DNA of 64,000 nucleotides, taken from positions 3,038,001 to 3,102,000 of the forward strand of contig NZ_LT670849.1 in NCBI RefSeq assembly GCF_900142985.1, read 5' to 3'. Of the stretch, positions 1 through 64,000 are shown one piece after another. Made by a program: the position numbers and the translations under genes. The stretch comes from Bradyrhizobium erythrophlei. Its GTDB lineage: Bacteria > Pseudomonadota > Alphaproteobacteria > Rhizobiales > Xanthobacteraceae. The notes beneath the pieces are model-generated. The model searched no databases. It had not been told where the DNA came from and saw nothing but the letters and a program-made list of their open reading frames with translations. Numbering within the stretch: the first letter of the stretch is position 1; each line of letters starts with the position of its first letter.

Positions 1-1297
1 TCCATTCACGCACTACGGGATCGGCGACCTTCCAGATGTCGAGTTTGGGGTCGAAACCGCGAGCGACCCCTTCGACCACCACCATGGTCTTTTGCAGCAG
101 GATCAGTTCGGGGCGGGTGCGCATGTCGAACAGGCCGGTGACCTCGAGCAGCAAGGTCAACAGCCTCGCCATCGAGATTTCCTCGGCGGTGCGATTGTGG
201 ATCGGCTCGCCGATGGCCCGGATGGCTTGCGCGAAATTGTCGACCGAATGATGCGACGGCACGTAGCCCGCTTCGAAATGCACCTCGGCGACGCGCCGAT
301 AATCACGCGTGATGAAGCCGAGAAGGATCTCGGCGAGGAAGCGCCGTTCCTTTGGACCCAGTCGTCCCATGATGCCGAAGTCGACGGCCACCAGCCGGCC
401 TTCATCGTCGAGGAACAGGTTGCCTGGATGCATGTCGGCGTGAAAAAAGCCGTCGCGCAGCGCGTGACGCAGAAAGCTCTGGATCACCTTGCGGCCGAGA
501 TCCGGCAGATCGACTTTCGATTGCTCCAGCCGCGCGTGATCGGACAGTGCAATGCCGTCGATCCACTCCATGGTCAGGACGTTATGGGTGGTGCGGTCCC
601 AGTCGACCGTCGGCACGCGAAAATCGGGATCGTCGCGGGTGTTTTCCGCCATCTCCGACATCGCTGCCGCTTCCAGGCGCAGGTCCATTTCCATCGCGAC
701 CGAGCGCGACATCGTGTTGATGACTTCGATCAGCCGCAGCCGCCGCGCTTCGGCCGAATAGATTTCGGCTTGATGGGCGACAAAGAAGAAATCGGTGAGG
801 TCGCGGCGGAAACGCGAGGCGACGTCAGGCCGCAGCACCTTCACAGCCACGGTGCAGCGGACGCTGTTACGTTCGACTTCGCCGCGATGCACCTGCGCGA
901 TCGAGGCGGCGGCGACCGCGGGGCCGAGGCGGGCAAATGCCTGCGTAACAGGGCGTTCAAGCGATGTCGCGATCACGCTTTCCGCCTCTTCCTGCGGGAA
1001 CGGCGGCAAGCGGTCCTGCAAGCTTTCGAGGTCGCGCGCCAGCACCACGCCGACCACGTCAGGCCTCGTGGCGAGGAATTGTCCAAGCTTGAGATATGCA
1101 GGTCCGAGGCGCGTCAGCGCGCGCGACAGCCGCGGTCCCGACTTGGAGCCGGACCGCTCCAGGATCCGAGCGAGCCGCAGCGCCAACTGTCCCGGCGGCG
1201 GCACCAGCGAAGGATCGACCGATCCGAAGACGCCCTCACGCGCAAACACGAACGCGGCGCGGGCGAGCCGCGCGATGTGAAACAAAGCCGAAATCAC
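1..1297 (-). CDS. ubiB: UbiB, ubiquinone biosynthesis ABC1/ADCK-type kinase-like protein (C-terminus cut by window edge)
   Basis: Atypical protein-kinase-like ATPase needed for ubiquinone synthesis, membrane-associated. I translated the minus strand directly; the frame is open from a GTG at 1297 to the window edge, about 432 residues. Visible family motifs are the KxGQ segment ([14 protein letters not shown]), an Ala-rich nucleotide loop ([11 protein letters not shown]), the catalytic-loop stretch [12 protein letters not shown] and the DFG-like VAVDFGIMG. The GTG overlaps the ubiE stop (GTGA), so the two are translationally coupled, as expected for a ubiE-ubiB operon. The last residues and any C-terminal membrane anchor lie outside the window. 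Confidence 0.95.
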
Positions 1298-2055
1298 AGA
1301 CGCCAGCCCGAATGCAACGCCACGATGCCGCCCGAAAAACTCTGCCAGCTCACGCGGGAAAAGCCGGCATGGCCAATCATCTCGGCAAACGCGCCGGGCT
1401 TCGGAAACTTGCGGATCGATTCCACGAGATACTGATACGACTCGGCGTCGCCGGTGACGGCGCGGCCGAGTTGCGGGATCACCTTGAACGAAAACAGATC
1501 GTAGATCCGATCGAGCCCCGGCACGTCGACCGATGAGAATTCAAGACACAGGAATCGGCTGCCCGGCCGCAGTACGCGATAAGCCTCGCGCAGCGCGTGA
1601 TCGATCCGCGGGACGTTGCGGATGCCGAACGCGATGGTGTAGGCGTCGAACGAGGAGTTCGCGAAAGCAAGCTCCTCGGCATTGCCTTCGACAAACGACA
1701 CGCGATCGTCGAGATGCCGCGCGGCGGCACGTTCGCGCCCCACGCCAAGCATATCGGAATTGATGTCGCACACGGTCGCCTTGAAGCCGCTTCCGCCCGC
1801 CTCTGCGGCGCGGAACGCGATATCGCCGGTGCCGCCAGCGACATCGAGCAGGGCAAACGGAATATCGGAGCGCGGCGGATTGAGCGCATTGATCATCAGG
1901 TCTTTCCAGACGCGATGCAGGCCCGCCGACATCAGATCGTTCATCAGGTCGTAGCGCCGCGCCACGCTGTGAAAGACGTCATTTACCAGCGTCTGCTTGT
2001 CGCCCAGAGGCACGTCCCTGAAGCCGAAATGCGTGGTTTCGTCCGGTTGGTTCAT
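1294..2055 (-). CDS. ubiE: UbiE, ubiquinone/menaquinone C-methyltransferase
   Basis: SAM-dependent methyltransferase of the C-methylation step in ubiquinone synthesis, 253 aa. The SAM-binding motif I is [20 protein letters not shown], and the UbiE signatures [17 protein letters not shown] and [19 protein letters not shown] are present. An upstream in-frame start would add 13 residues, but the ATG at 2055 follows a GGTGA ribosome-binding sequence and gives the usual N-terminus, so it is preferred. Its stop overlaps the ubiB start. Divergent from mutM, whose start is 67 bp away, so both promoters lie in that short gap. Confidence 0.97.
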
Positions 2056-2122
2056 ACAGTCACCATAGCGCCCAAGTTCCGATGGGGCTATCACGTCCGT
2101 ATCTCAAGGTGAACACGGACCT

Positions 2123-3004
2123 ATGCCTGAATTACCTGAAGTCGAGACCGTCTGCCGCGGCCTGCAACCCGCTATGGAAAATGCCAAAATCGTGAAAGCC
2201 GAGGTCCGCCGTAAAGACCTGCGATTTGCCTTCCAGAAGGATTTTGTCCATCGGCTGGAAGGTCAAACCGTGACCGGCCTTGGCCGGCGCGCCAAATATC
2301 TGATGGCCGATCTCGGCTCCGGCGACGTCCTCGTGATGCATCTCGGAATGTCCGGATCGTTCCGCGTCGTCTCCGACGGCAACGCAAACATGCCCGGCCA
2401 GTTTCATCACCCGCGAGCAGAAGATCGCGCCCACGACCATGTGCTGTTTCACATGTCGTCGGGCGCCCTGATCGTCTTCAACGACCCGCGCCGGTTCGGC
2501 TACATGAAAATCGTCGCGCGCGGGGCGATCGAGGAAGATCCGCTGCTGAAGGGCCTCGGCCCCGAGCCGCTGGGCAACGAATTCGACGCCGACATGCTGG
2601 CGCGCTCATGCGCCAACAAGAAGACCAGCCTCAAGGCGACGCTGCTCGACCAGCGCGTCGTCGCGGGCCTCGGCAACATCTATGTCTGCGAGGCGTTGTT
2701 TCGCGCGCGTCTGTCGCCACGAAGATTGGCAGCGACGCTTTCGACCAAAAAAGGGGAGACGACCGATCACGCGCGGCGTCTGGTGGAGGCGATTCACGCG
2801 GTGCTCAACCAGGCGATCAAGGCCGGTGGTTCGTCGCTTCGCGATCACCGCCAGACCACGGGCGAGCTCGGCTATTTCCAGCATTCGTTTCAGGTCTACG
2901 ACCGCGAAGGCGAAAAGTGCCAGACTAAGGGCTGCGGTGGCATCGTGCGCCGCTTTACCCAGAACGGCCGCTCGACCTTCTGGTGTCCGAAGTGTCAGAA
3001 ATAG
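2123..3004 (+). CDS. mutM: Formamidopyrimidine-DNA glycosylase (Fpg/MutM)
   Basis: Base-excision repair glycosylase/AP lyase removing 8-oxoguanine and formamidopyrimidines. The N-terminus [14 protein letters not shown] supplies the catalytic Pro (after Met removal) and Glu. The C-terminal zinc finger is complete, with CQTKGCGG followed by CPKCQ at the end of 293 aa, within the family range. The H2TH-type DNA-binding segment lies before it ([19 protein letters not shown]). Divergent from ubiE-ubiB; the downstream neighbour is convergent. In several Rhizobiales mutM lies close to rpsT and dnaA, but neither is seen here. Confidence 0.97.
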
Positions 3005-3013
3005 GCCGGCGCC

Positions 3014-3769
3014 TTAAAGGCCGGCATCCCATGAAGTATGGCCGTCGCCCCAGGGCGCGGGCGGCTGCGCGGCCGAAGGCTCCATCAGAACCGCAGCAGC
3101 GGTTTCGGCAAGCGCCTGTTGTTTCAGCGCGCCGCCATGGAGCCGGGCCTCGGTCCATCGCCAGAGTTGAGATATCTCTTCCGCAGACTTGCCGCCAGGC
3201 GCGTATTCGCTAACGCCGAGGCCTGATGCGAGCGCATCCTGATGGTCGTTGCGCATCGAGATGAAGGGCCGCGCCAGCATGTCGCTCATCGCGCGAGCGT
3301 CGTCACCACTAAGCGCATTCGCCGCCTCGTCGATGCGGCGGCCGCGGACCGGTGTCTGGTTCATCACGAAAGCGAAGGGCTTTTGCCAGGCACGGACCGC
3401 TTTGAGCGTCGCGGCGCTGGCCTCGATATCGGTGATCGTCGGGCGCGATGGGATAAGGCAGAGGTCGGCGCACTTGATGGCTGCCGCGGTCACCGCGCTG
3501 ATGCCGCCTGCGGTGTCGACGATGACCAGCGTGACGCCGCCGCGCGCCAGCGCCTCCAGGCGGGCTTCGATGCGGCCGACATTGTAGATGGTCTCGACCA
3601 TCGGTTCGGCGATGCCGCGCCGGCTCTGCCAGTTCGACAGCGTGCCTTGCGGATCGGTCTCGATCAGCCGCACATTGTGTCCGGCGTCCTTGGCGGCCAG
3701 CGCAAGCCCAATCGCCAGCGTGCTCTTGCCGCTGCCGCCTTTTTGCGTGGCCAAAACAATCGTATGCAT
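3014..3769 (-). CDS. Orphan ParA/MinD-type ATPase
   Basis: 251-aa P-loop ATPase of the ParA/Soj/MinD superfamily. The deviant Walker A motif KGGSGKST lies at residues 10-17, followed by a switch-type motif (IETDPQGTLSNW) and Walker B (LVIVDTAGG). There is no adjacent parB or parS-like repeat, so a chromosome-partitioning role is not supported; orphan ParA proteins often position other cargo (chemoreceptors, secretion or storage complexes). Convergent with mutM, with 9 bp between the stops. The ATG at 3769 has only a weak ribosome-binding site. Family assignment is secure, function is not. Confidence 0.85.
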   Translation of the reverse strand: MHTIVLATQKGGSGKSTLAIGLALAAKDAGHNVRLIETDPQGTLSNWQSRRGIAEPMVETIYNVGRIEARLEALARGGVTLVIVDTAGGISAVTAAAIKCADLCLIPSRPTITDIEASAATLKAVRAWQKPFAFVMNQTPVRGRRIDEAANALSGDDARAMSDMLARPFISMRNDHQDALASGLGVSEYAPGGKSAEEISQLWRWTEARLHGGALKQQALAETAAAVLMEPSAAQPPAPWGDGHTSWDAGL

Positions 3770-3977
3770 TCGTCAGGGGTTCCTTGGGTAACTGTGCCCA
3801 CGGATACGCCGAGCAGATGTGCATCGATTCTGGATGCGGGGGCTGTCCGATTCGGCGAATCAGCGCGACCGACAGCGATTCCTAGCATGCCACATTTGCG
3901 GCCGTCTCGGCATCCGGTCGACTACCGGGGCGTGATCAATCTTACGGGAGTGTGGCGATGTCGTCACGCCGGTTCCA

Positions 3978-5330
3978 TCATTTGCGTACGCAGATGACAC
4001 GAACGACGGCGGATGCCGCATCATTCGAGCCTTGAGTCGACGTTACGCCATTGGATTTGAGGAAATCGCGGACGGCGCCCGCCGATATCAGCACGGATTG
4101 TGCAGGAGCGCTGTTCGCAGCGCTGGCGACCGCAACCGGCTTCAACAGCGCCAACCCCGCAAACTTGCCGCCGTTGTCGCGCGCAGCCGCGCCGGAGAAA
4201 CCGATCGCAGGCGTTGGAGAAAGCGCGAGATCGTTGCCGCTGCCGGCCGGCGTGACCGCCGCCTTGACCGTGGTGGCGGCGCGGCCGCCGCCCTGATTTT
4301 GCGGGTCGGAAATGCCGGTCAATTCGATGCTGGCCTTGTCGGCGGTATCGGAAGCGAGGCTGAGTGGCTTCAGTCCGCGCGCGCCATAGACGCGCAACAA
4401 CGCCAGATCGTGCTCCTTGTCTTCGGCGACACGGTCGGCATTGCCGAACGGCGGAATCGTGATCGCGAGGCATTCGTCGGTCACCAGGCGATCGGTCACG
4501 ATCGCGCCGTCCTCGCTCACTACGACGCCCGTGCCGTATTCGACGGTCTTGCGCGGCGGTGGTGCCGTATTGACCGGAAACGGGTTGAACGCGCTCGACA
4601 TCGCAATCACCACCGGCTCGACGGTATTCTCGGTGGCCTGATCGTAGAGGATGGTGAGGATGCGGACTTCGTCGCCCTTGAAGGTGCCGCGCACATAAAA
4701 TTTCTTCAGGCCCTGCAGGCCCGACAGCACAAAGAATTCCGGCTTGACCACGGTGTAGTCGATCGCGCGCCCAGCGGGCTCTTTCTTTTCGCGGTCGGCG
4801 AGTTTGGCCGTGGTCGGGTTCGCTTCCTTGCGTCGCGTCAGCAGGACCTGGATGGTGCCGGTTGGCGAACTCCACTTGGTGCCATTGGCATCGGAGGTCT
4901 GCTGCGGCACGAGCTTGGTCGGAATGCCGAGCTGCGCACCGGTCGGCGCATCGGTCACGATCTTCCAGCCGGCATTCTCGCGCCGCCGCCGCCCGGTCTC
5001 GGCCAGCACCAGGCGCTCTTTCGGATTGAGCACGCCGGTCGGCTTGCCGCCGTTCGCCTTCTGATATTCCTTGATCGCCTCGACCATCCGTTCGCTGACG
5101 TCGCCGGAGATGGCGCCGTTATACTGTCCAACCCAGGCGAGGTCGGCCTGGATCGACATGCGCTCACTCTGGCCCATCGCATTCGCCGTATCGGCGGGCG
5201 TTTGCAGTCCGGGGCGCACCGGCACGGTCGCGACCTGCTTTGGCTTGGTGCTGGCGGATGGCGGCGTCTGGGCCTGCGCGGACGTAGACGTGGCGATCAA
5301 CACAAGTATTGCCGCCGACATAGGTCTCAT
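3978..5330 (-). CDS. Secreted trypsin-like protein with peptidoglycan-binding domain, probably catalytically inactive
   Basis: About 450 aa. The chosen ATG follows GAGAAG and opens a signal peptide (MRPMSAAILVLIATSTSAQAQ split near AQA). An upstream ATG at 5348 would add six residues. Residues about 55-110 resemble a PG_binding_1 domain (LAWVGQYNGAISGDVSERM), and the C-terminal third resembles an S1/HtrA-type peptidase. In that part the Asp is recognisable (HDLALLRV) and the Ser segment reads GFSGAAARD instead of GNSGGP. The segment that normally carries the catalytic His (IVTNxHVV) reads IVTDRLVTDEC, so His is missing. It may be a cell-envelope binding or scaffold protein rather than a protease. 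Transcribed away from the downstream MoeB-like gene. Confidence 0.85.
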   Translation of the reverse strand: MRPMSAAILVLIATSTSAQAQTPPSASTKPKQVATVPVRPGLQTPADTANAMGQSERMSIQADLAWVGQYNGAISGDVSERMVEAIKEYQKANGGKPTGVLNPKERLVLAETGRRRRENAGWKIVTDAPTGAQLGIPTKLVPQQTSDANGTKWSSPTGTIQVLLTRRKEANPTTAKLADREKKEPAGRAIDYTVVKPEFFVLSGLQGLKKFYVRGTFKGDEVRILTILYDQATENTVEPVVIAMSSAFNPFPVNTAPPPRKTVEYGTGVVVSEDGAIVTDRLVTDECLAITIPPFGNADRVAEDKEHDLALLRVYGARGLKPLSLASDTADKASIELTGISDPQNQGGGRAATTVKAAVTPAGSGNDLALSPTPAIGFSGAAARDNGGKFAGLALLKPVAVASAANSAPAQSVLISAGAVRDFLKSNGVTSTQGSNDAASAVVRVICVRK

Positions 5331-5438
5331 GACACTTCTCAGGTCCATTGACGCGAGCCCAATTAAGCACATCTGTTGGGTCGGCACCAATGGCTGAAGG
5401 GTTCAGCCAGTCGAGGTCGGAAAAGGTAAGTTTGCGAC

Positions 5439-6239
5439 ATGTTGAGTTCTGAAGAACTCGAGCGCTATGCCCGCCACATCGTGCTGCATGAAGTCGGCGG
5501 ACCCGGCCAGACGGCCTTGAAGGAAGCCGCCGTGCTGGTGATCGGCGCGGGCGGTCTCGGTGCCCCGGCGCTGATGTATCTGGCGGCGGCGGGCATCGGC
5601 ACATTGGGCGTGGTCGATGACGACGTCGTGTCGCTTTCCAATTTGCAGCGCCAGATCATTCACGACACCTTCGATGTCGGAAAGCCAAAGGTCGATAGCT
5701 CGGCCGAGCGTATCGGCCGTCTCAACCCGCATGTGAAATTTGCCGCGCATGCGACGCGGTTGAATGCTGACAATGCGATGGAGCTGATCGGCGGCTACGA
5801 CCTCGTGCTCGATGGTTCCGACAATTTTGAGACGCGTTATCTCGTTTCCGATGCCTGCTTCCTCGCCGCGCGACCCTTGATCACGGCGGCGCTCGGCATG
5901 TTCGACGGCTCGCTGACCACGATCCGCGCGCATGAAAAAAACGCCGACGGTCAATTCAACCCGACCTATCGCTGCCTGTTTCCGGAACCGCCGCCGCCCG
6001 GCACGGTGCCGACCTGCGCGGAAGCCGGCGTGATGGGCGCGTTTGCCGGTATTCTCGGCTCGATGATGGCGATGGAAGCGATCCGTGAAATTGTTGGCTT
6101 CGGCGAGGGGCTGGTCGGACGGTTGTTGATGGTCGATGCCCGCGCGATGCGTTTCGAGACGTTGCGCTACCAGCGTGATCCGTTGAACCCGCTCAATGGC
6201 GATGTACTCACCATCACCGATCTGAGCGGGCACAAGTGA
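5439..6239 (+). CDS. MoeB/ThiF/HesA-family sulfur-carrier adenylyltransferase
   Basis: 266-aa E1-like enzyme that adenylates the C-terminal Gly of a ubiquitin-like sulfur carrier (MoaD or ThiS type). The ATP-binding GAGGLGAP motif is near residue 36, with the typical VVDDDVVSLSNLQRQ segment, and the region around the catalytic Cys reads TCAEAGVMG. Typical MoeB carries two CxxC pairs for structural zinc. Here the first pair is reduced to PTYRC and no C-terminal CxxC is seen, so the zinc site is probably absent. No moaD, moaE, thiS or thiG is adjacent, so the carrier partner is unknown and I give no gene symbol. Confidence 0.9.
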   Translation: MLSSEELERYARHIVLHEVGGPGQTALKEAAVLVIGAGGLGAPALMYLAAAGIGTLGVVDDDVVSLSNLQRQIIHDTFDVGKPKVDSSAERIGRLNPHVKFAAHATRLNADNAMELIGGYDLVLDGSDNFETRYLVSDACFLAARPLITAALGMFDGSLTTIRAHEKNADGQFNPTYRCLFPEPPPPGTVPTCAEAGVMGAFAGILGSMMAMEAIREIVGFGEGLVGRLLMVDARAMRFETLRYQRDPLNPLNGDVLTITDLSGHK

Positions 6240-6247
6240 CATCACTC

Positions 6248-6266
6248 CCTCCCCCTGAAAGGGAGG
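6248..6266. terminator. Weak hairpin between convergent genes
   Basis: A six-base-pair stem, CCTCCC pairing with GGGAGG across a 7-nt loop, lies in the 40-bp gap between the convergent MoeB-like and aldo/keto reductase genes. The stem is short and the T-run after it is only TTT, so this is a tentative bidirectional terminator. Confidence 0.3.
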
Positions 6267-6279
6267 AGGTTTGAAGCCT

Positions 6280-7284
6280 TCACGCCGTGGCGCGCTTCTC
6301 GCTGTCCATATGCGCCAACTGCGCGTCCGGATAGCGGTTGCCGGCCGCAGCACCGGGCGGGAACGCTTTCGATAGCGCCGCGAGATGCGCATTCGTCAGC
6401 TTCACCTCGAGCGCGCCAAGCGCTTCCGTCAGGCGCTCGCGCCGCCGCGCGCCAACCAGCGGTACGATGTCCGCGCCTTGAGCCGCTACCCAGGCAATCG
6501 CGACTTGCGCCGGCGTGGCGCCGATTTCGTCGGCAATCGCGCGCAAGGAGTCGACGAGTGCCAGGTTCTTGTCGAGGTTCTCGCCCTGAAAGCGCGGGCT
6601 GTTGCTGCGGAAATCGCGCACATTGGCGCGATCCTTCGACCAGTGTCCGCTGATCAGGCCGCGCGACAGCACGCCGTAGGCGGTGATGCCGATGCCGAGT
6701 TCGCGGCAGGTTTTCAGGATGTCGCTCTCGATGCCGCGAGACACCAGCGAATATTCGATCTGCAAATCCGCAATCGGATGCACCGCATGGGCGCGGCGGA
6801 TAGTCTCGGAGCCCACTTCCGACAGGCCGATATGCTTGAGGTGACCCTTCTTCACCATCTCGGCCATCGCACCGACGGTCTCTTCGATCGGCACGTCGGG
6901 ATCGAGTCGCGCCGGCCGGTAGATGTCGATCGCCTCGACGCCGAGACGTTGCAGCGAATAAGCGAGAAAATTCTTCACCGCCGCAGGACGACTGTCATAG
7001 CCGTTCCAGTTCCTTTCGACCTCGCGCAGCGCGCCGAACTTGACCGAAATCTGCACCTTGTCGTGTTTGCGCGAGGACAGCGCCTCCCGGATCAGCATTT
7101 CGTTGTGGCCCATGCCGTAGAAATCGCCGGTGTCGAGCAGGGTGATGCCGGCGTCCAGCGCCGCATGGATGGTGGCGATGCTCTCGCTGCGATCGGCCGG
7201 GCCGTAAAAATCCGACATGCCCATGGTGCCGAGGCCGATGGCGGAGGTGGTGGGGCCGGATTTGCCGAGCTTGCGGTGTTCCAT
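6280..7284 (-). CDS. Aldo/keto reductase
   Basis: NADPH-dependent oxidoreductase of the AKR superfamily, 334 aa. The start at 7284 ([11 protein letters not shown]) follows GGGAG and matches the family N-terminus; the frame stays open further upstream but that part is not protein-like. Catalytic Asp and Tyr are in [12 protein letters not shown] and the Lys in ISVKFG. The position that usually carries the catalytic His (YxQHRxDP) reads YRPARLDP, so His is replaced by Ala, as I recall for a proteobacterial subfamily. C-terminal cofactor segment [12 protein letters not shown] is present. Divergent from a LysR gene that is its likely regulator. Substrate unknown. Confidence 0.93.
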
Positions 7285-7385
7285 CGAGGTTCTCCCGGGA
7301 TAGCGTGCGGAAAATTCCGCGCCGTTGAAGATGCCCCGATATGACCCGTTCCCATTGAATCGATAAGGTAGACAGTTATGAATAG

Positions 7386-7407
7386 ATTGTTCAATATATC
7401 GAACAAT
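7386..7407. promoter_or_regulatory. Inverted repeat at the LysR start codon, candidate autoregulatory operator
   Basis: Perfect 7-bp arms ATTGTTC and GAACAAT separated by 8 nt (AATATATC). The right arm covers the first two bases of the LysR ATG at 7406. On the minus strand the TTGAAC inside the repeat could serve as a -35 element for the aldo/keto reductase. LysR-type regulators typically bind dyads in such divergent intergenic regions and repress their own gene. That this dyad is the site is inference. Confidence 0.5.
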
Positions 7408-8347
7408 GAGCGACCTCGACCTCCGCGATCTCGATGCTTTCGTGGCGATTGCCCGGACCAGGAACTTTCGCCGGGCGGCCCTGCACCAGGATGTCTCGGT
7501 TTCCAGCCTGAGCCAGCGGCTGCGTGGCCTCGAAGAGCGGCTCGGCGTGCGGCTTTTCAATCGCACCACCCGCAGCGTCGCGCTGACCGAAGCCGGCGAA
7601 CTGCTGCTGTCGCGGATCGGGCCGGCGATGCACGCCGTCAATGGCGCGTTCGACGAGGTGAGGGGGCTGCGCGGCGTGCCGTCGGGGCGCTTGCGCATCA
7701 ACGCGCCGCCGCCCGCGATCGATCTGGTGCTGGCGCCGATGGTCGCGCCGTTTCTCGCTGCCTTTCCGAAAGTAGATCTCGAGGTTATCGGCCAAAGCTC
7801 GTTCGTCGATATCGTTGCCGAGGGTTACGACGCCGGGGTGCGCTATGGCGAACATCTGGCCCAGGACATGATCGCGGTCGCACTCGGTTCGCCGCAGCGT
7901 TACGCGGTCGTGGCTTCGCCAGACTATATTGCCAGGCACGGCCGGCCGAAGCATCCGAAGGACGTGCTCGAGCACCCCTGCATTCGCGTCCGCTTCGGCA
8001 GAGGCACGATGCTGGACTGGGAGTTCGAGAAGGCCGGCCGGGCGGTGAACGTATCGCCGCCGGCCAAATTGATCGTCAACTATCCAGGCGCCGCATACCG
8101 CGCCGCCCGCGACGGGTTCGGCTTCTGGCTCACTTTCGAAGGTTACGTGCGTGAAGACATCAAGGCCGGCTCGCTGGTCAGCGTGCTGGACGACTGGTGC
8201 GCGCCGTTTCCCGGGCCGTTCCTGTACTACCCGAGCCGCCGCCAGATCCCGCCAGCGCTTGCGGCCTTCATCGCGTTTGTCGGCGAATGGCGCAAGCGCG
8301 AGCGCAAGACCTCCGCTGTCGTCCCGGACAAGCGAAGGTCGCCATAG
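7406..8347 (+). CDS. LysR-family transcriptional regulator
   Basis: 313-aa LTTR. An N-terminal winged helix-turn-helix covers about residues 1-65 ([20 protein letters not shown], then [20 protein letters not shown]), followed by a periplasmic-binding-like co-inducer domain. Divergent from an aldo/keto reductase with 121 bp between starts, the standard LTTR-target arrangement. An inverted repeat sits at its start codon, consistent with autorepression. The effector cannot be read from sequence. Confidence 0.93.
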
Positions 8348-8349
8348 TT

Positions 8350-8436
8350 CGTCATTGCGAGCGTAAGCGAAGCAATCCAGTCCTTGCCGTAGAAACGATT
8401 CTGGATTGCTTCGTCGCTTTGCTCCTCGCAATGACG
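8350..8436. repeat. Long REP-like dispersed palindrome
   Basis: 87-bp imperfect palindrome that begins CGTCATTGCGAGCG and AGCGAAGCAATCCAG and ends CTGGATTGCTTCGTCGC and CTCCTCGCAATGACG. It lies 2 bp after the LysR stop and before the 3' end of the convergent dehydrogenase gene. I recognise it as a widespread extragenic palindrome of Bradyrhizobium and Rhodopseudomonas genomes. It may also act as a bidirectional terminator here. Confidence 0.85.
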
Positions 8437-8455
8437 GGCGGCGGGAGCCGCGCGA

Positions 8456-9457
8456 TCAGAGCATGCTTGGCAGCACGCGATCCGGCGGCTTGTGATTGTC
8501 GAGGAAGGTTCTGATGTTGATGATCACCTTCTCGCCCATCTCGACGCGGCCCTCGATGGTGGCCGAGCCCATATGCGGCAGCAGCGTCACCTTGCCGGCC
8601 TTGGCCAGCCGCACCAGCTTCGGGCTGACCGCGGGTTCGTGCTCGAACACGTCGAGGCCTGCGCCGGCGATCTCGCCGCTTTCGATCAGTTTGGTCAGCG
8701 TTTCCTCGTCGATCACCTCGCCGCGCGCGGTATTGACGATATAGGCGTCCTTGCGGATCAGTTTTAGGCGCCGCGCCGACAGCAGATGGAAGGTCGCCGG
8801 CGTGTGCGGACAATTCACCGAGATGATGTCCATCCGCGCCAGCATCTGGTCGAGGCTTTCCCAGTAGGTCGCGCCGAGCTCTTCGGCAATGTGCGGCGCC
8901 ACGGGCCTTCGGTTGTGATAGTGGATTTGAAGGCCGAACGCGTGCGCGCGTCGCGCGACCGCCTGCCCGATCCGGCCCATGCCGACGATGCCGAGGCGCT
9001 TTCCGCCGAGGCGATGGCCGAGCATCCAGGTCGGCGACCAGCCCGCCCAGTTCTTGCCGTCGGTCAGAACCGAGGCGCCCTCGATCAGCCGGCGCGGCAC
9101 CGCCAGGATCAGCGCCATGGTCATGTCGGCGGTATCCTCGGTCAGAACCTTCGGCGTATTGGTCACGGTGATGCCGCGCGCATGCGCAGCCGTAACGTCG
9201 ATATTGTCGACGCCGTTGCCGAAATTGGCAATCAGCTTCAGCTTGCTATCGGCCTGCTTGATCACCTCTTCGTTGATCTGGTCGGTGACCGTCGGCACCA
9301 GAATATCGGCGGTCCGGACAGCTTCGATCAGCTGGTCCTGCGTCAGCGGTGTGTCGTCGAGATTGAGCCGGGCATCGAACAGCTCGCGCATCCGGGTCTC
9401 GATCGAGTCCGGCAGCTTTCGGGTGACGACGACGAGAGGCTTCTTCTTAACCGACAT
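8456..9457 (-). CDS. D-2-hydroxyacid dehydrogenase, glyoxylate/hydroxypyruvate reductase type
   Basis: 333-aa NAD(P)-dependent dehydrogenase of the D-isomer family, probably reducing glyoxylate or hydroxypyruvate. The Rossmann motif GMGRIGQAVARRA is near residue 155. Catalytic Arg is in NTARGEVIDEE, Glu in GAGLDVFEHEP and His in LLPHMGSAT. The early DNIDVTAAHARGI segment is the family signature after the substrate domain. Convergent with the LysR gene and separated from it by the REP-like palindrome. Substrate preference is inferred from family resemblance. Confidence 0.93.
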   Translation of the reverse strand: MSVKKKPLVVVTRKLPDSIETRMRELFDARLNLDDTPLTQDQLIEAVRTADILVPTVTDQINEEVIKQADSKLKLIANFGNGVDNIDVTAAHARGITVTNTPKVLTEDTADMTMALILAVPRRLIEGASVLTDGKNWAGWSPTWMLGHRLGGKRLGIVGMGRIGQAVARRAHAFGLQIHYHNRRPVAPHIAEELGATYWESLDQMLARMDIISVNCPHTPATFHLLSARRLKLIRKDAYIVNTARGEVIDEETLTKLIESGEIAGAGLDVFEHEPAVSPKLVRLAKAGKVTLLPHMGSATIEGRVEMGEKVIINIRTFLDNHKPPDRVLPSML

Positions 9458-9755
9458 GTCCTGCCCTCATGAGGTTGTTCAGACCTCATTAACCCGGGTG
9501 TTCGACACTGCGATGCCGCGTGGTCCGGGCGTTTCCGCTGACGACCCGACGTCGCCGTCGGGTTTTCGCGGGACTTTTTCGGGGTCTTTCGTTCTGGCTT
9601 TCCGTCCTCTCTAGCAGAAGGCCGGGCCAAAACAAGAACCCGGGAGGGAACCGGGCTCAAGCCGAGGGCAATCGGCCGGCAGGGGTTTGGGGTCTTACAG
9701 GTGCAGGTGTCGCAGCTCGAAGAATTTTGAGCTGATCTCGGCGGGAGACGCGTTG

Positions 9756-10280
9756 ATGGCGTGGGGGCGTTTGTGTTTGGCGGTGCTTGCAGCCGGGCTG
9801 TCGGGTGTACCGTCGATGGCTGTCGCAGCGGCGAGGGACACCGCGATGACGACCAGCGGCCTGCCCGTTCCGCGTTATGTCAGCCTCAAATCAGATCATG
9901 TGAACGTTCGCGCAGGTCCCACCAAGGACAACGACGTGGCCTGGGTCTATACGCGCTCCGGCCTACCGGTGGAGATCACCGCCGAATTCGAGAACTGGCG
10001 CCGGGTACGCGATTCCGAAGGCGCCGAAGGTTGGGTCTATCACTCGCTGTTGTCCGGCCGCCGCACCGCGGTCATCACCATGAAGAACAAGGACGACCTC
10101 GCCGCGCTCTATGAACGGGCCGATGCGTCAAGCGCCATCAACGCCCGCCTCCAGGCCGGTGTCGTCGCGCAGGTCAAACACTGTGCCGCCGGCTGGTGCC
10201 ACGTTGTGGGCAATGGATTTGACGGCTGGATCGAGCAGCAGCGACTCTGGGGCGTCTACGCCGACGAGAAGGTGGACTGA
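9756..10280 (+). CDS. Exported bacterial SH3-domain protein
   Basis: 174 aa from the ATG at 9756, which follows GGGAGA; the open frame extends upstream but without a better start. The N-terminus MAWGRLCLAVLAAGLSG is a signal peptide. Two SH3-like repeats follow: SLKSDHVNVRAGPTKDN through the WRRVRD and GWVYHSLLSG segment, and a second copy ending WCHVVGNGFDGWIEQQ. Such SH3b domains usually bind peptidoglycan or serve as modules of envelope proteins. The 298 bp before it, shared with the divergent dehydrogenase, show no other gene. Confidence 0.85.
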   Translation: MAWGRLCLAVLAAGLSGVPSMAVAAARDTAMTTSGLPVPRYVSLKSDHVNVRAGPTKDNDVAWVYTRSGLPVEITAEFENWRRVRDSEGAEGWVYHSLLSGRRTAVITMKNKDDLAALYERADASSAINARLQAGVVAQVKHCAAGWCHVVGNGFDGWIEQQRLWGVYADEKVD

Positions 10281-10308
10281 GTTTCGCGGCTGCTCCCGGG
10301 ACAGATTT

Positions 10309-10394
10309 CGTCATGGCCGGGCTTGTCCCGGCCATCCACGTTTTGACGCGAAGGAAGAAAGGCGTGGATGCCCGCGACAAGCGCGGGCATGACG
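10309..10394. repeat. Dispersed palindromic repeat, CGTCATGGCCGGGC family
   Basis: 86-bp element with outer arms beginning CGTCATGGCCGGGCTTGTCC and ending GCGGGCATGACG, and an internal CATCCACG paired with CGTGGATG. A related copy with its own compensated stem bases lies at 23424-23512. It sits between the convergent SH3 and irr genes, where it could aid termination. Confidence 0.8.
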
Positions 10395-10423
10395 GCTGAA
10401 TTTGCCGGGTAGGGGAAAGTAGC

Positions 10424-10915
10424 TCAGCGCTTCTTGCGCAGGCGGACGACCATGTCGATCCGCGCGATCTCGTAGCCCTCGGGCACCTCGGGCATTTTCT
10501 GCAGCACCAGATGCGGGTCCTCGATATCGACCAGCTCGTGGTTGTTCTCGAGATAGAAATGATGGTGCGCCGACACGTTGGTATCGAAATAGGTCTTGGT
10601 GCCGTCGACGCTGACCTGGCGCAGCAGGCCCGCGTCGGTCAATTGATTGAGAGTGTTGTAGACGGTGGCCAGCGACACCGGGACTTTGGCCAGCGTCGCC
10701 TCTTCGTAGAGCATTTCAGCGGTGAGGTGCCGCGCGCCCTTGCCGAACAGGAGCCAACCCAACGCCATGCGCTGGCGGGTCGGCCGCAGGCCGGCCGCTT
10801 GCAGCATTTCGTTGACGTCGTGCCATGGGCAGCCGGTCAAAGCTGGTTCACGGCCGGTCACGCCAGGCTCGGAACCCACTATTTCGTCGTTCAAAGCAGC
10901 ACCGTTGTCGCTCAT
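10424..10915 (-). CDS. irr: Irr, heme-responsive Fur-family iron regulator
   Basis: Global regulator of iron and heme metabolism in alphaproteobacteria; under iron sufficiency it is degraded through interaction with heme at ferrochelatase. From the ATG at 10915 it is 163 aa and places Cys29 in the heme regulatory motif GCPWHDV, the size and position known for Bradyrhizobium Irr, so this start is preferred over an upstream TTG at 10939. The second heme site, a run of three His (SAHHHFYLENNHE), is present. The DNA-binding domain includes LRPTRQRMALGWLLF. Adjacent to fabA in divergent orientation, as in other rhizobia. Confidence 0.97.
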   Translation of the reverse strand: MSDNGAALNDEIVGSEPGVTGREPALTGCPWHDVNEMLQAAGLRPTRQRMALGWLLFGKGARHLTAEMLYEEATLAKVPVSLATVYNTLNQLTDAGLLRQVSVDGTKTYFDTNVSAHHHFYLENNHELVDIEDPHLVLQKMPEVPEGYEIARIDMVVRLRKKR

Positions 10916-10944
10916 TTCCACGTCAGACTCTGCAAACAACCTCG

Positions 10945-10961
10945 ATATTCCAAGGGAATAT
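10945..10961. promoter_or_regulatory. Palindrome upstream of irr, candidate metal-regulator operator
   Basis: Perfect dyad ATATTCC-N3-GGAATAT, 29 bp upstream of the irr start. Its 7-3-7 geometry is like the iron control element bound by Irr (TTTAGAA-N3-TTCTAAA), but the arm bases differ. Autoregulation by Irr or control by Fur/Mur are both possible; no experiment supports either for this sequence. Confidence 0.45.
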
Positions 10962-11059
10962 AGGGAGGATCGGCATTAGATGCAAGTTTTTCGCAACTAG
11001 AACGCCCCCAAAGCATGAAGAGTTAAGCCTGCGGCGGGCAGGAAGCGGCTAATTGCCCG

Positions 11060-11134
11060 CTAGTGTCCCGATTCCGAAGTTCGTATGATCTTGCGGACCC
11101 ACGTTTACGAACTTCGGAATCGAAAGGACACTAG
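11060..11134. repeat. CTAG-bounded palindromic element A1
   Basis: 75 bp. The ends CTAGTGTCC and GGACACTAG are perfect complements, and the inner arms (17 bp, starting CGATTCCGAAG) are also perfect complements around a 20-nt loop. The two stem blocks are separated on the right side only by an unpaired AAA. Exactly 13 nt (CCAAGTTATTAAT) separate it from A2, which has the same architecture in inverted orientation. Confidence 0.9.
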
Positions 11135-11147
11135 CCAAGTTATTAAT

Positions 11148-11228
11148 CTAGTGTGGCTTTTTGGTTCAGAAGTCCGCATGGAGAACGCGCGGCAATGGTG
11201 ATGCGAACTTCTGAACCCGCCACACCGG
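11148..11228. repeat. CTAG-bounded palindromic element A2
   Basis: 81 bp, starting CTAGTGTGGC. The stem blocks GTGTGGC with GCCACAC and GGTTCAGAAGT with ACTTCTGAACC are separated on the left by unpaired TTTT(T), mirroring A1. The terminal CTAG on the right has decayed to CCGG. Arm and loop sequences differ from A1, so the conserved property is the architecture. Confidence 0.85.
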
Positions 11229-11427
11229 TCCGCTTTGCCACCTCCATCCCCTGTGATAGAGAGCGCGAACCTCGGTTGACCCCGGATAGTTATAGGAAAA
11301 GCCCGCTGCCGCAGGGTTCCCGACCTGCGCAGTTAAGGGCCAGATTGGCCTAACGGACGTCGGATTCCGCCATCGCGGACCGTGCGCCCCGGATGCCTCC
11401 ATCGGGATTTTTGACAAGGCTGGCACC
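11229..11427. other. fabA upstream region
   Basis: About 200 bp between element A2 and the fabA start. It should hold the fabA-fabB-fabV promoter. A TTGACC near 11277 is -35-like but has no well-spaced -10 match. No small gene is convincing here. Confidence 0.4.
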
Positions 11428-11958
11428 ATGCTGGATCGGCGCAGCGGTTATGAATATGAGGATCTGCTGGCATGTGCCCGCGGTGAGCTGTTTGGTCCCG
11501 GCAATGCCCAGTTGCCGCTGCCGCCGATGCTGATGTTCGACCGCATCACCGACATCAGCGAGACCGGCGGGGAATTCGGCAAGGGACTGATCCGCGCCGA
11601 GCTCGACGTCAAATCCGACCTCTGGTTTTTCGGCTGCCATTTCAAGAATGATCCGGTCATGCCGGGCTGCCTTGGCTTGGATGCGATGTGGCAGATGGTT
11701 GGCTTCTACCTCGGCTGGGTCGGCGGCGAGGGCCGCGGCCGAGCGCTGGGTCTTGGCGAACTGAAGCTGGCTGGCCAGGTGCTGCCGAATGTCCGGAAGG
11801 TTGTGTACAATATCGACATCAAGCGCGTGATGCGGATGAAGCTCTGGCTTGGCATTGCGGACGGCTGGCTTTCCATGGATGACGAGATTATCTATCGCGC
11901 CAAGGACCTGAAGGTCGGCCTGTTCAAGCAGGACGCCGCATTGCAGCAGACGGTGTGA
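11428..11958 (+). CDS. fabA: FabA, 3-hydroxydecanoyl-ACP dehydratase/isomerase
   Basis: 176-aa bifunctional dehydratase and trans-2/cis-3-decenoyl-ACP isomerase of anaerobic unsaturated fatty acid synthesis. The hot-dog active site is visible: catalytic His in [14 protein letters not shown] and Asp in [18 protein letters not shown] and the [17 protein letters not shown] segment are typical. First gene of fabA-fabB-fabV, with 80 bp to fabB. Being next to irr may reflect shared iron- or stress-linked history, but no shared promoter is visible because they are divergent and more than 500 bp apart. Confidence 0.98.
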
Positions 11959-12038
11959 ACTTTTCACGGGCTTGAAGCGACTCTGGTTAGTCACGAGCGT
12001 TACGAAACGAAAGAAGAGAAAGATAAGGTGAGGCGATC

Positions 12039-13262
12039 ATGAGGCGGGTTGTGATCACGGGGATGGGCATCGTCTCGTCGATCGGAAACAACACCCAGGA
12101 AGTGCTGTCGAGCCTGCACGAGGCCCGCTCGGGAATCTCGCGCGCGGAGAAATACGCCGAGATGGGCTTCCGCTCGCAGGTGCAGGGTGCGCCGACGCTC
12201 GATCCGGCCGGCGTGATCGATCGGCGCGCGATGCGTTTTCTCGCCGAGGGTGCTGCCTGGAATCACGTTGCGATGGAGCAGGCGATCCAGGACGCAGGCC
12301 TCGAACCTTCCGACGTCTCCAATATTCGCACCGGCATCATCATGGGCTCGGGCGGTCCTTCGGCGCGCACGATCGTGGAAGCGGCCGACACCACCCGAAC
12401 CAAGGGGCCCAAGCGCGTCGGTCCGTTCGCGGTGCCGAAGGCGATGTCCTCGACCGCGTCCGCAACCCTTGCTACCTGGTTCAAGATCAAGGGCGTCAAC
12501 TATTCGATCTCGTCGGCCTGTGCGACCTCCAATCACTGTATCGGCAACGCCTACGAGACCATCCAGATCGGCAAGCAGGATGTGATCTTCGCCGGCGGCT
12601 GCGAAGAGCTCGACTGGAGCCTGTCAGTGCTGTTCGATGCGATGGGCGCGATGTCGTCGAAATACAACGATACCCCTTCGACCGCCTCGCGGCCCTACGA
12701 CGTCAGCCGCGACGGCTTCGTCATCGCCGGCGGCGCCGGCGTGGTGGTGCTGGAAGAGCTCGAGCATGCCAAGGCGCGCGGTGCGCGTATCTACGGAGAA
12801 ATCGTCGGCTATGGCGCCACGTCGGACGGCTACGACATGGTCGCACCATCGGGGGAAGGCGCCGAGCGCTGCATGCGGATGGCGATGTCCACGGTCGACA
12901 CCAAGATCGACTACATCAATCCCCACGCCACTTCGACGCCAGCGGGCGACCCTCCGGAGATCGAGGCAATCCGCAGGGTATTCGGCACCGGCGACAAGTG
13001 TCCGCCGATTTCCGCCACCAAGGCGCTCACCGGTCATTCGCTGGGCGCAACCGGCGTGCAGGAAGCGATCTATTCGCTTTTGATGATGAACAACGGTTTC
13101 ATCTGCGAGAGCGCCCATATCACCGAGCTCGATCCGGTCTTTGCCGATATGCCGATCGTGCGCAAACGGATCGACAACGCCAAACTCGGTACGGTCCTGT
13201 CGAATTCCTTCGGTTTCGGCGGCACCAACGCGACGCTGGTGTTCAAGCGGCTGGACGCTTGA
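12039..13262 (+). CDS. fabB: FabB, 3-oxoacyl-ACP synthase I
   Basis: 407-aa condensing enzyme that elongates the cis-3-decenoyl-ACP made by FabA. The Cys-His-His triad is complete: [27 protein letters not shown] and [14 protein letters not shown]. The C-terminal [14 protein letters not shown] loop is present. The start follows AAGGTGAGG. It sits between fabA and fabV in one transcription direction, which supports co-transcription. Confidence 0.98.
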
Positions 13263-13322
13263 TATCGTCCTGATCGATCGCAGCAGGCTGGCGATTTTAC
13301 GATTATCCGAAACGGAGTGGGC

Positions 13323-14495
13323 ATGATTATCGAACCGCGCGTGCGAGGCTTTATCTGCACGACGGCGCATCCGGTCGGTTGCCTCCGAAATGTCCGCGAC
13401 CAGATCGCTTATGTTCTGAGTAAGGGGGCCATTGCTGAGTGCCCCAAGCGCGTTGCCGTGCTCGGATGTTCGACGGGCTACGGTCTTGCGAGCCGCATCG
13501 TCGCGACCTTCGCCGGTGGCGCGGAGACCATCGGCGTGTCGCTGGAGCGCGAGCCGACGGCCAATCGGACGGCCAGCGCCGGCTGGTACAACAATCGCGC
13601 ATTCGAGATCGAAGCCGGGAAGATCGGACGATCGCCGCTCACGCTGGAGGGCGATGCGTTCTCCGATGAGATGAAGAAGAACTTCATCGAGCGCGTGCGC
13701 GAAAAATTCGGACAGCTGGACATGCTGGTTTACAGCATGGCCGCTCCGGTCCGCACCGATCCGCAAACCGGCAAGACCTATCGTTCGGCGATCAAGCCGC
13801 TCGGGTCGCCGGTCGACATCAAGACCCTCAACACGGAAACCGGCGAGGTGTTCGAGACCACCATTACGCCGGCGAGTGAGGATGAAGCGGCCGCGACGGT
13901 TGCGGTGATGGGCGGCGAGGATTGGAAGCGCTGGGTCGACCAGCTTGCGGACGCCGGCGTCCTGGCCCCGGGTTTCCGAACGCTCAACTACACCTATATC
14001 GGCAGCGAACTGACCTGGCCGATCTACTGGAACGGCACTCTGGGTCGCGCCAAGGTCGATCTTGATCGCAAGGCGGAAGAGATCCGGGGTCGGCTCGGCC
14101 CGGATGCGGCCCGCGTGGTCGCGCTGAAGGCCGTGGTCACCCAGGCGAGCTCGGCCATTCCGGTGGTGCCGCTCTATGGAACGGTGCTGTTCAAGGTGAT
14201 GAAACAACTCGGGCTTCACGAAGGGTGCATCGAACAGATCGATCGGCTGTTCCGGACTCGCCTTGGCAAGCATGCCGAAGTCGACGATGCGCTGCGCCTG
14301 CGGCTCGACGATTGGGAGCTGTCGCCCAAGGTGCAGGCCGAGGTGTCGCGGCGATGGCCGCTGCTCTCCACGGAAACCCTCGGTGAATTGGCCGACCTTG
14401 CCGAATACAAGAGCCAATTTCTACGCTTGTTCGGATTTGGCATCGACGGCGTCGATTACGCGCAGGACATCGATCCGCGCATCGTCCCGGGTTAA
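13323..14495 (+). CDS. fabV: FabV-type enoyl-ACP reductase
   Basis: 390-aa NADH-dependent reductase completing the elongation cycle. The N-terminus MIIEPRVRGFICTTAHPVG, the dinucleotide motif LGCSTGYGLASRI and the active-site Tyr-X8-Lys (Tyr of PIYWNGTLGRAK) are FabV hallmarks; FabI is only about 260-270 aa with Tyr-X6-Lys. The ATG at 13323 follows ACGGAG by 5 nt and gives the normal FabV N-terminus; a GTG six bases upstream is less likely. In Sinorhizobium the gene at this place after fabA-fabB is a fabI, so the reductase type has been exchanged. FabV enzymes are typically insensitive to triclosan. Confidence 0.95.
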   Translation: MIIEPRVRGFICTTAHPVGCLRNVRDQIAYVLSKGAIAECPKRVAVLGCSTGYGLASRIVATFAGGAETIGVSLEREPTANRTASAGWYNNRAFEIEAGKIGRSPLTLEGDAFSDEMKKNFIERVREKFGQLDMLVYSMAAPVRTDPQTGKTYRSAIKPLGSPVDIKTLNTETGEVFETTITPASEDEAAATVAVMGGEDWKRWVDQLADAGVLAPGFRTLNYTYIGSELTWPIYWNGTLGRAKVDLDRKAEEIRGRLGPDAARVVALKAVVTQASSAIPVVPLYGTVLFKVMKQLGLHEGCIEQIDRLFRTRLGKHAEVDDALRLRLDDWELSPKVQAEVSRRWPLLSTETLGELADLAEYKSQFLRLFGFGIDGVDYAQDIDPRIVPG

Positions 14496-14501
14496 ATCGC
14501 T

Positions 14502-15098
14502 CTATCCCATGACCAGCGCACCGGCGCGCTGGAACGCCGGCCTGCCTGCGCAGGCGTCGAGGTAGCGGTCGAACGACGGGCGGCTCGGCACCATCTTGAA
14601 CAGCCTGACCGCGAAATTCAGTCCCGAGCCGATCACGATGTCGGCGGCGGAAAAATTCTCGCCGAGTATCCACGAGCCCTTTTGAAGCGCGGCATCGAGC
14701 ACGTCGTAGACGCGTTGTGCGTCGCCCCAGCCGGCGGCAACCGGATTCAACTCGAGCTTGGTGGCGACCTGCACCATGGCCGGCTCCATGCAGCCTGGTC
14801 CGAAGAACAGCCAGTAGTAATATCTCGCGCGCAAGGGATCGCCGACAGGCGGCGCCAGCTTGGCTTGCGGATAGCGCTCGGCAACGTAGGCGCAGATCGC
14901 AGCCGCTTCGGCGAGCGTCGTTTCGCCATCCTGGATCGCCGGCACCTTGCCCATCGGATTGACGGCGAGATATTCCGGCGTCTTCTGCGCGCCCTTGCTG
15001 ATGTCAGTCAGCACGCCTTCATAAGGCTCGCCCGTCTCTTCCATCAGCCAGAGTGCGGAAAACGACCGCGATCGCGGCGACCAATAGAGTTTCATCAT
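14502..15098 (-). CDS. Glutathione S-transferase family protein
   Basis: 198 aa. The N-terminal thioredoxin-like domain contains KLYWSPRSRSFSALW and the cis-Pro/glutathione-binding segment VNPMGKVPAIQDG followed by LAEAAAICAYVAERYP. The C-terminal helical domain carries the N-capping motif FSAADIVIGSGL. Typical beta-class-like bacterial GST. Two adjacent ATGs (15098, 15095) cannot be told apart; GGGAG lies upstream. Convergent with fabV, 6 bp between stops. Substrate unknown. Confidence 0.92.
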   Translation of the reverse strand: MMKLYWSPRSRSFSALWLMEETGEPYEGVLTDISKGAQKTPEYLAVNPMGKVPAIQDGETTLAEAAAICAYVAERYPQAKLAPPVGDPLRARYYYWLFFGPGCMEPAMVQVATKLELNPVAAGWGDAQRVYDVLDAALQKGSWILGENFSAADIVIGSGLNFAVRLFKMVPSRPSFDRYLDACAGRPAFQRAGALVMG

Positions 15099-15181
15099 GA
15101 CGGACGTCTCCCTTTTGCCGAGTTGCGTCTACCTTCCAGCACACTGCGAGTATCCGGCCGGCGAATGGATTTTTCGTGACA

Positions 15182-15280
15182 CTATTCCTTGAAGTAGGCA
15201 GGAAGCCAATTGTCCAGTCGCTCGGTCAGGAGATTACGAATGCCGTCGCGCAGTATCACGCTTTTCGCCGCTTCTTGCAC
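15182..15280 (-). CDS. Possible small ORF or gene remnant, 32 aa
   Basis: Reading the minus strand from a GTG at 15280 (preceded by GGGA) gives VQEAAKSVILRDGIRNLLT and so on, ending NWLPAYFKE. It is short, with no recognised family, and might be the tail of a degraded gene since the frame is also open upstream into the GNAT 3' end. It is listed because composition looks protein-like and nothing else occupies this gap. Confidence 0.25.
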   Translation of the reverse strand: MQEAAKSVILRDGIRNLLTERLDNWLPAYFKE

Positions 15281-15306
15281 GACGTCCCGGCAAGACGGTC
15301 GATGTG

Positions 15307-15768
15307 CTATATCGCTTTCTTCCACCGGTAATATTTCATCATGCGCCCCATCGCGGGCTCCAGGGCTTCGCGCTCGTACACGAAACCCTCGCGCTCATAC
15401 CAGCGCCACGCCTTTTCATTTTCACGCACGCAGCGCAGCCAGATTTCGTCGGGCAAAACTATCCGCGTAAAGGCAAGGAGCTGCCGGCCGATCGAACACC
15501 CCTGATGCTCCGGCGCAACGAACAGCATATCCAGATACATCATCGGAATATTGATCGCCAGCATGGCTGCCAGCCTGCCTCCGTCGTCCGCGACGAACAG
15601 GCTCCAGCCGTTTTCGACCTCGCGATAAACGCGGTCGCGAAGTTTGGTCAGCAACGCCTCGCTCGCGGTGTCGAGCCCGGTGGAGACCCAGCTCTCCATC
15701 CAGATACGGGCGACTTCGTCGTACTCGTCCGGACGGGCCGGGCGAATGACCGGATATGATGTCGTCAT
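15307..15768 (-). CDS. GNAT-family N-acetyltransferase
   Basis: 153 aa from the ATG at 15768 (MTTSYPVIRPARPDEYDE). The open frame is longer upstream, but that part antisenses the LysR gene and is not protein-like. GNAT features are MMYLDMLFVAPEHQGCSIG (motif A, acetyl-CoA pyrophosphate loop in a degenerate form) and ENEKAWRWYEREGF near the C-terminus. It starts 5 bp after the oxyR stop on the same strand, suggesting co-transcription with oxyR. Acceptor unknown. Confidence 0.88.
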   Translation of the reverse strand: MTTSYPVIRPARPDEYDEVARIWMESWVSTGLDTASEALLTKLRDRVYREVENGWSLFVADDGGRLAAMLAINIPMMYLDMLFVAPEHQGCSIGRQLLAFTRIVLPDEIWLRCVRENEKAWRWYEREGFVYEREALEPAMGRMMKYYRWKKAI

Positions 15769-15773
15769 AACCT

Positions 15774-16706
15774 CTATGCCGTGATGCCACGCAGGGCCGG
15801 CTCGGTTGCCGGACGGTGACGCATCTTGCCAGCCGACAGGCACACAGCCTCCGAGATCTGCTCGAGCTGGCGCGCCAAGGGACTGCTCTTGCGCCAGACC
15901 ATGCCGATGGTGCGTGAAGGTTGCGGGTTCTTGAAACGCGCGAGCGAAACGGGGGCCGAGCGGGTTTCGACTTCCACCGCCATCTCCGGGATCAGCGTCA
16001 CGCCGATCCCGGCACCGACCATCTGCACCAGCGTCGACAGCGAGCTGGCGTCGAGCACCTCGCGTGGCGCCTGCATGTTGCAGAACGACAGCGCTTGATC
16101 GCGGAAGCAATGGCCCTCTTCCAGCAACAGCAGCTTCATCTCGCGCAAGGTTTCCCGGTTCGGCGTCGGCATGCCCTCTTGGTCGCCGGGCCGCACAAGC
16201 AGGAAGTTCTCCTTGAACAAGGCGATCTCGGTCAGCGATGGCTCGGAAACCGGCAGCGCCACAATGGCGGTGTCGAGCCGGCCTTCGGCAACTTCCTTGA
16301 TCAGCTTCGGGGTCAGCGTTTCGCGAACGTGGATGTCGAGTTCGGGATGCATGCGTGCGAGGTTCTCGATGATCTTGGGCAGCAAATAGGGCGCGATCGT
16401 CGGGATCATGCCGACGCGCAACCGCCCGGCGAGCCGGTCGCGCGAGGCGCGGGCGAAATCGCCGAGTTCGTCGACCGAGCGCAGGATGTCGCGGACACGC
16501 TGAAGCAGTTCTTCGCCAAATGTCGTGAGCGCCACCTGCCGCGCGCCGCGCTCCAGCAGTGCACCGCCGAGCGCTACTTCCATTTCCTTGATTTGCATCG
16601 ACAAAGCCGGTTGCGAGATCGAACAGGCCTCGGCCGCGCGGCCAAAATGGCCATGACGCACCAGTGCATCGAAGTAGCGGAGCTGCCGCAGAGTAATGTT
16701 GATCAT
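15774..16706 (-). CDS. oxyR: OxyR-type LysR peroxide sensor
   Basis: 310-aa LTTR controlling the peroxide response. The redox cysteines match OxyR: EEGHCFRDQALSFC aligns with the Cys199-Cys208 segment of E. coli OxyR. Winged helix at the N-terminus (RQLRYFDALVRHGHFGRAAE). Divergent from katG, its classical target. An earlier ATG at 16730 has an AGGA upstream, but that sequence belongs to the OxyR-type site at 16729-16765, so the ATG at 16706 is preferred, giving a length close to E. coli OxyR (305 aa). Confidence 0.95.
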   Translation of the reverse strand: MINITLRQLRYFDALVRHGHFGRAAEACSISQPALSMQIKEMEVALGGALLERGARQVALTTFGEELLQRVRDILRSVDELGDFARASRDRLAGRLRVGMIPTIAPYLLPKIIENLARMHPELDIHVRETLTPKLIKEVAEGRLDTAIVALPVSEPSLTEIALFKENFLLVRPGDQEGMPTPNRETLREMKLLLLEEGHCFRDQALSFCNMQAPREVLDASSLSTLVQMVGAGIGVTLIPEMAVEVETRSAPVSLARFKNPQPSRTIGMVWRKSSPLARQLEQISEAVCLSAGKMRHRPATEPALRGITA

Positions 16707-16728
16707 GAGGCGCCGATCATGTTGGATC

Positions 16729-16765
16729 ATCAGATTATCCTATCGTTGTCATCATTATTCTCTAT
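16729..16765. promoter_or_regulatory. OxyR-type tetranucleotide array between oxyR and katG
   Basis: The plus strand reads ATCA-N7-CTAT-N7-ATCA-N7-CTAT with exact 11-bp periodicity, matching the geometry of the OxyR site (ATAG-N7-CTAT-N7-ATAG-N7-CTAT); both CTAT quarters are perfect. Immediately downstream TTTTAC (16765-16770) and TAGATT (16789-16794) are 18 bp apart and could be the katG -35 and -10, so bound OxyR would abut the polymerase. OxyR binding is inferred from geometry and the flanking genes. Confidence 0.75.
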
Positions 16766-16817
16766 TTTACCTGATGAAAAGAGCTGCGTAGATTGGCGGC
16801 TCGCCAGCCACCCCTGA

Positions 16818-19001
<2,184 letters not shown>

Positions 19002-19021
19002 GCTCGGGCGAACACCAAAAC

Positions 19022-19050
19022 AAAAGGGCGGCTGAAAAGCCGCCCTTTTT
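19022..19050 (+). terminator. Rho-independent terminator after katG
   Basis: Perfect 12-bp stem (AAAAGGGCGGCT pairing with AGCCGCCCTTTT) with a GAAA tetraloop, followed by T residues. Since the stem starts with an A-run it can also work for the convergent pnp transcript. Confidence 0.9.
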
Positions 19051-19074
19051 CATTTGCCGTTGATGGTTTGGCGA

Positions 19075-21225
<2,151 letters not shown>

Positions 21226-21571
21226 AGCAATCTTCTTTCATGTGTTTACGAAAGAAGAGACGCCATTAAACAAAAAACCATGCGCAAGATGGCGGGATGC
21301 TGCGCGCGTTGCCGCGTCAGCATCCGGCGATCCTGCCATGGTTTCTGGTTTTAGGATGGCGTCCATCCTTTCGCGTAGGTCACGGGCACCTTGCCCGTTT
21401 TGCCCAGCGAGCCGGATTGCTGCTGGACGTTCGTGTTTGAGCGCGATCCTGCGGGAAACCATTTCCCGTCTTTTTGGATCTTGCCCGACGACACAACGGC
21501 TTCTGCCGCGTGCCCTTGTCGCATCATCGGTTCCGATAAGCCGAACAAACCGGCACTCGAATCGATCATGC
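21226..21571. other. rpsO-pnp intergenic region with a possible small ORF
   Basis: About 345 bp. It should hold a pnp promoter and 5' leader. On the minus strand 21351-21569 reads as a 72-aa frame (start MIDSSAGLFG, end VPVTYAKGWTPS) with moderate third-position GC but no ribosome-binding site and no recognised family, so I do not call it a gene. Closer to pnp a long imperfect hairpin (CCATG with CATGG outer arms) ends in TTTTTTG. Confidence 0.3.
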
Positions 21572-21597
21572 AAAAACGCGCGTCAAACGACGCGCGC
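21572..21597 (-). terminator. Terminator-like hairpin after rpsO
   Basis: On the minus strand an 8-bp GC-rich stem (CGCGCGTC pairing with GACGCGCG) with a GTTT loop is followed by TTTTT, 17 nt past the rpsO stop. It probably ends part of the upstream operon transcripts before pnp. Confidence 0.75.
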
Positions 21598-21613
21598 GTA
21601 CTTCACTAAAAGC

Positions 21614-21883
21614 TCAACGCCGAATATTGTGCTTTTCGAGCAGCGCCTGATAGCGCGCTTCGTCCTTCCGCTTCAGGTAGTCGAGAAGCGAGCGTCGTGT
21701 GGCGACCATTTTCAGCAAGCCGCGGCGCGAATGGTTATCCTTCACGTGGCTCTTGAAATGGTCGGTGAGGTTGTTGATGCGTTCCGACAGGATCGCAACC
21801 TGCACCTCGGGTGAACCGGTGTCGCCGGTCTTGTTGGCACTCTTCTTGATGACTTCCGCTTTGCGTTCTGCGGTAATCGACAT
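21614..21883 (-). CDS. rpsO: 30S ribosomal protein S15
   Basis: 89-aa primary 16S rRNA-binding protein of the small subunit platform. Full-length with the typical [14 protein letters not shown] start, [29 protein letters not shown] and [12 protein letters not shown] segments. It starts 2 bp after truB, inside the rimP-to-pnp operon. Confidence 0.98.
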
Positions 21884-21885
21884 CG

Positions 21886-22995
21886 TCAGATACTTTCATC
21901 GTTGCGAGCCGGGCTGGCAGTCAGCCCGTTCAGGTTAAACACGCGCTTGGGGATGAGTTCGCCATTGCCAATTTCGGCAAGCGCCAAAAGACGGCCTGCC
22001 ACCGTGACATAGACTGTGCCGCTACAATTGGGCGCATCCCGTCCGCGCAACAAAACGGCTTGGCCCCTGTGGAGCCTTGCCGCATCCGCCCGAGTGACGG
22101 CCAGTGCCGGGATGTCGTCCAGCGCGGTCTCAACGGGCAAAAGCGCGTCGGCGAGGCTTCCCTCGCCGGACGCGGCTCTATCGCATAAAGCCTCCAACTG
22201 TTCCAGCGGAATCATGTCGTTTTCGTCAAACGGGCCGACCAGCGTCCGCCGTAGCGCGCTAATATGGCCGAAACAGCCCAGAATCCGGCCCATATCGCGG
22301 GCCAAAGCCCGCACATAGGTGCCTTTGCCGCACTCCGCCTCGAACACGGATCTGTCGTTATCCAGTTGTTCTGTAAGGGTTAATTCGTGAATCTCGACAT
22401 GGCGCGGCTTCAACTCGACGATTTCGCCGTCCCGCGCCAGGTCATAGGCCCGTTCCCCCTGGATCTTGATGGCGGAATATTGCGGCGGGATCTGCTCGAT
22501 CAGGCCGGTGAAACGCGGCAACAGCGCCCGGATCGCCTCGGGCGTGGGCCTGACCTCGCTCGACTTGACCACGCGGCCTTCGGTGTCGTCGGTGTCGCGC
22601 TCTTCGCCCCAGGTCACCGTAAAGCGATAGCGCTTGCGGCCATCCATCACGAACGGAACCGTCTTGGTGGCTTCGCCGATCGCGATCGGCAGTCCGCCGG
22701 ACGCGAGCGGATCGAGCGTGCCGGCGTGTCCTGCGCGCTTGGCTGAAAACAGCCGTTTCACGACGGCGACGGCATGAGTGGACGTCATGCCGATCGGCTT
22801 GTCGAGCACGACCCAGCCATGGACGTCGCGCTTGTCGCGGCGCGGCTGCCTGTTCTGCTTCGATGGCTGCTGGCGCGGATCGTTGTTGACGCGCCGCGCG
22901 TCGTCGTGGGGCGCGGCAAAAATATTTTTATCAGCCGCAGCCGAATCGGCGATTTGCGGTTCGATTGCCGGATTGGCCGTCGTCACAGTCATCAT
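21886..22995 (-). CDS. truB: tRNA pseudouridine-55 synthase
   Basis: 369 aa, forming pseudouridine 55 in the T-loop of tRNAs. Catalytic Asp is in [35 protein letters not shown] and [18 protein letters not shown] are further TruB signatures. The first 55 residues are a low-complexity polar extension before the catalytic core. Its ATG overlaps the rbfA stop (ATGA), so translation is coupled to rbfA. Confidence 0.97.
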
Positions 22996-23405
22996 TCTTC
23001 GTCCGAATCGGGTGCGAGATCTCGCTGCACCTCAGGTGTTCGCAGTAATTTCTCGATACGTTCCGCTTCGTCGAATCGGTCGTCGGCGTGGAATCGAATC
23101 TCAGGAGCAAATTTCAGGTTAACGCGATGCGCGATCTCGCCACGCAGGAATCTCTTGTTGCGATTGAGTGCAGCGATCACGACCTCGGTGTCGCGGCCGC
23201 CAAGCGGCATCACATAGATGGTCGCAAGCTTGAGGTCGGGCGACATCTTCACTTCGGGAATGGTGATGATATGCCCTTCAAGATCGGGATCGTGGACGTC
23301 GCCATGCGCCAGAATCTCCGCAATTGCATGTCGCACGGTCTCACCGACGCGCAACTGGCGCTGCGATCCGCCGGGAGCGGAGCTCTTGGTATGGTGGCGG
23401 GGCAT
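22992..23405 (-). CDS. rbfA: Ribosome-binding factor A
   Basis: 137-aa KH-type factor for 30S maturation. Features are [20 protein letters not shown], the [14 protein letters not shown] strand-helix and [18 protein letters not shown] near the C-terminus. Overlaps truB by 4 bp; a dispersed palindrome and 153 bp separate it from infB. Confidence 0.96.
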
Positions 23406-23423
23406 GATCGTCTCTCGAATTCT

Positions 23424-23512
23424 TCATGCCCGCGCCTGTCGCGGGCATCCACGTCTTTCCTGCTGCTGAATTCTTTAAGACGTGGATGCCCGGCATAAAG
23501 CCGGGCATGACG
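23424..23512. repeat. Dispersed palindromic repeat, second copy of the 10309-10394 family
   Basis: 89-bp element in the infB-rbfA gap. TCATGCCCGCG, CGCGGGCATCCACGTC, then ACGTGGATGCCCGG and CCGGGCATGACG form nested stems. It shares the CATCCACG core and the GGCATGACG end with the copy near irr. Transcribed within the operon, it could be an RNA processing or pausing structure. Confidence 0.8.
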
Positions 23513-23558
23513 TCAGACTATTTCAACCTTCCCTATGACGAAGCTGTAAGGATCAGAC

Positions 23559-26177
23559 TTACAGGCTGCGCTGGATGGTCTCGACACGGTAACACTCGAT
23601 GACATCGCCGACCCGCATGTCACCGTAATTCTCGAACGCCATGCCGCATTCCTGGCCGGCCTGCACTTCCTTCACTTCGTCCTTGAAGCGCTTGAGCGTC
23701 GATAGCTTGCCTTCGTGCACGACGACGTTGTCGCGGATCAGGCGGACGTTGGCGCCGCGTTCCACGGTGCCGTCGGTGACGCGGCAGCCTGCGACCTTGC
23801 CGACCTTGGAAATGTTGAACACTTCCAGGATCTGCGCATTGCCGAGCATGGTCTCGCGCAGCGTCGGCGCAAGCAGGCCGCTCATCGCCTTCTTCACGTC
23901 ATCCACGAGGTCGTAGATGATGTTGTAGTAGCGGATCTCGATGCCATTGCGCTTGGCGGCCGCGGCCGCTTCCTTGTTGGCGCGGACCGAGAAGCCGATG
24001 ATGGCGGCGTTGAAACCTTCCGCCAGCGTCACGTCCGATTCCGAGATGCCGCCGACGCCGGCATGCAGGATGCGGGCGGCGACTTCGTCGGTGCCGAGCT
24101 TCTCGAGCGATCCGAGGATCGCTTCCAGCGAACCCTGCACGTCGGCCTTGATGATGAGCGGAAATTCCTTGCGGCCGGACGTCTTGAGCTGCGACATCAT
24201 CTGCTCGAGCGAGCCGCGCATGCCGGAAATCGAGGCCGCCGCATTTTCACGCTTGCGGTGAGCGCGATAGCTCGTGATCTGTCGGGCACGCGCTTCGTTT
24301 TCAACGACGGCGAGGCGGTCGCCGGCTTCCGGCGGACCGTTAAAGCCGAGCACCTCGACCGGCACGGAGGGGCCTGCTTCCTCTACGGTGTCGCCTTGAT
24401 CCGAAATCAGGGCGCGGACGCGGCCCATCTCGGCGCCGGCGACGATGATGTCGCCGATCCGCAAGGTGCCGCGCTGGACCAGCACGGTTGCCACCGGACC
24501 GCGGCCGCGGTCGAGTTTGGCTTCGATCACGGTGCCCTCGGCCGGGCGCGTCGAATTGGTTTTGAGGTCGAGAATATCGGCCTGCAATGCGATCATTTCG
24601 AGCAGGCGGTCGAGATTGGTCTTGTTCTTGGCGGAAACTTCGACGTCGACGACTTCGCCGCCGAGCGATTCGACCTGAACTTCGTACTGCAACAGTTCAG
24701 TGCGCACGCGTTCCGGCTTGGCGTCGGGCTTGTCGATCTTGTTGATGGCGACAATCATCGGCACCTTCGCCGCCTTGGCGTGATTGATCGCTTCCACCGT
24801 CTGCGGCATCACGCCGTCGTCGGCCGCGACCACCAGCACCACGATGTCGGTCACCTTGGCGCCGCGGGCGCGCATCGCGGTGAACGCGGCGTGGCCGGGC
24901 GTATCGATGAAGGTGATCTTCTTGCCGCTTTCCGGCGAGGTCACCTGATAGGCGCCGATATGCTGGGTGATGCCGCCGGCTTCACCGGAAACCACGTTGG
25001 CGTGGCGCAGCGCATCGAGCAGCGAGGTCTTGCCGTGGTCGACGTGACCCATCACGGTTACCACCGGCGAACGCGGCTCGGTGTCGGTGGAATCGTCGAC
25101 AGCGTCGAACAAGCCTTCCTCGACGTCGGAAGCCGCAACGCGCTTGACCGTATGGCCCAGTTCCTCGGCGATCAGTTGCGCGGTGTCGGCATCGATCACG
25201 TCGGTGATCTTGTGCATCGCGCCCTGCTTCATCAGCAGGCGAATGACGTCGACGGCACGCTCCGACATGCGGTTGGCGAGTTCCTGGATATTGATGGCTT
25301 CCGGAATCACCACCTCGCGGATCAGCTTTTCCTTTGGCTCGTTGGATTGATGTCCCTTGAGGCGTTGCGTGCGGCGGCGGAACGAGGCGATCGAACGCTC
25401 GCGCACGTCGTCGGCATTAAGGGCCGTAACAAGCGTCAAGCGCCCGCGCTGTTTCTGCGGCGCCGGCTTCGCGGTCGGCTTCGGGGCAACTACGGGACGG
25501 CCCGGTCCACCGCGCCGAACCTGGCGCGGACCTTCATCTTCATCAGACGCATCGGCGGCAATACCGGGCGCACGCGCGACCGGGATAGCGGGACGGGCCG
25601 GGGTCGTCGCAGGCCGGGCCGCGGTCGCTGTCGGGCGAGCTTCGGCCTCGCCAAAGCGCTTTTTGGCTTCCAGTTCGGCCTTCCGCTTGGCTTCTTCGTC
25701 GTGACGGTGACGCTCTTCCTCGGCCTTGCGGCGGGCTTCGGCCGCCTCGCGCTCGGCCTGCTCGATGCCTTCGCGGCTGGCGCGACGCTTGGCTTCTTCT
25801 TCCGCGACGCGCCGTTCTTCGACGTCGCGGACCTTTGCGTCCGCAAGGGCGCTGGCGCGGGCGCTTCGTTCATCCTCGGTGAGGGTGCGCAAGACCACGC
25901 CGGAATTGCTGCGCGGCGCGGCTGGCGGCGGTGCCTTGCGGGCGGCAGGCGCCGGCGCCGCAGCAGGCTTCGCGATCACCGGCTCGGGCGCATGCGTCTC
26001 CGCGGCGGGGCCGTCCCCACCGACGCGGCGCTTGCCGCGTTTTTCCACCACGACCTGCTTGGTTCGGCCGTGGCTGAAGCTCTGGCGCACGGTTCCGGTC
26101 TCGACCCGCGGCTTGAGCGACAAGGTCTTGGTCGGCACACTGAGCGTCTTGTCGCCAGGCGTTTTGGTATCAACCAT
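23559..26177 (-). CDS. infB: Translation initiation factor IF-2
   Basis: 872-aa GTPase that recruits initiator tRNA. An alphaproteobacterial-length N-terminal extension rich in Ala, Arg, Glu and Pro covers roughly the first 300 residues. It is followed by the IF2-N helix region and the G domain with [11 protein letters not shown] (G1), DTPGHAAFT (G3) and NKIDKPDA (G4). The C-terminal domains end [15 protein letters not shown]. Lies between ylxR and rbfA, the conserved order. Confidence 0.98.
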
Positions 26178-26222
26178 TCAGCAGTCCTAATCCTGTTCTA
26201 GTCGTGCGTTTCCGCACGGTCC

Positions 26223-26918
26223 TTAAATCGGCGAATTCTTGTCCACGGCCGCGGTTCTGTCCTCGTCCGCCATCCGGTATCGGACCAGTATTTGGCTACG
26301 TGACAGGAACGTATCGCTCGCCGGGCCCGCGAGCAGGGCAGCATGTATCACATTTGACCGCCCAAGTGCCAAATCCAATTGCTCGGAAGTCAGGACATTA
26401 ACGATACGAACCTCGGCCGAATGGCCATTATTCCCGCCATTTTGCCTGACGATGGCATCCAATTTGCGGATTCCGTCCGCGGCCCCGTCGGTTGCATGGA
26501 TCAGCGCCCGGACCGCGCCCGGACCCGGCCGCTCAAGGGCGTCTGCGACCTTGGTAAACCCGGAAACGACCTGGCCGGCTTTGGCGGCCATGGCCAGCGC
26601 ATCGACGGCAAACCGTTCCAGCAAGACCTCGGTGTCCGCGGCAAGCGTCGCCGTTGCACGGACATCGCATTTGAATCCCTTGCTGAATTGGTGACGCCGG
26701 ACGGCTTCCGCAACCATCTTGCGCGAAGCTGAAACCCACAAACCGCGTCCGGGCAATTTGCGCTTCAAGTCCGCCACCACCTCGCCGGAGGGGGCGACCA
26801 CAAAGCGGATCAGTTCGTCGATCGGCCGTACTTCCCGGCTGACCGCGCACATCCGCATGGTCGCGGACTTTTCAGCCCGCGGTCCATGGTCGAGTTCCGG
26901 GTCAGCGATGGCGAGCAT
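26223..26918 (-). CDS. YlxR-type RNA-binding protein (DUF448) with L7Ae-like C-terminal half
   Basis: 231 aa. The N-terminal DUF448/YlxR domain (MRMCAVSREVRPIDELIRF, then LPGRGLWVSASR) is followed by an Ala-rich C-terminal half resembling the L7Ae/L30e-like domain often fused in alphaproteobacteria. Sits between nusA and infB, its conserved place. Function is RNA binding and possibly nucleoid or transcription modulation; in this phylum it is not well defined. Confidence 0.92.
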   Translation of the reverse strand: MLAIADPELDHGPRAEKSATMRMCAVSREVRPIDELIRFVVAPSGEVVADLKRKLPGRGLWVSASRKMVAEAVRRHQFSKGFKCDVRATATLAADTEVLLERFAVDALAMAAKAGQVVSGFTKVADALERPGPGAVRALIHATDGAADGIRKLDAIVRQNGGNNGHSAEVRIVNVLTSEQLDLALGRSNVIHAALLAGPASDTFLSRSQILVRYRMADEDRTAAVDKNSPI

Positions 26919-26940
26919 GGCGTCGACATGGCTCCCAACG

Positions 26941-28554
26941 TCAAGCCGGTTGATCTTCGGGGCTTGCCGCCGCCGCTTCGGTCTGCTTGTCGAGGTCGGC
27001 CTGGGTGATCCAGCCGGCGTGCACGCGCGCCTGCATGATCAAGGCTTCCGCGTCGTCGCGCGAGATATCGCCGCCGGCAAGGATGCCGGCATGCTTGGTG
27101 GATTCGCCGCCTTCCTTGCGCTCGGTCCAGCCGACGAGGTCGTCGGTGGCGCAGCCGGCGAGGTCTTCGACGGTCTTGATGTCGTTCTCGCCGAATTTCA
27201 CCAGCATCTTCGAGGTGACACCCGGAACCTCCTTCACCTCGTCGGACACGCCGAGTTCCTTGCGCTTGTTCTCAAGCTCGGTCTCGAGCCGTTCCAGATA
27301 TTCCTTGGCGCGGCTCTGAAGTTCGTTGGCGGTCTCTTCGTCAAAACCTTCGATGCCGGCCAGTTCCCGGGAATCGACCATCGCGAGTTCCTCCACTGAG
27401 GTGAAGCCTTCCGAAGCCAGCAATTGACCGACGACTTCGTCAACATTGAGCGCTTCCATGAAGACGCGCGTTGAATTTTCGAAATCGGCCTGACGGCGCT
27501 CGGATTCTTCCTGTTCGGTAAGAATATCGATGTCCCAGCCGGTCAGTTGCGAGGCAAGGCGCACGTTCTGGCCGCGCCGGCCGATCGCCAGCGACAGCTG
27601 GTTGTTGGTGTCGGGCACCACGACCTCGATGCGCTCGCGGTCTTCGTCGATCACGACCTTGGAGACTTCCGCCGGCGCCAGCGCGTTGACCACGAAGGTC
27701 GCGATATCGGGCGACCAGGGAATGATGTCGATCTTTTCACCCTGCAACTCGTTGACCACGGCCTGCACGCGCGATCCGCGCATGCCGACGCAGGCGCCGA
27801 CCGGATCGACCGAGGAATCCCGCGAAATCACGCCGATCTTGGCGCGCGATCCGGGATCGCGGGCGACCGCCTTGATCTCGACAATGCCGTCATAGATTTC
27901 CGGCACTTCCTGCGCGAACAGCTTCGCCATGAATTGCGGATGGGTGCGCGAGAGGAAAATCTGCGGTCCGCGCGTTTCACGGCGGACGTCGAAAATATAG
28001 GCGCGGACGCGGTCGCCGTTGCGGAACACTTCGCGCGGCAGCATCTCGTCACGGCGCACGATGGCTTCGCCGCGGCCGAGGTCGACGATCACGCTGCCAT
28101 ATTCGACGCGCTTGACGATGCCGTTGACGATATCGCCGATGCGGTCCTTGAATTCCTGGTACTGCCGGTCGCGTTCGGCCTCGCGCACCTTCTGCACGAT
28201 CACCTGCTTGGCCGATTGCGCGGCGATGCGGCCATATTCCAGCGGCGGCAGCGTGTCGGCGATGGTGTCGCCAACCTGGGCGCCGGGATTGGCCCGCTGC
28301 GCATCGACGAGCGAAATCTGGTTGGCGGAGTTTTCGACGGTCTCGACCACCAGCATGTGGCGCGACAGCCGCAGCTCGCCTTTCTTGGCGTCGATCTCGG
28401 CGTGAACGTCGGTCTCGCTGCCGTAGCGGGCGCGGGCCGCTTTGGCGATGGCATCTTCCATCGCCGAAATCACGATGCTGCGGTCGATCGACTTTTCGCG
28501 CGCAACGGCGTCCGCGATTTGCAGCAATTCAAGCTTGTTGGCACTGACGGCCAT
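26941..28554 (-). CDS. nusA: Transcription elongation/termination factor NusA
   Basis: 537 aa. N-terminal polymerase-binding domain, S1 domain ([21 protein letters not shown]), two KH domains ([20 protein letters not shown] and [17 protein letters not shown]), then two helix-hairpin-helix acidic repeats ([14 protein letters not shown] and [20 protein letters not shown]). It begins 3 bp after rimP and is followed at 22 bp by ylxR, so the three are co-transcribed. Confidence 0.98.
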
Positions 28555-28557
28555 GGC

Positions 28558-29565
<1,008 letters not shown>

Positions 29566-29604
29566 CTAGATTGCCGGACGACCTGCGCGTTCCAGTAGAG
29601 TTTC

Positions 29605-30687
29605 ATGACCATCGCCACGCCGCTCATTCCCGGGCTTGATGAAATCGTCAGGCGGGGCGATCCCAAACGCCTTGCGGAGGTGAGCCGCGGCATCGCGGAA
29701 CTATTCGTGCAGGGGGCCGCCGGCTTCCAGCCCCGCCACATCGAACTGTTCGATCATCTCCTGACCGGCATCGTCCCGCAGACCGACCTTGCGGCCCGCG
29801 CCGAACTTGCCGAACGCATCGCCACCATCGCCAACGCGCCGCCGGCCTTGATTGGGCAACTCGCGCGCGAGGACAACATCTCGATCGCAGGTCCCGTGCT
29901 GCGCCGCTCGCCCGTGCTCGACGAGCAGGCGCTGGTCGAGATCGCGCGCGTGAAGGGTCAGGATCACCTGCTCGCCATGACGGAGCGCGCGAGACTTTCG
30001 CCCGATCTGACCGACGTGATGGTGCAACGTGGCGAGCGCGATGTGATCCGGCGTGCCGCGGCCAATGCAGGCGCGGCGTTTTCGACGATCGGCTATTCGG
30101 CGCTGGTCAAGCGCGCGGCCAAGGACGGCGTGCTGACGATCACGGTCGGCCAGCGCAACGATCTGCCGGACCGCTTGCTGAAAGAACTGCTGACGAGTTC
30201 GGTCGACGTCGTGCGCCGCCGCCTGTTCGACATGGCCGAGCCTGGCCGGCAGGCCGCTGTCGCCAAGGCCATGGGCGAGATTTCCGGCAAGGCAGAGCAG
30301 CCGGCGAAACAGCGCGATTTCGCGCCGGCGCAGCGCACTATCCTGTTGCTTTACCGCGCCGGCGACCTGGGTGAGACGGCGCTGCTCGATTTCGCCAAGG
30401 CCTATCGCTACACCGAGTCTGTCGCCGCGCTGTCGGCCATGTCGGGCGTGCCGATCCCTGCGGTCGATCGCCTGATGTCCGGCGATCGCCATGACCCGAT
30501 CCTGATCATCGCGAAGGCAATCGGGCTTGAATGGGCGACCGTGCGGGCGCTGGTTCTGCTGCGGCTCGGTCCGGCGCGAATTCCAGCCTCCGCCGACATC
30601 GATAGCGTGCGCTCGAACTTCATGCGGCTGTCGCCGTCGACCGCGGAGCGGGTGGTCAGCTTCTGGCGGACGCGCGAAACAGCCTAA
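29605..30687 (+). CDS. DUF2336-family protein
   Basis: 360-aa alphaproteobacterial protein with helical repeats; the N-terminal part contains two similar stretches (LFDHLLTGIVPQTDLAARAE and QLAREDNISIAGPVLRRSPV). DUF2336 proteins are common in Rhizobiales and unassigned in function; the repeats look like HEAT-type helices for protein contact. No signal peptide. Divergent from rimP, convergent with trmB, so it is a single-gene unit. Confidence 0.88.
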   Translation: MTIATPLIPGLDEIVRRGDPKRLAEVSRGIAELFVQGAAGFQPRHIELFDHLLTGIVPQTDLAARAELAERIATIANAPPALIGQLAREDNISIAGPVLRRSPVLDEQALVEIARVKGQDHLLAMTERARLSPDLTDVMVQRGERDVIRRAAANAGAAFSTIGYSALVKRAAKDGVLTITVGQRNDLPDRLLKELLTSSVDVVRRRLFDMAEPGRQAAVAKAMGEISGKAEQPAKQRDFAPAQRTILLLYRAGDLGETALLDFAKAYRYTESVAALSAMSGVPIPAVDRLMSGDRHDPILIIAKAIGLEWATVRALVLLRLGPARIPASADIDSVRSNFMRLSPSTAERVVSFWRTRETA

Positions 30688-30693
30688 CGCGCT

Positions 30694-31410
30694 CTATCCG
30701 GTCTTTCTGAAAATCAGATAGGCGGCGGTGCGGCCTTCGCGCATCGCTTTGCGGCCGTATCGCGTCATCGTGTAATCGCGCCACGGTTCGCGCCAGTCGG
30801 AGACGCGCTCCGCCGTCCAGACGAAGTCGGACGCGCGCATGAAATGCGAAAGCGTCCAGGCGCAGTAATCGGCGATGTCGCTGACGAAGCGAAACTCGCC
30901 GTCGGTTTTCAGCGCGCGCGCCATCGCTGCAATCATGGCATCCTGCACGAAACGACGCTTCCAGTGCCGCCGTTTTGGCCACGGGTCGGGATGGATCAAA
31001 TCGATCCGCGTCAGCGAGTTTGCCGGCACCCAGGCCAGCAGCTCGGCTGCGTCGCCGGCAAACAGCCGGATATTCTGGATGTTGTTGGCCTCGATCAACG
31101 TCAGGATCTTCGCCATGCCGTTGACATAGGGCTCGCAGCCGATGAAGCCGGTATCCGGAAAGGCTTGCGCTTCCGCGATCAGATGCTCGCCGCCGCCAAA
31201 GCCGATTTCCAGCCGCACCGCATCGACCGGCGCGCCGAATAATTCAGTCAGTCTGCCTGGCTGCGGGCTCAAGATATCGAGCGAAAGTCCAGGCAGCAAA
31301 TGCGCGATCAGGTCGGCCTGGTGCGCGCGCAATTTGTGGCCCTTGCGGCGGCCAAAGAAGGCGCGCTGCGCCTGCAGGCTCGCATCGTTCTCGCCGTCTG
31401 GTTCGCTCAT
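30694..31410 (-). CDS. trmB: tRNA (guanine-N7)-methyltransferase
   Basis: 238 aa from the ATG at 31410; an in-frame TTG lies 15 bp upstream. Makes m7G46 in the variable loop of tRNA. SAM motif LEIGFGGGEHLIAEAQ, catalytic segment HPDPWPKRRHWKRRFVQ and the C-terminal TRYGRKAMREGRTAAYL are all present. Its usual upstream neighbour metK is missing here; only about 107 bp separate it from xre. Confidence 0.97.
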   Translation of the reverse strand: MSEPDGENDASLQAQRAFFGRRKGHKLRAHQADLIAHLLPGLSLDILSPQPGRLTELFGAPVDAVRLEIGFGGGEHLIAEAQAFPDTGFIGCEPYVNGMAKILTLIEANNIQNIRLFAGDAAELLAWVPANSLTRIDLIHPDPWPKRRHWKRRFVQDAMIAAMARALKTDGEFRFVSDIADYCAWTLSHFMRASDFVWTAERVSDWREPWRDYTMTRYGRKAMREGRTAAYLIFRKTG

Positions 31411-31517
31411 CGCAGTGTCCGACAAATCCGAAAAGGGTAGGGCTCGAAGCCAGGGCCCGGTTCAATAGCATCATTGCTCATCCCCGCAACGGCGCTTCAA
31501 AGCGGTATCGGGGGCGT

Positions 31518-31934
31518 TTATCGCTTGTCGGGATTTTCGTGGGCGGCGATCTGTTCGACGAGATCGACGATGCTGCGCCGGAGCTTGGCGTCACTGATGC
31601 GGGTAAAGGCGCGGGTCAGCGACAGCCCCTCGGAGGTGGCGAGGAAATCGGAAACATAGGAAGGCGAGGTGGCTTCGGAGTTGCCGTCGGCTTTCGCCGT
31701 GCCGGTCGGTCCGCCCTCGAACAGAAACGATACCGGCACCTGAAGGATTTCGGAGATCTGCTGTATGCGGCTCGCGCCGACGCGATTGGTGCCCTTCTCG
31801 TATTTCTGCACCTGCTGGAACGTCAATCCGAGCGCCTCGCCAAGTTTTTCCTGGCTCATGCCGAGCATGATGCGGCGCATGCGCACCCGGCTGCCGACAT
31901 ATTTGTCAACAGGGTTGGGCGCTTTGGTCGACAT
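31518..31934 (-). CDS. XRE-family helix-turn-helix regulator
   Basis: 138 aa from the ATG at 31934, preceded by GGAGGAG. The helix-turn-helix occupies about residues 15-70 (RRIMLGMSQEKLGEALGLTF, then QVQKYEKGTNRVGASRI) with a C-terminal helical tail of about 60 residues. This is the HTH gene that in Rhizobiales lies between lnt and metK. No DNA target is known to me for this family at this locus. Confidence 0.92.
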   Translation of the reverse strand: MSTKAPNPVDKYVGSRVRMRRIMLGMSQEKLGEALGLTFQQVQKYEKGTNRVGASRIQQISEILQVPVSFLFEGGPTGTAKADGNSEATSPSYVSDFLATSEGLSLTRAFTRISDAKLRRSIVDLVEQIAAHENPDKR

Positions 31935-32062
31935 CGCCAACGCTCCTCCAGACGAGTGTGGCGGTTCAGAAGTGCCGCTGCACAGGATGGATTATGCCTC
32001 AGGTGCTGATGCCGTCAAAGCAAAGTCGGGGTCGAACCTTGATCCAAAATGACGCTCCCCAC

Positions 32063-33667
32063 CTATTTTGCGGTGCGCCGCCGAATCACGAACAGCCATG
32101 CGGCTGCAAGGATGATCATGATCGGAATATCGCCGGCGCGCGCGTAAGCCGTCGGCGGGATCGCGGCCGGCAGGCCGGAATCCAGTACGCCCTCAAGCCC
32201 GAGCCCAAGGCTCGCCACCGTCCGTCCCACCGGGTCGATCACGGCCGAGATACCCGTATTTGCGGCGCGAACGAGCGGCAGTCCTTGTTCGATCGCGCGC
32301 ATGCGAGCCTGCTGAAGGTGCTGATAGGGGCCGCTGGAAATTCCGAACCAGCCGTCATTGGTGAGATTGACTATCCAGCCCGGCCGGTCGCCGCGTTCGA
32401 CAACATGACCGGGAAAGACAACCTCGTAGCATATCAGAGGTAGCATTCTTGGCGCGTTCGGCACCTCCATGCTGCGACGACGTGTACCGGGGATGAATCC
32501 GCCCTGAACCCGCGTCAGTTGTTCGAAACCGATTTTTTCCATCAAGTCCTGGAACGGCAGGAATTCGCCGAACGGCACCAGGTGCAGCTTGTCGTAGACC
32601 GACAGCACGTTGCTGTCGTGGTCGATGACGTAGATCGAATTGTAGGCGCGTGTGATCCGCGTGCCGGGCGGCACGTCGGGGGCGCGCACTGAACCTGTGA
32701 TCAGCACCGTTCCCTTCGGCAGGAGATCGGAGATCTGCGCCATCGCGTCGGCTTCGCGGGTCAGGAAGAACGGAAACGCCGATTCCGGCCAGATCAGGAT
32801 GTTGACGTCGCGCACGCCGGTCGATTGCGGTCCGGACGCGCGATCGGACAGCGTGAGATATTTCTTCATGACGTCGGCTTTGGCGCCGTAATTGAATCTG
32901 GCGTCCTGCTGCAAGTTGGGCTGCATGATCCGCAGCCTGGTGTTGGTCAGCATGAGCGTCGGCTGCCGGCTCAGGCGGATCGCGCCAAAGACGGTCATGG
33001 AAAGCAGGACGATCAATGCCAGCGCAGGTGCAACCCAGGGCTTGCGTCCGCGGGACGTGCCGTCGATCAGCACGGCCGGGCTTGCGAAGATCGCTACCGT
33101 CAGGAAGGTCAGGCCCCACAGCCCGATCAATGATGCGGTCTGTGCAAGCGCCAGCGGTTCGCTCAAGGCATAGCCGAGCGAATTCCACGGAAAGCCGGTG
33201 AGCGCGTGGCCGCGCAACCATTCGCTCATGGTCAGGCTCGCGGCCAGTGCGATCACGCGTGCGGCATCCCGCGTCCAGAACAGCCGCGCGAGCGCGAAGC
33301 CCAACGCCATGAACAGCGCGAGATAGGCCGGCAGTCCCAGAATCGCGAACGGCATCAGCCATGCGAAGGTCGGCGCGTCGACCAGGAAGGCGTAGCCGAT
33401 CCAGTAGAGCCCCGGCACGAAATAGCCGAGGCCGAAGCACCAGCCGGTCAGCGCGGCCGCCGGCACGCCGCGCCAGCGCCCGGCGGCCGCGCCGTCGATC
33501 TGCCAGACCATGACCGGAAGCGTCAGAAACAGCACGGGCCAGGCGTTGAACGGCGCCATCGCGAGCGAGGAAAGCGCGCCGGCGAGCAGCGCAAGGCCGG
33601 CGCGCTTCCAGCCCCAGGTCAGGATGATCGCAAGACCGATCGAGCGAAGTCTGCTGGAAGCCGTCAC
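32063..33667 (-). CDS. lnt: Apolipoprotein N-acyltransferase
   Basis: 534-aa inner-membrane enzyme attaching the third acyl chain to lipoproteins. Several N-terminal transmembrane helices (residues about 15-220) precede a nitrilase-like periplasmic domain with the Glu-Lys-Cys triad: Glu in IWPESAFPFF, Lys in YDKLHLVPFGE and Cys in ICYEVVFPG. A final membrane helix (IMIILAAAWLFVI) ends the protein. Start overlaps the corC stop by 4 bp (ATGA). Confidence 0.97.
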   Translation of the reverse strand: MTASSRLRSIGLAIILTWGWKRAGLALLAGALSSLAMAPFNAWPVLFLTLPVMVWQIDGAAAGRWRGVPAAALTGWCFGLGYFVPGLYWIGYAFLVDAPTFAWLMPFAILGLPAYLALFMALGFALARLFWTRDAARVIALAASLTMSEWLRGHALTGFPWNSLGYALSEPLALAQTASLIGLWGLTFLTVAIFASPAVLIDGTSRGRKPWVAPALALIVLLSMTVFGAIRLSRQPTLMLTNTRLRIMQPNLQQDARFNYGAKADVMKKYLTLSDRASGPQSTGVRDVNILIWPESAFPFFLTREADAMAQISDLLPKGTVLITGSVRAPDVPPGTRITRAYNSIYVIDHDSNVLSVYDKLHLVPFGEFLPFQDLMEKIGFEQLTRVQGGFIPGTRRRSMEVPNAPRMLPLICYEVVFPGHVVERGDRPGWIVNLTNDGWFGISSGPYQHLQQARMRAIEQGLPLVRAANTGISAVIDPVGRTVASLGLGLEGVLDSGLPAAIPPTAYARAGDIPIMIILAAAWLFVIRRRTAK

Positions 33668-34776
33668 GATGAGGCGGCTCCGTCGCCCGGCGGGTTTGTC
33701 TGTTCGCCCGGCTGCGGGCTATCTGGCGCGGGATCGCGGCGGCGGCTCTCGCGCGGGGTACGCTGTGGCGTGCGTTCGCGCTCCTTTCGCGTGGCGATGC
33801 GCAAGCGCTTGACCCGTCGCGGGTCGGCATCGAGCACCTCGATTTCGAAATTGCCGGGCCCCGAAATCACTTCGCCGCGCACCGGCAGCCGGCCGACATG
33901 GGTGACGAGAAAGCCGCCCAGCGTCTCGACTTCCTCGCCGGCTTCTCCGGTCACGAACTCCTCCCCGATCACCGAGCGGACATCATCGAGGCTGGCGCGG
34001 GCATCGGCAATGAAGGAATTATCGGCTTGCCGGACCACCGCCGGGGGCTCGTCGCTGTCGTGTTCGTCGTCGATCTCGCCGACGATCTGTTCGACAATGT
34101 CTTCGATCGAAACCAGCCCGTCGGTCCCGCCATATTCGTCGACGACCAGCGCCAGATGAATGCGCGAGGCCTGCATCTGCGCCAGTAGGTCGATCGCGCG
34201 CATCGACGGCGGCACGAACAGCAGCTTGCGGATGATGCTGGCTTCCGAGAGCGGCATCGCCAGATCGACCGCGCGCAGATCGAGGCCCGCCGGCGGCGGC
34301 TTTTTGGATCTGGTCTTCGTCCGGGGGGTTGCGGCCCGCGCCGTCATGAACGCCAGCAGGTCGCGGATATGGACCATGCCTTCGGGGTCGTCGAGGGTTT
34401 CGTTGTAGACGACAAGCCGCGAATGCGCGGCGCTTTCGAACAGGCTCATCAACTCGCCGAGCGGAATATCGTGTTTGACCGCGACGATGTCGGCGCGATG
34501 GATCATGACATCCGCGATCCGCCGCTCGTGCAGCGAGAGGATGTTGCGCAGCATGGTGCGCTCGACAGCGGAAAAGCCGACCTCGTCGGGCGTCGAAGTG
34601 TCGAGCACGACTTGCAGATCGTCGCGGACCGATCCCGGCTTCCAGCCAAACAGCGTGCGGATCGCGCGCGTCAGCCAGTTGTCTGCTGTGGGGCGCATGA
34701 CCTCGCCTTCCTGCACGACGGCTGGCAGGTTCGGCGTGTTGCGCGGATTGTCGTGGATTGGGTCGGAGTCCGGCAT
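33664..34776 (-). CDS. CorC/HlyC-type CBS-domain protein
   Basis: 370 aa, called hemolysin C or Mg/Co efflux protein CorC in databases. A CBS pair covers about residues 85-220 (VMIHRADIVAVKHDIPLGE, then MRAIDLLAQMQASRIHLALV). The CorC_HlyC domain follows (IEDIVEQIVGEIDDEHD and the FEIEVLDADPRRVKRL tail). No transmembrane region, so it lacks the DUF21 half. The C-terminus is a long Arg/Pro-rich tail. Translationally coupled to lnt; the lnt partner suggests an envelope role. Confidence 0.9.
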   Translation of the reverse strand: MPDSDPIHDNPRNTPNLPAVVQEGEVMRPTADNWLTRAIRTLFGWKPGSVRDDLQVVLDTSTPDEVGFSAVERTMLRNILSLHERRIADVMIHRADIVAVKHDIPLGELMSLFESAAHSRLVVYNETLDDPEGMVHIRDLLAFMTARAATPRTKTRSKKPPPAGLDLRAVDLAMPLSEASIIRKLLFVPPSMRAIDLLAQMQASRIHLALVVDEYGGTDGLVSIEDIVEQIVGEIDDEHDSDEPPAVVRQADNSFIADARASLDDVRSVIGEEFVTGEAGEEVETLGGFLVTHVGRLPVRGEVISGPGNFEIEVLDADPRRVKRLRIATRKERERTPQRTPRESRRRDPAPDSPQPGEQTNPPGDGAASS

Positions 34777-34779
34777 TCC

Positions 34780-35331
34780 TTAATCCCTCCGCTCCGCGTA
34801 GGGATCGGGAATGCCGAGCTGCGACAGGATCTCGCGCTCGAGCGATTCCATGGTTTCGGCCTCCTGGTCCTGCTCGTGATCGTGGCCGATCAGGTGCAGG
34901 AAGCCATGGACCGCAAGATGGCTGAGATGATGGTCGAACGGCTTCTGCTCGTCGTCAGCTTCGCGGCGCGTCGTTTCATAGGCGATGGCGATGTCGCCCA
35001 GCATGCGTGGCGCATCGCCGGCCTTTCGCGCGCCCTGTGGCTGCAGGGCCGGGAACGACAATACATTGGTCGGCTTGTCGATGCCGCGCCAGTTGCAATT
35101 GAGCGTGCGGATGCCCTCGTCGTCGGTCAGCATGACCGCAAGCTCGCTCTCGCCGACATCGGCCGCGACAAACTCGGCCGCAGCCGCAATCGCGCGGTCG
35201 ATCACGGCCTCGGCCCCGGGCTCGGCCTGCCAGCAATCGGCGACGACGAGAATTTCGGTAATCGGAAGGGCAGACGGTGCCATCGGTTCGGAGTTCTGTA
35301 TGCGGCGGTGAGGCGCTGTTCCAGGCGTCAC
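34780..35331 (-). CDS. ybeY: Endoribonuclease YbeY
   Basis: Single-strand RNA endonuclease for 16S rRNA 3' maturation and 70S quality control. The zinc site HGFLHLIGHDHEQD is intact, with NVLSFPALQP upstream. The GTG at 35331 overlaps the phoH stop (GTGA) and gives 183 aa; an ATG at 35283 would give 167 aa and is also possible, as neither has a strong ribosome-binding site. It follows phoH directly, the conserved pair. Confidence 0.96.
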   Translation of the reverse strand: MTPGTAPHRRIQNSEPMAPSALPITEILVVADCWQAEPGAEAVIDRAIAAAAEFVAADVGESELAVMLTDDEGIRTLNCNWRGIDKPTNVLSFPALQPQGARKAGDAPRMLGDIAIAYETTRREADDEQKPFDHHLSHLAVHGFLHLIGHDHEQDQEAETMESLEREILSQLGIPDPYAERRD

Positions 35332-36377
35332 TTCTTGTCGGCCGCCGGCCGTTGCGGCAAGCCTTCGTAAGCCGCCACGATCCGTGCCACCAGCTCATGG
35401 CGGATCACGTCTTCGGCGGTGAATCGGACCTGGGCAATGCCGTTCACGCCGTCGAGCAGCTTGACGGCTTCCGCGAGCCCCGACGTCTGGCCATGCGGCA
35501 GGTCGACCTGGGACGGGTCGCCGGTGATGATCATGCGGCTGTTCTCGCCGAGCCGGGTCAGGAACATCTTCATCTGCATGGACGTGGTGTTCTGCGCTTC
35601 GTCCAGAATGATGACGGCGTTGGTCAGCGTGCGGCCGCGCATGAAGGCCAGCGGCGCGATTTCGATTTCGCCGGTCTGCAGCGCGCGCTCGACGATGCGC
35701 GAATCCATCAGATCGTATAGCGCGTCGTAGATTGGCCGCAGATAAGGATCGACCTTTTCGCGCAGGTCGCCCGGCAGGAAGCCGAGCCGCTCGCCGGCTT
35801 CCACCGCCGGACGCGACAGGATGATGCGGTCGACTTCTTTACGCTCGAACAGTTGCGCGGCATGCGCGACCGCAAGCCAGGTCTTGCCGGTGCCCGCCGG
35901 GCCGACGCCGAACACGAGTTCGTGGCGTTTCAGCGCGCGAATATAGGAATCCTGTGCGGCGGTGCGTGCGCGAACTGGGCGCTTGCGCAGGTTGATGGTG
36001 TCGAACGAGGACTTCGCCGTCTTCGGATCGAATTCGAACAGCGAACCCTGCGAGATCACGGCGCGGATCGCGCCTTCGACTTCGCCCTGGTCGACATCCT
36101 GTCCCTTCACCGCCTGCGCATACAGCGTTTCGAGTACGCGTCGCGCCGCATCGCAGCCGTCGCGCGACCCAGCCACCGTGATGTGATTGCCGCGCGAATC
36201 GACGACGACGCCGAGCCGCCGCTCGATCAGCGCCAGGTTCTGACCGTAAGGTCCAACCAGCGCGGAGGCGGCGCGGTTGTCGTCGAAGTCGATGACGAAC
36301 TGGGTCTCGGGCGGAACTTGCATGTCGCGGCTACGGTTGGGAACGAGTGAAGGCGAATCCGATGCGCTTTTTGGCAA
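35328..36377 (-). CDS. phoH: PhoH-family ATPase
   Basis: 349 aa. A KH-like N-terminal part (ALIERRLGVVVDSRGNHITV) precedes the PhoH P-loop domain with Walker A GVGPAGTGKTWLAVAHAA and Walker B VIILDEAQNTT. The TTG at 36377 has GGGAG 9 nt upstream; an ATG at 36323 lacks one, so TTG is preferred with moderate confidence. It starts 4 bp after the miaB stop, in the block miaB-phoH-ybeY-corC-lnt. Confidence 0.95.
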   Translation of the reverse strand: MPKSASDSPSLVPNRSRDMQVPPETQFVIDFDDNRAASALVGPYGQNLALIERRLGVVVDSRGNHITVAGSRDGCDAARRVLETLYAQAVKGQDVDQGEVEGAIRAVISQGSLFEFDPKTAKSSFDTINLRKRPVRARTAAQDSYIRALKRHELVFGVGPAGTGKTWLAVAHAAQLFERKEVDRIILSRPAVEAGERLGFLPGDLREKVDPYLRPIYDALYDLMDSRIVERALQTGEIEIAPLAFMRGRTLTNAVIILDEAQNTTSMQMKMFLTRLGENSRMIITGDPSQVDLPHGQTSGLAEAVKLLDGVNGIAQVRFTAEDVIRHELVARIVAAYEGLPQRPAADKK

Positions 36378-36381
36378 GGGT

Positions 36382-37797
36382 TCAGGCTCCCATTCGCGTT
36401 TCAGAGGAATTGATGGAGGGCTGGGTGCCGGAAGGCGCCAGCGTCGGCAGCGGGCCGGCGAGCTCGCCGAGCAGGCTGTAGCGCTCGAGGCTGTCGATGC
36501 GAACCGGCAGCACCTGTCCGATGATCGATTCGCCCGCCATCACATGTGCCGGCTGAAGATAAGCGGTGCGGCCAACGATCTGGCCCGGATTGCGTGCCGC
36601 GCGCTCGAACAACACATCGACGGTGGTCCCAATCGCGGCCTTGTTGAAGGCCGATTGCTGGCTGTCGATCAATTCCTGAAGCCGCGCCAATCGCTCGTCC
36701 ATTTCGTCCGCTGACACCATCTCCTGCATGTCCGCCGCCGGCGTGCCGGGCCGAGGCGAATACTTGAACGAATAGGCGCCAGCGTACCCGATTTGTGTGA
36801 CCAGAGCGAGGGTGGCCTGAAAATCTTCCTCGGTTTCGCCGGGGAAGCCAACGATAAAATCCGATGAAAATGCAATGTCTTGGCTAACCGCGCGGAAACG
36901 ATCGACCGCGCGGCGGTAATCATCGGCGGTATGTTTGCGATTCATGGCGCTGAGAATCCGGTCCGAGCCGGATTGCACCGGCAGATGCACAAACGGCATC
37001 ACCGCCGGGATGTCGCGATGGGCTTCGATCAGCGCCTCGTCGATGTCGCGGGGATGGCTGGTCGAATAGCGCAGGCGGACAATGCCGGGAATTTCGGCGA
37101 GGTAGCGCAACAGCGTGCCAAGCGACCAGGTCCGGCCGTCCGGTCCTTCGCCGTGATAGCCGTTGACGTTCTGACCGATCAGGGTGATTTCGCGAACCCC
37201 GTGGTCGGCGAGGCGCTTCACGTCGTCGACGATTTTGGCAACGGGGCGTGAAACCTCGGCGCCGCGCGTATAGGGCACCACGCAGAACGTGCAGAACTTG
37301 TCGCAGCCTTCCTGAATGGTGACGAACGACGAGATGCCGCGCGCGCGGATCTTGTCCGGCTTCGGCGGCGGCAAAAATGCGAACTTGTCTTCCGTCGGAA
37401 ATTCCGTCTCCAGCGCGCGGCCGTCTTTTTCGGCGCGGGCGAGCAGTTGCGGCAGATGATGATAGCTCTGCGGCCCCACGACGACATCGACCACCGGCGC
37501 GCGGTTGATGATCTCACGGCCTTCGGCCTGCGCGACGCAGCCAGCGACGGCGATGTTCATGCGCCGGCCCTCGCGTGCCGCTTCGTCCTTCGCGACGCGG
37601 AGCCGGCCGAGTTCGGAATAGACCTTTTCGGAAGCTTTCTCGCGGATATGACAGGTGTTGAGGATGACGAGGTCGGCATCGTCCACGCTTGCGGTCTCGA
37701 CAAAGCCTTCGCCAGCCAGCGTGTCCACCATGCGTTGCGCATCGTAGACATTCATCTGACAGCCGTATGACTTGATGTGCAGTTTGCGTGGCTTCAT
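36382..37797 (-). CDS. miaB: tRNA-2-methylthio-N6-dimethylallyladenosine synthase
   Basis: 471-aa radical SAM methylthiotransferase acting on A37 of tRNAs. N-terminal MTTase domain binds the second cluster (Cys in [23 protein letters not shown] and [10 protein letters not shown]). The radical SAM motif [15 protein letters not shown] is intact, and a TRAM domain ends the protein ([20 protein letters not shown]). Confidence 0.97.
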
Positions 37798-37852
37798 GGA
37801 ACCGAAATGTTGGGTCGGAAAGGCGTGGCGCGCTTCAGGATTTGACGCGCTT

Positions 37853-38302
37853 TCAGGATTTATCGTCTTCGAGCGGAACGCAGTAGAGTTCCAGCCGGTG
37901 ATCGACCAGGCGATAGCCGAGCTTGCGGGCGATTTCGGCCTGCAACTTCTCGATCTCCTCCGAGGTGAACTCGATCACCTTGCCGTCGCGCAGGTTGATC
38001 AGATGATCGTGGTGGCTGTCGCGCATCTGTTCGTAGCGGGCGCGGCCTTCGCGAAAATCATGCCGTTCGATAATGCCGGCATCCTCGAACAGCTTGACCG
38101 TGCGATAGACCGTCGAAATCGAGATCTTGTCGTCGACCGCGACGCAGCGGCGATAGAGCTCCTCGACGTCGGGATGATCCTCCGCTTCCGCCAGTACGCG
38201 CGCGATGACGCGCCGCTGCTCGGTCATGCGCATGCCGGTGGCGGCACAACGCGCCTCGATGCCGGTGGCAGCAAGCGCGGGATTGGGCTTCAGTGTGGTC
38301 AT
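37853..38302 (-). CDS. fur: Fur-family metalloregulator (Fur/Mur)
   Basis: 149-aa regulator; in Bradyrhizobium the gene at this place is called Fur and responds to iron or manganese, while other rhizobia call it Mur. The DNA-binding half includes [14 protein letters not shown] and [14 protein letters not shown]. The metal-binding half includes [18 protein letters not shown]. It lacks the C-terminal CxxC pairs of E. coli Fur, as is usual for the Mur group. Downstream of rimI, with 82 bp between that hold a repeat remnant. Confidence 0.95.
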
Positions 38303-38361
38303 TTGCCGGATGTTACCAGGACAGTTTTGCCGCTCTCGTCGATCATCATATCACGTTCTGA

Positions 38362-38381
38362 CGTTAGATTCGGACCACTAG
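38362..38381. repeat. Remnant of a CTAG-bounded palindromic element
   Basis: On the minus strand CTAGTGGTCCGAATCTAACG matches the end of element B1 at 55213 with two differences. Only one end is present. The CTAG lies 3 bp past the rimI stop. Confidence 0.65.
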
Positions 38382-38384
38382 ATG

Positions 38385-38870
38385 TCACGACAAGTCGCGC
38401 CGCATCAAGAGCGCATCCAGCGCTTCCCCGCCGCTTTGCCGGTAATAGCGTTCACGGCGTCCAACGACGCCAAATCCGGCCCGTCCGTAAAGTCGGCGGG
38501 CCGGCTGGTTATTTTCTTCCACTTCCAGAAACACCGTCCGGATGCCCCGGCCGGCGAGGTGACCCAAATGGGTCAACAGCAGGTTGTTCGAGAGCCCGCG
38601 GCCGCGATGGGATTCGGCAACTGCGATCGACAGGATCTCGGCTTCGTCCGCAGCCATCCGCGACACCGAAAAACCGATGGTTTTCCGGCCCAGTCTCAGG
38701 CGATGAACCATCGTGTTGCGTTCCGTGAGCATGGTTTCGAATTCGCTCTCACCCCAGCCGCGGTGAAAAGAAGCGCCATGGATCTGGGACAGCGCTGCTG
38801 CATCGCGCAACGTCGCCGGTTCGACCACCGCCTGCGGGCTGCTCCATAATTCGGAGAGCCACGCCATCAT
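38385..38870 (-). CDS. rimI: Ribosomal-protein-alanine N-acetyltransferase RimI
   Basis: 161-aa GNAT protein acetylating the N-terminus of S18, and neighbour of tsaB in most bacteria. The acetyl-CoA loop is VAESHRGRGLSNNLL, with FLEVEENNQPARRLYGRAGF following. ATG at 38870 overlaps the tsaB stop (ATGA); a second ATG follows at once. The longer open frame upstream is antisense-like and rejected. Confidence 0.94.
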   Translation of the reverse strand: MMAWLSELWSSPQAVVEPATLRDAAALSQIHGASFHRGWGESEFETMLTERNTMVHRLRLGRKTIGFSVSRMAADEAEILSIAVAESHRGRGLSNNLLLTHLGHLAGRGIRTVFLEVEENNQPARRLYGRAGFGVVGRRERYYRQSGGEALDALLMRRDLS

Positions 38871-39562
38871 GGCGAAGCCGGCGGCGCGGCGCCTGCAAGT
38901 TCCTTGGCCGGCTTGGCGTCGGGCGCCCGCAGATAAAACGGACGCGCGGGCGCCGTATTCGGACTGACCGCGGCCCCTAACCATCCGACCCATGCGATGT
39001 CAGGCGCGGCTTGCGGATCGACCTTGACCGGGGGAACCGCGTGTGACGGCCAGCGCTCGGCCAGAAGGGGGGCGGCATTGCCGACGATATGCGGTGCGCC
39101 GAAGCGCCAGGCGTTGAGCGCTTCCGTGATCGGTGTCACGCGCGGCCTCACCAGCGCGCTTCCGTTACCGCTGACGACCTGAAGATAAACGTGGTCATGG
39201 CGTGCATCGATGGCGGAAACCACGGGAGGTTCGAGATTCTGGCTGACGATGGGCGCCGCATAGGCTGCCAGCGTCGTGACGCCCACCACGGGAATATTGG
39301 CGGCGAGCGCGATGCCGCGAGCCGCCGACAGACCAACACGGAGCCCGGTAAAGCTTCCGGGACCGGTGGTGACGACGATGCGGCCGAGGCTGGTGAAAGC
39401 GGTGCCTGATGCGGCGATCACGCGCCCGATCAGCGGCATCAGCGCTTCCGCATGGCCGCGCTTCATGGCCTGGGATTCCTGGGCGATCAGTTTACCGGCC
39501 TCGGTGTCGAGCACCGCGGCGGCGCAGGCATCAAGCGCCGTATCGATGGCGAGGATCAGCAT
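38867..39562 (-). CDS. tsaB: TsaB, t6A-synthesis scaffold protein
   Basis: 231-aa partner of TsaD for threonylcarbamoyladenosine at position 37 of tRNAs. N-terminal MLILAIDTALDACAAAVLD and TTGPGSFTGLRVGLSAARG are typical ASKHA-fold segments; the protein lacks the metal-binding His pair of TsaD. Coupled to rimI by a 4-bp overlap. Preceded by nfuA on the same strand with 78 bp between them. Confidence 0.95.
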   Translation of the reverse strand: MLILAIDTALDACAAAVLDTEAGKLIAQESQAMKRGHAEALMPLIGRVIAASGTAFTSLGRIVVTTGPGSFTGLRVGLSAARGIALAANIPVVGVTTLAAYAAPIVSQNLEPPVVSAIDARHDHVYLQVVSGNGSALVRPRVTPITEALNAWRFGAPHIVGNAAPLLAERWPSHAVPPVKVDPQAAPDIAWVGWLGAAVSPNTAPARPFYLRAPDAKPAKELAGAAPPASP

Positions 39563-39640
39563 GGAAGGGCAAATCGCAAAGCGCGGCGGGTCAACCGAGG
39601 GTAAGATCTGACGCGCGATTTTTGATCCGCCATCCGTCTC

Positions 39641-40210
39641 TCACATCGGCCGCACTTCGACCACTTCGGGCACGAAGTGCCGCAGCAAGTTCTGGATGCC
39701 GTGCTGCAGGGTCGCGGTGGAGGAGGGGCAGCCGGCGCACGAACCCTTCATGTTGAGGTAGACGATACCGTCCTTGAAGCCGCGGAACGTGATATCGCCG
39801 CCGTCGTTGGCGACCGCCGGCCGCACCCGCGTCTCGATCAGGTCCTTGATCATGTCGACGGTCTCAGCATCGGCCTCGTTGAAAAACTCATCCGCTTCGT
39901 CGGTTGCCTCATCGCTGCCGGCGCTGCCGTCGGCCAGCAACGGCGCGCCCGACATGTAGTGCTCCATGATGGCGCCGAGGATCGCCGGCTTCAGGTGCTG
40001 CCAGTCGCTGTCGTCCTTGGTGACGGTGACGAAATCCGAGCCGTAAAACACGCTGGTGACGCCAGGCACGCCAAACAGTTTTTCGGCGAGTGGCGAACGT
40101 GTTGCGGCCTCGCGATTGGCAAATTCCATGGTGCCGCTGTCGAGCACGGTACGGCCAGGAATGAATTTCAGGGTGGCGGGATTGGGCGTGGCTTCGGTCT
40201 GGATAAACAT
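39641..40210 (-). CDS. NfuA/NifU-like iron-sulfur carrier protein
   Basis: 189 aa from the ATG at 40210, which follows GGAGA by 6 nt. The N-terminal Nfu_N domain is MFIQTEATPNPATLKFIPG. The C-terminal NifU-like domain holds the cluster-binding pair GSCAGCPSSTATL. Delivers Fe-S clusters to client enzymes, a plausible one nearby being MiaB. An upstream in-frame ATG (40225) is less likely. Confidence 0.95.
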   Translation of the reverse strand: MFIQTEATPNPATLKFIPGRTVLDSGTMEFANREAATRSPLAEKLFGVPGVTSVFYGSDFVTVTKDDSDWQHLKPAILGAIMEHYMSGAPLLADGSAGSDEATDEADEFFNEADAETVDMIKDLIETRVRPAVANDGGDITFRGFKDGIVYLNMKGSCAGCPSSTATLQHGIQNLLRHFVPEVVEVRPM

Positions 40211-40322
40211 GAAAATCTCCGGCATCGCCGGTTAAAGGCCGGCGTGTGAGGTCTCTCTATCAAATGGCGATCTAGAACGCACGGTCAAGGGTGGGAATCC
40301 ACCCCAAAACTAGCCTAAGTGC

Positions 40323-40817
40323 CTAAGAAAGCGCGTCGATTTCCGTATCGCTCAGGCCGCCGGGCACGATCACGATGGGGATCGGGAAGGTCCCGACCGC
40401 ATTGGCCATCGCCGTGATGATCGGTCCCGGGCCCTCGGGGCCGGCATTGGCGGCCAGGACCAGCATGGCGATGTCGACATCCTTTTCGATCACGTCGATC
40501 ACCTGCTCGGTCGGGTCGCCCTCGCGGATCACCCGTTCGGGCGTGATCGCAGCGATGCCGTTGGCGCGGCCCGAGGCGCGATCGAGCGCGGCGTTGGCGT
40601 CTTCCATGGCCTCGGCGCGCATGATGTCGGCAACACCCAGCCATTGCTGATTCTGGTCTTCGATCTCGATGATGCGAAGCATCACCACGCCGCCGCCGGC
40701 GCGGATCGCCCAGCGGCTTGCGTAGCGAACCGCGCGATCCCATTCCGCGGTGTCGTCAACGATGACCAGGCATTTCGGCTTGTGACCCGTCTCGTAGCTG
40801 CGTCTTTGGGTGGTCAT
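40323..40817 (-). CDS. Universal stress protein family protein
   Basis: 164-aa UspA-fold protein (start MTTQRRSYETGHKPKCLVIV). It carries alternating strand/helix features, VVMLRIIEIEDQNQQW and a C-terminal GxxG-like region (ANAGPEGPGPIITAMANAVG). Ligand-binding residues are only partly conserved. The ATG at 40817 has GGGACATGC ahead of it; an upstream start at 40850 is possible. Lies between trpS and nfuA, its usual place in Rhizobiales. Confidence 0.9.
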   Translation of the reverse strand: MTTQRRSYETGHKPKCLVIVDDTAEWDRAVRYASRWAIRAGGGVVMLRIIEIEDQNQQWLGVADIMRAEAMEDANAALDRASGRANGIAAITPERVIREGDPTEQVIDVIEKDVDIAMLVLAANAGPEGPGPIITAMANAVGTFPIPIVIVPGGLSDTEIDALS

Positions 40818-40940
40818 GCATGTCCCGGTGCTGAACCAGACCGGACGCATGCTGCCATGGCGTGGCCATCCGCGACAAGCGGGCCGGACGGCGAGCTAGT
40901 GTGCGTCGCGGCATTTCTTTACAAATTTTACAAAGCCGGA

Positions 40941-41993
40941 CTAGCGCTTCCGAATGAAGCCGACGATGTCGCGCGTGAGCTTCATGGTTTCATCGGCGAT
41001 CGCGCGCGCCCGGTCGGAACCATCGATCAGGATGGCGTCGACATGGCCGGGATCGGCGACCAGCTTCTTCATCTCGGAGGCGATCGGCGCAAGTTTTGCG
41101 ACGCAGAGCTCGACCAGCGAATTCTTGAAGCTGGAAAACTGTCCGCCGCCGAATTCGCCGAGCACGTCGGCTTTTGTACGGCCTGATAACGCGGCAAAGA
41201 TGCCAACGAGGTTGTCGGCTTCGGGGCGGCTCTCCAGACCCTTTTCTTCCGACGGCAGCGGTTCCGGATCGGTCTTGGCCTTGCGGATCTTCTGCGCGAT
41301 GGTGTCGGCATCGTCGGTGAGATTGATGCGCGAATAATCCGACGGGTCGGACTTCGACATTTTCTTGGTGCCGTCGCGCAAGCTCATCACCCGCGTCGCC
41401 GGGCCCGTGATCAGCGGCTCCGGCTGCGGGAAGAACAGGCCGTCGTTGAATCCGTGGCCGCGAACGGAATCGCCGAAGTCGTTGTTGAACTTTTGCGCGA
41501 TGTCGCGCGCGAGTTCGAGATGCTGCTTCTGGTCCTCGCCGACCGGCACATGGGTGGCGCGGTACAACAGAATGTCGGCGGCCATCAGCACCGGATAATC
41601 GTAAAGTCCCACCGACGCGTTTTCGCGATCCTTGCCGGCCTTCTCCTTGAACTGGGTCATGCGGTTGAGCCAGCCGACGCGGGCGACGCAATTGAATATC
41701 CAGGCGAGTTCGGAGTGGCCGGTCACCTGGCTCTGGTTGAACACAATATGCTTCTTCGGGTCGATACCGGAGGCGATGAAGGCCGCGGTCACTTCGCGCG
41801 TGTTGCGCGCGAGCTCGGCCGGGCCGCCCCAGACGTCGATCCCTTGCGTGATCGCGTGCAGATCGACAACGCAATAGAGACAGCTATGGGTCTCTTGCAG
41901 TTTCACGAAATTGACGATCGCGCCGAGGTAATTGCCGAGATGCAAATTACCGGTCGGCTGCACGCCAGAAAAAACCCGTTCCACAATCGCCAT
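40941..41993 (-). CDS. trpS: Tryptophanyl-tRNA synthetase
   Basis: 350-aa class I aminoacyl-tRNA synthetase. The ATP-binding HIGH-type motif is in [18 protein letters not shown] and the KMSKS loop in [13 protein letters not shown]. The ATG at 41993 gives the normal N-terminus [10 protein letters not shown]; the longer open frame is not family-like. Downstream of murJ in the same direction with about 97 bp between. The stop codon lies in a CTAG. Confidence 0.97.
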
Positions 41994-42090
41994 GATCAGC
42001 GTTCCGAAAAAGCCATCTATCGTTCGCGCCGTCGTCTCCGACGACGCCTCGCGCCGTCCATTGCCATGCAAGTCTCAACCGCGCAAGCGC

Positions 42091-43635
42091 TCAGGTCCCG
42101 CTTTGGCGGAGCGCATGGATCGCCTCACGCCAGCGCAGCACGCCGAACAAGGCGAGACACAGGCCGTAAACCGCGATTCCGGCTGATATCAGCGCCGCCA
42201 CCAGGACGAAATGCATTAACCCGGTTTCGTTTCCGCCCGCGTTCAGCACCGCTGGCGCCGACAGCCATAACAGGCCTCCCATGGCGAGTGCGGCCGCCAC
42301 GATCCGCGACAGCCGCCGGCGCGCGGCCGGGTCGATCGAGAAGCCGAAGGCGGCGAGGCCTTTGCGGATCAGGTCCAGCGCGCTGCTCCAGGCGCCGAGC
42401 GCGATGGCCGCCGCGATGCCGCGGATGCCGAATAATTGGCCGAGCACGATGGCCAGAGCAATGGCGACCGCAAGGCCTTTGAGGGTGGCCCATAACGGCG
42501 TCGTCGTATCGCCTCGTGCAAAGAACGCCGGCGACAGCGCCTTGATCAGCACCTGCGCCGGCAGGCCAAGCGCGAGCCACACCAGCGCGGACGAAGTACC
42601 TGCCGTATCGGTCGAACTGAAGGCGCCGTGCTGAAACAGGAGCTGCACCACCGGCGTGCTCAGCGCCATCAAGCCAAGTGTCGCGGGCAGCGCCAGCCCG
42701 ACGGCGAGCTCAAGACCACGCGATTGGGCATGTGTCGTCGCGCTCGAATCCTCGGTGTGCACGGCCCGCGCAAGTTCAGGCACGAGCACAGCGCCGACGG
42801 CAACGCCGACAATGCCGAGCGGCAGTTCGATCAGGCGATTGGCAAAATAGAGCCATGACACCGCAGACGGTGAGCCCGATGCGATGATCGCGCCGGCCAC
42901 AATCAGCAATTGCGGCCCGGCGCCTGCCACCATTCCGGGGATGGCCTTGGCGAGGAAGCCGCGCATCTCGGAATCAATGGTGACGCGCAACGGTGTCGCG
43001 AGACGGTCGCCGCGCGATCGCAGGATAAGGATCAGCAATTGCAGCAATCCGGCCAGGCCGATCGTTGCGGCGAGCGCAAGCGCGGCGTCAAGCGCGTCGC
43101 CTCCTTTGAGGAACACGAGAACCATCACCGCGATCAGGGCGCCATTGAACAGCAGCGGCGCAAACGCCGTCAGCGCGAAGCGGCCTTGCGCATTCAACAG
43201 CGCCATGGTCACGGTGGCGGGACCTGCGAAAGCGAGATAGGGCAGCATCAAGCGGGCGTAATCCACCGCCAGATCCTGGGTGGCTTCGGCAAAGCCGGGC
43301 GCCAAGGCCGAGATAATCACGGACATCGACACGCAGGCTGCGACGGTTATCACAATCAGCGCCGTGCTGATGGTGCCGAGCACGCGGCCGGCAAAGGCGC
43401 TCGCGGCCGCCGGGCCTTTCGTCTCCTTCACGGCGAGCCAGGCCGGCACCAGCGCATTGTTCAATGCGCCCTCAGTCAGCAACCGCCGCACCACGTTGAC
43501 GAGCTGAAACGCCACCAGAAACGCATCGGCCACGGGGCCCGCACCGAGCAGCGCAGCGACCATCGCATCGCGCGCAAAGCCAAGCATGCGCGAGGCCAAC
43601 GTCCCCGTCGAAACCGTGAGAAACGAGCGAATCAT
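42091..43635 (-). CDS. murJ: Lipid II flippase MurJ
   Basis: 514-aa polytopic membrane protein, about 14 predicted helices, flipping lipid II across the inner membrane for peptidoglycan synthesis. The MviN signature ASRMLGFARDAMVAALLGAG is at the N-terminus, with FQLVNVVRRLLTEGALNNA and the FFARGDTTTPLWATLKG loop further on. First gene of murJ-trpS-usp-nfuA; 108 bp separate it from the divergent kinase gene. Confidence 0.97.
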   Translation of the reverse strand: MIRSFLTVSTGTLASRMLGFARDAMVAALLGAGPVADAFLVAFQLVNVVRRLLTEGALNNALVPAWLAVKETKGPAAASAFAGRVLGTISTALIVITVAACVSMSVIISALAPGFAEATQDLAVDYARLMLPYLAFAGPATVTMALLNAQGRFALTAFAPLLFNGALIAVMVLVFLKGGDALDAALALAATIGLAGLLQLLILILRSRGDRLATPLRVTIDSEMRGFLAKAIPGMVAGAGPQLLIVAGAIIASGSPSAVSWLYFANRLIELPLGIVGVAVGAVLVPELARAVHTEDSSATTHAQSRGLELAVGLALPATLGLMALSTPVVQLLFQHGAFSSTDTAGTSSALVWLALGLPAQVLIKALSPAFFARGDTTTPLWATLKGLAVAIALAIVLGQLFGIRGIAAAIALGAWSSALDLIRKGLAAFGFSIDPAARRRLSRIVAAALAMGGLLWLSAPAVLNAGGNETGLMHFVLVAALISAGIAVYGLCLALFGVLRWREAIHALRQSGT

Positions 43636-43743
43636 GGCCTCTTTCTATAGCAGAGGGCGGATTTGAGTTTGCCTCGGTCGCACCGATCATGATAGGCGGC
43701 TACCACCCTTTAGCAGCCTTAGGCACCCCGTCAGGACAGATAC

Positions 43744-44745
43744 ATGACCGCAGCGAAATACGATGTGCTCGGAATCGGCAATGCCATTTTCGACGTCCTG
43801 GTGCAGACCGACGAGGGCTTTTTGAGCCGTCACGGCATGGCCAAGGGCAGCATGTCGCTGATCGATGAAGAACGCGCGGCTGCGATTTATCGGGACATGG
43901 GAGTCGCGACCGAGATGTCGGGTGGATCGGCGGCCAACACCATTGTTGGTATCGCAAGCCTCGGCGCCCGCGCCGCTTACGTCGGCAAGGTCAGGGATGA
44001 CCAGATCGGCCGCTTGTACGCGCACGATATCCGTGCCGCCGGCGTCACCTTCGAGACCAAGCCGGCGGCGGACGGCCCCGCGACCGGTTGCTCCTATATT
44101 CTGGTGACGGGCGACGGCGAGCGAACCATGAACACCTATCTCGGTGCGGCGCAGGATTTGACGCCGGCCGATATCGATGCCGATCAGGTCGCGGCTTCTG
44201 CGATCCTCTATCTTGAAGGCTATCTGTGGGACCCGAAGAGCGCCAAGGAAGCCTTCGTGAAAGCGGCGGCGATCGCGCATCAGGCGGGCCGTCAGGTCGC
44301 GCTGACCCTGTCGGATTCTTTCTGTGTCGACCGCTACCGCGACGAGTTCCTTGAGCTGATGCGCACCGACACGGTCGATCTGGTCTTCGCCAACGAGGCC
44401 GAACTGCACGCGCTGTATCAGACGGCAGATTTCGACACCGCGCTGAAGCAGTTGCGCGGCGATGTGCGCCTCGCGGCGGTGACGCGAAGCGAGAAGGGAT
44501 GCGTCGTCGCGTCAAAACAAGAGGTCAAGGCGGTACCGGCCTTCCCGATCGAGAAACTGGTCGATACCACCGGCGCCGGCGATCTGTTCGCGGCAGGCTT
44601 CCTGTTCGGCCTTTCGCGCGGCTTTGGCCACGAGAATGCCGGGCGGTTGGGCGCGCTCGCTGCCGCCGAAGTCATCCAGCACATTGGCGCGCGGCCGAAG
44701 GTGTCGCTAAAGGCGCTGGCGCAGCAAAACGGGTTACCAGTTTAA
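43744..44745 (+). CDS. PfkB-family carbohydrate/adenosine kinase
   Basis: 333 aa. N-terminal pattern MSGGSAANTIVGIASLGARA and the C-terminal anion-hole motif DTTGAGDLFAAGFLFGL are typical of the ribokinase family. Similarity in the N-terminal YDVLGIGNAIFDVLV segment fits the adenosine-kinase-like subgroup of rhizobia, which places it in nucleoside or sugar salvage. Divergent from murJ; the two genes are conserved neighbours. Substrate not determined. Confidence 0.92.
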   Translation: MTAAKYDVLGIGNAIFDVLVQTDEGFLSRHGMAKGSMSLIDEERAAAIYRDMGVATEMSGGSAANTIVGIASLGARAAYVGKVRDDQIGRLYAHDIRAAGVTFETKPAADGPATGCSYILVTGDGERTMNTYLGAAQDLTPADIDADQVAASAILYLEGYLWDPKSAKEAFVKAAAIAHQAGRQVALTLSDSFCVDRYRDEFLELMRTDTVDLVFANEAELHALYQTADFDTALKQLRGDVRLAAVTRSEKGCVVASKQEVKAVPAFPIEKLVDTTGAGDLFAAGFLFGLSRGFGHENAGRLGALAAAEVIQHIGARPKVSLKALAQQNGLPV

Positions 44746-44753
44746 CGCAGCAT

Positions 44754-44785
44754 TTCTTCTCCCCACCTGTCAGTGGGGAGAAGAA
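44754..44785. terminator. Bidirectional hairpin between convergent genes
   Basis: Perfect 13-bp stem, TTCTTCTCCCCAC pairing with GTGGGGAGAAGAA, with a 6-nt loop. It is 8 bp past the PfkB gene stop and just before the end of the serine hydrolase. Such CTTCTCCCC hairpins are common in Bradyrhizobium intergenic regions. No long T-run follows. Confidence 0.6.
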
Positions 44786-44797
44786 CAAATAATGGGG

Positions 44798-45987
44798 TCA
44801 CGCCGCCTTTTGGCCCGCCGCGTCCAGTCCGTCATAGACGCCGTGTTCGAAGCCGGCAAAAGCTTCCAGACATTTCCCGTCCGCAAACGGAAACACCTGC
44901 ATCAGGATCACGCCGGTGACGTCGCGCGCCGGATCGATCCAGTAGTAGGTATTGGCAAGGCCGGCCCAAGCGAGGCTGCCCGGGCTGCGGCCCTCGGGCG
45001 TCTTGGCGGTGTTGATCAGGAACGAAAGCCCCCATTTCTTGACCATGCCCGGATAGAGATCGACGTCGTTGGTGTAAGGCGGCATCGCCGAAACCAGCTT
45101 GGTCACCACGAGGTCGCCGATGTGGTTCTGGCTCATCGTGTCGATGGTTTCAGCCTTGAGCCCCTGATTGCCGTTGCCGCGGCCCTTGTTGAGGATCATC
45201 TGGGTGAACTTGATATAGTCGCCGGCGGTGCCATAGAGCCCGCCGCCGCCCATGTGAAATTCCGGATTCTGCTCGAGTTCGAACGGGAATGTTTCGAGCT
45301 TGCCACCCGCTCCGCGCGCGTGCGCCGCCACAAGCCGCTTGCGCATGGAGTCCGTGATCTTGAAAGCGGTGTCGTTCATGCCAAGCGGCGTGAAAAGATG
45401 ATCGCGCAAGTAGGCATCGAGCTTCTTGCCGCTCACGGCCTCCACCGCCTTGCCGACAAAATCGATATTGGTGCCGTATTCCCAGCGCGTGCCGGGGTCT
45501 GAGGCGACCGGGGTTTTCAGCGCGTCGTTCTTGCAGGAGGTAATTGATGGGAGGCCTTTCTTCTGCAAATACGTTGCCATATCGCCGTTCCACAAATCGT
45601 AGCAGAAGCCGGCGGTGTGGGTCATGAGCTGGCGCAGCGTGATGGCGTTTTTCGCGGACCGCAGCTTCGGCTCGCCATTGGCATCAAACCTTCGAGTACC
45701 TGCGGCGCGGCGAGATCGGGCAATACCTTGCCGACCGGCGCATCAAGCGAAAGCTTGCCCTGCTCGACGAGCTGCATCGCAGCCGCCGCCGTGATCGCCT
45801 TGGTCATGGAGGCGATCCAGAACACGCTATCCGTCGTCATCGCGTCAGGCTTCGAGAGGTCGCGTTTGCCGAACGCGCCTTGATAAATGACGTCCCCGCC
45901 GCTTGCGGCGACCGCGACGACGCCGGGAATTTCCGCGGCATCGCTTTTGTGGCGCAATATCTGATCGATCTGAGCTTTGCTTTGCAT
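44798..45987 (-). pseudogene. Serine hydrolase / class C beta-lactamase-like protein, frameshifted
   Basis: The two parts encode one protein of about 396 aa. The first (from ATG 45987) carries the nucleophile motif SMTKAITAAA and reads to LPDLAAPQVLEG, then goes off-frame. The second continues LRQLMTHTAGFCYDLWNGDM with the Tyr-X-Asn motif WEYGTNIDFV. Inserting one base near 45688 (GAAGG, then TTTGATGCC expected) restores FDANGEPKLRSAKNAITLRQ. So this is a one-base deletion, either a real null mutation or a sequencing error. If functional, it would be an esterase or carboxypeptidase-like hydrolase. Confidence 0.85.
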
Positions 45988-46288
45988 GGGGTTCCTCCAG
46001 GTTATTTTTTTGGAAGCTTGCGATCTTCCTCCCCGGTGTTTTCCCCCGCAAGCGTGAATCCAGTTGGGGATAGTCAGTGGCCTATCGCCATCGCTGCCAC
46101 AATTTTTGACGAATCTCGCCGCATCGTGGGCAGGTTCCGATTGATGGCGCCTGCTGCCCTGTGCCAGACTTCGCCATCTGCATTCCGGTGTTGCGTTTTA
46201 GTCAAAGCAGAAGCGCCGCCTAGATATTGCGTTCGGCGACCTGACGGATCAACTGATTGATTGGCGGATGGGCCCGAGGAGAGTTCCC
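45988..46288. other. Intergenic region
   Basis: About 300 bp between the serine hydrolase start and a small hypothetical gene. It should carry both promoters. GAGGAACC just upstream of the hydrolase ATG is its ribosome-binding site. I see no RNA gene or repeat here. Confidence 0.4.
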
Positions 46289-46609
46289 ATGATTTCGACC
46301 TGGAGCGAATGGAAGCGGTACCCGCGGGCCGGCCGTGGCGAAAACCTCGAAGCGCCGATCACGCCGGGTATCTACGAAGTTCGCTTCGCTGCGACCGGTG
46401 CGTTGCACTCGTTCGGCGCCGTCGACAACGTGGCCCAGGCGCTGGCGCTTTTGCCTTCGGCCTCCAAATCCTGGTTCAGCCGCCGCGCGGCGGCGGAAAC
46501 CCCGGATCTCGAATATCGCACCTGCGCGACCTCGACAAAGGCCGACGCCAAGGCTGCCGCGGACCGCATGATCGGCCGGCGCGAAACCTATCTGAGCGGC
46601 GCGGCCTGA
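46289..46609 (+). CDS. Conserved small hypothetical protein
   Basis: 106 aa from the ATG at 46289, preceded by GGAGAG; the open frame starts a few codons earlier without a ribosome-binding site. Sequence begins MISTWSEWKRYPRAGRGENL and ends GRRETYLSGAA, basic and soluble, with no signal peptide. Its N-terminal aromatic and charged pattern (GIYEVRFAATGALHSFGA) looks like a small beta-rich domain. I do not recognise a family and infer no function. Confidence 0.75.
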   Translation: MISTWSEWKRYPRAGRGENLEAPITPGIYEVRFAATGALHSFGAVDNVAQALALLPSASKSWFSRRAAAETPDLEYRTCATSTKADAKAAADRMIGRRETYLSGAA

Positions 46610-46751
46610 TCGCCGCTCGGCACCAGGCGGCGCGATCCCGAATCCAGCTTGCAAATTTGTTTGATGCCGTCCGTTTCGGTGCGGGCGATGCATCATGGCT
46701 GGTTCCGGCCTATATAGGGCCCAATTACAGAAGAATTTCAGGAGCAACGCC

Positions 46752-48248
46752 ATGACCCCGACCGCTGCCGCCCGCGCCTCGCAATCGTCTACCCCGAACC
46801 TGCGGGACCATCTGAAGGACCCGTCGCTGCTACGTGAGCAATGCTACATCGACGGCACCTGGGTCGGGCAGCCCGAGCTTGCTGTGAACAACCCCGCAAC
46901 CGGCGCTGAAATCGCCAAGGTCGCCCAGCTCGGCGCTGCGGACGCGACCCGCGCGGTCGAGGCCGCCGAGCGGGCTTTCCCGGCCTGGGCAAAGCTCACC
47001 GCCAAGCAGCGCTCGAATATTTTGCGCAAATGGTTCGAACTGATCATCGCCAACCGTGAAGACCTCGCGCTGATCCTGACCTCCGAGCAGGGCAAGCCGC
47101 TCTCTGAAGCGCTCGGCGAGGTCGATATCGGCGGCGCCTATGTCGAGTTCTTTGCCGAAGAGGCGCGCCGCGTTTACGGCGAGACCATTCCGACCCAGCG
47201 CGGCGATGCGCGTCTTCTGGCGATCAAGCAGCCGATCGGCGTTTGCGGCGCGATCACGCCGTGGAATTTCCCGAACTCGATGATCACCCGCAAAGTATCG
47301 CCGGCGCTGGCTGCGGGTTGCACAGTGGTGCTCAAGCCCGCCAATGAAACGCCGCTTTCGGCCCTGGCGCTGGTGGCGCTCGCCGAGAAGGCGGGCGTGC
47401 CGAAGGGCGTATTCAACGTGATTACAGGCGATGCGCCCCCGATCGGGCTTGTGCTGTGTGAGCATCCGGCTGTGCGCTTTGTCGGTTTCACCGGTTCGAC
47501 CGAGGTCGGCAAGATTCTCTACAAACAGGCCGCGGTCGGCGTGAAAAAGCTCGGGCTCGAACTTGGCGGCAACGCGCCGTTCGTCGTGTTCGACGACGCC
47601 GATATCGACGCGGCGGTCGAGGGCGCAATCGTCTCGAAGTACCGCAACATGGGCCAGACCTGCGTCTGCGCCAACCGTCTCTATGCCCAGGACAAGATCT
47701 ACGATCAGTTCGTCGAGAAGCTGTCGAAGAAGGTCGCGGCAATGAAGATCGGCGACGGCACCGAGCAGGGCGTGGTGCAAGGGCCGCTGATCAATATGGA
47801 AGCGATCGACAAGGTCGAGCGGCATATCGCGGACGCCGTCAAGGGCGGCGCCAAGGTCGTGACCGGGGGCAAGCGCCATTCGCTTGGCCGCACCTTCTTC
47901 GAGCCGACCGTGCTTGCCGATGTGAAGCCGGACGCGCTGGTGTCGCGCGAGGAAACCTTCGGGCCGCTCGCGGCCGTCATCCGTTTCAAGGACGAAGCCG
48001 ACGTGATCGCAATGTGCAACAAATCGCCGTTCGGCCTGGCGTCGTATTTCTACGCCCGCGACCTCGGCCGGGTCTGGCGGGTGGCGGAAGCGCTGGAGTC
48101 GGGCATGGTCGGCGTCAACTCCGGCCTGATCACGACCGAGGTCGCTCCCTTTGGCGGTGTCAAGGAATCCGGCCTTGGCCGCGAGGGCTCGCATCACGGC
48201 ATGGATGAATATCTCGAGATCAAATACGTGATGATGGCGGGCGTCTGA
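46752..48248 (+). CDS. NAD(P)-dependent succinate-semialdehyde dehydrogenase
   Basis: 498-aa aldehyde dehydrogenase most like GabD. Catalytic Cys is in MGQTCVCANRLY and Glu in KLGLELGGNAPFVVF; the oxyanion Asn is in TPWNFPNSMITRK. The ATG at 46752 follows GGAGCAACG. It is not part of a gab operon (no gabT or gabP near), so it may serve general semialdehyde oxidation. The long open frame upstream is not used. Confidence 0.94.
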   Translation: MTPTAAARASQSSTPNLRDHLKDPSLLREQCYIDGTWVGQPELAVNNPATGAEIAKVAQLGAADATRAVEAAERAFPAWAKLTAKQRSNILRKWFELIIANREDLALILTSEQGKPLSEALGEVDIGGAYVEFFAEEARRVYGETIPTQRGDARLLAIKQPIGVCGAITPWNFPNSMITRKVSPALAAGCTVVLKPANETPLSALALVALAEKAGVPKGVFNVITGDAPPIGLVLCEHPAVRFVGFTGSTEVGKILYKQAAVGVKKLGLELGGNAPFVVFDDADIDAAVEGAIVSKYRNMGQTCVCANRLYAQDKIYDQFVEKLSKKVAAMKIGDGTEQGVVQGPLINMEAIDKVERHIADAVKGGAKVVTGGKRHSLGRTFFEPTVLADVKPDALVSREETFGPLAAVIRFKDEADVIAMCNKSPFGLASYFYARDLGRVWRVAEALESGMVGVNSGLITTEVAPFGGVKESGLGREGSHHGMDEYLEIKYVMMAGV

Positions 48249-48286
48249 CGCTTCCATCATCGCATGATATCCGAGTCGCTTAGGCG

Positions 48287-48862
48287 CTAGAGTCCCAGCG
48301 TGACCTCGGCCCAGTGCACGACGGCCTCACTGTTGAGGAAAGCGATCACGCTGGGCTCCAGCGTCGTGGGACGGTCATGCGCGACGGTCGCGGTCGCGAC
48401 GATCGCATCGCAGCGGTCGTTGAAGGCGATCGCCAGCACCGAGCCCGGCGCGTGGTAGGGCTCGGCGACGGCGTAGGCGCGGCTGCGGCCTTTCATCCAG
48501 GCGATCTTGATTTCGTGGCCCGTGCCCAGCACCGCGGGCTTGCCGCCCATCAGATTAAAGTCGCTCAAACGATCGAGCTCGGCGTCGTCGGAGACGCCGG
48601 TCAGGCAATTGCAAAAGCCGATCTTGGCGCGGATGTAGACGTTCACTTCAGCGCCGCAATCGGCCTTTTCGCATCGAAACGCCTTGCCCTCGCCCCACTC
48701 GTCGGTCGGAAATGGCCATCGCACTTCGGTAAATTTCGGATGGCTCGGCGGCGTCAGTGCCTGGCTCGTGACCAGCATCGGCCAGGCGAAAAACGCCGAC
48801 AACCCCGCGAGCGCGCCGAGCGCAAGCCCCAGCACCGTCGCGATGAAGGCGTTTCGGCTCAT
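48287..48862 (-). CDS. Membrane-anchored hypothetical protein
   Basis: 191 aa. The N-terminus MSRNAFIATVLGLALGALAG and the following hydrophobic stretch form one transmembrane anchor. The rest is a soluble domain with two adjacent Cys groups (AFRCEKADCGAEV and KIGFCNCLTGV), which could hold a metal or disulfides in the periplasm. Start is 3 bp after the TPR gene stop, so it is probably co-transcribed with it. No family recognised. Confidence 0.8.
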   Translation of the reverse strand: MSRNAFIATVLGLALGALAGLSAFFAWPMLVTSQALTPPSHPKFTEVRWPFPTDEWGEGKAFRCEKADCGAEVNVYIRAKIGFCNCLTGVSDDAELDRLSDFNLMGGKPAVLGTGHEIKIAWMKGRSRAYAVAEPYHAPGSVLAIAFNDRCDAIVATATVAHDRPTTLEPSVIAFLNSEAVVHWAEVTLGL

Positions 48863-48864
48863 TC

Positions 48865-50439
48865 TCAATTACTTGCCACGAAGGTTCGAGCCGTTGCGAG
48901 CACCGGCCGATCGGAGTTCGAGCCTGCGGTGAGCGCGAGCAGCTTTTCATAATTGGCTTTCGCCGTTGCCGTATCGCCGAGCGCCTGCGCGGCCTGTGCC
49001 GCTCCAGCGTAGCCGTTGAAGCGGTTCGGCTCCTTGGCCTTGGTGGCGTCAAATGCCGCCAGCGCTTCTTTCGCCATGCCGTGATCGAGCAGCATGAAGC
49101 CGTAGAGTTCGCGCGCCGGCACCAGCGGTCCGGGGGTGACCGGTGCTTTCTCGGTTTTGTCCTCTGCGTCGGCCGAGGCGGCCATCGCCTTCAGCGCCTC
49201 GTCCGGCTTGCCGTCGGCATAAAGGATCCAGGCGTTCGCCTCCTGGACCTGAACATCGACCTGTCCGGCCCAGTAATCGCTCTTCGAGGCGCGCAGCTGG
49301 TCGCGAAGTTCGACAAGCTTGGCTGCATCGATGCGCGCCGCGGCCGCGTCGCCGGAGCGCGCGGCACCGATCGCGCGGGCGAAATGAGAAATCGCCATCG
49401 CCTGCGGAAACTTGTTCGGCTTGACGTCGAGGTTGGCCGCGCCCTTCCAGTCGCCGCGCTCGAACACATAGCGGGCAGGTGCGGCCGCGCGCGAGAATGC
49501 GCTGGCAAAGGAATCCGGATCGGGCGTCATGGCTCCAATGGCGTCGATCACCTTGCGCGCGTCGTCATCGTCGGCGAGTTGCAGATAGGCGTAGACCATG
49601 TAGTCCTCGCCATGAAGCTGCTCGCCACCTTCGCGGCTGATCTTGGCCGCCTCGACCGAAGCCTTGTTGGCGGCAATGGATTCCTTCCAGTAGCCGACGC
49701 GGGTGAAGATATGCGACGGCATATGCTGGGCGTGCGCCGCATTCGGCGCGATCTTTGAATAGCGCAGCGCCGCCGGCAGGCCCTTGACAGCGATCGGCGG
49801 ATAGTCATAGAGGTGGATCAGATAGTGGGCGACGCCCGGATGCTGCGGCTGGCGTTGCCAGATCGGCTCCAGAATGGCCGCGCCCTTGAGCTGGTTGGCG
49901 TAGGTCTTGTCGGCGGGCGAGGCCGCTACATTCAAAGTAATGGCGTAGAAAATCTGCGCTTCGTCGTCGTCCGGATATTTCCCGGCGAGCGCTTCCATCT
50001 TCTTCAGATAGGATTGCACCCGCGCCTGCTGCGGAATCTTGTCGTAATCGACATACATCACCGACAGCGCGTCGATGTAATCGCGTTCGCGCTCGCTTTT
50101 CGCATTGACCGCCTTGGCCTTCTCGATGGCGGCTAGCCCGAGCGGCAAATTAGGTGCCGGGATCGCGCCATGCGGGTTATTCAACAGCGACAGCGCAATG
50201 CCCCAATAGGCGATGGCGCATTCGCCGTCGGCCTTGATGGCCTCTTCGTAGATCTCCTTGGATTCGGCGTACCAGAACGAATGCTGATAGCGCATCGCGC
50301 GGTCGAACCGGCGCTGAGCGACGTCGTTGCAGGTTGTCGCGAAGTGAACCTTGCCGAACTTCTGGTCCACCTCGTCTTGCGCGGTAACAGGCGAGGAGCC
50401 CGCAACCGCCAGGATCGTAGCCAAGAGAATCTTGCGCAT
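48865..50439 (-). CDS. Exported tetratricopeptide-repeat protein
   Basis: 524 aa with a signal peptide (MRKILLATILAVAGSSPVTA). TPR-like repeats spread across the protein, for example RFDRAMRYQHSFWYAESKEI near the N-terminus, ELYGFMLLDHGMAKEALAAF and the final PNRFNGYAGAAQAAQALGDT. No catalytic motif. Function unknown; TPR proteins of this kind are common in Bradyrhizobium periplasm. Followed directly by the small membrane protein gene. Confidence 0.88.
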   Translation of the reverse strand: MRKILLATILAVAGSSPVTAQDEVDQKFGKVHFATTCNDVAQRRFDRAMRYQHSFWYAESKEIYEEAIKADGECAIAYWGIALSLLNNPHGAIPAPNLPLGLAAIEKAKAVNAKSERERDYIDALSVMYVDYDKIPQQARVQSYLKKMEALAGKYPDDDEAQIFYAITLNVAASPADKTYANQLKGAAILEPIWQRQPQHPGVAHYLIHLYDYPPIAVKGLPAALRYSKIAPNAAHAQHMPSHIFTRVGYWKESIAANKASVEAAKISREGGEQLHGEDYMVYAYLQLADDDDARKVIDAIGAMTPDPDSFASAFSRAAAPARYVFERGDWKGAANLDVKPNKFPQAMAISHFARAIGAARSGDAAAARIDAAKLVELRDQLRASKSDYWAGQVDVQVQEANAWILYADGKPDEALKAMAASADAEDKTEKAPVTPGPLVPARELYGFMLLDHGMAKEALAAFDATKAKEPNRFNGYAGAAQAAQALGDTATAKANYEKLLALTAGSNSDRPVLATARTFVASN

Positions 50440-50531
50440 GCATGTTCCCCTTCAACCGAAGAACTGAAGCCGGATATGTGTGGCGATCATAGGCCGCCCG
50501 TGACGAGTTCTCAACGCGCTCCTTTGGCTCG

Positions 50532-52748
50532 CTAGCGCCGGAGTACGCCGATCAGGCGGTTGGCGAAAGTCAGCCGTTCGGCCATGACGAGGACGAAAAA
50601 CGTCAGCAATTTCTGGCTCAGCACGGGGCTCTCGGTCTTGATCGCTTCGAACTGGCTGGCGCTGAGGACATAGAGCACGCTGGCGACCTCGGCCTGGATG
50701 GTGGCGTTACGCGGCGTGCGCGACACCAGTCCCATTTCCCCGATGGTCGTATAGCGGCCGAGGCTTCGCACCCGCGTCAGCTCGCCATCGCCGGTCGGGA
50801 TCATGACGCCGACGCGGCCGTCGAGAATAAAGTGCATGGAGTCGGCCGCATCGCCCGCACGCACGATGACGTCGCCGGCGCCGACCTCCAGCCGTTCGCA
50901 GCGATGGATCAGCTCGGTCGCTTCCTCCTCGGAGCCGAGGATGCGAACGAACCAGTCCCGCAACGAGGCCTCTTCGTCGCCACGGCCTTCGTGCTGCGCT
51001 ATGATTTCGTTTTCGCACCACTCCAGCGCGTGGTCGAGCTCGGGCATGATGCTGACGTCGCGCGAGATGAACTCGCTCGAGCGCAGCCCCTTTTCCGTCG
51101 CCGCCTGCAAATGAACCAGCACCAGACGGATGCCGCGTTCGGTCGCGGCGCGCTTGATCTGCGCGAAGCTGTAGGCCGCGGAGGAATCGACGCCGGTGAC
51201 GAGCTTGAAGTCGAACACCAGAAACCGGCATTCCGGGTGTCGCGCGAGCAGCGCCTTGACGTGCTGATAGAGGCGGTTGGCCGAGCCGAAGAACAGGTAG
51301 CTTTGCAAGTTCAGTCCCTGGATCGAGCCGCCATGCGCGGCAAGAATGGAAAGCTGCTCGCGGGAGCGGTCGAGCGAACTGCGGTACTCGGAGCCGTCGA
51401 ATGAAAACTTGATGGAATCGATGCGCGAGGCGCTGAGCGCGAACGTCGTGCAGCCGATGACGACGCCGATCAGGATGCCGGCGATGAAGCCCCACTCGAC
51501 GATAATGACGACGATGACGAGCAGCGAGATATAGTCGGTCAAGGACAGCCGGCGTCGCGACTGGACGATCCACTTATGGAGCCCGTCGGCGCCGAGATAG
51601 ATCAAAAGGCCGCCGAGCACGAACTTCGGCATATAGCCGAGCAGCGTCGGCGCAAAGATCAGCATCAGCAGCGAAATCGCAGCGACCGTGAGTCCGGCCA
51701 GCGGGCCGGTGCCGCCGGCGTTGAAGTTGAGGACGGTGCGGCTGATCGAGATGCAGCCGGTATAACCTCCGAGGAGGCCGGAGATCACGTTGGCAATGCC
51801 GGTGACGTTGAGCTCACGCTCGAGATTGGCTTCGCGATTGGTCGCAACCTCGACGCCGGTGGTGTTGAAGAGCGCCGACGAGGCCGTGACGAATATCACC
51901 GCAATCAGGTTGCCCGAAAGCTCGGCCAGGATCTTCCAGGGATAATGGAACAGGCCCTCGACGGTCCACGGCAGCATGATGGTCACGCTCGGTGGCGGCT
52001 CGAAGGTCCAGCCGGCGGCCTGCGCGTCCGCCGCCGACAGGCCGGAGAGCCAGAACACGACATGCGCCGCCACGATGCCGCCGATAAGGATGACCGGTAA
52101 TCCAAACGTGGAGCGCGAGCGGTGCCATGTCATGTAGAGAACGACCGCCATGGCGCAGGCGGCCGCGAGCTTCTCGAAGGTGAGAGGATCGCTGAAGTGA
52201 GAGAGCGTCGCGAATTCCAGGGAGTGTCCGGTGATGACGCGGACCGCGCCGAGAAGAATGAGACAGCCGGTCGCCGCGAGAAAGCCGCCGACCACGGGAT
52301 AGGGCACGTAACGGATCGCGCGGCCCATGCGCGTCATTCCGAAACAACACAGCACGACGCCGGTCAGGATCGTCGTGACGGCAAGCGTGATCAGGACGGC
52401 GGGAAGCACCGGCGCCGACGGATCAACCGCCAGCATGCGCTCCACCATGGAAGAGGCGAGAATGCCGGTCATCGCGGCGGTCGAGCTTTCGGGTCCCGAA
52501 ATCGCAAACGGCAGCGAACTGCCGACCGCAATCACGCCGGCAAGGATGGCGGATGCAATGAAGGTCGCGGCAACGCCGTAGGACAGATAGGGCGAAAGCG
52601 ATCCGCCAAAGATCAGAAGCGAATAGGACAGCCCGAAGGTGACGGTGAGAACGCTGGCCGCGCCGCCGCCGAGAATATCCTTGAGAACGACGCGCAGCGG
52701 CAGCCCGGTGCCCGCTTTCCGAAGCTCGTACTCCACCTGTCCGGTCAT
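50532..52748 (-). CDS. SulP-family anion transporter with STAS and cyclic-nucleotide-binding domains
   Basis: 738 aa in three parts. Residues about 20-430 form the SulP membrane domain (around 12-14 helices; [19 protein letters not shown] is a family-typical segment). Residues about 450-560 are a STAS domain ([20 protein letters not shown]). The C-terminal part is a CRP-like cyclic-nucleotide-binding domain ([20 protein letters not shown] and [15 protein letters not shown]). Probably a sulfate, bicarbonate or other anion transporter controlled by cNMP or conformation. Its ATG overlaps the purC stop. Confidence 0.93.
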
Positions 52749-53659
52749 ATCTTGAGGTCGCTGCCGGTAACGCGGCGGTAGGCTTCGAGGTAGCGCTTGC
52801 TGGTCGCGTCCACGACACTCGCGGGCAATGGCGGCGGCGGGGCTTCGCCGTTCCAGCGGCCGGCGCGGCGCTCGGCGTCGAGATAGTCGCGCAAGGGCTG
52901 CTTGTCGAAGCTCGGTTGCGGCTGGCCTCGTCGGTAGGCGTCGACCGCCCAGAACCGCGAGCTGTCCGGGGTCATGACCTCGTCGATCAGGATGATCGCC
53001 CCGTCGGCGCCGCGGCCGAACTCGAACTTGGTGTCGGCGATGATGATGCCGTGTTCGCGGCTGGTCTTTTCGCCGCGCGCGTAGATCGCGCGGGTCATGC
53101 TTTCGAGTGTTTGGGTCACGTCTGCGCCGACGATCTCGCGCATCCGGCTCACGGTGATGTTTTCGTCGTGGCCGGTTTCAGCCTTGGTGGCCGGGCTGAA
53201 GATCGAGGGCTCCAGCCTGTCGCTTTCCAGAAGTCCTGGGGCGAGCTTTTCGCCGGCGAGTGTGCCGTGCGTGGCATATTCCTTCCAGGCCGAGCCCGAG
53301 AGGTAGCCACGGATGACGCATTCGATGGGAAAGACTGTCGTGCGTCGGCACAGCATCGCGCGGCCGACCAGCGAGGCGCGATGATCTTTCAGGGCCGGCA
53401 CCTCGCGGATAATCGTATCGGCATCGGCGCTGATCATGTGATGCGGTACGGTGCCTTCGAGCTGCTTGAACCACCAGGCGCTGATTTGCGTGAGCACCGC
53501 GCCTTTCATCGGAATGGTTTCCGCCATCACGATGTCGAAGGCCGAAATGCGATCGGTGGTCAGGAGCAGCACGCGATCGTCGCCGACCGCATAGATGTCG
53601 CGAACTTTGCCGCGCCCGATCCGTGGGAGAGGCAGGTCGCTCGCAAGCATGGTGGTCAT
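52745..53659 (-). CDS. purC: SAICAR synthetase (PurC), ADE1-type
   Basis: 304-aa phosphoribosylaminoimidazole-succinocarboxamide synthase. [20 protein letters not shown] and [16 protein letters not shown] are the glycine-rich ATP-binding region; [19 protein letters not shown] and [14 protein letters not shown] are further signatures. It is the longer form like yeast ADE1, not the roughly 250-aa form usual in rhizobial purC-purS-purQ clusters. Overlaps the SulP start (ATGA) and has pirin just upstream; no other purine gene nearby, so this may be a second copy. Confidence 0.94.
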
Positions 53660-53689
53660 GTTTTCTTACTTTCGAAGGCGGTAGCTGGT

Positions 53690-54607
53690 TCACTCCGGCA
53701 GCGGAATGAACTCGTGCTCGTTGGGAACGGGCGCAAAGCGGCCGGACTTCCAGTCCTGCTTGGCTTGCTCGATCCGCTCTTTACTGGAGGAGACGAAGTT
53801 CCACCAGATGTGACGCGGGCCTTCGAGGGCATCTCCACCGAGAAACATCATCCGCGTGGGCTTCAACGTCTTCACGGTGATGCGGTCGCCGGGGCGGAAC
53901 ACCAACAGGCGCGGGCCTTCGTAACGCTCGTTGGCGATTTCAACCTCACCGTCGACCAGATAGATGGCGCGCTCCTCGTGATCCGCATCGAGGGGCACGC
54001 TGGTGCCCTCTCGCGCCGTCACCTCGACATAGAACCAGGGCGAGACCATCGTGACCGGCGAGGTCGCGCCGAACGAGCTGCCCGCGATGATGCGTGCGGA
54101 GATGCCGCCATCGCTCACGACCGGCAGGTCGGTCGCCGCATAATGCTGGAAAGTCGGCGCGATCTCCTCCTTGCCGGCGGGCAGCGCGATCCAGCTTTGC
54201 AAGCCCAGCATCTGCTGGCCGCTCTTGCGCTGAATGTCGGGCGTGCGCTCGGAATGGGCGATGCCGCGGCCCGCCGTCATCAGGTTCATGGCACCGGGCT
54301 GAATTTCGATGGCGTTGCCCTCGCTGTCGCGGTGCATGATGCTGCCGTCGAACAGGTAGGTGACGGTGGCAAGCCCGATGTGCGGATGCGGGCGCACGTC
54401 CATGCCCTTGCCCGACACGAACTGCACCGGCCCAAAATGATCGAAGAAAATGAAAGGGCCGACCATCTGCCGTTTGCCGTGCGGTAGCGCGCGGCGCACC
54501 TCGAATCCGTCGCCGAGGTCGCGGGTGCGCGGCACAATGACGAGTTCCAGCGCGTCGCAGGACGTGGGATCGCCGAGCACGGGATCGCGAGAAGGCTGCC
54601 AGCTCAT
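53690..54607 (-). CDS. Pirin family protein
   Basis: 305-aa bicupin. The N-terminal iron site His-X-His is in DVRPHPHIGLATVTYL with the further His in SIMHRDSEGN; the C-terminal cupin is less conserved. Pirins in bacteria include quercetinase-like dioxygenases and regulators of metabolism, so function is open. Upstream of purC with 30 bp between, same direction. Confidence 0.92.
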   Translation of the reverse strand: MSWQPSRDPVLGDPTSCDALELVIVPRTRDLGDGFEVRRALPHGKRQMVGPFIFFDHFGPVQFVSGKGMDVRPHPHIGLATVTYLFDGSIMHRDSEGNAIEIQPGAMNLMTAGRGIAHSERTPDIQRKSGQQMLGLQSWIALPAGKEEIAPTFQHYAATDLPVVSDGGISARIIAGSSFGATSPVTMVSPWFYVEVTAREGTSVPLDADHEERAIYLVDGEVEIANERYEGPRLLVFRPGDRITVKTLKPTRMMFLGGDALEGPRHIWWNFVSSSKERIEQAKQDWKSGRFAPVPNEHEFIPLPE

Positions 54608-54709
54608 GGGGTCCTCCGTTTGTCGGTTGGCGACATCATAGCAGGAATCCCACGGTGCCGTTCAAGCACAGACATCTCGTCCTCGCGGCGCTGGCGCACC
54701 CGAGCCATG

Positions 54710-55190
54710 CATGATCCATTGGCCCTTTGTAAGTAAAGAGGGCGCGCGGGAATGCCGGGCGCCTGTTGCGCCCGTAGCCTCGCGTGCGAAATAATAAGCA
54801 CACGAGTTAGTCACCACGGTCGCACCGGACAAACCCGGCATTCCCGCACGCGAATGGTTTTAACGGCTTGCTTCGTGCTCTCCCCGGTGATCGGGCTTTC
54901 TTGTCACCGTCATCGGCGGATGTTCTCGCCAATTTGATCTCGGCGTCGAGAGATCAGGACCACACGACTTCGCCGTCCGCCTTCGCACCGCTCGTCTTGA
55001 CGGCGCAAAGGCGTCCACCGCATCCCGCGGCCCAACGTCCGTGACGATCGCGAAACGCCCCTCTTGCGGGCGCGGGACGGGCGGGCTTCTAGCGGTGATT
55101 TGCCCGACTGCGAAAGCGAAATCTTTTTGGCGGAAGATCTGGACAGAGCAGGCAAATCAGCCGCAGCGGCGCCGTGGCTCTTGGAACCTC
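54710..55190. repeat. Long dispersed repeat of Bradyrhizobium type (remnant)
   Basis: About 480 bp without a real gene. It begins ATTGGCCCTTTGTAAGTAA and contains inverted arms GCGCGCGGGAATGCCGGG (54742-54759) and CCCGGCATTCCCGCACGC (54834-54851), 17 of 18 bases complementary. From memory this block, with the downstream TTTTTGGCGGAAGATCTGGA segment, recurs many times in Bradyrhizobium genomes, where the short open frames inside it are often misannotated as small proteins. Confidence 0.7.
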
Positions 55191-55212
55191 GCGGATTTGC
55201 AGGGGTGATCGA

Positions 55213-55288
55213 CTAGTGGTCCGATTCTAACATTTGCATCCCGGTCTGGCTGGCACTTTTGCAAATGTTAGAATCAAAGGACCTCTAG
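55213..55288. repeat. CTAG-bounded palindromic element B1
   Basis: 76 bp. CTAGTGGTCC with a complementary right end, and perfect inner arms GATTCTAACATTTGCA paired with TGCAAATGTTAGAATC. An unpaired AAA separates stem blocks on the right side only. Same orientation and architecture as A1 at 11060. Followed after exactly 13 nt (CAAATATAGGTTT) by B2. Confidence 0.9.
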
Positions 55289-55301
55289 CAAATATAGGTT
55301 T

Positions 55302-55379
55302 CTAGTGGAGTTTTGGATTTGACATTCGCATTACACATTCCGGGCGACAGGGTAGCGAATGTCAAATCCACTCCACTAG
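55302..55379. repeat. CTAG-bounded palindromic element B2
   Basis: 78 bp with perfect ends CTAGTGGAG and CTCCACTAG and perfect inner arms GGATTTGACATTCGC and GCGAATGTCAAATCC. On the left side TTTT and on the right side a single A interrupt the stem. Its right CTAG contains the stop codon of the methyltransferase gene that ends at 55376. Loop ATTCCGGGCGACAGGG is shared with the remnant at 61158-61214. Confidence 0.9.
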
Positions 55380-56092
55380 TACACGCCCGGCAGCAAACGG
55401 GCCGTCTTTGCCATGTAGTCTTCGTATTCCGGAAAACTTTGGAATAGCACCCGCTCCTCGTATTTCCTGCGCTGGAACTGGAATGCCCATGCGAGACACA
55501 GCAATAACAGCGCCCATACCGACAGGTGCTGTAGCGCAATTCCAGCGATCGCGACCATCTCGCCAAGATAAAGCGGATGGCGGACGAGCGCATACGGTCC
55601 CCTGGTGACGAGCCGCCGCGCTTCCGGCACAAGACTGATCGAGCGCCCGAGAACAAGCATCGCGTAAATCGCGAAAACCGTGCCGCCGGTAAGCAGGAGG
55701 AGCGAGACCAGGTAAAGCGCCGGCGAAAGCTCTTGCGGCGGCAACAGCAGGAAACCGAGACTCGAAAAGGTGCCGGCCATGGCGGCAAAGCGTGGATAAA
55801 TTCCCGGATTGCCCCGCTGCGGAACGTAACGCACGGCAAACATCACGATCAAAACCGCGAAGAAAACCAGCGTCATGATCTCCGAGACCGTGCGAAAAAC
55901 CAGAGAGGCCGGGAGCACGGACGGATCGGTCCGGACAAACAAGACAACAAGCGCCGCCCGCTGGGAAAGCGGTGGCAGCATCTGCGCCACGCTGAAGATA
56001 AACCAGGCGATGACAGGAGCCGCAGTGAGCAGGTCGTAGAGCTTGGTCCGCCGAAACGCTTCCAGACGCTCCATCACCGTAGCGCTTGCCAT
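55376..56092 (-). CDS. ICMT/PEMT-like membrane methyltransferase
   Basis: 238 aa with about five hydrophobic helices. The C-terminal signature RGPYALVRHPLYLGEMVAIA and EERVLFQSFPEYEDYM matches the isoprenylcysteine carboxyl methyltransferase/phospholipid methyltransferase family. Substrate may be a phospholipid or small lipid; rhizobial PmtA-type enzymes are soluble and different. The TAG stop lies within element B2 (see findings), so the natural C-terminus may have been trimmed there. Confidence 0.85.
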   Translation of the reverse strand: MASATVMERLEAFRRTKLYDLLTAAPVIAWFIFSVAQMLPPLSQRAALVVLFVRTDPSVLPASLVFRTVSEIMTLVFFAVLIVMFAVRYVPQRGNPGIYPRFAAMAGTFSSLGFLLLPPQELSPALYLVSLLLLTGGTVFAIYAMLVLGRSISLVPEARRLVTRGPYALVRHPLYLGEMVAIAGIALQHLSVWALLLLCLAWAFQFQRRKYEERVLFQSFPEYEDYMAKTARLLPGVY

Positions 56093-56268
56093 TTTGCTCC
56101 CTCTGCATCAGCAGCACCGTCAGTAGACTGACGTTGAGCGGAGCGTCAATATTATGGCGAGCGATTTTATCCCCGTCTGAACGCCAGCTTCGGGTCATCA
56201 GCGGAAGTTTGCGATCGCTGTGGCCCTGGGGCTGCGCTGTCACCAGGAGCGGCGTTCTGGGTTGGCGA

Positions 56269-56448
56269 TCAGCCGAAAGCCGGCGAAGCTTGTTGAACGC
56301 AACGGCGCGCCTTCTCGAGGTCAGCCTCCAGTTCCTCGACGATCATCTGAAGCAGGCAGCGCGCGAGAGGATCCGTTACCTCTCGTTCCAGATCGCGATA
56401 GCGTGCGAGCCGAACCTGTTCCTGTCTGACGTGGCTATGAATGGTCAT
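56269..56448 (-). CDS. Small conserved hypothetical protein, 59 aa
   Basis: Missed by minimum-length gene finding. From the ATG at 56448, preceded by GGGAGGG, it reads MTIHSHVRQEQVRLARYRD and ends VQQASPAFG. The sequence is helical and charged, with LERE and EELEADLEKARR suggesting a coiled helix pair. I recall near-identical short proteins in Bradyrhizobium with no assigned function. The ribosome-binding site and composition support it as a real gene. Confidence 0.75.
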   Translation of the reverse strand: MTIHSHVRQEQVRLARYRDLEREVTDPLARCLLQMIVEELEADLEKARRCVQQASPAFG

Positions 56449-56699
56449 GTCGGGCCCTCCCGCAGAATGACCCGCGGGACGGCCGAAGGTTCACTGAGAA
56501 TTTTCAGACAGTTTGATATGGTTTCCATTTCTTAAATGAGGAACCGGCTTCGGCCGCTTCATGGCGAGCGACCAATTGATCGCTTGCGTGGTGCCGGAAC
56601 TTCGCCTCGTCGATGCCGATCTGAGAAGTCGACCATCCCAACACGCATTGGACGAAAAGCCTCGCGCAGAAGAGGACAATTTGCCGATGCGTGACGGCG
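56449..56699. other. Intergenic region with no supported gene
   Basis: About 250 bp. A minus-strand open frame (56504-56716) overlaps the end of the GFA gene and has no recognised family, so it is not called. No hairpin or repeat beyond background. Confidence 0.35.
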
Positions 56700-57125
56700 C
56701 TACTCGGGAACGACATCGCCGGAGCCTCCCATTTCCGCCGGAAAGTCTTTCAATTTCGGAAGCCCGTCTTTCATCGGCAGGACGGTCTGCGAATAGTTGA
56801 CGTGCACACCGGGCGTGAACTTCAGGGTCGGAATGGTGGCAGCGTAGACATCCACCAGCCCAAGCTCCGGATGGTCGGTCATCAGATGTCCGCCGCATCG
56901 TTTGCAATATTGACGGTGGCTCGCCGGCGTCTTCATGAACTTGCCGAGATACTCCGCGCCCTTGGTGAGGCGGACGTTCTGCGGCTTCCACAGCGTGAAG
57001 GCGTTCACCGGCGCGGCCGACCAGGATCGGCAGGACGAGCAATGGCAGTAGCCCATGCCTTCCGGTTCGCCCTGCACCTGAAGCTCCACGGCCCCGCAGA
57101 AGCAATTGCCCTTGTGCGTGATCAT
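56700..57125 (-). CDS. GFA/CENP-V-family zinc protein
   Basis: 141 aa. Zinc ligands in the family pattern: CFCGAVELQV, CHCSSCRSWSAAPV and YCKRCGGHLMTDHPE. Family members were named for glutathione-dependent formaldehyde activation, but that activity has been questioned, so the role is open. The ATG at 57125 has a good GGAGA upstream. A possible 61-codon frame ends 19 bp before it. Confidence 0.9.
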   Translation of the reverse strand: MITHKGNCFCGAVELQVQGEPEGMGYCHCSSCRSWSAAPVNAFTLWKPQNVRLTKGAEYLGKFMKTPASHRQYCKRCGGHLMTDHPELGLVDVYAATIPTLKFTPGVHVNYSQTVLPMKDGLPKLKDFPAEMGGSGDVVPE

Positions 57126-57144
57126 TTCTTCAATCTCCGGTTTC

Positions 57145-57330
57145 TCACGTCGACGACGTGCTCATGCGCTTCTTTTGCCTGCCTTTCGTGTCGAACAGAA
57201 TGATCGCGCGTTCGTATCTCTTGATCGAGCTTCCGGCCGTTTGATTCCCGGCTTTGCGATCGCTGATTGAACGCCACGGCGCCTTTTGCTCGGGCGTCCG
57301 GATTGCTTGATCGGGCGTCCCGATTCGCAC
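57145..57330 (-). CDS. Possible small ORF upstream of the GFA gene
   Basis: GTG-started frame of 61 residues ending MSTSST; stop 19 bp before the GFA start. Third-position GC is around 70 percent and the sequence is basic with an ordinary amino-acid mix. No family recognised and the start has only a weak AAGG. The remaining 57331-57418 is the promoter region of the divergent AraC gene. Confidence 0.3.
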   Translation of the reverse strand: MRIGTPDQAIRTPEQKAPWRSISDRKAGNQTAGSSIKRYERAIILFDTKGRQKKRMSTSST

Positions 57331-57418
57331 CGTGCCTTGGCGGCCGATCGAACCGATCGCCGCGCCTTGCGACGAAATGGCATACGCGAATGAGATCGAG
57401 GGCCGGTAAAATCAGGTT

Positions 57419-58438
57419 ATGGCGGAAGATGCCCTGTCAGATGTGTTGAAGACCGTGCGGCTCACCGGCGCCACCTACTTCGACGTGGTCGCGCAAGAGC
57501 CCTGGTCGGTCCATTCGCCGGCAAAGGATTTGATCCTGCCCAGGGTGCTGCCAGGCGCCGATCATCTCATCGCCTATCACGTCGTGACCGCCGGCCGGTG
57601 CTACGCGAGCCTGGTCGGCGGCGAGACGATTCCGCTCGAAGCCGGCGAGGTCGTGGTCTTCACCAACGCCGACCCGCACATCATGTCGAGCAACGCCGGC
57701 ATGCGGGCCGAGCCGCCGACTGCCGATTTCTTCGACCTGGCCGATGCGGGCCGCCTTCCATTCCACGTCAACCTCGCAAATGGGGGCGAGGCTTCCGCCA
57801 AGATCGTCTGCGGCTATCTCGCCTGCGACTCGCGCCCGTTCAATCCGTTGATCGGCGCGCTGCCGCCGATGTTGAAGGCCGGTGACCCGCGCCGCAACGA
57901 CACCGGCTGGCTCGGCCAGTTCATCCATTTTGCGGTCGCCGAAGTCGCCGACAAGCGCGCCGGCAGTGAAAGCGTGCTGACGAAGCTCAGCGAATTGATG
58001 TTCATCGACGTGGTGCGGCGTTACATCGAAACCTTGCCGCCGCAGAAGACCGGCTGGCTCGCCGGCTTGCGCGATCCGACGGTAAGCAAGTCGCTGGCGC
58101 TGATTCACGCGCGGCCGTCCTTCAGCTGGACCATCGAGGGCCTTGCCCGGCAATGCGGGTCGTCGCGCAGCGTGTTCGCGGAGCGATTTGTGCAATTGCT
58201 CGGCGTGCCGCCGATGCAGTATCTCGCGCAATGGCGAATGCAGGTCGCTTCAGAAATGCTGGATCGCCGCAATATGAACATGGCGGCCATCGCGTCCGAG
58301 ATCGGTTATGAGTCGGAAGCCGCGTTCAGCCGCTCCTTCAAGCGGATGATGGGCGTGCCGCCGTCAGCCTGGCGTCAGGGAATACGACCGGCCGGGCCGC
58401 ACAATCAGGATGCTCGGGCAAGAAGTCCAGCCTCCTGA
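57419..58438 (+). CDS. AraC-family transcriptional regulator with N-terminal cupin
   Basis: 339 aa. The N-terminal cupin-like domain (residues about 40-180) resembles the AraC_binding_2/Cupin_6 type; the C-terminal AraC helix-turn-helix pair is typical (SFSWTIEGLARQCGSSRSVF, then YLAQWRMQVASEMLDRR and EAAFSRSFKRMMGVPPSAWR). Effector unknown. The methyltransferase and hydrolase downstream in the same direction, 115 bp away, are the likely targets. Confidence 0.92.
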   Translation: MAEDALSDVLKTVRLTGATYFDVVAQEPWSVHSPAKDLILPRVLPGADHLIAYHVVTAGRCYASLVGGETIPLEAGEVVVFTNADPHIMSSNAGMRAEPPTADFFDLADAGRLPFHVNLANGGEASAKIVCGYLACDSRPFNPLIGALPPMLKAGDPRRNDTGWLGQFIHFAVAEVADKRAGSESVLTKLSELMFIDVVRRYIETLPPQKTGWLAGLRDPTVSKSLALIHARPSFSWTIEGLARQCGSSRSVFAERFVQLLGVPPMQYLAQWRMQVASEMLDRRNMNMAAIASEIGYESEAAFSRSFKRMMGVPPSAWRQGIRPAGPHNQDARARSPAS

Positions 58439-58553
58439 TCATTCAGCGCCGGCGGCCGCCGTCCTAACAATCGCATCAACGTGCAAGTGACGTGCGCTCC
58501 GATGCGGGCCCCGCGCCACATGTCGCAACGCTTAAATCTTGGAGAGGATCATC

Positions 58554-59401
58554 ATGACCGCCATCGTTGAACGTGCCCTGTCCGCGAACGAAACGCCTGC
58601 ACCGGATCTGAAGGCCCTGAAGGCCAAACAGCATGCGGCGTGGTCGTCGGGCGACTATGCCGTTATCGGCACGACCTTGCAGATTGTCGGCGAGAGTCTC
58701 GTCGAAAGCATGGATTTGCGCGCCGGCCAGTCCGTGCTCGACGTTGCTGCCGGCAACGGCAATGTGACGCTGGCGGCCGCGCGGCGCTGGTGCGAGGTGA
58801 CCTGCACGGATTACGTCGAAGCGCTGCTGGCGAGCGCGCGCCGGCGCGCCGAAGCCGACGGCCTTCATGTCCAGTTCGAGGTCGCAGATGCGGAGAACCT
58901 GCCGTTTGCGGATGCGTCGTTCGTGCCGTGGTTTCAACCTTCGGCGTCATGTTCTGCGCCGATCAGGATCGCGCCGCCGCCGAACTCCTGCGCGTGGCGA
59001 GACCGGGCGGACGGATCGGACTTGCGAACTGGACGCCCGAAGGTTTCATCGGCCAGCTGTTCAAGACCATCGGCAAGCATCTGCCGCCGCCCGCCGGCGT
59101 CAGGTCTCCGGCGATCTGGGGCACGCGGGATTGGGTGAATTCGGCGTTCGGCGCCAAGGCGTCTTCGGTCGTGGCGGTGTCGCGCCAGTTCTCTTTCCGC
59201 TATCGTTCGCCGCGGCACTTCCTTGGCCTGTTCCGCGAATATTACGGACCGGTGCTCAAGGCGTTCGAAGCGCTCGATGCGGCCGGCCGCGAGGCGCTGG
59301 CGCAGGATGTGATCGATCTGATCGGCCGCTTCAACCGATCGGATGACGAAACGATGGTTGTTCCCAGCGAATATCTCGAGGTCGTCGTGACGCGGCGGTG
59401 A
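58554..59401 (+). pseudogene. Class I SAM-dependent methyltransferase with one-base frameshift
   Basis: ATG at 58554 follows GGAGAGG. The first frame carries SAM motif I (SVLDVAAGNGNVTLAAARR) and continues to FADASF, where it leaves frame. The continuation in the next frame reads VVSTFGVMFCADQDRAAAEL to the TGA at 59401. Adding one base between 58923 and 58924 (TTCGATGCC expected) gives a continuous 282-aa UbiE/COQ5-like methyltransferase. So it is either mutated or affected by a sequencing error. Substrate unknown. Confidence 0.85.
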
Positions 59402-59432
59402 ATGCCGCCACGGATATCAGGAGCCGACCAGC

Positions 59433-60287
59433 ATGCTTGACGACCCCCAGGGCGCCATCGACTACGAGGAGAGCGGAAACGGCGCGACGATCGTGTTCGT
59501 GCCGGGCTCGTGCAGCACGGCTGCGGCGTGGCGGCCCATCGTCGCCGCGCTGGCCGGCCGCTTTCGATGCGTGACCACAAGCCTGCCCGGCTATGGCGGA
59601 ACGGCGGAGCGGCGCACCCCGATCGATCCTCCGATGACGCGCGAAGTCGAAGTTGTGGAAGCCGTCGTGCGCCGCGCCACGGGAGCGCGTCACACTCCCG
59701 TGCATCTCGTCGGTCACTCCTTCGGCGGGCAGGTCGCGCTTGCCGTGGCCTTGCGGCGGCAGGTGCCCGTCGCGAGCCTCGTGATCGCGGAAGCAACGAC
59801 GCTGGATCTGCTCCGCGCCGCTGGCGAGATCGACCACTACCAGGCCTTCCGCGACGTGACGGACCGCTACTTCGCGGCGTTTCAGCAGGGCCGGCCCGAG
59901 GCCATCGCCGCCCTGATCGACTTTTACAGCGGTCCGGGCACATTCGAATCGTGGCCGGCGCGGGCCCGCGACTTCATGGTGGCGAACGCGCCGACCAACA
60001 TCCTGGACTGGGCGAGCGCTTACGGATTCCTGTTGCCGCTGCCTGCGCTCCAGACGATCGATGTCTCGACATGCGTTGTGTGCGGCAGCGTCAGCCATCC
60101 CGCTCTGAGGCGCGCCAGCGAGCTCCTCAGTATTCACCTGCCTGACGCCTCGTTTGTCACCATCGCGGACGCGGCGCATTTCATGATCAGCACGCATCGG
60201 AAGAAATGGCCGGCATCATCGCTCGCCACTGCGGTTCGTCGACAGGTCGTCGCTTGCCGCGTTTCGCTGCACTGGGTACTTGATTAG
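59433..60287 (+). CDS. Alpha/beta-hydrolase (C-terminus probably frameshifted)
   Basis: 284 aa as read. Nucleophile elbow VGHSFGGQVALAVAL with Ser near residue 94; oxyanion region PGSCSTAAAWRPIVAAL. Catalytic His is in DAAHFMISTH. After that the read frame gives HRKKWPASSLATAV, while restoring one C near 60198 gives HPEEMAGIIARHCGSS, the normal tail for this family, ending at 60283 exactly before the convergent response-regulator stop. Same direction as the methyltransferase, 31 bp downstream, probably one unit controlled by the AraC protein. Confidence 0.88.
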   Translation: MLDDPQGAIDYEESGNGATIVFVPGSCSTAAAWRPIVAALAGRFRCVTTSLPGYGGTAERRTPIDPPMTREVEVVEAVVRRATGARHTPVHLVGHSFGGQVALAVALRRQVPVASLVIAEATTLDLLRAAGEIDHYQAFRDVTDRYFAAFQQGRPEAIAALIDFYSGPGTFESWPARARDFMVANAPTNILDWASAYGFLLPLPALQTIDVSTCVVCGSVSHPALRRASELLSIHLPDASFVTIADAAHFMISTHRKKWPASSLATAVRRQVVACRVSLHWVLD

Positions 60288-60979
60288 CCGCCCTTGCGCA
60301 GCATGAAGCCGACGCCCCTGATATTCGCAATCCGCGACGGCCTGTCCTTGTCGTCGATCTTCTTGCGCAGGTTGGTGATATGCGCATCGACGACGTTGTT
60401 TTCGACCGGCGAATTTTGTCGCCATATGTCGTTCAGCAACATCGTGCGAGTGATCACCTGATCGGGACGCCGCAGGAAGTATTCCAGCAAAGTCAGCTCG
60501 CGCGGGAAGAGATTGAGCTGCCGGCCTCTGCGAAAAGCTTTTTGCTCGATCAGATCGATCTCAAGATCTTCGAAAACGAGCCTGGTGACTGGAACGTCGG
60601 CGAGACGGCGAAGCAACGCCTCGACCCGTGCCCCGAGTTCGGCCAATTCAAACGGCTTCGCCAGATAGTCGTCTGCGCCCGCCTTCAATCCGCGCGCGAT
60701 CTCGTCGACCGATGACAAGGCCGAGACGACGAGGACCGGAATCCTGATTCCGTGCCGGCGCCAGCTCTCCAGCGTTGGCAGCGCATCCGAGCCGAACAGG
60801 AGCCGGTCGAGGATCAGCAGGGACCAGGTGCCCGTTCGGAGTTGCTCCGTCGAAGGCAGGCTTGCGACCGTGCTGACGAGATAGCCGTTTCTCGCAAGTT
60901 CACCCTCGATTTCCGCCGCCATTTCCGAGGTGTCCTCAACGAGCAATATGGTCCGACCCCTAACCGGCAACTCCGCCAT
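60284..60979 (-). CDS. OmpR-type response regulator, orphan
   Basis: 231 aa from the ATG at 60979 (MAELPVRGRTILLVEDTSEM). Receiver domain: acidic pair LVEDTSEM, phospho-acceptor Asp in SLLILDRLLFG and Lys in GADDYLAKPFELAEL. The C-terminal winged helix is of Trans_reg_C type (LTLLEYFLRRPDQVITRTML, then VDAHITNLRKKIDD). No histidine kinase is adjacent in this window. Start choice is uncertain, since in-frame ATGs at 60997 and 61018 also exist. Confidence 0.9.
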   Translation of the reverse strand: MAELPVRGRTILLVEDTSEMAAEIEGELARNGYLVSTVASLPSTEQLRTGTWSLLILDRLLFGSDALPTLESWRRHGIRIPVLVVSALSSVDEIARGLKAGADDYLAKPFELAELGARVEALLRRLADVPVTRLVFEDLEIDLIEQKAFRRGRQLNLFPRELTLLEYFLRRPDQVITRTMLLNDIWRQNSPVENNVVDAHITNLRKKIDDKDRPSRIANIRGVGFMLRKGG

Positions 60980-61157
60980 CAAGGTGCCAACCTCCATCCT
61001 CGACGCAAAAGCGATCACGCAAACGCACGAACGCGCTCACGAAAACATGACGGCGCAGCCGAAAAATTGATACTTAAACTTCTTTTAGACGTCGGCCCGT
61101 GGGCAATCGACGCGCGCGAAAGCGGTTTTCATGCGCGCGATTGAAGCGGAATCGCGG

Positions 61158-61214
61158 CATTCGCTTTACGAATTCCGGGCGACAGGGCAGCGAATGTCAA
61201 ATCCACTCCACTAA
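61158..61214. repeat. Remnant of a B2-type CTAG-bounded element
   Basis: The right half of B2, from ATTCGC and ATTCCGGGCGACAGGG to GTCAAATCCACTCCACTA, is almost identical here (C for T in the loop). The left stem is degraded. The CTA at 61211-61213 is the reverse complement of the stop TAG of the dehydrogenase gene. Confidence 0.85.
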
Positions 61215-62275
61215 AGTCCGCCGGATCCGCCTTCGACGATCTTGTCGCTGAGTTTTTGATCCACGGTCTGGACCGTTCGGTCGATCTCGGCATTCGGCGC
61301 GCCGAGTTGATGCGAGATGAGCTTGACGAGCAGATCGACCCGCTCGATGAAGGGTGCGCCGGCGGCCACCGCGCGTGCCGCCGACGAAGGCCTGAGCAGG
61401 CTCTCGGCCGCCTTGGCATATTTCTCGAACGGAACCTGATCCTTCGCGTCCGCCCCAAGACGGCGGGCGACCGCATCGACATGCTCGTAGATCGACTGCG
61501 AGAGCTTGAGGTCGCCGTGCACGGCGTCCTTGATCGACCGAGGTTCTTGCGGCGTGATGCAGCGGTAATTCCCCGTCAGCAGCATTGACCATTTCGCCAG
61601 CGGCACGAACGGCGAATCGAACACCTTGAGTTTCACCGGAACGTCCTGGCCGTCGAGCTTGACCGCGTCGATGTCGGCTTCGAGTTCGCGCAGCACCTTG
61701 TTGTGCGCCTCGTCGGCGAATGCCGCGGCCTTGAAATTGGTGGCAAGACCCACGTGCAGAACATTCGCCGCTTCTTCCGGTGGACGAAACGCCTGCGGAT
61801 CAGGCGAGCAGAGCGACACCAGTCCGGGCTCGAACCGCTCCCAGACCTGGGCGTTGGTGTAGGCTTCCTCGAGGTCCATGTCGGCGAGCGCCGGGATCCG
61901 CTTGAGATACGGCAGCGGCGGCATGTTCATGATCGACAGGCAAGGCAGCTTCGCCGCGGCGATCTTGACCATCAGGACGCGGATCGTGTGGTTGGTGTAT
62001 TGCGGCTCCTGCATCGCAAGGCCGACCAGATCGTAACGCGAAATATCCACGTCCTGCGGCGCTACCGCGTCGAGCTTCCCCGGCAGATCGCGCGAGAAGA
62101 TCGACCGGTGCGATGGTTCATCACGCAGCTTGATGCGGACTTCGGTGCCTTCGCGATTGATGAGGTCGGCGGTTTTCCTGCGGCAAACCAGCGTTACGTT
62201 GTGGCCGGCCATGAGCAGCTTGGTCCCCAGCAGGGATCCATAGGACGCTCCCAAGATCAGAATATTGCGGGCCAT
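61211..62275 (-). CDS. NAD(P)-binding dehydrogenase of the opine/ketopantoate reductase type
   Basis: 354 aa. N-terminal Rossmann motif ILILGASYGSLLGTKLLMAG and a following CRRKTADLINREG resemble ketopantoate reductase. The C-terminal part is helical, rich in Lys and Asp, resembling the opine/octopine dehydrogenase fold. No PanB or PanC gene nearby, so substrate is open. Its TAG stop is in the palindromic remnant at 61158-61214. Divergent promoters are not needed; it is read alone. Confidence 0.82.
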   Translation of the reverse strand: MARNILILGASYGSLLGTKLLMAGHNVTLVCRRKTADLINREGTEVRIKLRDEPSHRSIFSRDLPGKLDAVAPQDVDISRYDLVGLAMQEPQYTNHTIRVLMVKIAAAKLPCLSIMNMPPLPYLKRIPALADMDLEEAYTNAQVWERFEPGLVSLCSPDPQAFRPPEEAANVLHVGLATNFKAAAFADEAHNKVLRELEADIDAVKLDGQDVPVKLKVFDSPFVPLAKWSMLLTGNYRCITPQEPRSIKDAVHGDLKLSQSIYEHVDAVARRLGADAKDQVPFEKYAKAAESLLRPSSAARAVAAGAPFIERVDLLVKLISHQLGAPNAEIDRTVQTVDQKLSDKIVEGGSGGL

Positions 62276-62519
62276 GTCGTTTCCTCTCGCGAATGGTTGT
62301 GACGTTTTCGGTCAACGTTGCAGACGACGTTTTTACACATCGTGGCTGCCAAACAACCTTCGTCAAGCGATGGGAAAATGGCATTTTGTCAATCTATGAC
62401 TCGCAAAGTCAGACAACTTTACAAACTCGATGTGAAGTCTGAATTGGGTCATTCCGGAAGCCGATCATCCAACCGCCCGATCCGATCTGTCTCGGCCATC
62501 GAGCCCTCGCGGTGACGGG
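62276..62519. other. AT-richer intergenic region
   Basis: 244 bp with lower GC than its neighbours. It should hold the promoter of the dehydrogenase. A plus-strand open frame (62318-62515) has low third-position GC and is not called as a gene. Confidence 0.35.
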
Positions 62520-63197
62520 TCAGGCGAGCGAATGATCGATCAGCACGCCGATGGCGACGCCTGCAATCGCGGCTCCGACGCCCAAGGCAACGGTCTCGGT
62601 CACGGTGCGAATGACGTTGCGTCTCCCCAATTGCGCCCGTCCGATACCGAGCCCGACAAGCAGGGCGACGGTGACGATCCCGGAAACGATCCGCGCCCGA
62701 TCGATCGGCAGGAACACGAAGGGCAGGATCGGGACCGCTGCCGCAAAGAAATCCGCAAACAACATCCATAGCGCCTGTTCGACAGGATTGAGTCGTTCCT
62801 TTGCCGCGCCGTTCAGGGCAAGCAGCAATCCGTCGGCAGCACTTCGATCGTTCTGCACGGCGGCCGAGAGTGCGTCGGATTGCTGCGGCGTCAGGCCGGC
62901 GTCGAGAAGGCGGCTTGAAAGAGATGCGCCGGAGCTATCTGAAGCCTGCCGGTTTGCATCGCTCTTGTCTTGCGTTGTCTCCGCGTCAAGGTAGGCGCCT
63001 GCCATCATGGACACGGCCGCCGCCGCAGCGCCCGAAGCCCCTGCGATCAGAACTGTTTTTGTGCTGCTGGTTGTGGCCGCAACACCGAAGATCAAGCCGA
63101 AGATGGAAACAGTCCCGTCTTCCATGCCGAAAACAATGGTGCCGGCTGCGTTGGCGACCGAGTCGCGCAGGCGCTGCAAGATCGATCCGGTTTTCAT
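62520..63197 (-). CDS. VIT1/CCC1-family iron/manganese transporter-like protein
   Basis: 225 aa from the ATG at 63197. N-terminal segment GTIVFGMEDGTVSIFGLIFG corresponds to the first VIT1 helix, followed by other hydrophobic helices and a short cytoplasmic loop; the last helix is VALGVGAAIAGVAIGVLIDH. In bacteria such proteins move Fe2+ or Mn2+ out of the cytoplasm or into compartments. The longer reading upstream overlaps the TRAP protein gene. 23 bp after the DctP stop. Confidence 0.85.
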   Translation of the reverse strand: MKTGSILQRLRDSVANAAGTIVFGMEDGTVSIFGLIFGVAATTSSTKTVLIAGASGAAAAAVSMMAGAYLDAETTQDKSDANRQASDSSGASLSSRLLDAGLTPQQSDALSAAVQNDRSAADGLLLALNGAAKERLNPVEQALWMLFADFFAAAVPILPFVFLPIDRARIVSGIVTVALLVGLGIGRAQLGRRNVIRTVTETVALGVGAAIAGVAIGVLIDHSLA

Positions 63198-63220
63198 TTC
63201 TTTCGCCCCTGTCGCGCTTA

Positions 63221-64000
63221 TCAGCCCAATTTGCCGACGGCTTTTTCCAGCAGGCCCCACGCCTCCTCGCCGTGCTTTGCTTTCCATTCCGCGTAGAAGC
63301 CGCTTTTCCTCAAGACTTCGCGGAATGGCGCCGGATCCGCGTCATTGAAGGTGATGCCCTTCTGCTTCAACGAGGCGACGAGGTCGTCGTTGAGTTTCGT
63401 CACGGCATCACGTTGTCTCACGGCGCCGTCGTTGAAGCCCGCAGCGACCCTGACCTTGATGTCGTCGGGCACGCCGCGCCAGATGCGGTTGCTGGTCACG
63501 ATCCACGAGCCGTCCCAGACATGGTTGGTCCGCGAACAGAACTTCTGCACCTCGTAAAACTTCGACGTCTCGGCGACGACCAGCGGATTCTCCTGCCCGT
63601 CGACCACGCCCGTTTGCAGCGCCGTGTAGACGTCGGAAAGATTGATGCTGGTTGGAGCTGCGCCAAGCGCCTTGAACAGCGACACGTAGACCTGGCTGAC
63701 CGGAACGCGAATCTTAAAGCCCTCGAGATCGGACGGATCCTTGATCGGTTTCCTGCTGGTCGTGATCTGGCGAAAGCCGTTGTTCCAGATTTTGTCAAAT
63801 GCATAAAGCTCGGCCTTCTCGAAACCCTTGCGGATCAGCGCGCCGAGTTTGCCGTCCATCGCCGGCCACACCGCATCGGAATTCCTGAAAGCGAAGCCCG
63901 TTCCGTTGATGGCCGCGACCGGCACCAGCGTCGCGAAGATCAGCCCGCCGGTGGAAAAGAAATCGATCGCGCCCGATCGCACCTGGGACAGGAGATCGCT
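63221..64000 (-). CDS. TRAP transporter substrate-binding protein DctP (N-terminus cut by window end)
   Basis: 260 codons in frame to the window end; the N-terminus and signal peptide lie outside. Typical DctP region is IRVPVSQVYVSLFKALGAAP, with the conserved Arg in this first segment binding carboxylates, and DVYTALQTGVVDGQENPL just after it. The protein reads to VGKLG. Its small (DctQ) and large (DctM) permease partners are not in the window; downstream is a VIT1-like gene instead, so they may lie upstream or be distant. Confidence 0.93.
   Translation of the reverse strand, partial: SDLLSQVRSGAIDFFSTGGLIFATLVPVAAINGTGFAFRNSDAVWPAMDGKLGALIRKGFEKAELYAFDKIWNNGFRQITTSRKPIKDPSDLEGFKIRVPVSQVYVSLFKALGAAPTSINLSDVYTALQTGVVDGQENPLVVAETSKFYEVQKFCSRTNHVWDGSWIVTSNRIWRGVPDDIKVRVAAGFNDGAVRQRDAVTKLNDDLVASLKQKGITFNDADPAPFREVLRKSGFYAEWKAKHGEEAWGLLEKAVGKLG

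Follow-up and report, generated by a model that had tools for sequence, protein, structure and literature searches.

Between the divergently oriented genes irr and fabA of Bradyrhizobium erythrophlei lie two CTAG-bounded palindromes that face each other across 13 nt. This raises the question of whether the pair is a copy of a mobile repeat and, if so, how such a repeat is built, how it moves and to which known class it is related. The window, that is, the whole stretch of 64,000 bp that was analyzed (bases 3038001–3102000 of the 7.5 Mb genome), was found to hold two elements of the same kind, designated A and B.

Organization of the Two Elements in the Window

Both elements showed the same layout: CTAG, hairpin, CTAG, 13 nt, CTAG, inverted hairpin, CTAG. 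Within a hairpin, an outer stem of 9–10 bp is combined with inner arms of 16–17 nt and a loop of 20–25 nt, and the arm that faces the spacer has a bulge of 3–5 nt of A or T. Element A (11060–11228) is located in the gap between irr (minus-strand ORF 10424–10939) and fabA (11428–11958), the gene names being those of the original prediction, and element B is located at 55213–55379. The following parts were identified:

11060..11134, plus strand: hairpin A1, outer stem CTAGTGTCC / GGACACTAG of 9 bp, AAA bulge on the 3′ side toward the spacer, perfect inner stem of 17 bp, loop of 20 nt
11135..11147, no strand: A spacer CCAAGTTATTAAT, 13 nt, AT-rich, between both inner CTAGs
11148..11228, minus strand: hairpin A2, inverted relative to A1, TTTTT bulge on the 5′ side toward the spacer, inner arms of 17 nt with one mismatch, loop of 21 nt; the right-hand terminal CTAG reads CCGG (11225–11228)
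55213..55288, plus strand: hairpin B1, arm GATTCTAACATTTGCA, AAA bulge toward the spacer, outer stem with one mismatch
55289..55301, no strand: B spacer CAAATATAGGTTT, 13 nt, the same spacer sequence recurring in the genome
55302..55379, minus strand: hairpin B2, arm TGGATTTGACATTCGC, TTT bulge toward the spacer
55376..55379, minus strand: terminal CTAG of B2, which includes the TAG stop of the minus-strand ORF 55376–56092 (238 aa)

These coordinates confirm the head-to-head pair described for A in the original prediction, and the second pair that it had placed near 55.3 kb was found to have the same layout and the same 13-nt spacing. It had also stated that the hairpins share architecture and not arm sequence; the shared architecture held, but the statement on the arms was too strong, A1 showing a 78% match over 77 nt to the reverse complement of A2. 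Folding of the DNA strands gave z = −8.18 for A and z = −12.38 for B, and none of 200 shuffles was as stable.

A block adjoining irr (GATGCAAGTTTTTCGCAACTAGAAC, window positions 10979–11003) was little changed in six other irr–fabA gaps from the same genus and is a possible regulator site. Element A starts 56 nt past this block, which is left intact.

Pairing, Spacing, and Orientation in the Genome

The genome scans covered 2.064 Mb of the 7.5 Mb, the window included. CTAG is rare in this sequence (1167 sites), and the distances from one CTAG to the next showed a peak at 13 nt (30 times), with 14 nt found 10 times, against a background of about 0.66 per distance; a second rise at 66–71 nt corresponds to the length of a hairpin. 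The spacing, on which the original prediction had staked its own refutation, is thus non-random. At each of the 30 CTAG-N13-CTAG sites, one side or both held a hairpin, and 58 of the 59 sides that were examined only because the opposite side qualified were hairpins as well. In the whole genome, CTAG-N13-CTAGTG gave 74 + 75 matches vs. 18 + 16 for the reversed pattern.

Hairpins with loops outside 17–32 nt were excluded, and 30 of 154 hairpins were dropped on failing the outer-stem test. A neighbor at most 40 nt away was found for 95 of 124 strict hairpins, and a recognizable adjoining partner was seen by eye for 24 of the remaining 29, so that the hairpins do not occur mostly as singletons. 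The other five were one nested hairpin, three shortened copies (2900674, 4288979, and 6360602) and one different palindrome (6229304). The bulges pointed inward in 47 of 48 hairpin neighbors less than 40 nt apart, as expected if the T-run sides face each other, and the single exception shares one CTAG back to back. A more permissive finder called 58 of 59 spacer-separated neighbors facing in this genome and 43 of 49 in another carrier genome, G043, the other six of the latter being non-facing by automatic call.

The unit is therefore a dyad of 160–170 bp (CTAG-hairpin-CTAG-13 nt-CTAG-hairpin-CTAG) that carries CTAG at both hairpin ends in most copies and in which the inner arms are 21 bp apart (4 + 13 + 4), about two helical turns. 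In other genomes, the gap was exactly 13 nt in 128 of 144 distinct gaps of 11–17 nt, counted after removal of duplicates and of one locus from the B. erythrophlei genome (149 of 169 before removal), and in 48 of 50 gaps in G043, though arms and spacers differ there. About 85 elements were present in the 2.064 Mb, which gives roughly 300 copies in the genome if the stretches read are typical. According to a crude ORF caller, which called 80% of the sequence coding, 80 of the 85 elements lie outside ORFs, and the gaps that hold them were 12 convergent, 44 tandem and 24 divergent (background 174, 578, and 249). Where the 3′ end of a gene called in this crude way faces an element, the stop codon lies inside the terminal CTAG in 19 of 68 cases, B among them.

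Insertion Sites and Evidence for Movement

At locus L310, a dyad with arms a-b was found exactly at the inner CTAG of a dyad with arms i-j, with CTAG on both sides, whereas intact i-j copies in the B. erythrophlei genome have a single CTAG or CCAG where L310 has two CTAGs. Two more nested dyads were seen by eye, c-d within a-b (genome position 1069810 onward) and g-h within f-e. Only one clean empty site was obtained: the filled locus L134 reads CAGCCG-CTAG-element-CTAG-CGCGAC and the corresponding empty locus L301 from Afipia reads CAGCCA-CCAG-CACAAC. The nesting at L310 and this empty site show insertion of the dyad at CTAG-like sites together with duplication of the site, and a target-site duplication as in MITEs is thereby present, in these few cases. 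A less clean comparison at L240, only one of five in its set, suggests a CGAG target. In a second set of ten comparisons, three represented the same locus twice, three were L310, one was L134/L301 and three were without a clear target. Dyads abutted via one shared CTAG 17 times, some of these loci overlapping. The nested insertions, the clean empty site and the occurrence in many genera (see below) support the proposal of a mobile REP- or MITE-like repeat family.

In the irr–fabA gap, none of 29 other loci of the same genus gave a hit to the element (E 1e-5), and the gap in these loci measured 293–346 nt (12 gaps measured) vs. 488 nt with it. No CTAG was seen by eye at the insertion point in the relatives compared, at most CCGG.

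Two further observations concern insertion sites. In one intergenic gap, two relatives carry different dyads at nearly the same position (1161689–1161858 in the B. erythrophlei genome and L322:4894–5062), as if this gap had been hit twice independently. At L195 (genome G068), a short TACCC...GGGTA element sits at the inner CTAG between the hairpins with CTAG on both sides; it is perhaps a second, simpler CTAG-targeted MITE-like repeat.

Variation of the Arms

At least five paired arm types were distinguished by eye in the B. erythrophlei genome, and the same layout with other arms and spacers was found in G043, Sphingobium and Acidiphilium. An alignment of 60 hairpins, which had been picked by exact 12-base arms, showed two-sided changes in 24 of 26 pairs, and 97.2% of cells paired; 381 cells were changed on two sides vs. 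13 on one side, and the mean number of two-sided cells after shuffling was 113. This covariation bears out the structural constraint on the arms that the original prediction had suggested. Because of how these hairpins had been picked, the pairing test was repeated on 58 unselected partner hairpins, which gave 1457 Watson-Crick, 11 G-T, 10 A-C, and 10 other combinations. Without an excess of G-T over A-C, the constraint bears on the DNA itself or originates at that level, and it looks like one on DNA rather than RNA. The tetranucleotides at the hairpin ends can be mirrored too (GTAG...CTAC, CTGG...CCAG), which is not expected from direct duplication, so the terminal letters also follow the hairpin.

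Mirrored changes confined to single copies numbered 41 in 113 hairpins of the B. erythrophlei genome, besides 72 one-sided changes, where 0.15 would be expected if the two sides changed independently; however, 14 of the 41 are in three copies that may have been wrongly clustered, and others may be shared with copies beyond the 2.06 Mb read. In G043, six were found in 117 hairpins, besides 50 one-sided changes, with 0.07 expected. Clusters with fewer than six members were dropped from these counts (34 of 147 hairpins in the B. erythrophlei genome and 10 of 127 in G043). Co-evolution of the left and right arms was not supported, since permutations scored as high in 489 of 5000 cases for the B. 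erythrophlei genome and in 1654 of 5000 for G043, and an ungapped test showed no clear excess in the former and the reverse in the latter; pairs without an assignable left/right class (41 of 57 and 1 of 43, respectively) were left out.

Two copies in the B. erythrophlei genome (4288066 and 1144690) have perfect arms of 29–30 bp with the bulge letters in both arms, and a solo hairpin at L236:7778–7852 has no bulge. Such hairpins are possible footprints of template switching or of a deletion between arms.

Search for a Mobilizing Enzyme

A REP-associated transposase, as looked for in the original prediction, was not found: the B. erythrophlei genome gave no match to Y1_Tnp (PF01797). Within the family, 25 of the 87 genomes with hairpins gave a match, as did 10 of the 62 others (Fisher p = 0.08), so that 62 of the 87 carriers had none, including 22 of the 33 carriers with at least 31 scored hairpins. 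From this family search of the genome itself and 149 genomes, mobilization by a RAYT/Y1 enzyme was rejected for the B. erythrophlei genome.

Three IS481-family copies identical over 1035 bp (L216, L217, and L218, at 3719013, 5877660, and 6303025) each sit in a 6-bp NCTAGN duplication, and the third directly adjoins the remaining right half of a CTAG-dyad hairpin, of which no left half was seen. As the mobilizer, IS481 was rejected: the preference for CTAG is shared, but the ends of the copies in this genome differ in sequence and the duplication is 6 bp, not 4 bp. The best inverted ends at 29 further IS481 loci were unlike the arms (several of these candidates being chance), 14 carriers were without an IS481 match, and its presence was not correlated with hairpins (Fisher p = 0.21).

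Autonomous copies were sought as CTAG-bounded intervals of 0.4–4.5 kb with inverted ends in 3.53 Mb of partly overlapping sequence. Of the 88 intervals, 46 had both ends in ordinary hairpins, and the other 42 had IS481-type or other insertion sequence ends, spacer sequences or diverged arm sequences. No autonomous copy or mobilizer was found in the genome parts read, two of these 42 intervals having been opened. The intervals at L279 and L199 were rejected, being decayed dyads around ordinary-looking genes, and facing lone arms gave no better candidate. At L309:4021–5029, two CTAGs enclose about 1 kb of sequence whose 22-nt inverted ends match perfectly (GTGTTTAGTCCCAGCATGTGAT); this is probably an insertion sequence with a CTAG target.

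Distribution

Of 149 genomes from the family, 87 were matched by the hairpin model R1 (E 1e-4, with scoring limited to 31 hairpins per genome), and these represent 33 of the 47 genera sampled. In a class-wide sample of 190 genomes, the model matched 13, that of B. erythrophlei included (E 1e-8); the matches in genome G262 measure only 52–57 nt and could be of a different nature. With the exact spacer pattern alone, matches were obtained in only 11 of the 149 family genomes. In a public genome set, this pattern was found in at least 100 stretches, and the matches listed (80 of 100) include Bradyrhizobium, Afipia, Nitrobacter, Pseudolabrys, Rhizobium, Sphingobium, Sphingopyxis, Acidiphilium, and others. 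Eight plasmid records matched B, the five that were read having the same layout, and none matched A. Phage and viral collections gave no match to the exact spacer pattern or to B.

Relation to Known Repeats

The REPINs of Pseudomonas, as far as described in the accessible part of PMC3116915, resemble the CTAG dyad in that an inverted palindromic doublet is the moving unit, and in being extragenic, present in many copies, subject to compensatory changes and clustered by mutual insertion. Unlike REPINs, the dyad has a 13-nt spacer, a duplicated CTAG, stems of 25–26 bp that each form a separate hairpin and CTAG at all four hairpin ends, and no RAYT was found in the B. erythrophlei genome. The GTAG/CGTC REPs, including those of Bradyrhizobium, are likewise extragenic palindromes of related genera among which dimers occur, but they are units of 20–40 bp with a GTAG or CGTC tag at one end, so that stem length and tetranucleotide differ from the dyad, which has CTAG at both ends in most copies; the available text of PMC3733652 does not contain the word CTAG. 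As no Y1 transposase was found in this genome or in most carriers and the one-ended tag is lacking, the dyad was not assigned to REPINs, and it is best read as an element built like a REPIN that is not one. Br-REP1 and Br-REP2 of B. japonicum USDA 110 are also intergenic palindromes, found in Bradyrhizobium and Rhodopseudomonas; in contrast to the dyad, their consensus sequences as given in the part of PMC5082802 consulted (CCGGAATCTCGAGATTCCGG and CGAGATTCCGGGTTCGG...) have no CTAG ends and no such pairing, and by eye they did not agree with the hairpin alignment.

Bacterial MITEs, in the portions available of PMC10969869 and PMC5896051, are short and non-coding with inverted ends and a target duplication. 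The dyad agrees in being a non-coding element of 160–170 bp with terminal inverted repeats (A1 and A2 as compared above), but it has four mirrored arms where MITEs have two, and no parent element was found in the sequence scanned. The words CTAG, hairpin and Bradyrhizobium are absent from the text available of the MITE review PMC10969869, and QMITE2, compared with the dyad by description only, is stated in the accessible part of PMC5896051 to have relatives in Bradyrhizobium. Double-hairpin elements of fungal mitochondria, also compared by description only and from part of PMC10085805, resemble the dyad in that two hairpins form one putatively mobile, mostly intergenic unit, but are GC-rich, mitochondrial, and present in 1–14 copies.

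No description of the CTAG dyad was found among the open-licence papers listed. An earlier description may exist in older papers on the RIME elements of Rhizobium, of which RIME1 contains two large palindromes. The dyad can be said to work like a REPIN or a MITE and can be filed loosely with the small mobile palindromic repeats.

Nature of the Element

Each site is probably a copy of a non-autonomous, apparently mobile DNA element of about 160–170 bp in which the pair is the unit that moves and which is targeted to CTAG-like sequences. Insertion occurs at such a tetranucleotide (CTAG, CCAG, perhaps CGAG), which is then present on both sides, as a few cases show; because the terminal CTAG is restored on insertion, the target may keep a TAG stop. 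The outer arms would act as inexact terminal inverted repeats, beginning with 5′-TG and ending with CA-3′ in most subfamilies, and each is mirrored inside the element to form a hairpin whose inner arm is marked by a bulge of about 3 nt in nearly all copies. Since the inner arms are about two helical turns apart, both could be bound by a single protein assembly on the same face of the helix. We infer that an enzyme supplied in trans would recognize the folded or paired arms, that movement would need an intact hairpin, that helical phase may account for the 13 nt, and that mirrored mutations would arise in moving lineages.

That the dyads are REPINs, in which REP sequences form inverted doublets mobilized by a Y1 tyrosine transposase of the REP-associated type (RAYT), is very improbable: the logic of doublets, copy number and compensatory changes is alike (PMC3116915, as accessible) and Y1_Tnp was somewhat more frequent in carriers, but no match to the domain was found in this genome or in most carriers, and the hairpins end in CTAG on both sides with the tetranucleotide duplicated on insertion. 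A MITE of a DDE insertion sequence (IS481 or IS3-like) with TG...CA ends and a CTAG target, the inverted repeats of which were duplicated into hairpins, is a possible but doubtful source. Ends of the type TG...CA together with a 4-bp duplication fit integrase-type DDE elements, and in the dyad they would point to a mobilizer of this kind; the three IS481 copies in NCTAGN duplications, one of them adjoining a hairpin half, agree with this. Against it, the IS481 ends and the length of the duplication differ from those of the dyad, the best inverted ends at the further IS481 loci were not arm-like, and IS481 neither occurs in all carriers nor correlates with the hairpins. A mobile class outside REP/RAYT and the known IS-MITEs, with a recombinase that cuts CTAG and reads a pair of hairpins by fold and helical phase (the 13-nt spacer, with 21 bp between the inner arms) rather more than by their letters, is put forward only tentatively; if it exists, the arms would drift by mirrored changes while the geometry stays fixed across Alphaproteobacteria.

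It is highly unlikely that the hairpins act as RNA, as terminators, mRNA stabilizers or small RNAs selected site by site. The folds are very stable, although computed as DNA, and Br-REP1 of B. japonicum lies in transcribed 3′-UTRs according to the part of PMC5082802 available, but mispairs showed no preference for G-T over A-C (11 vs. 10), one-sided cells were few beside two-sided ones (in hairpins picked by exact arms), convergent gaps were not enriched, and no Rfam family matched at the gathering score, the weaker matches being microRNA families far below threshold. In-place template switching between the arms (quasipalindrome correction), instead of selection for movement, seems rather unlikely as the origin of the mirrored mutations, though the single-copy mirrored changes exceed expectation in both genomes and in two copies each arm contains the bulge letters. 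The bulge is kept in nearly all copies, and the orthologous copies L133/L298 and L226/L272, two of six comparison rows, together have a single one-sided change in their stems and none that is mirrored; the doubts about clustering and shared copies noted above also weaken the excess.

For the mobile dyad, a geometry that is kept while the letters change, without the G-T pairs that would be tolerated in RNA, offers a natural test of shape recognition in mobile DNA, and likewise of selection versus template switching as the process that preserves palindromes. The dyads place strong hairpins beside promoters, as at irr–fabA, and at stop codons. The repeat was found in 33 of the 47 genera sampled from a large bacterial family, with perhaps 300 copies in this genome.

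Other Palindromes in the Window

Palindromes of another kind, with arms CGAAGCAATCCAG and CGGGCATCCACGTCTT, were found at window positions 8368–8413 and 23442–23492 and recur elsewhere in the genome, where some of them adjoin CGTCATTGCGAG. These are probably REPs of the CGTC type.
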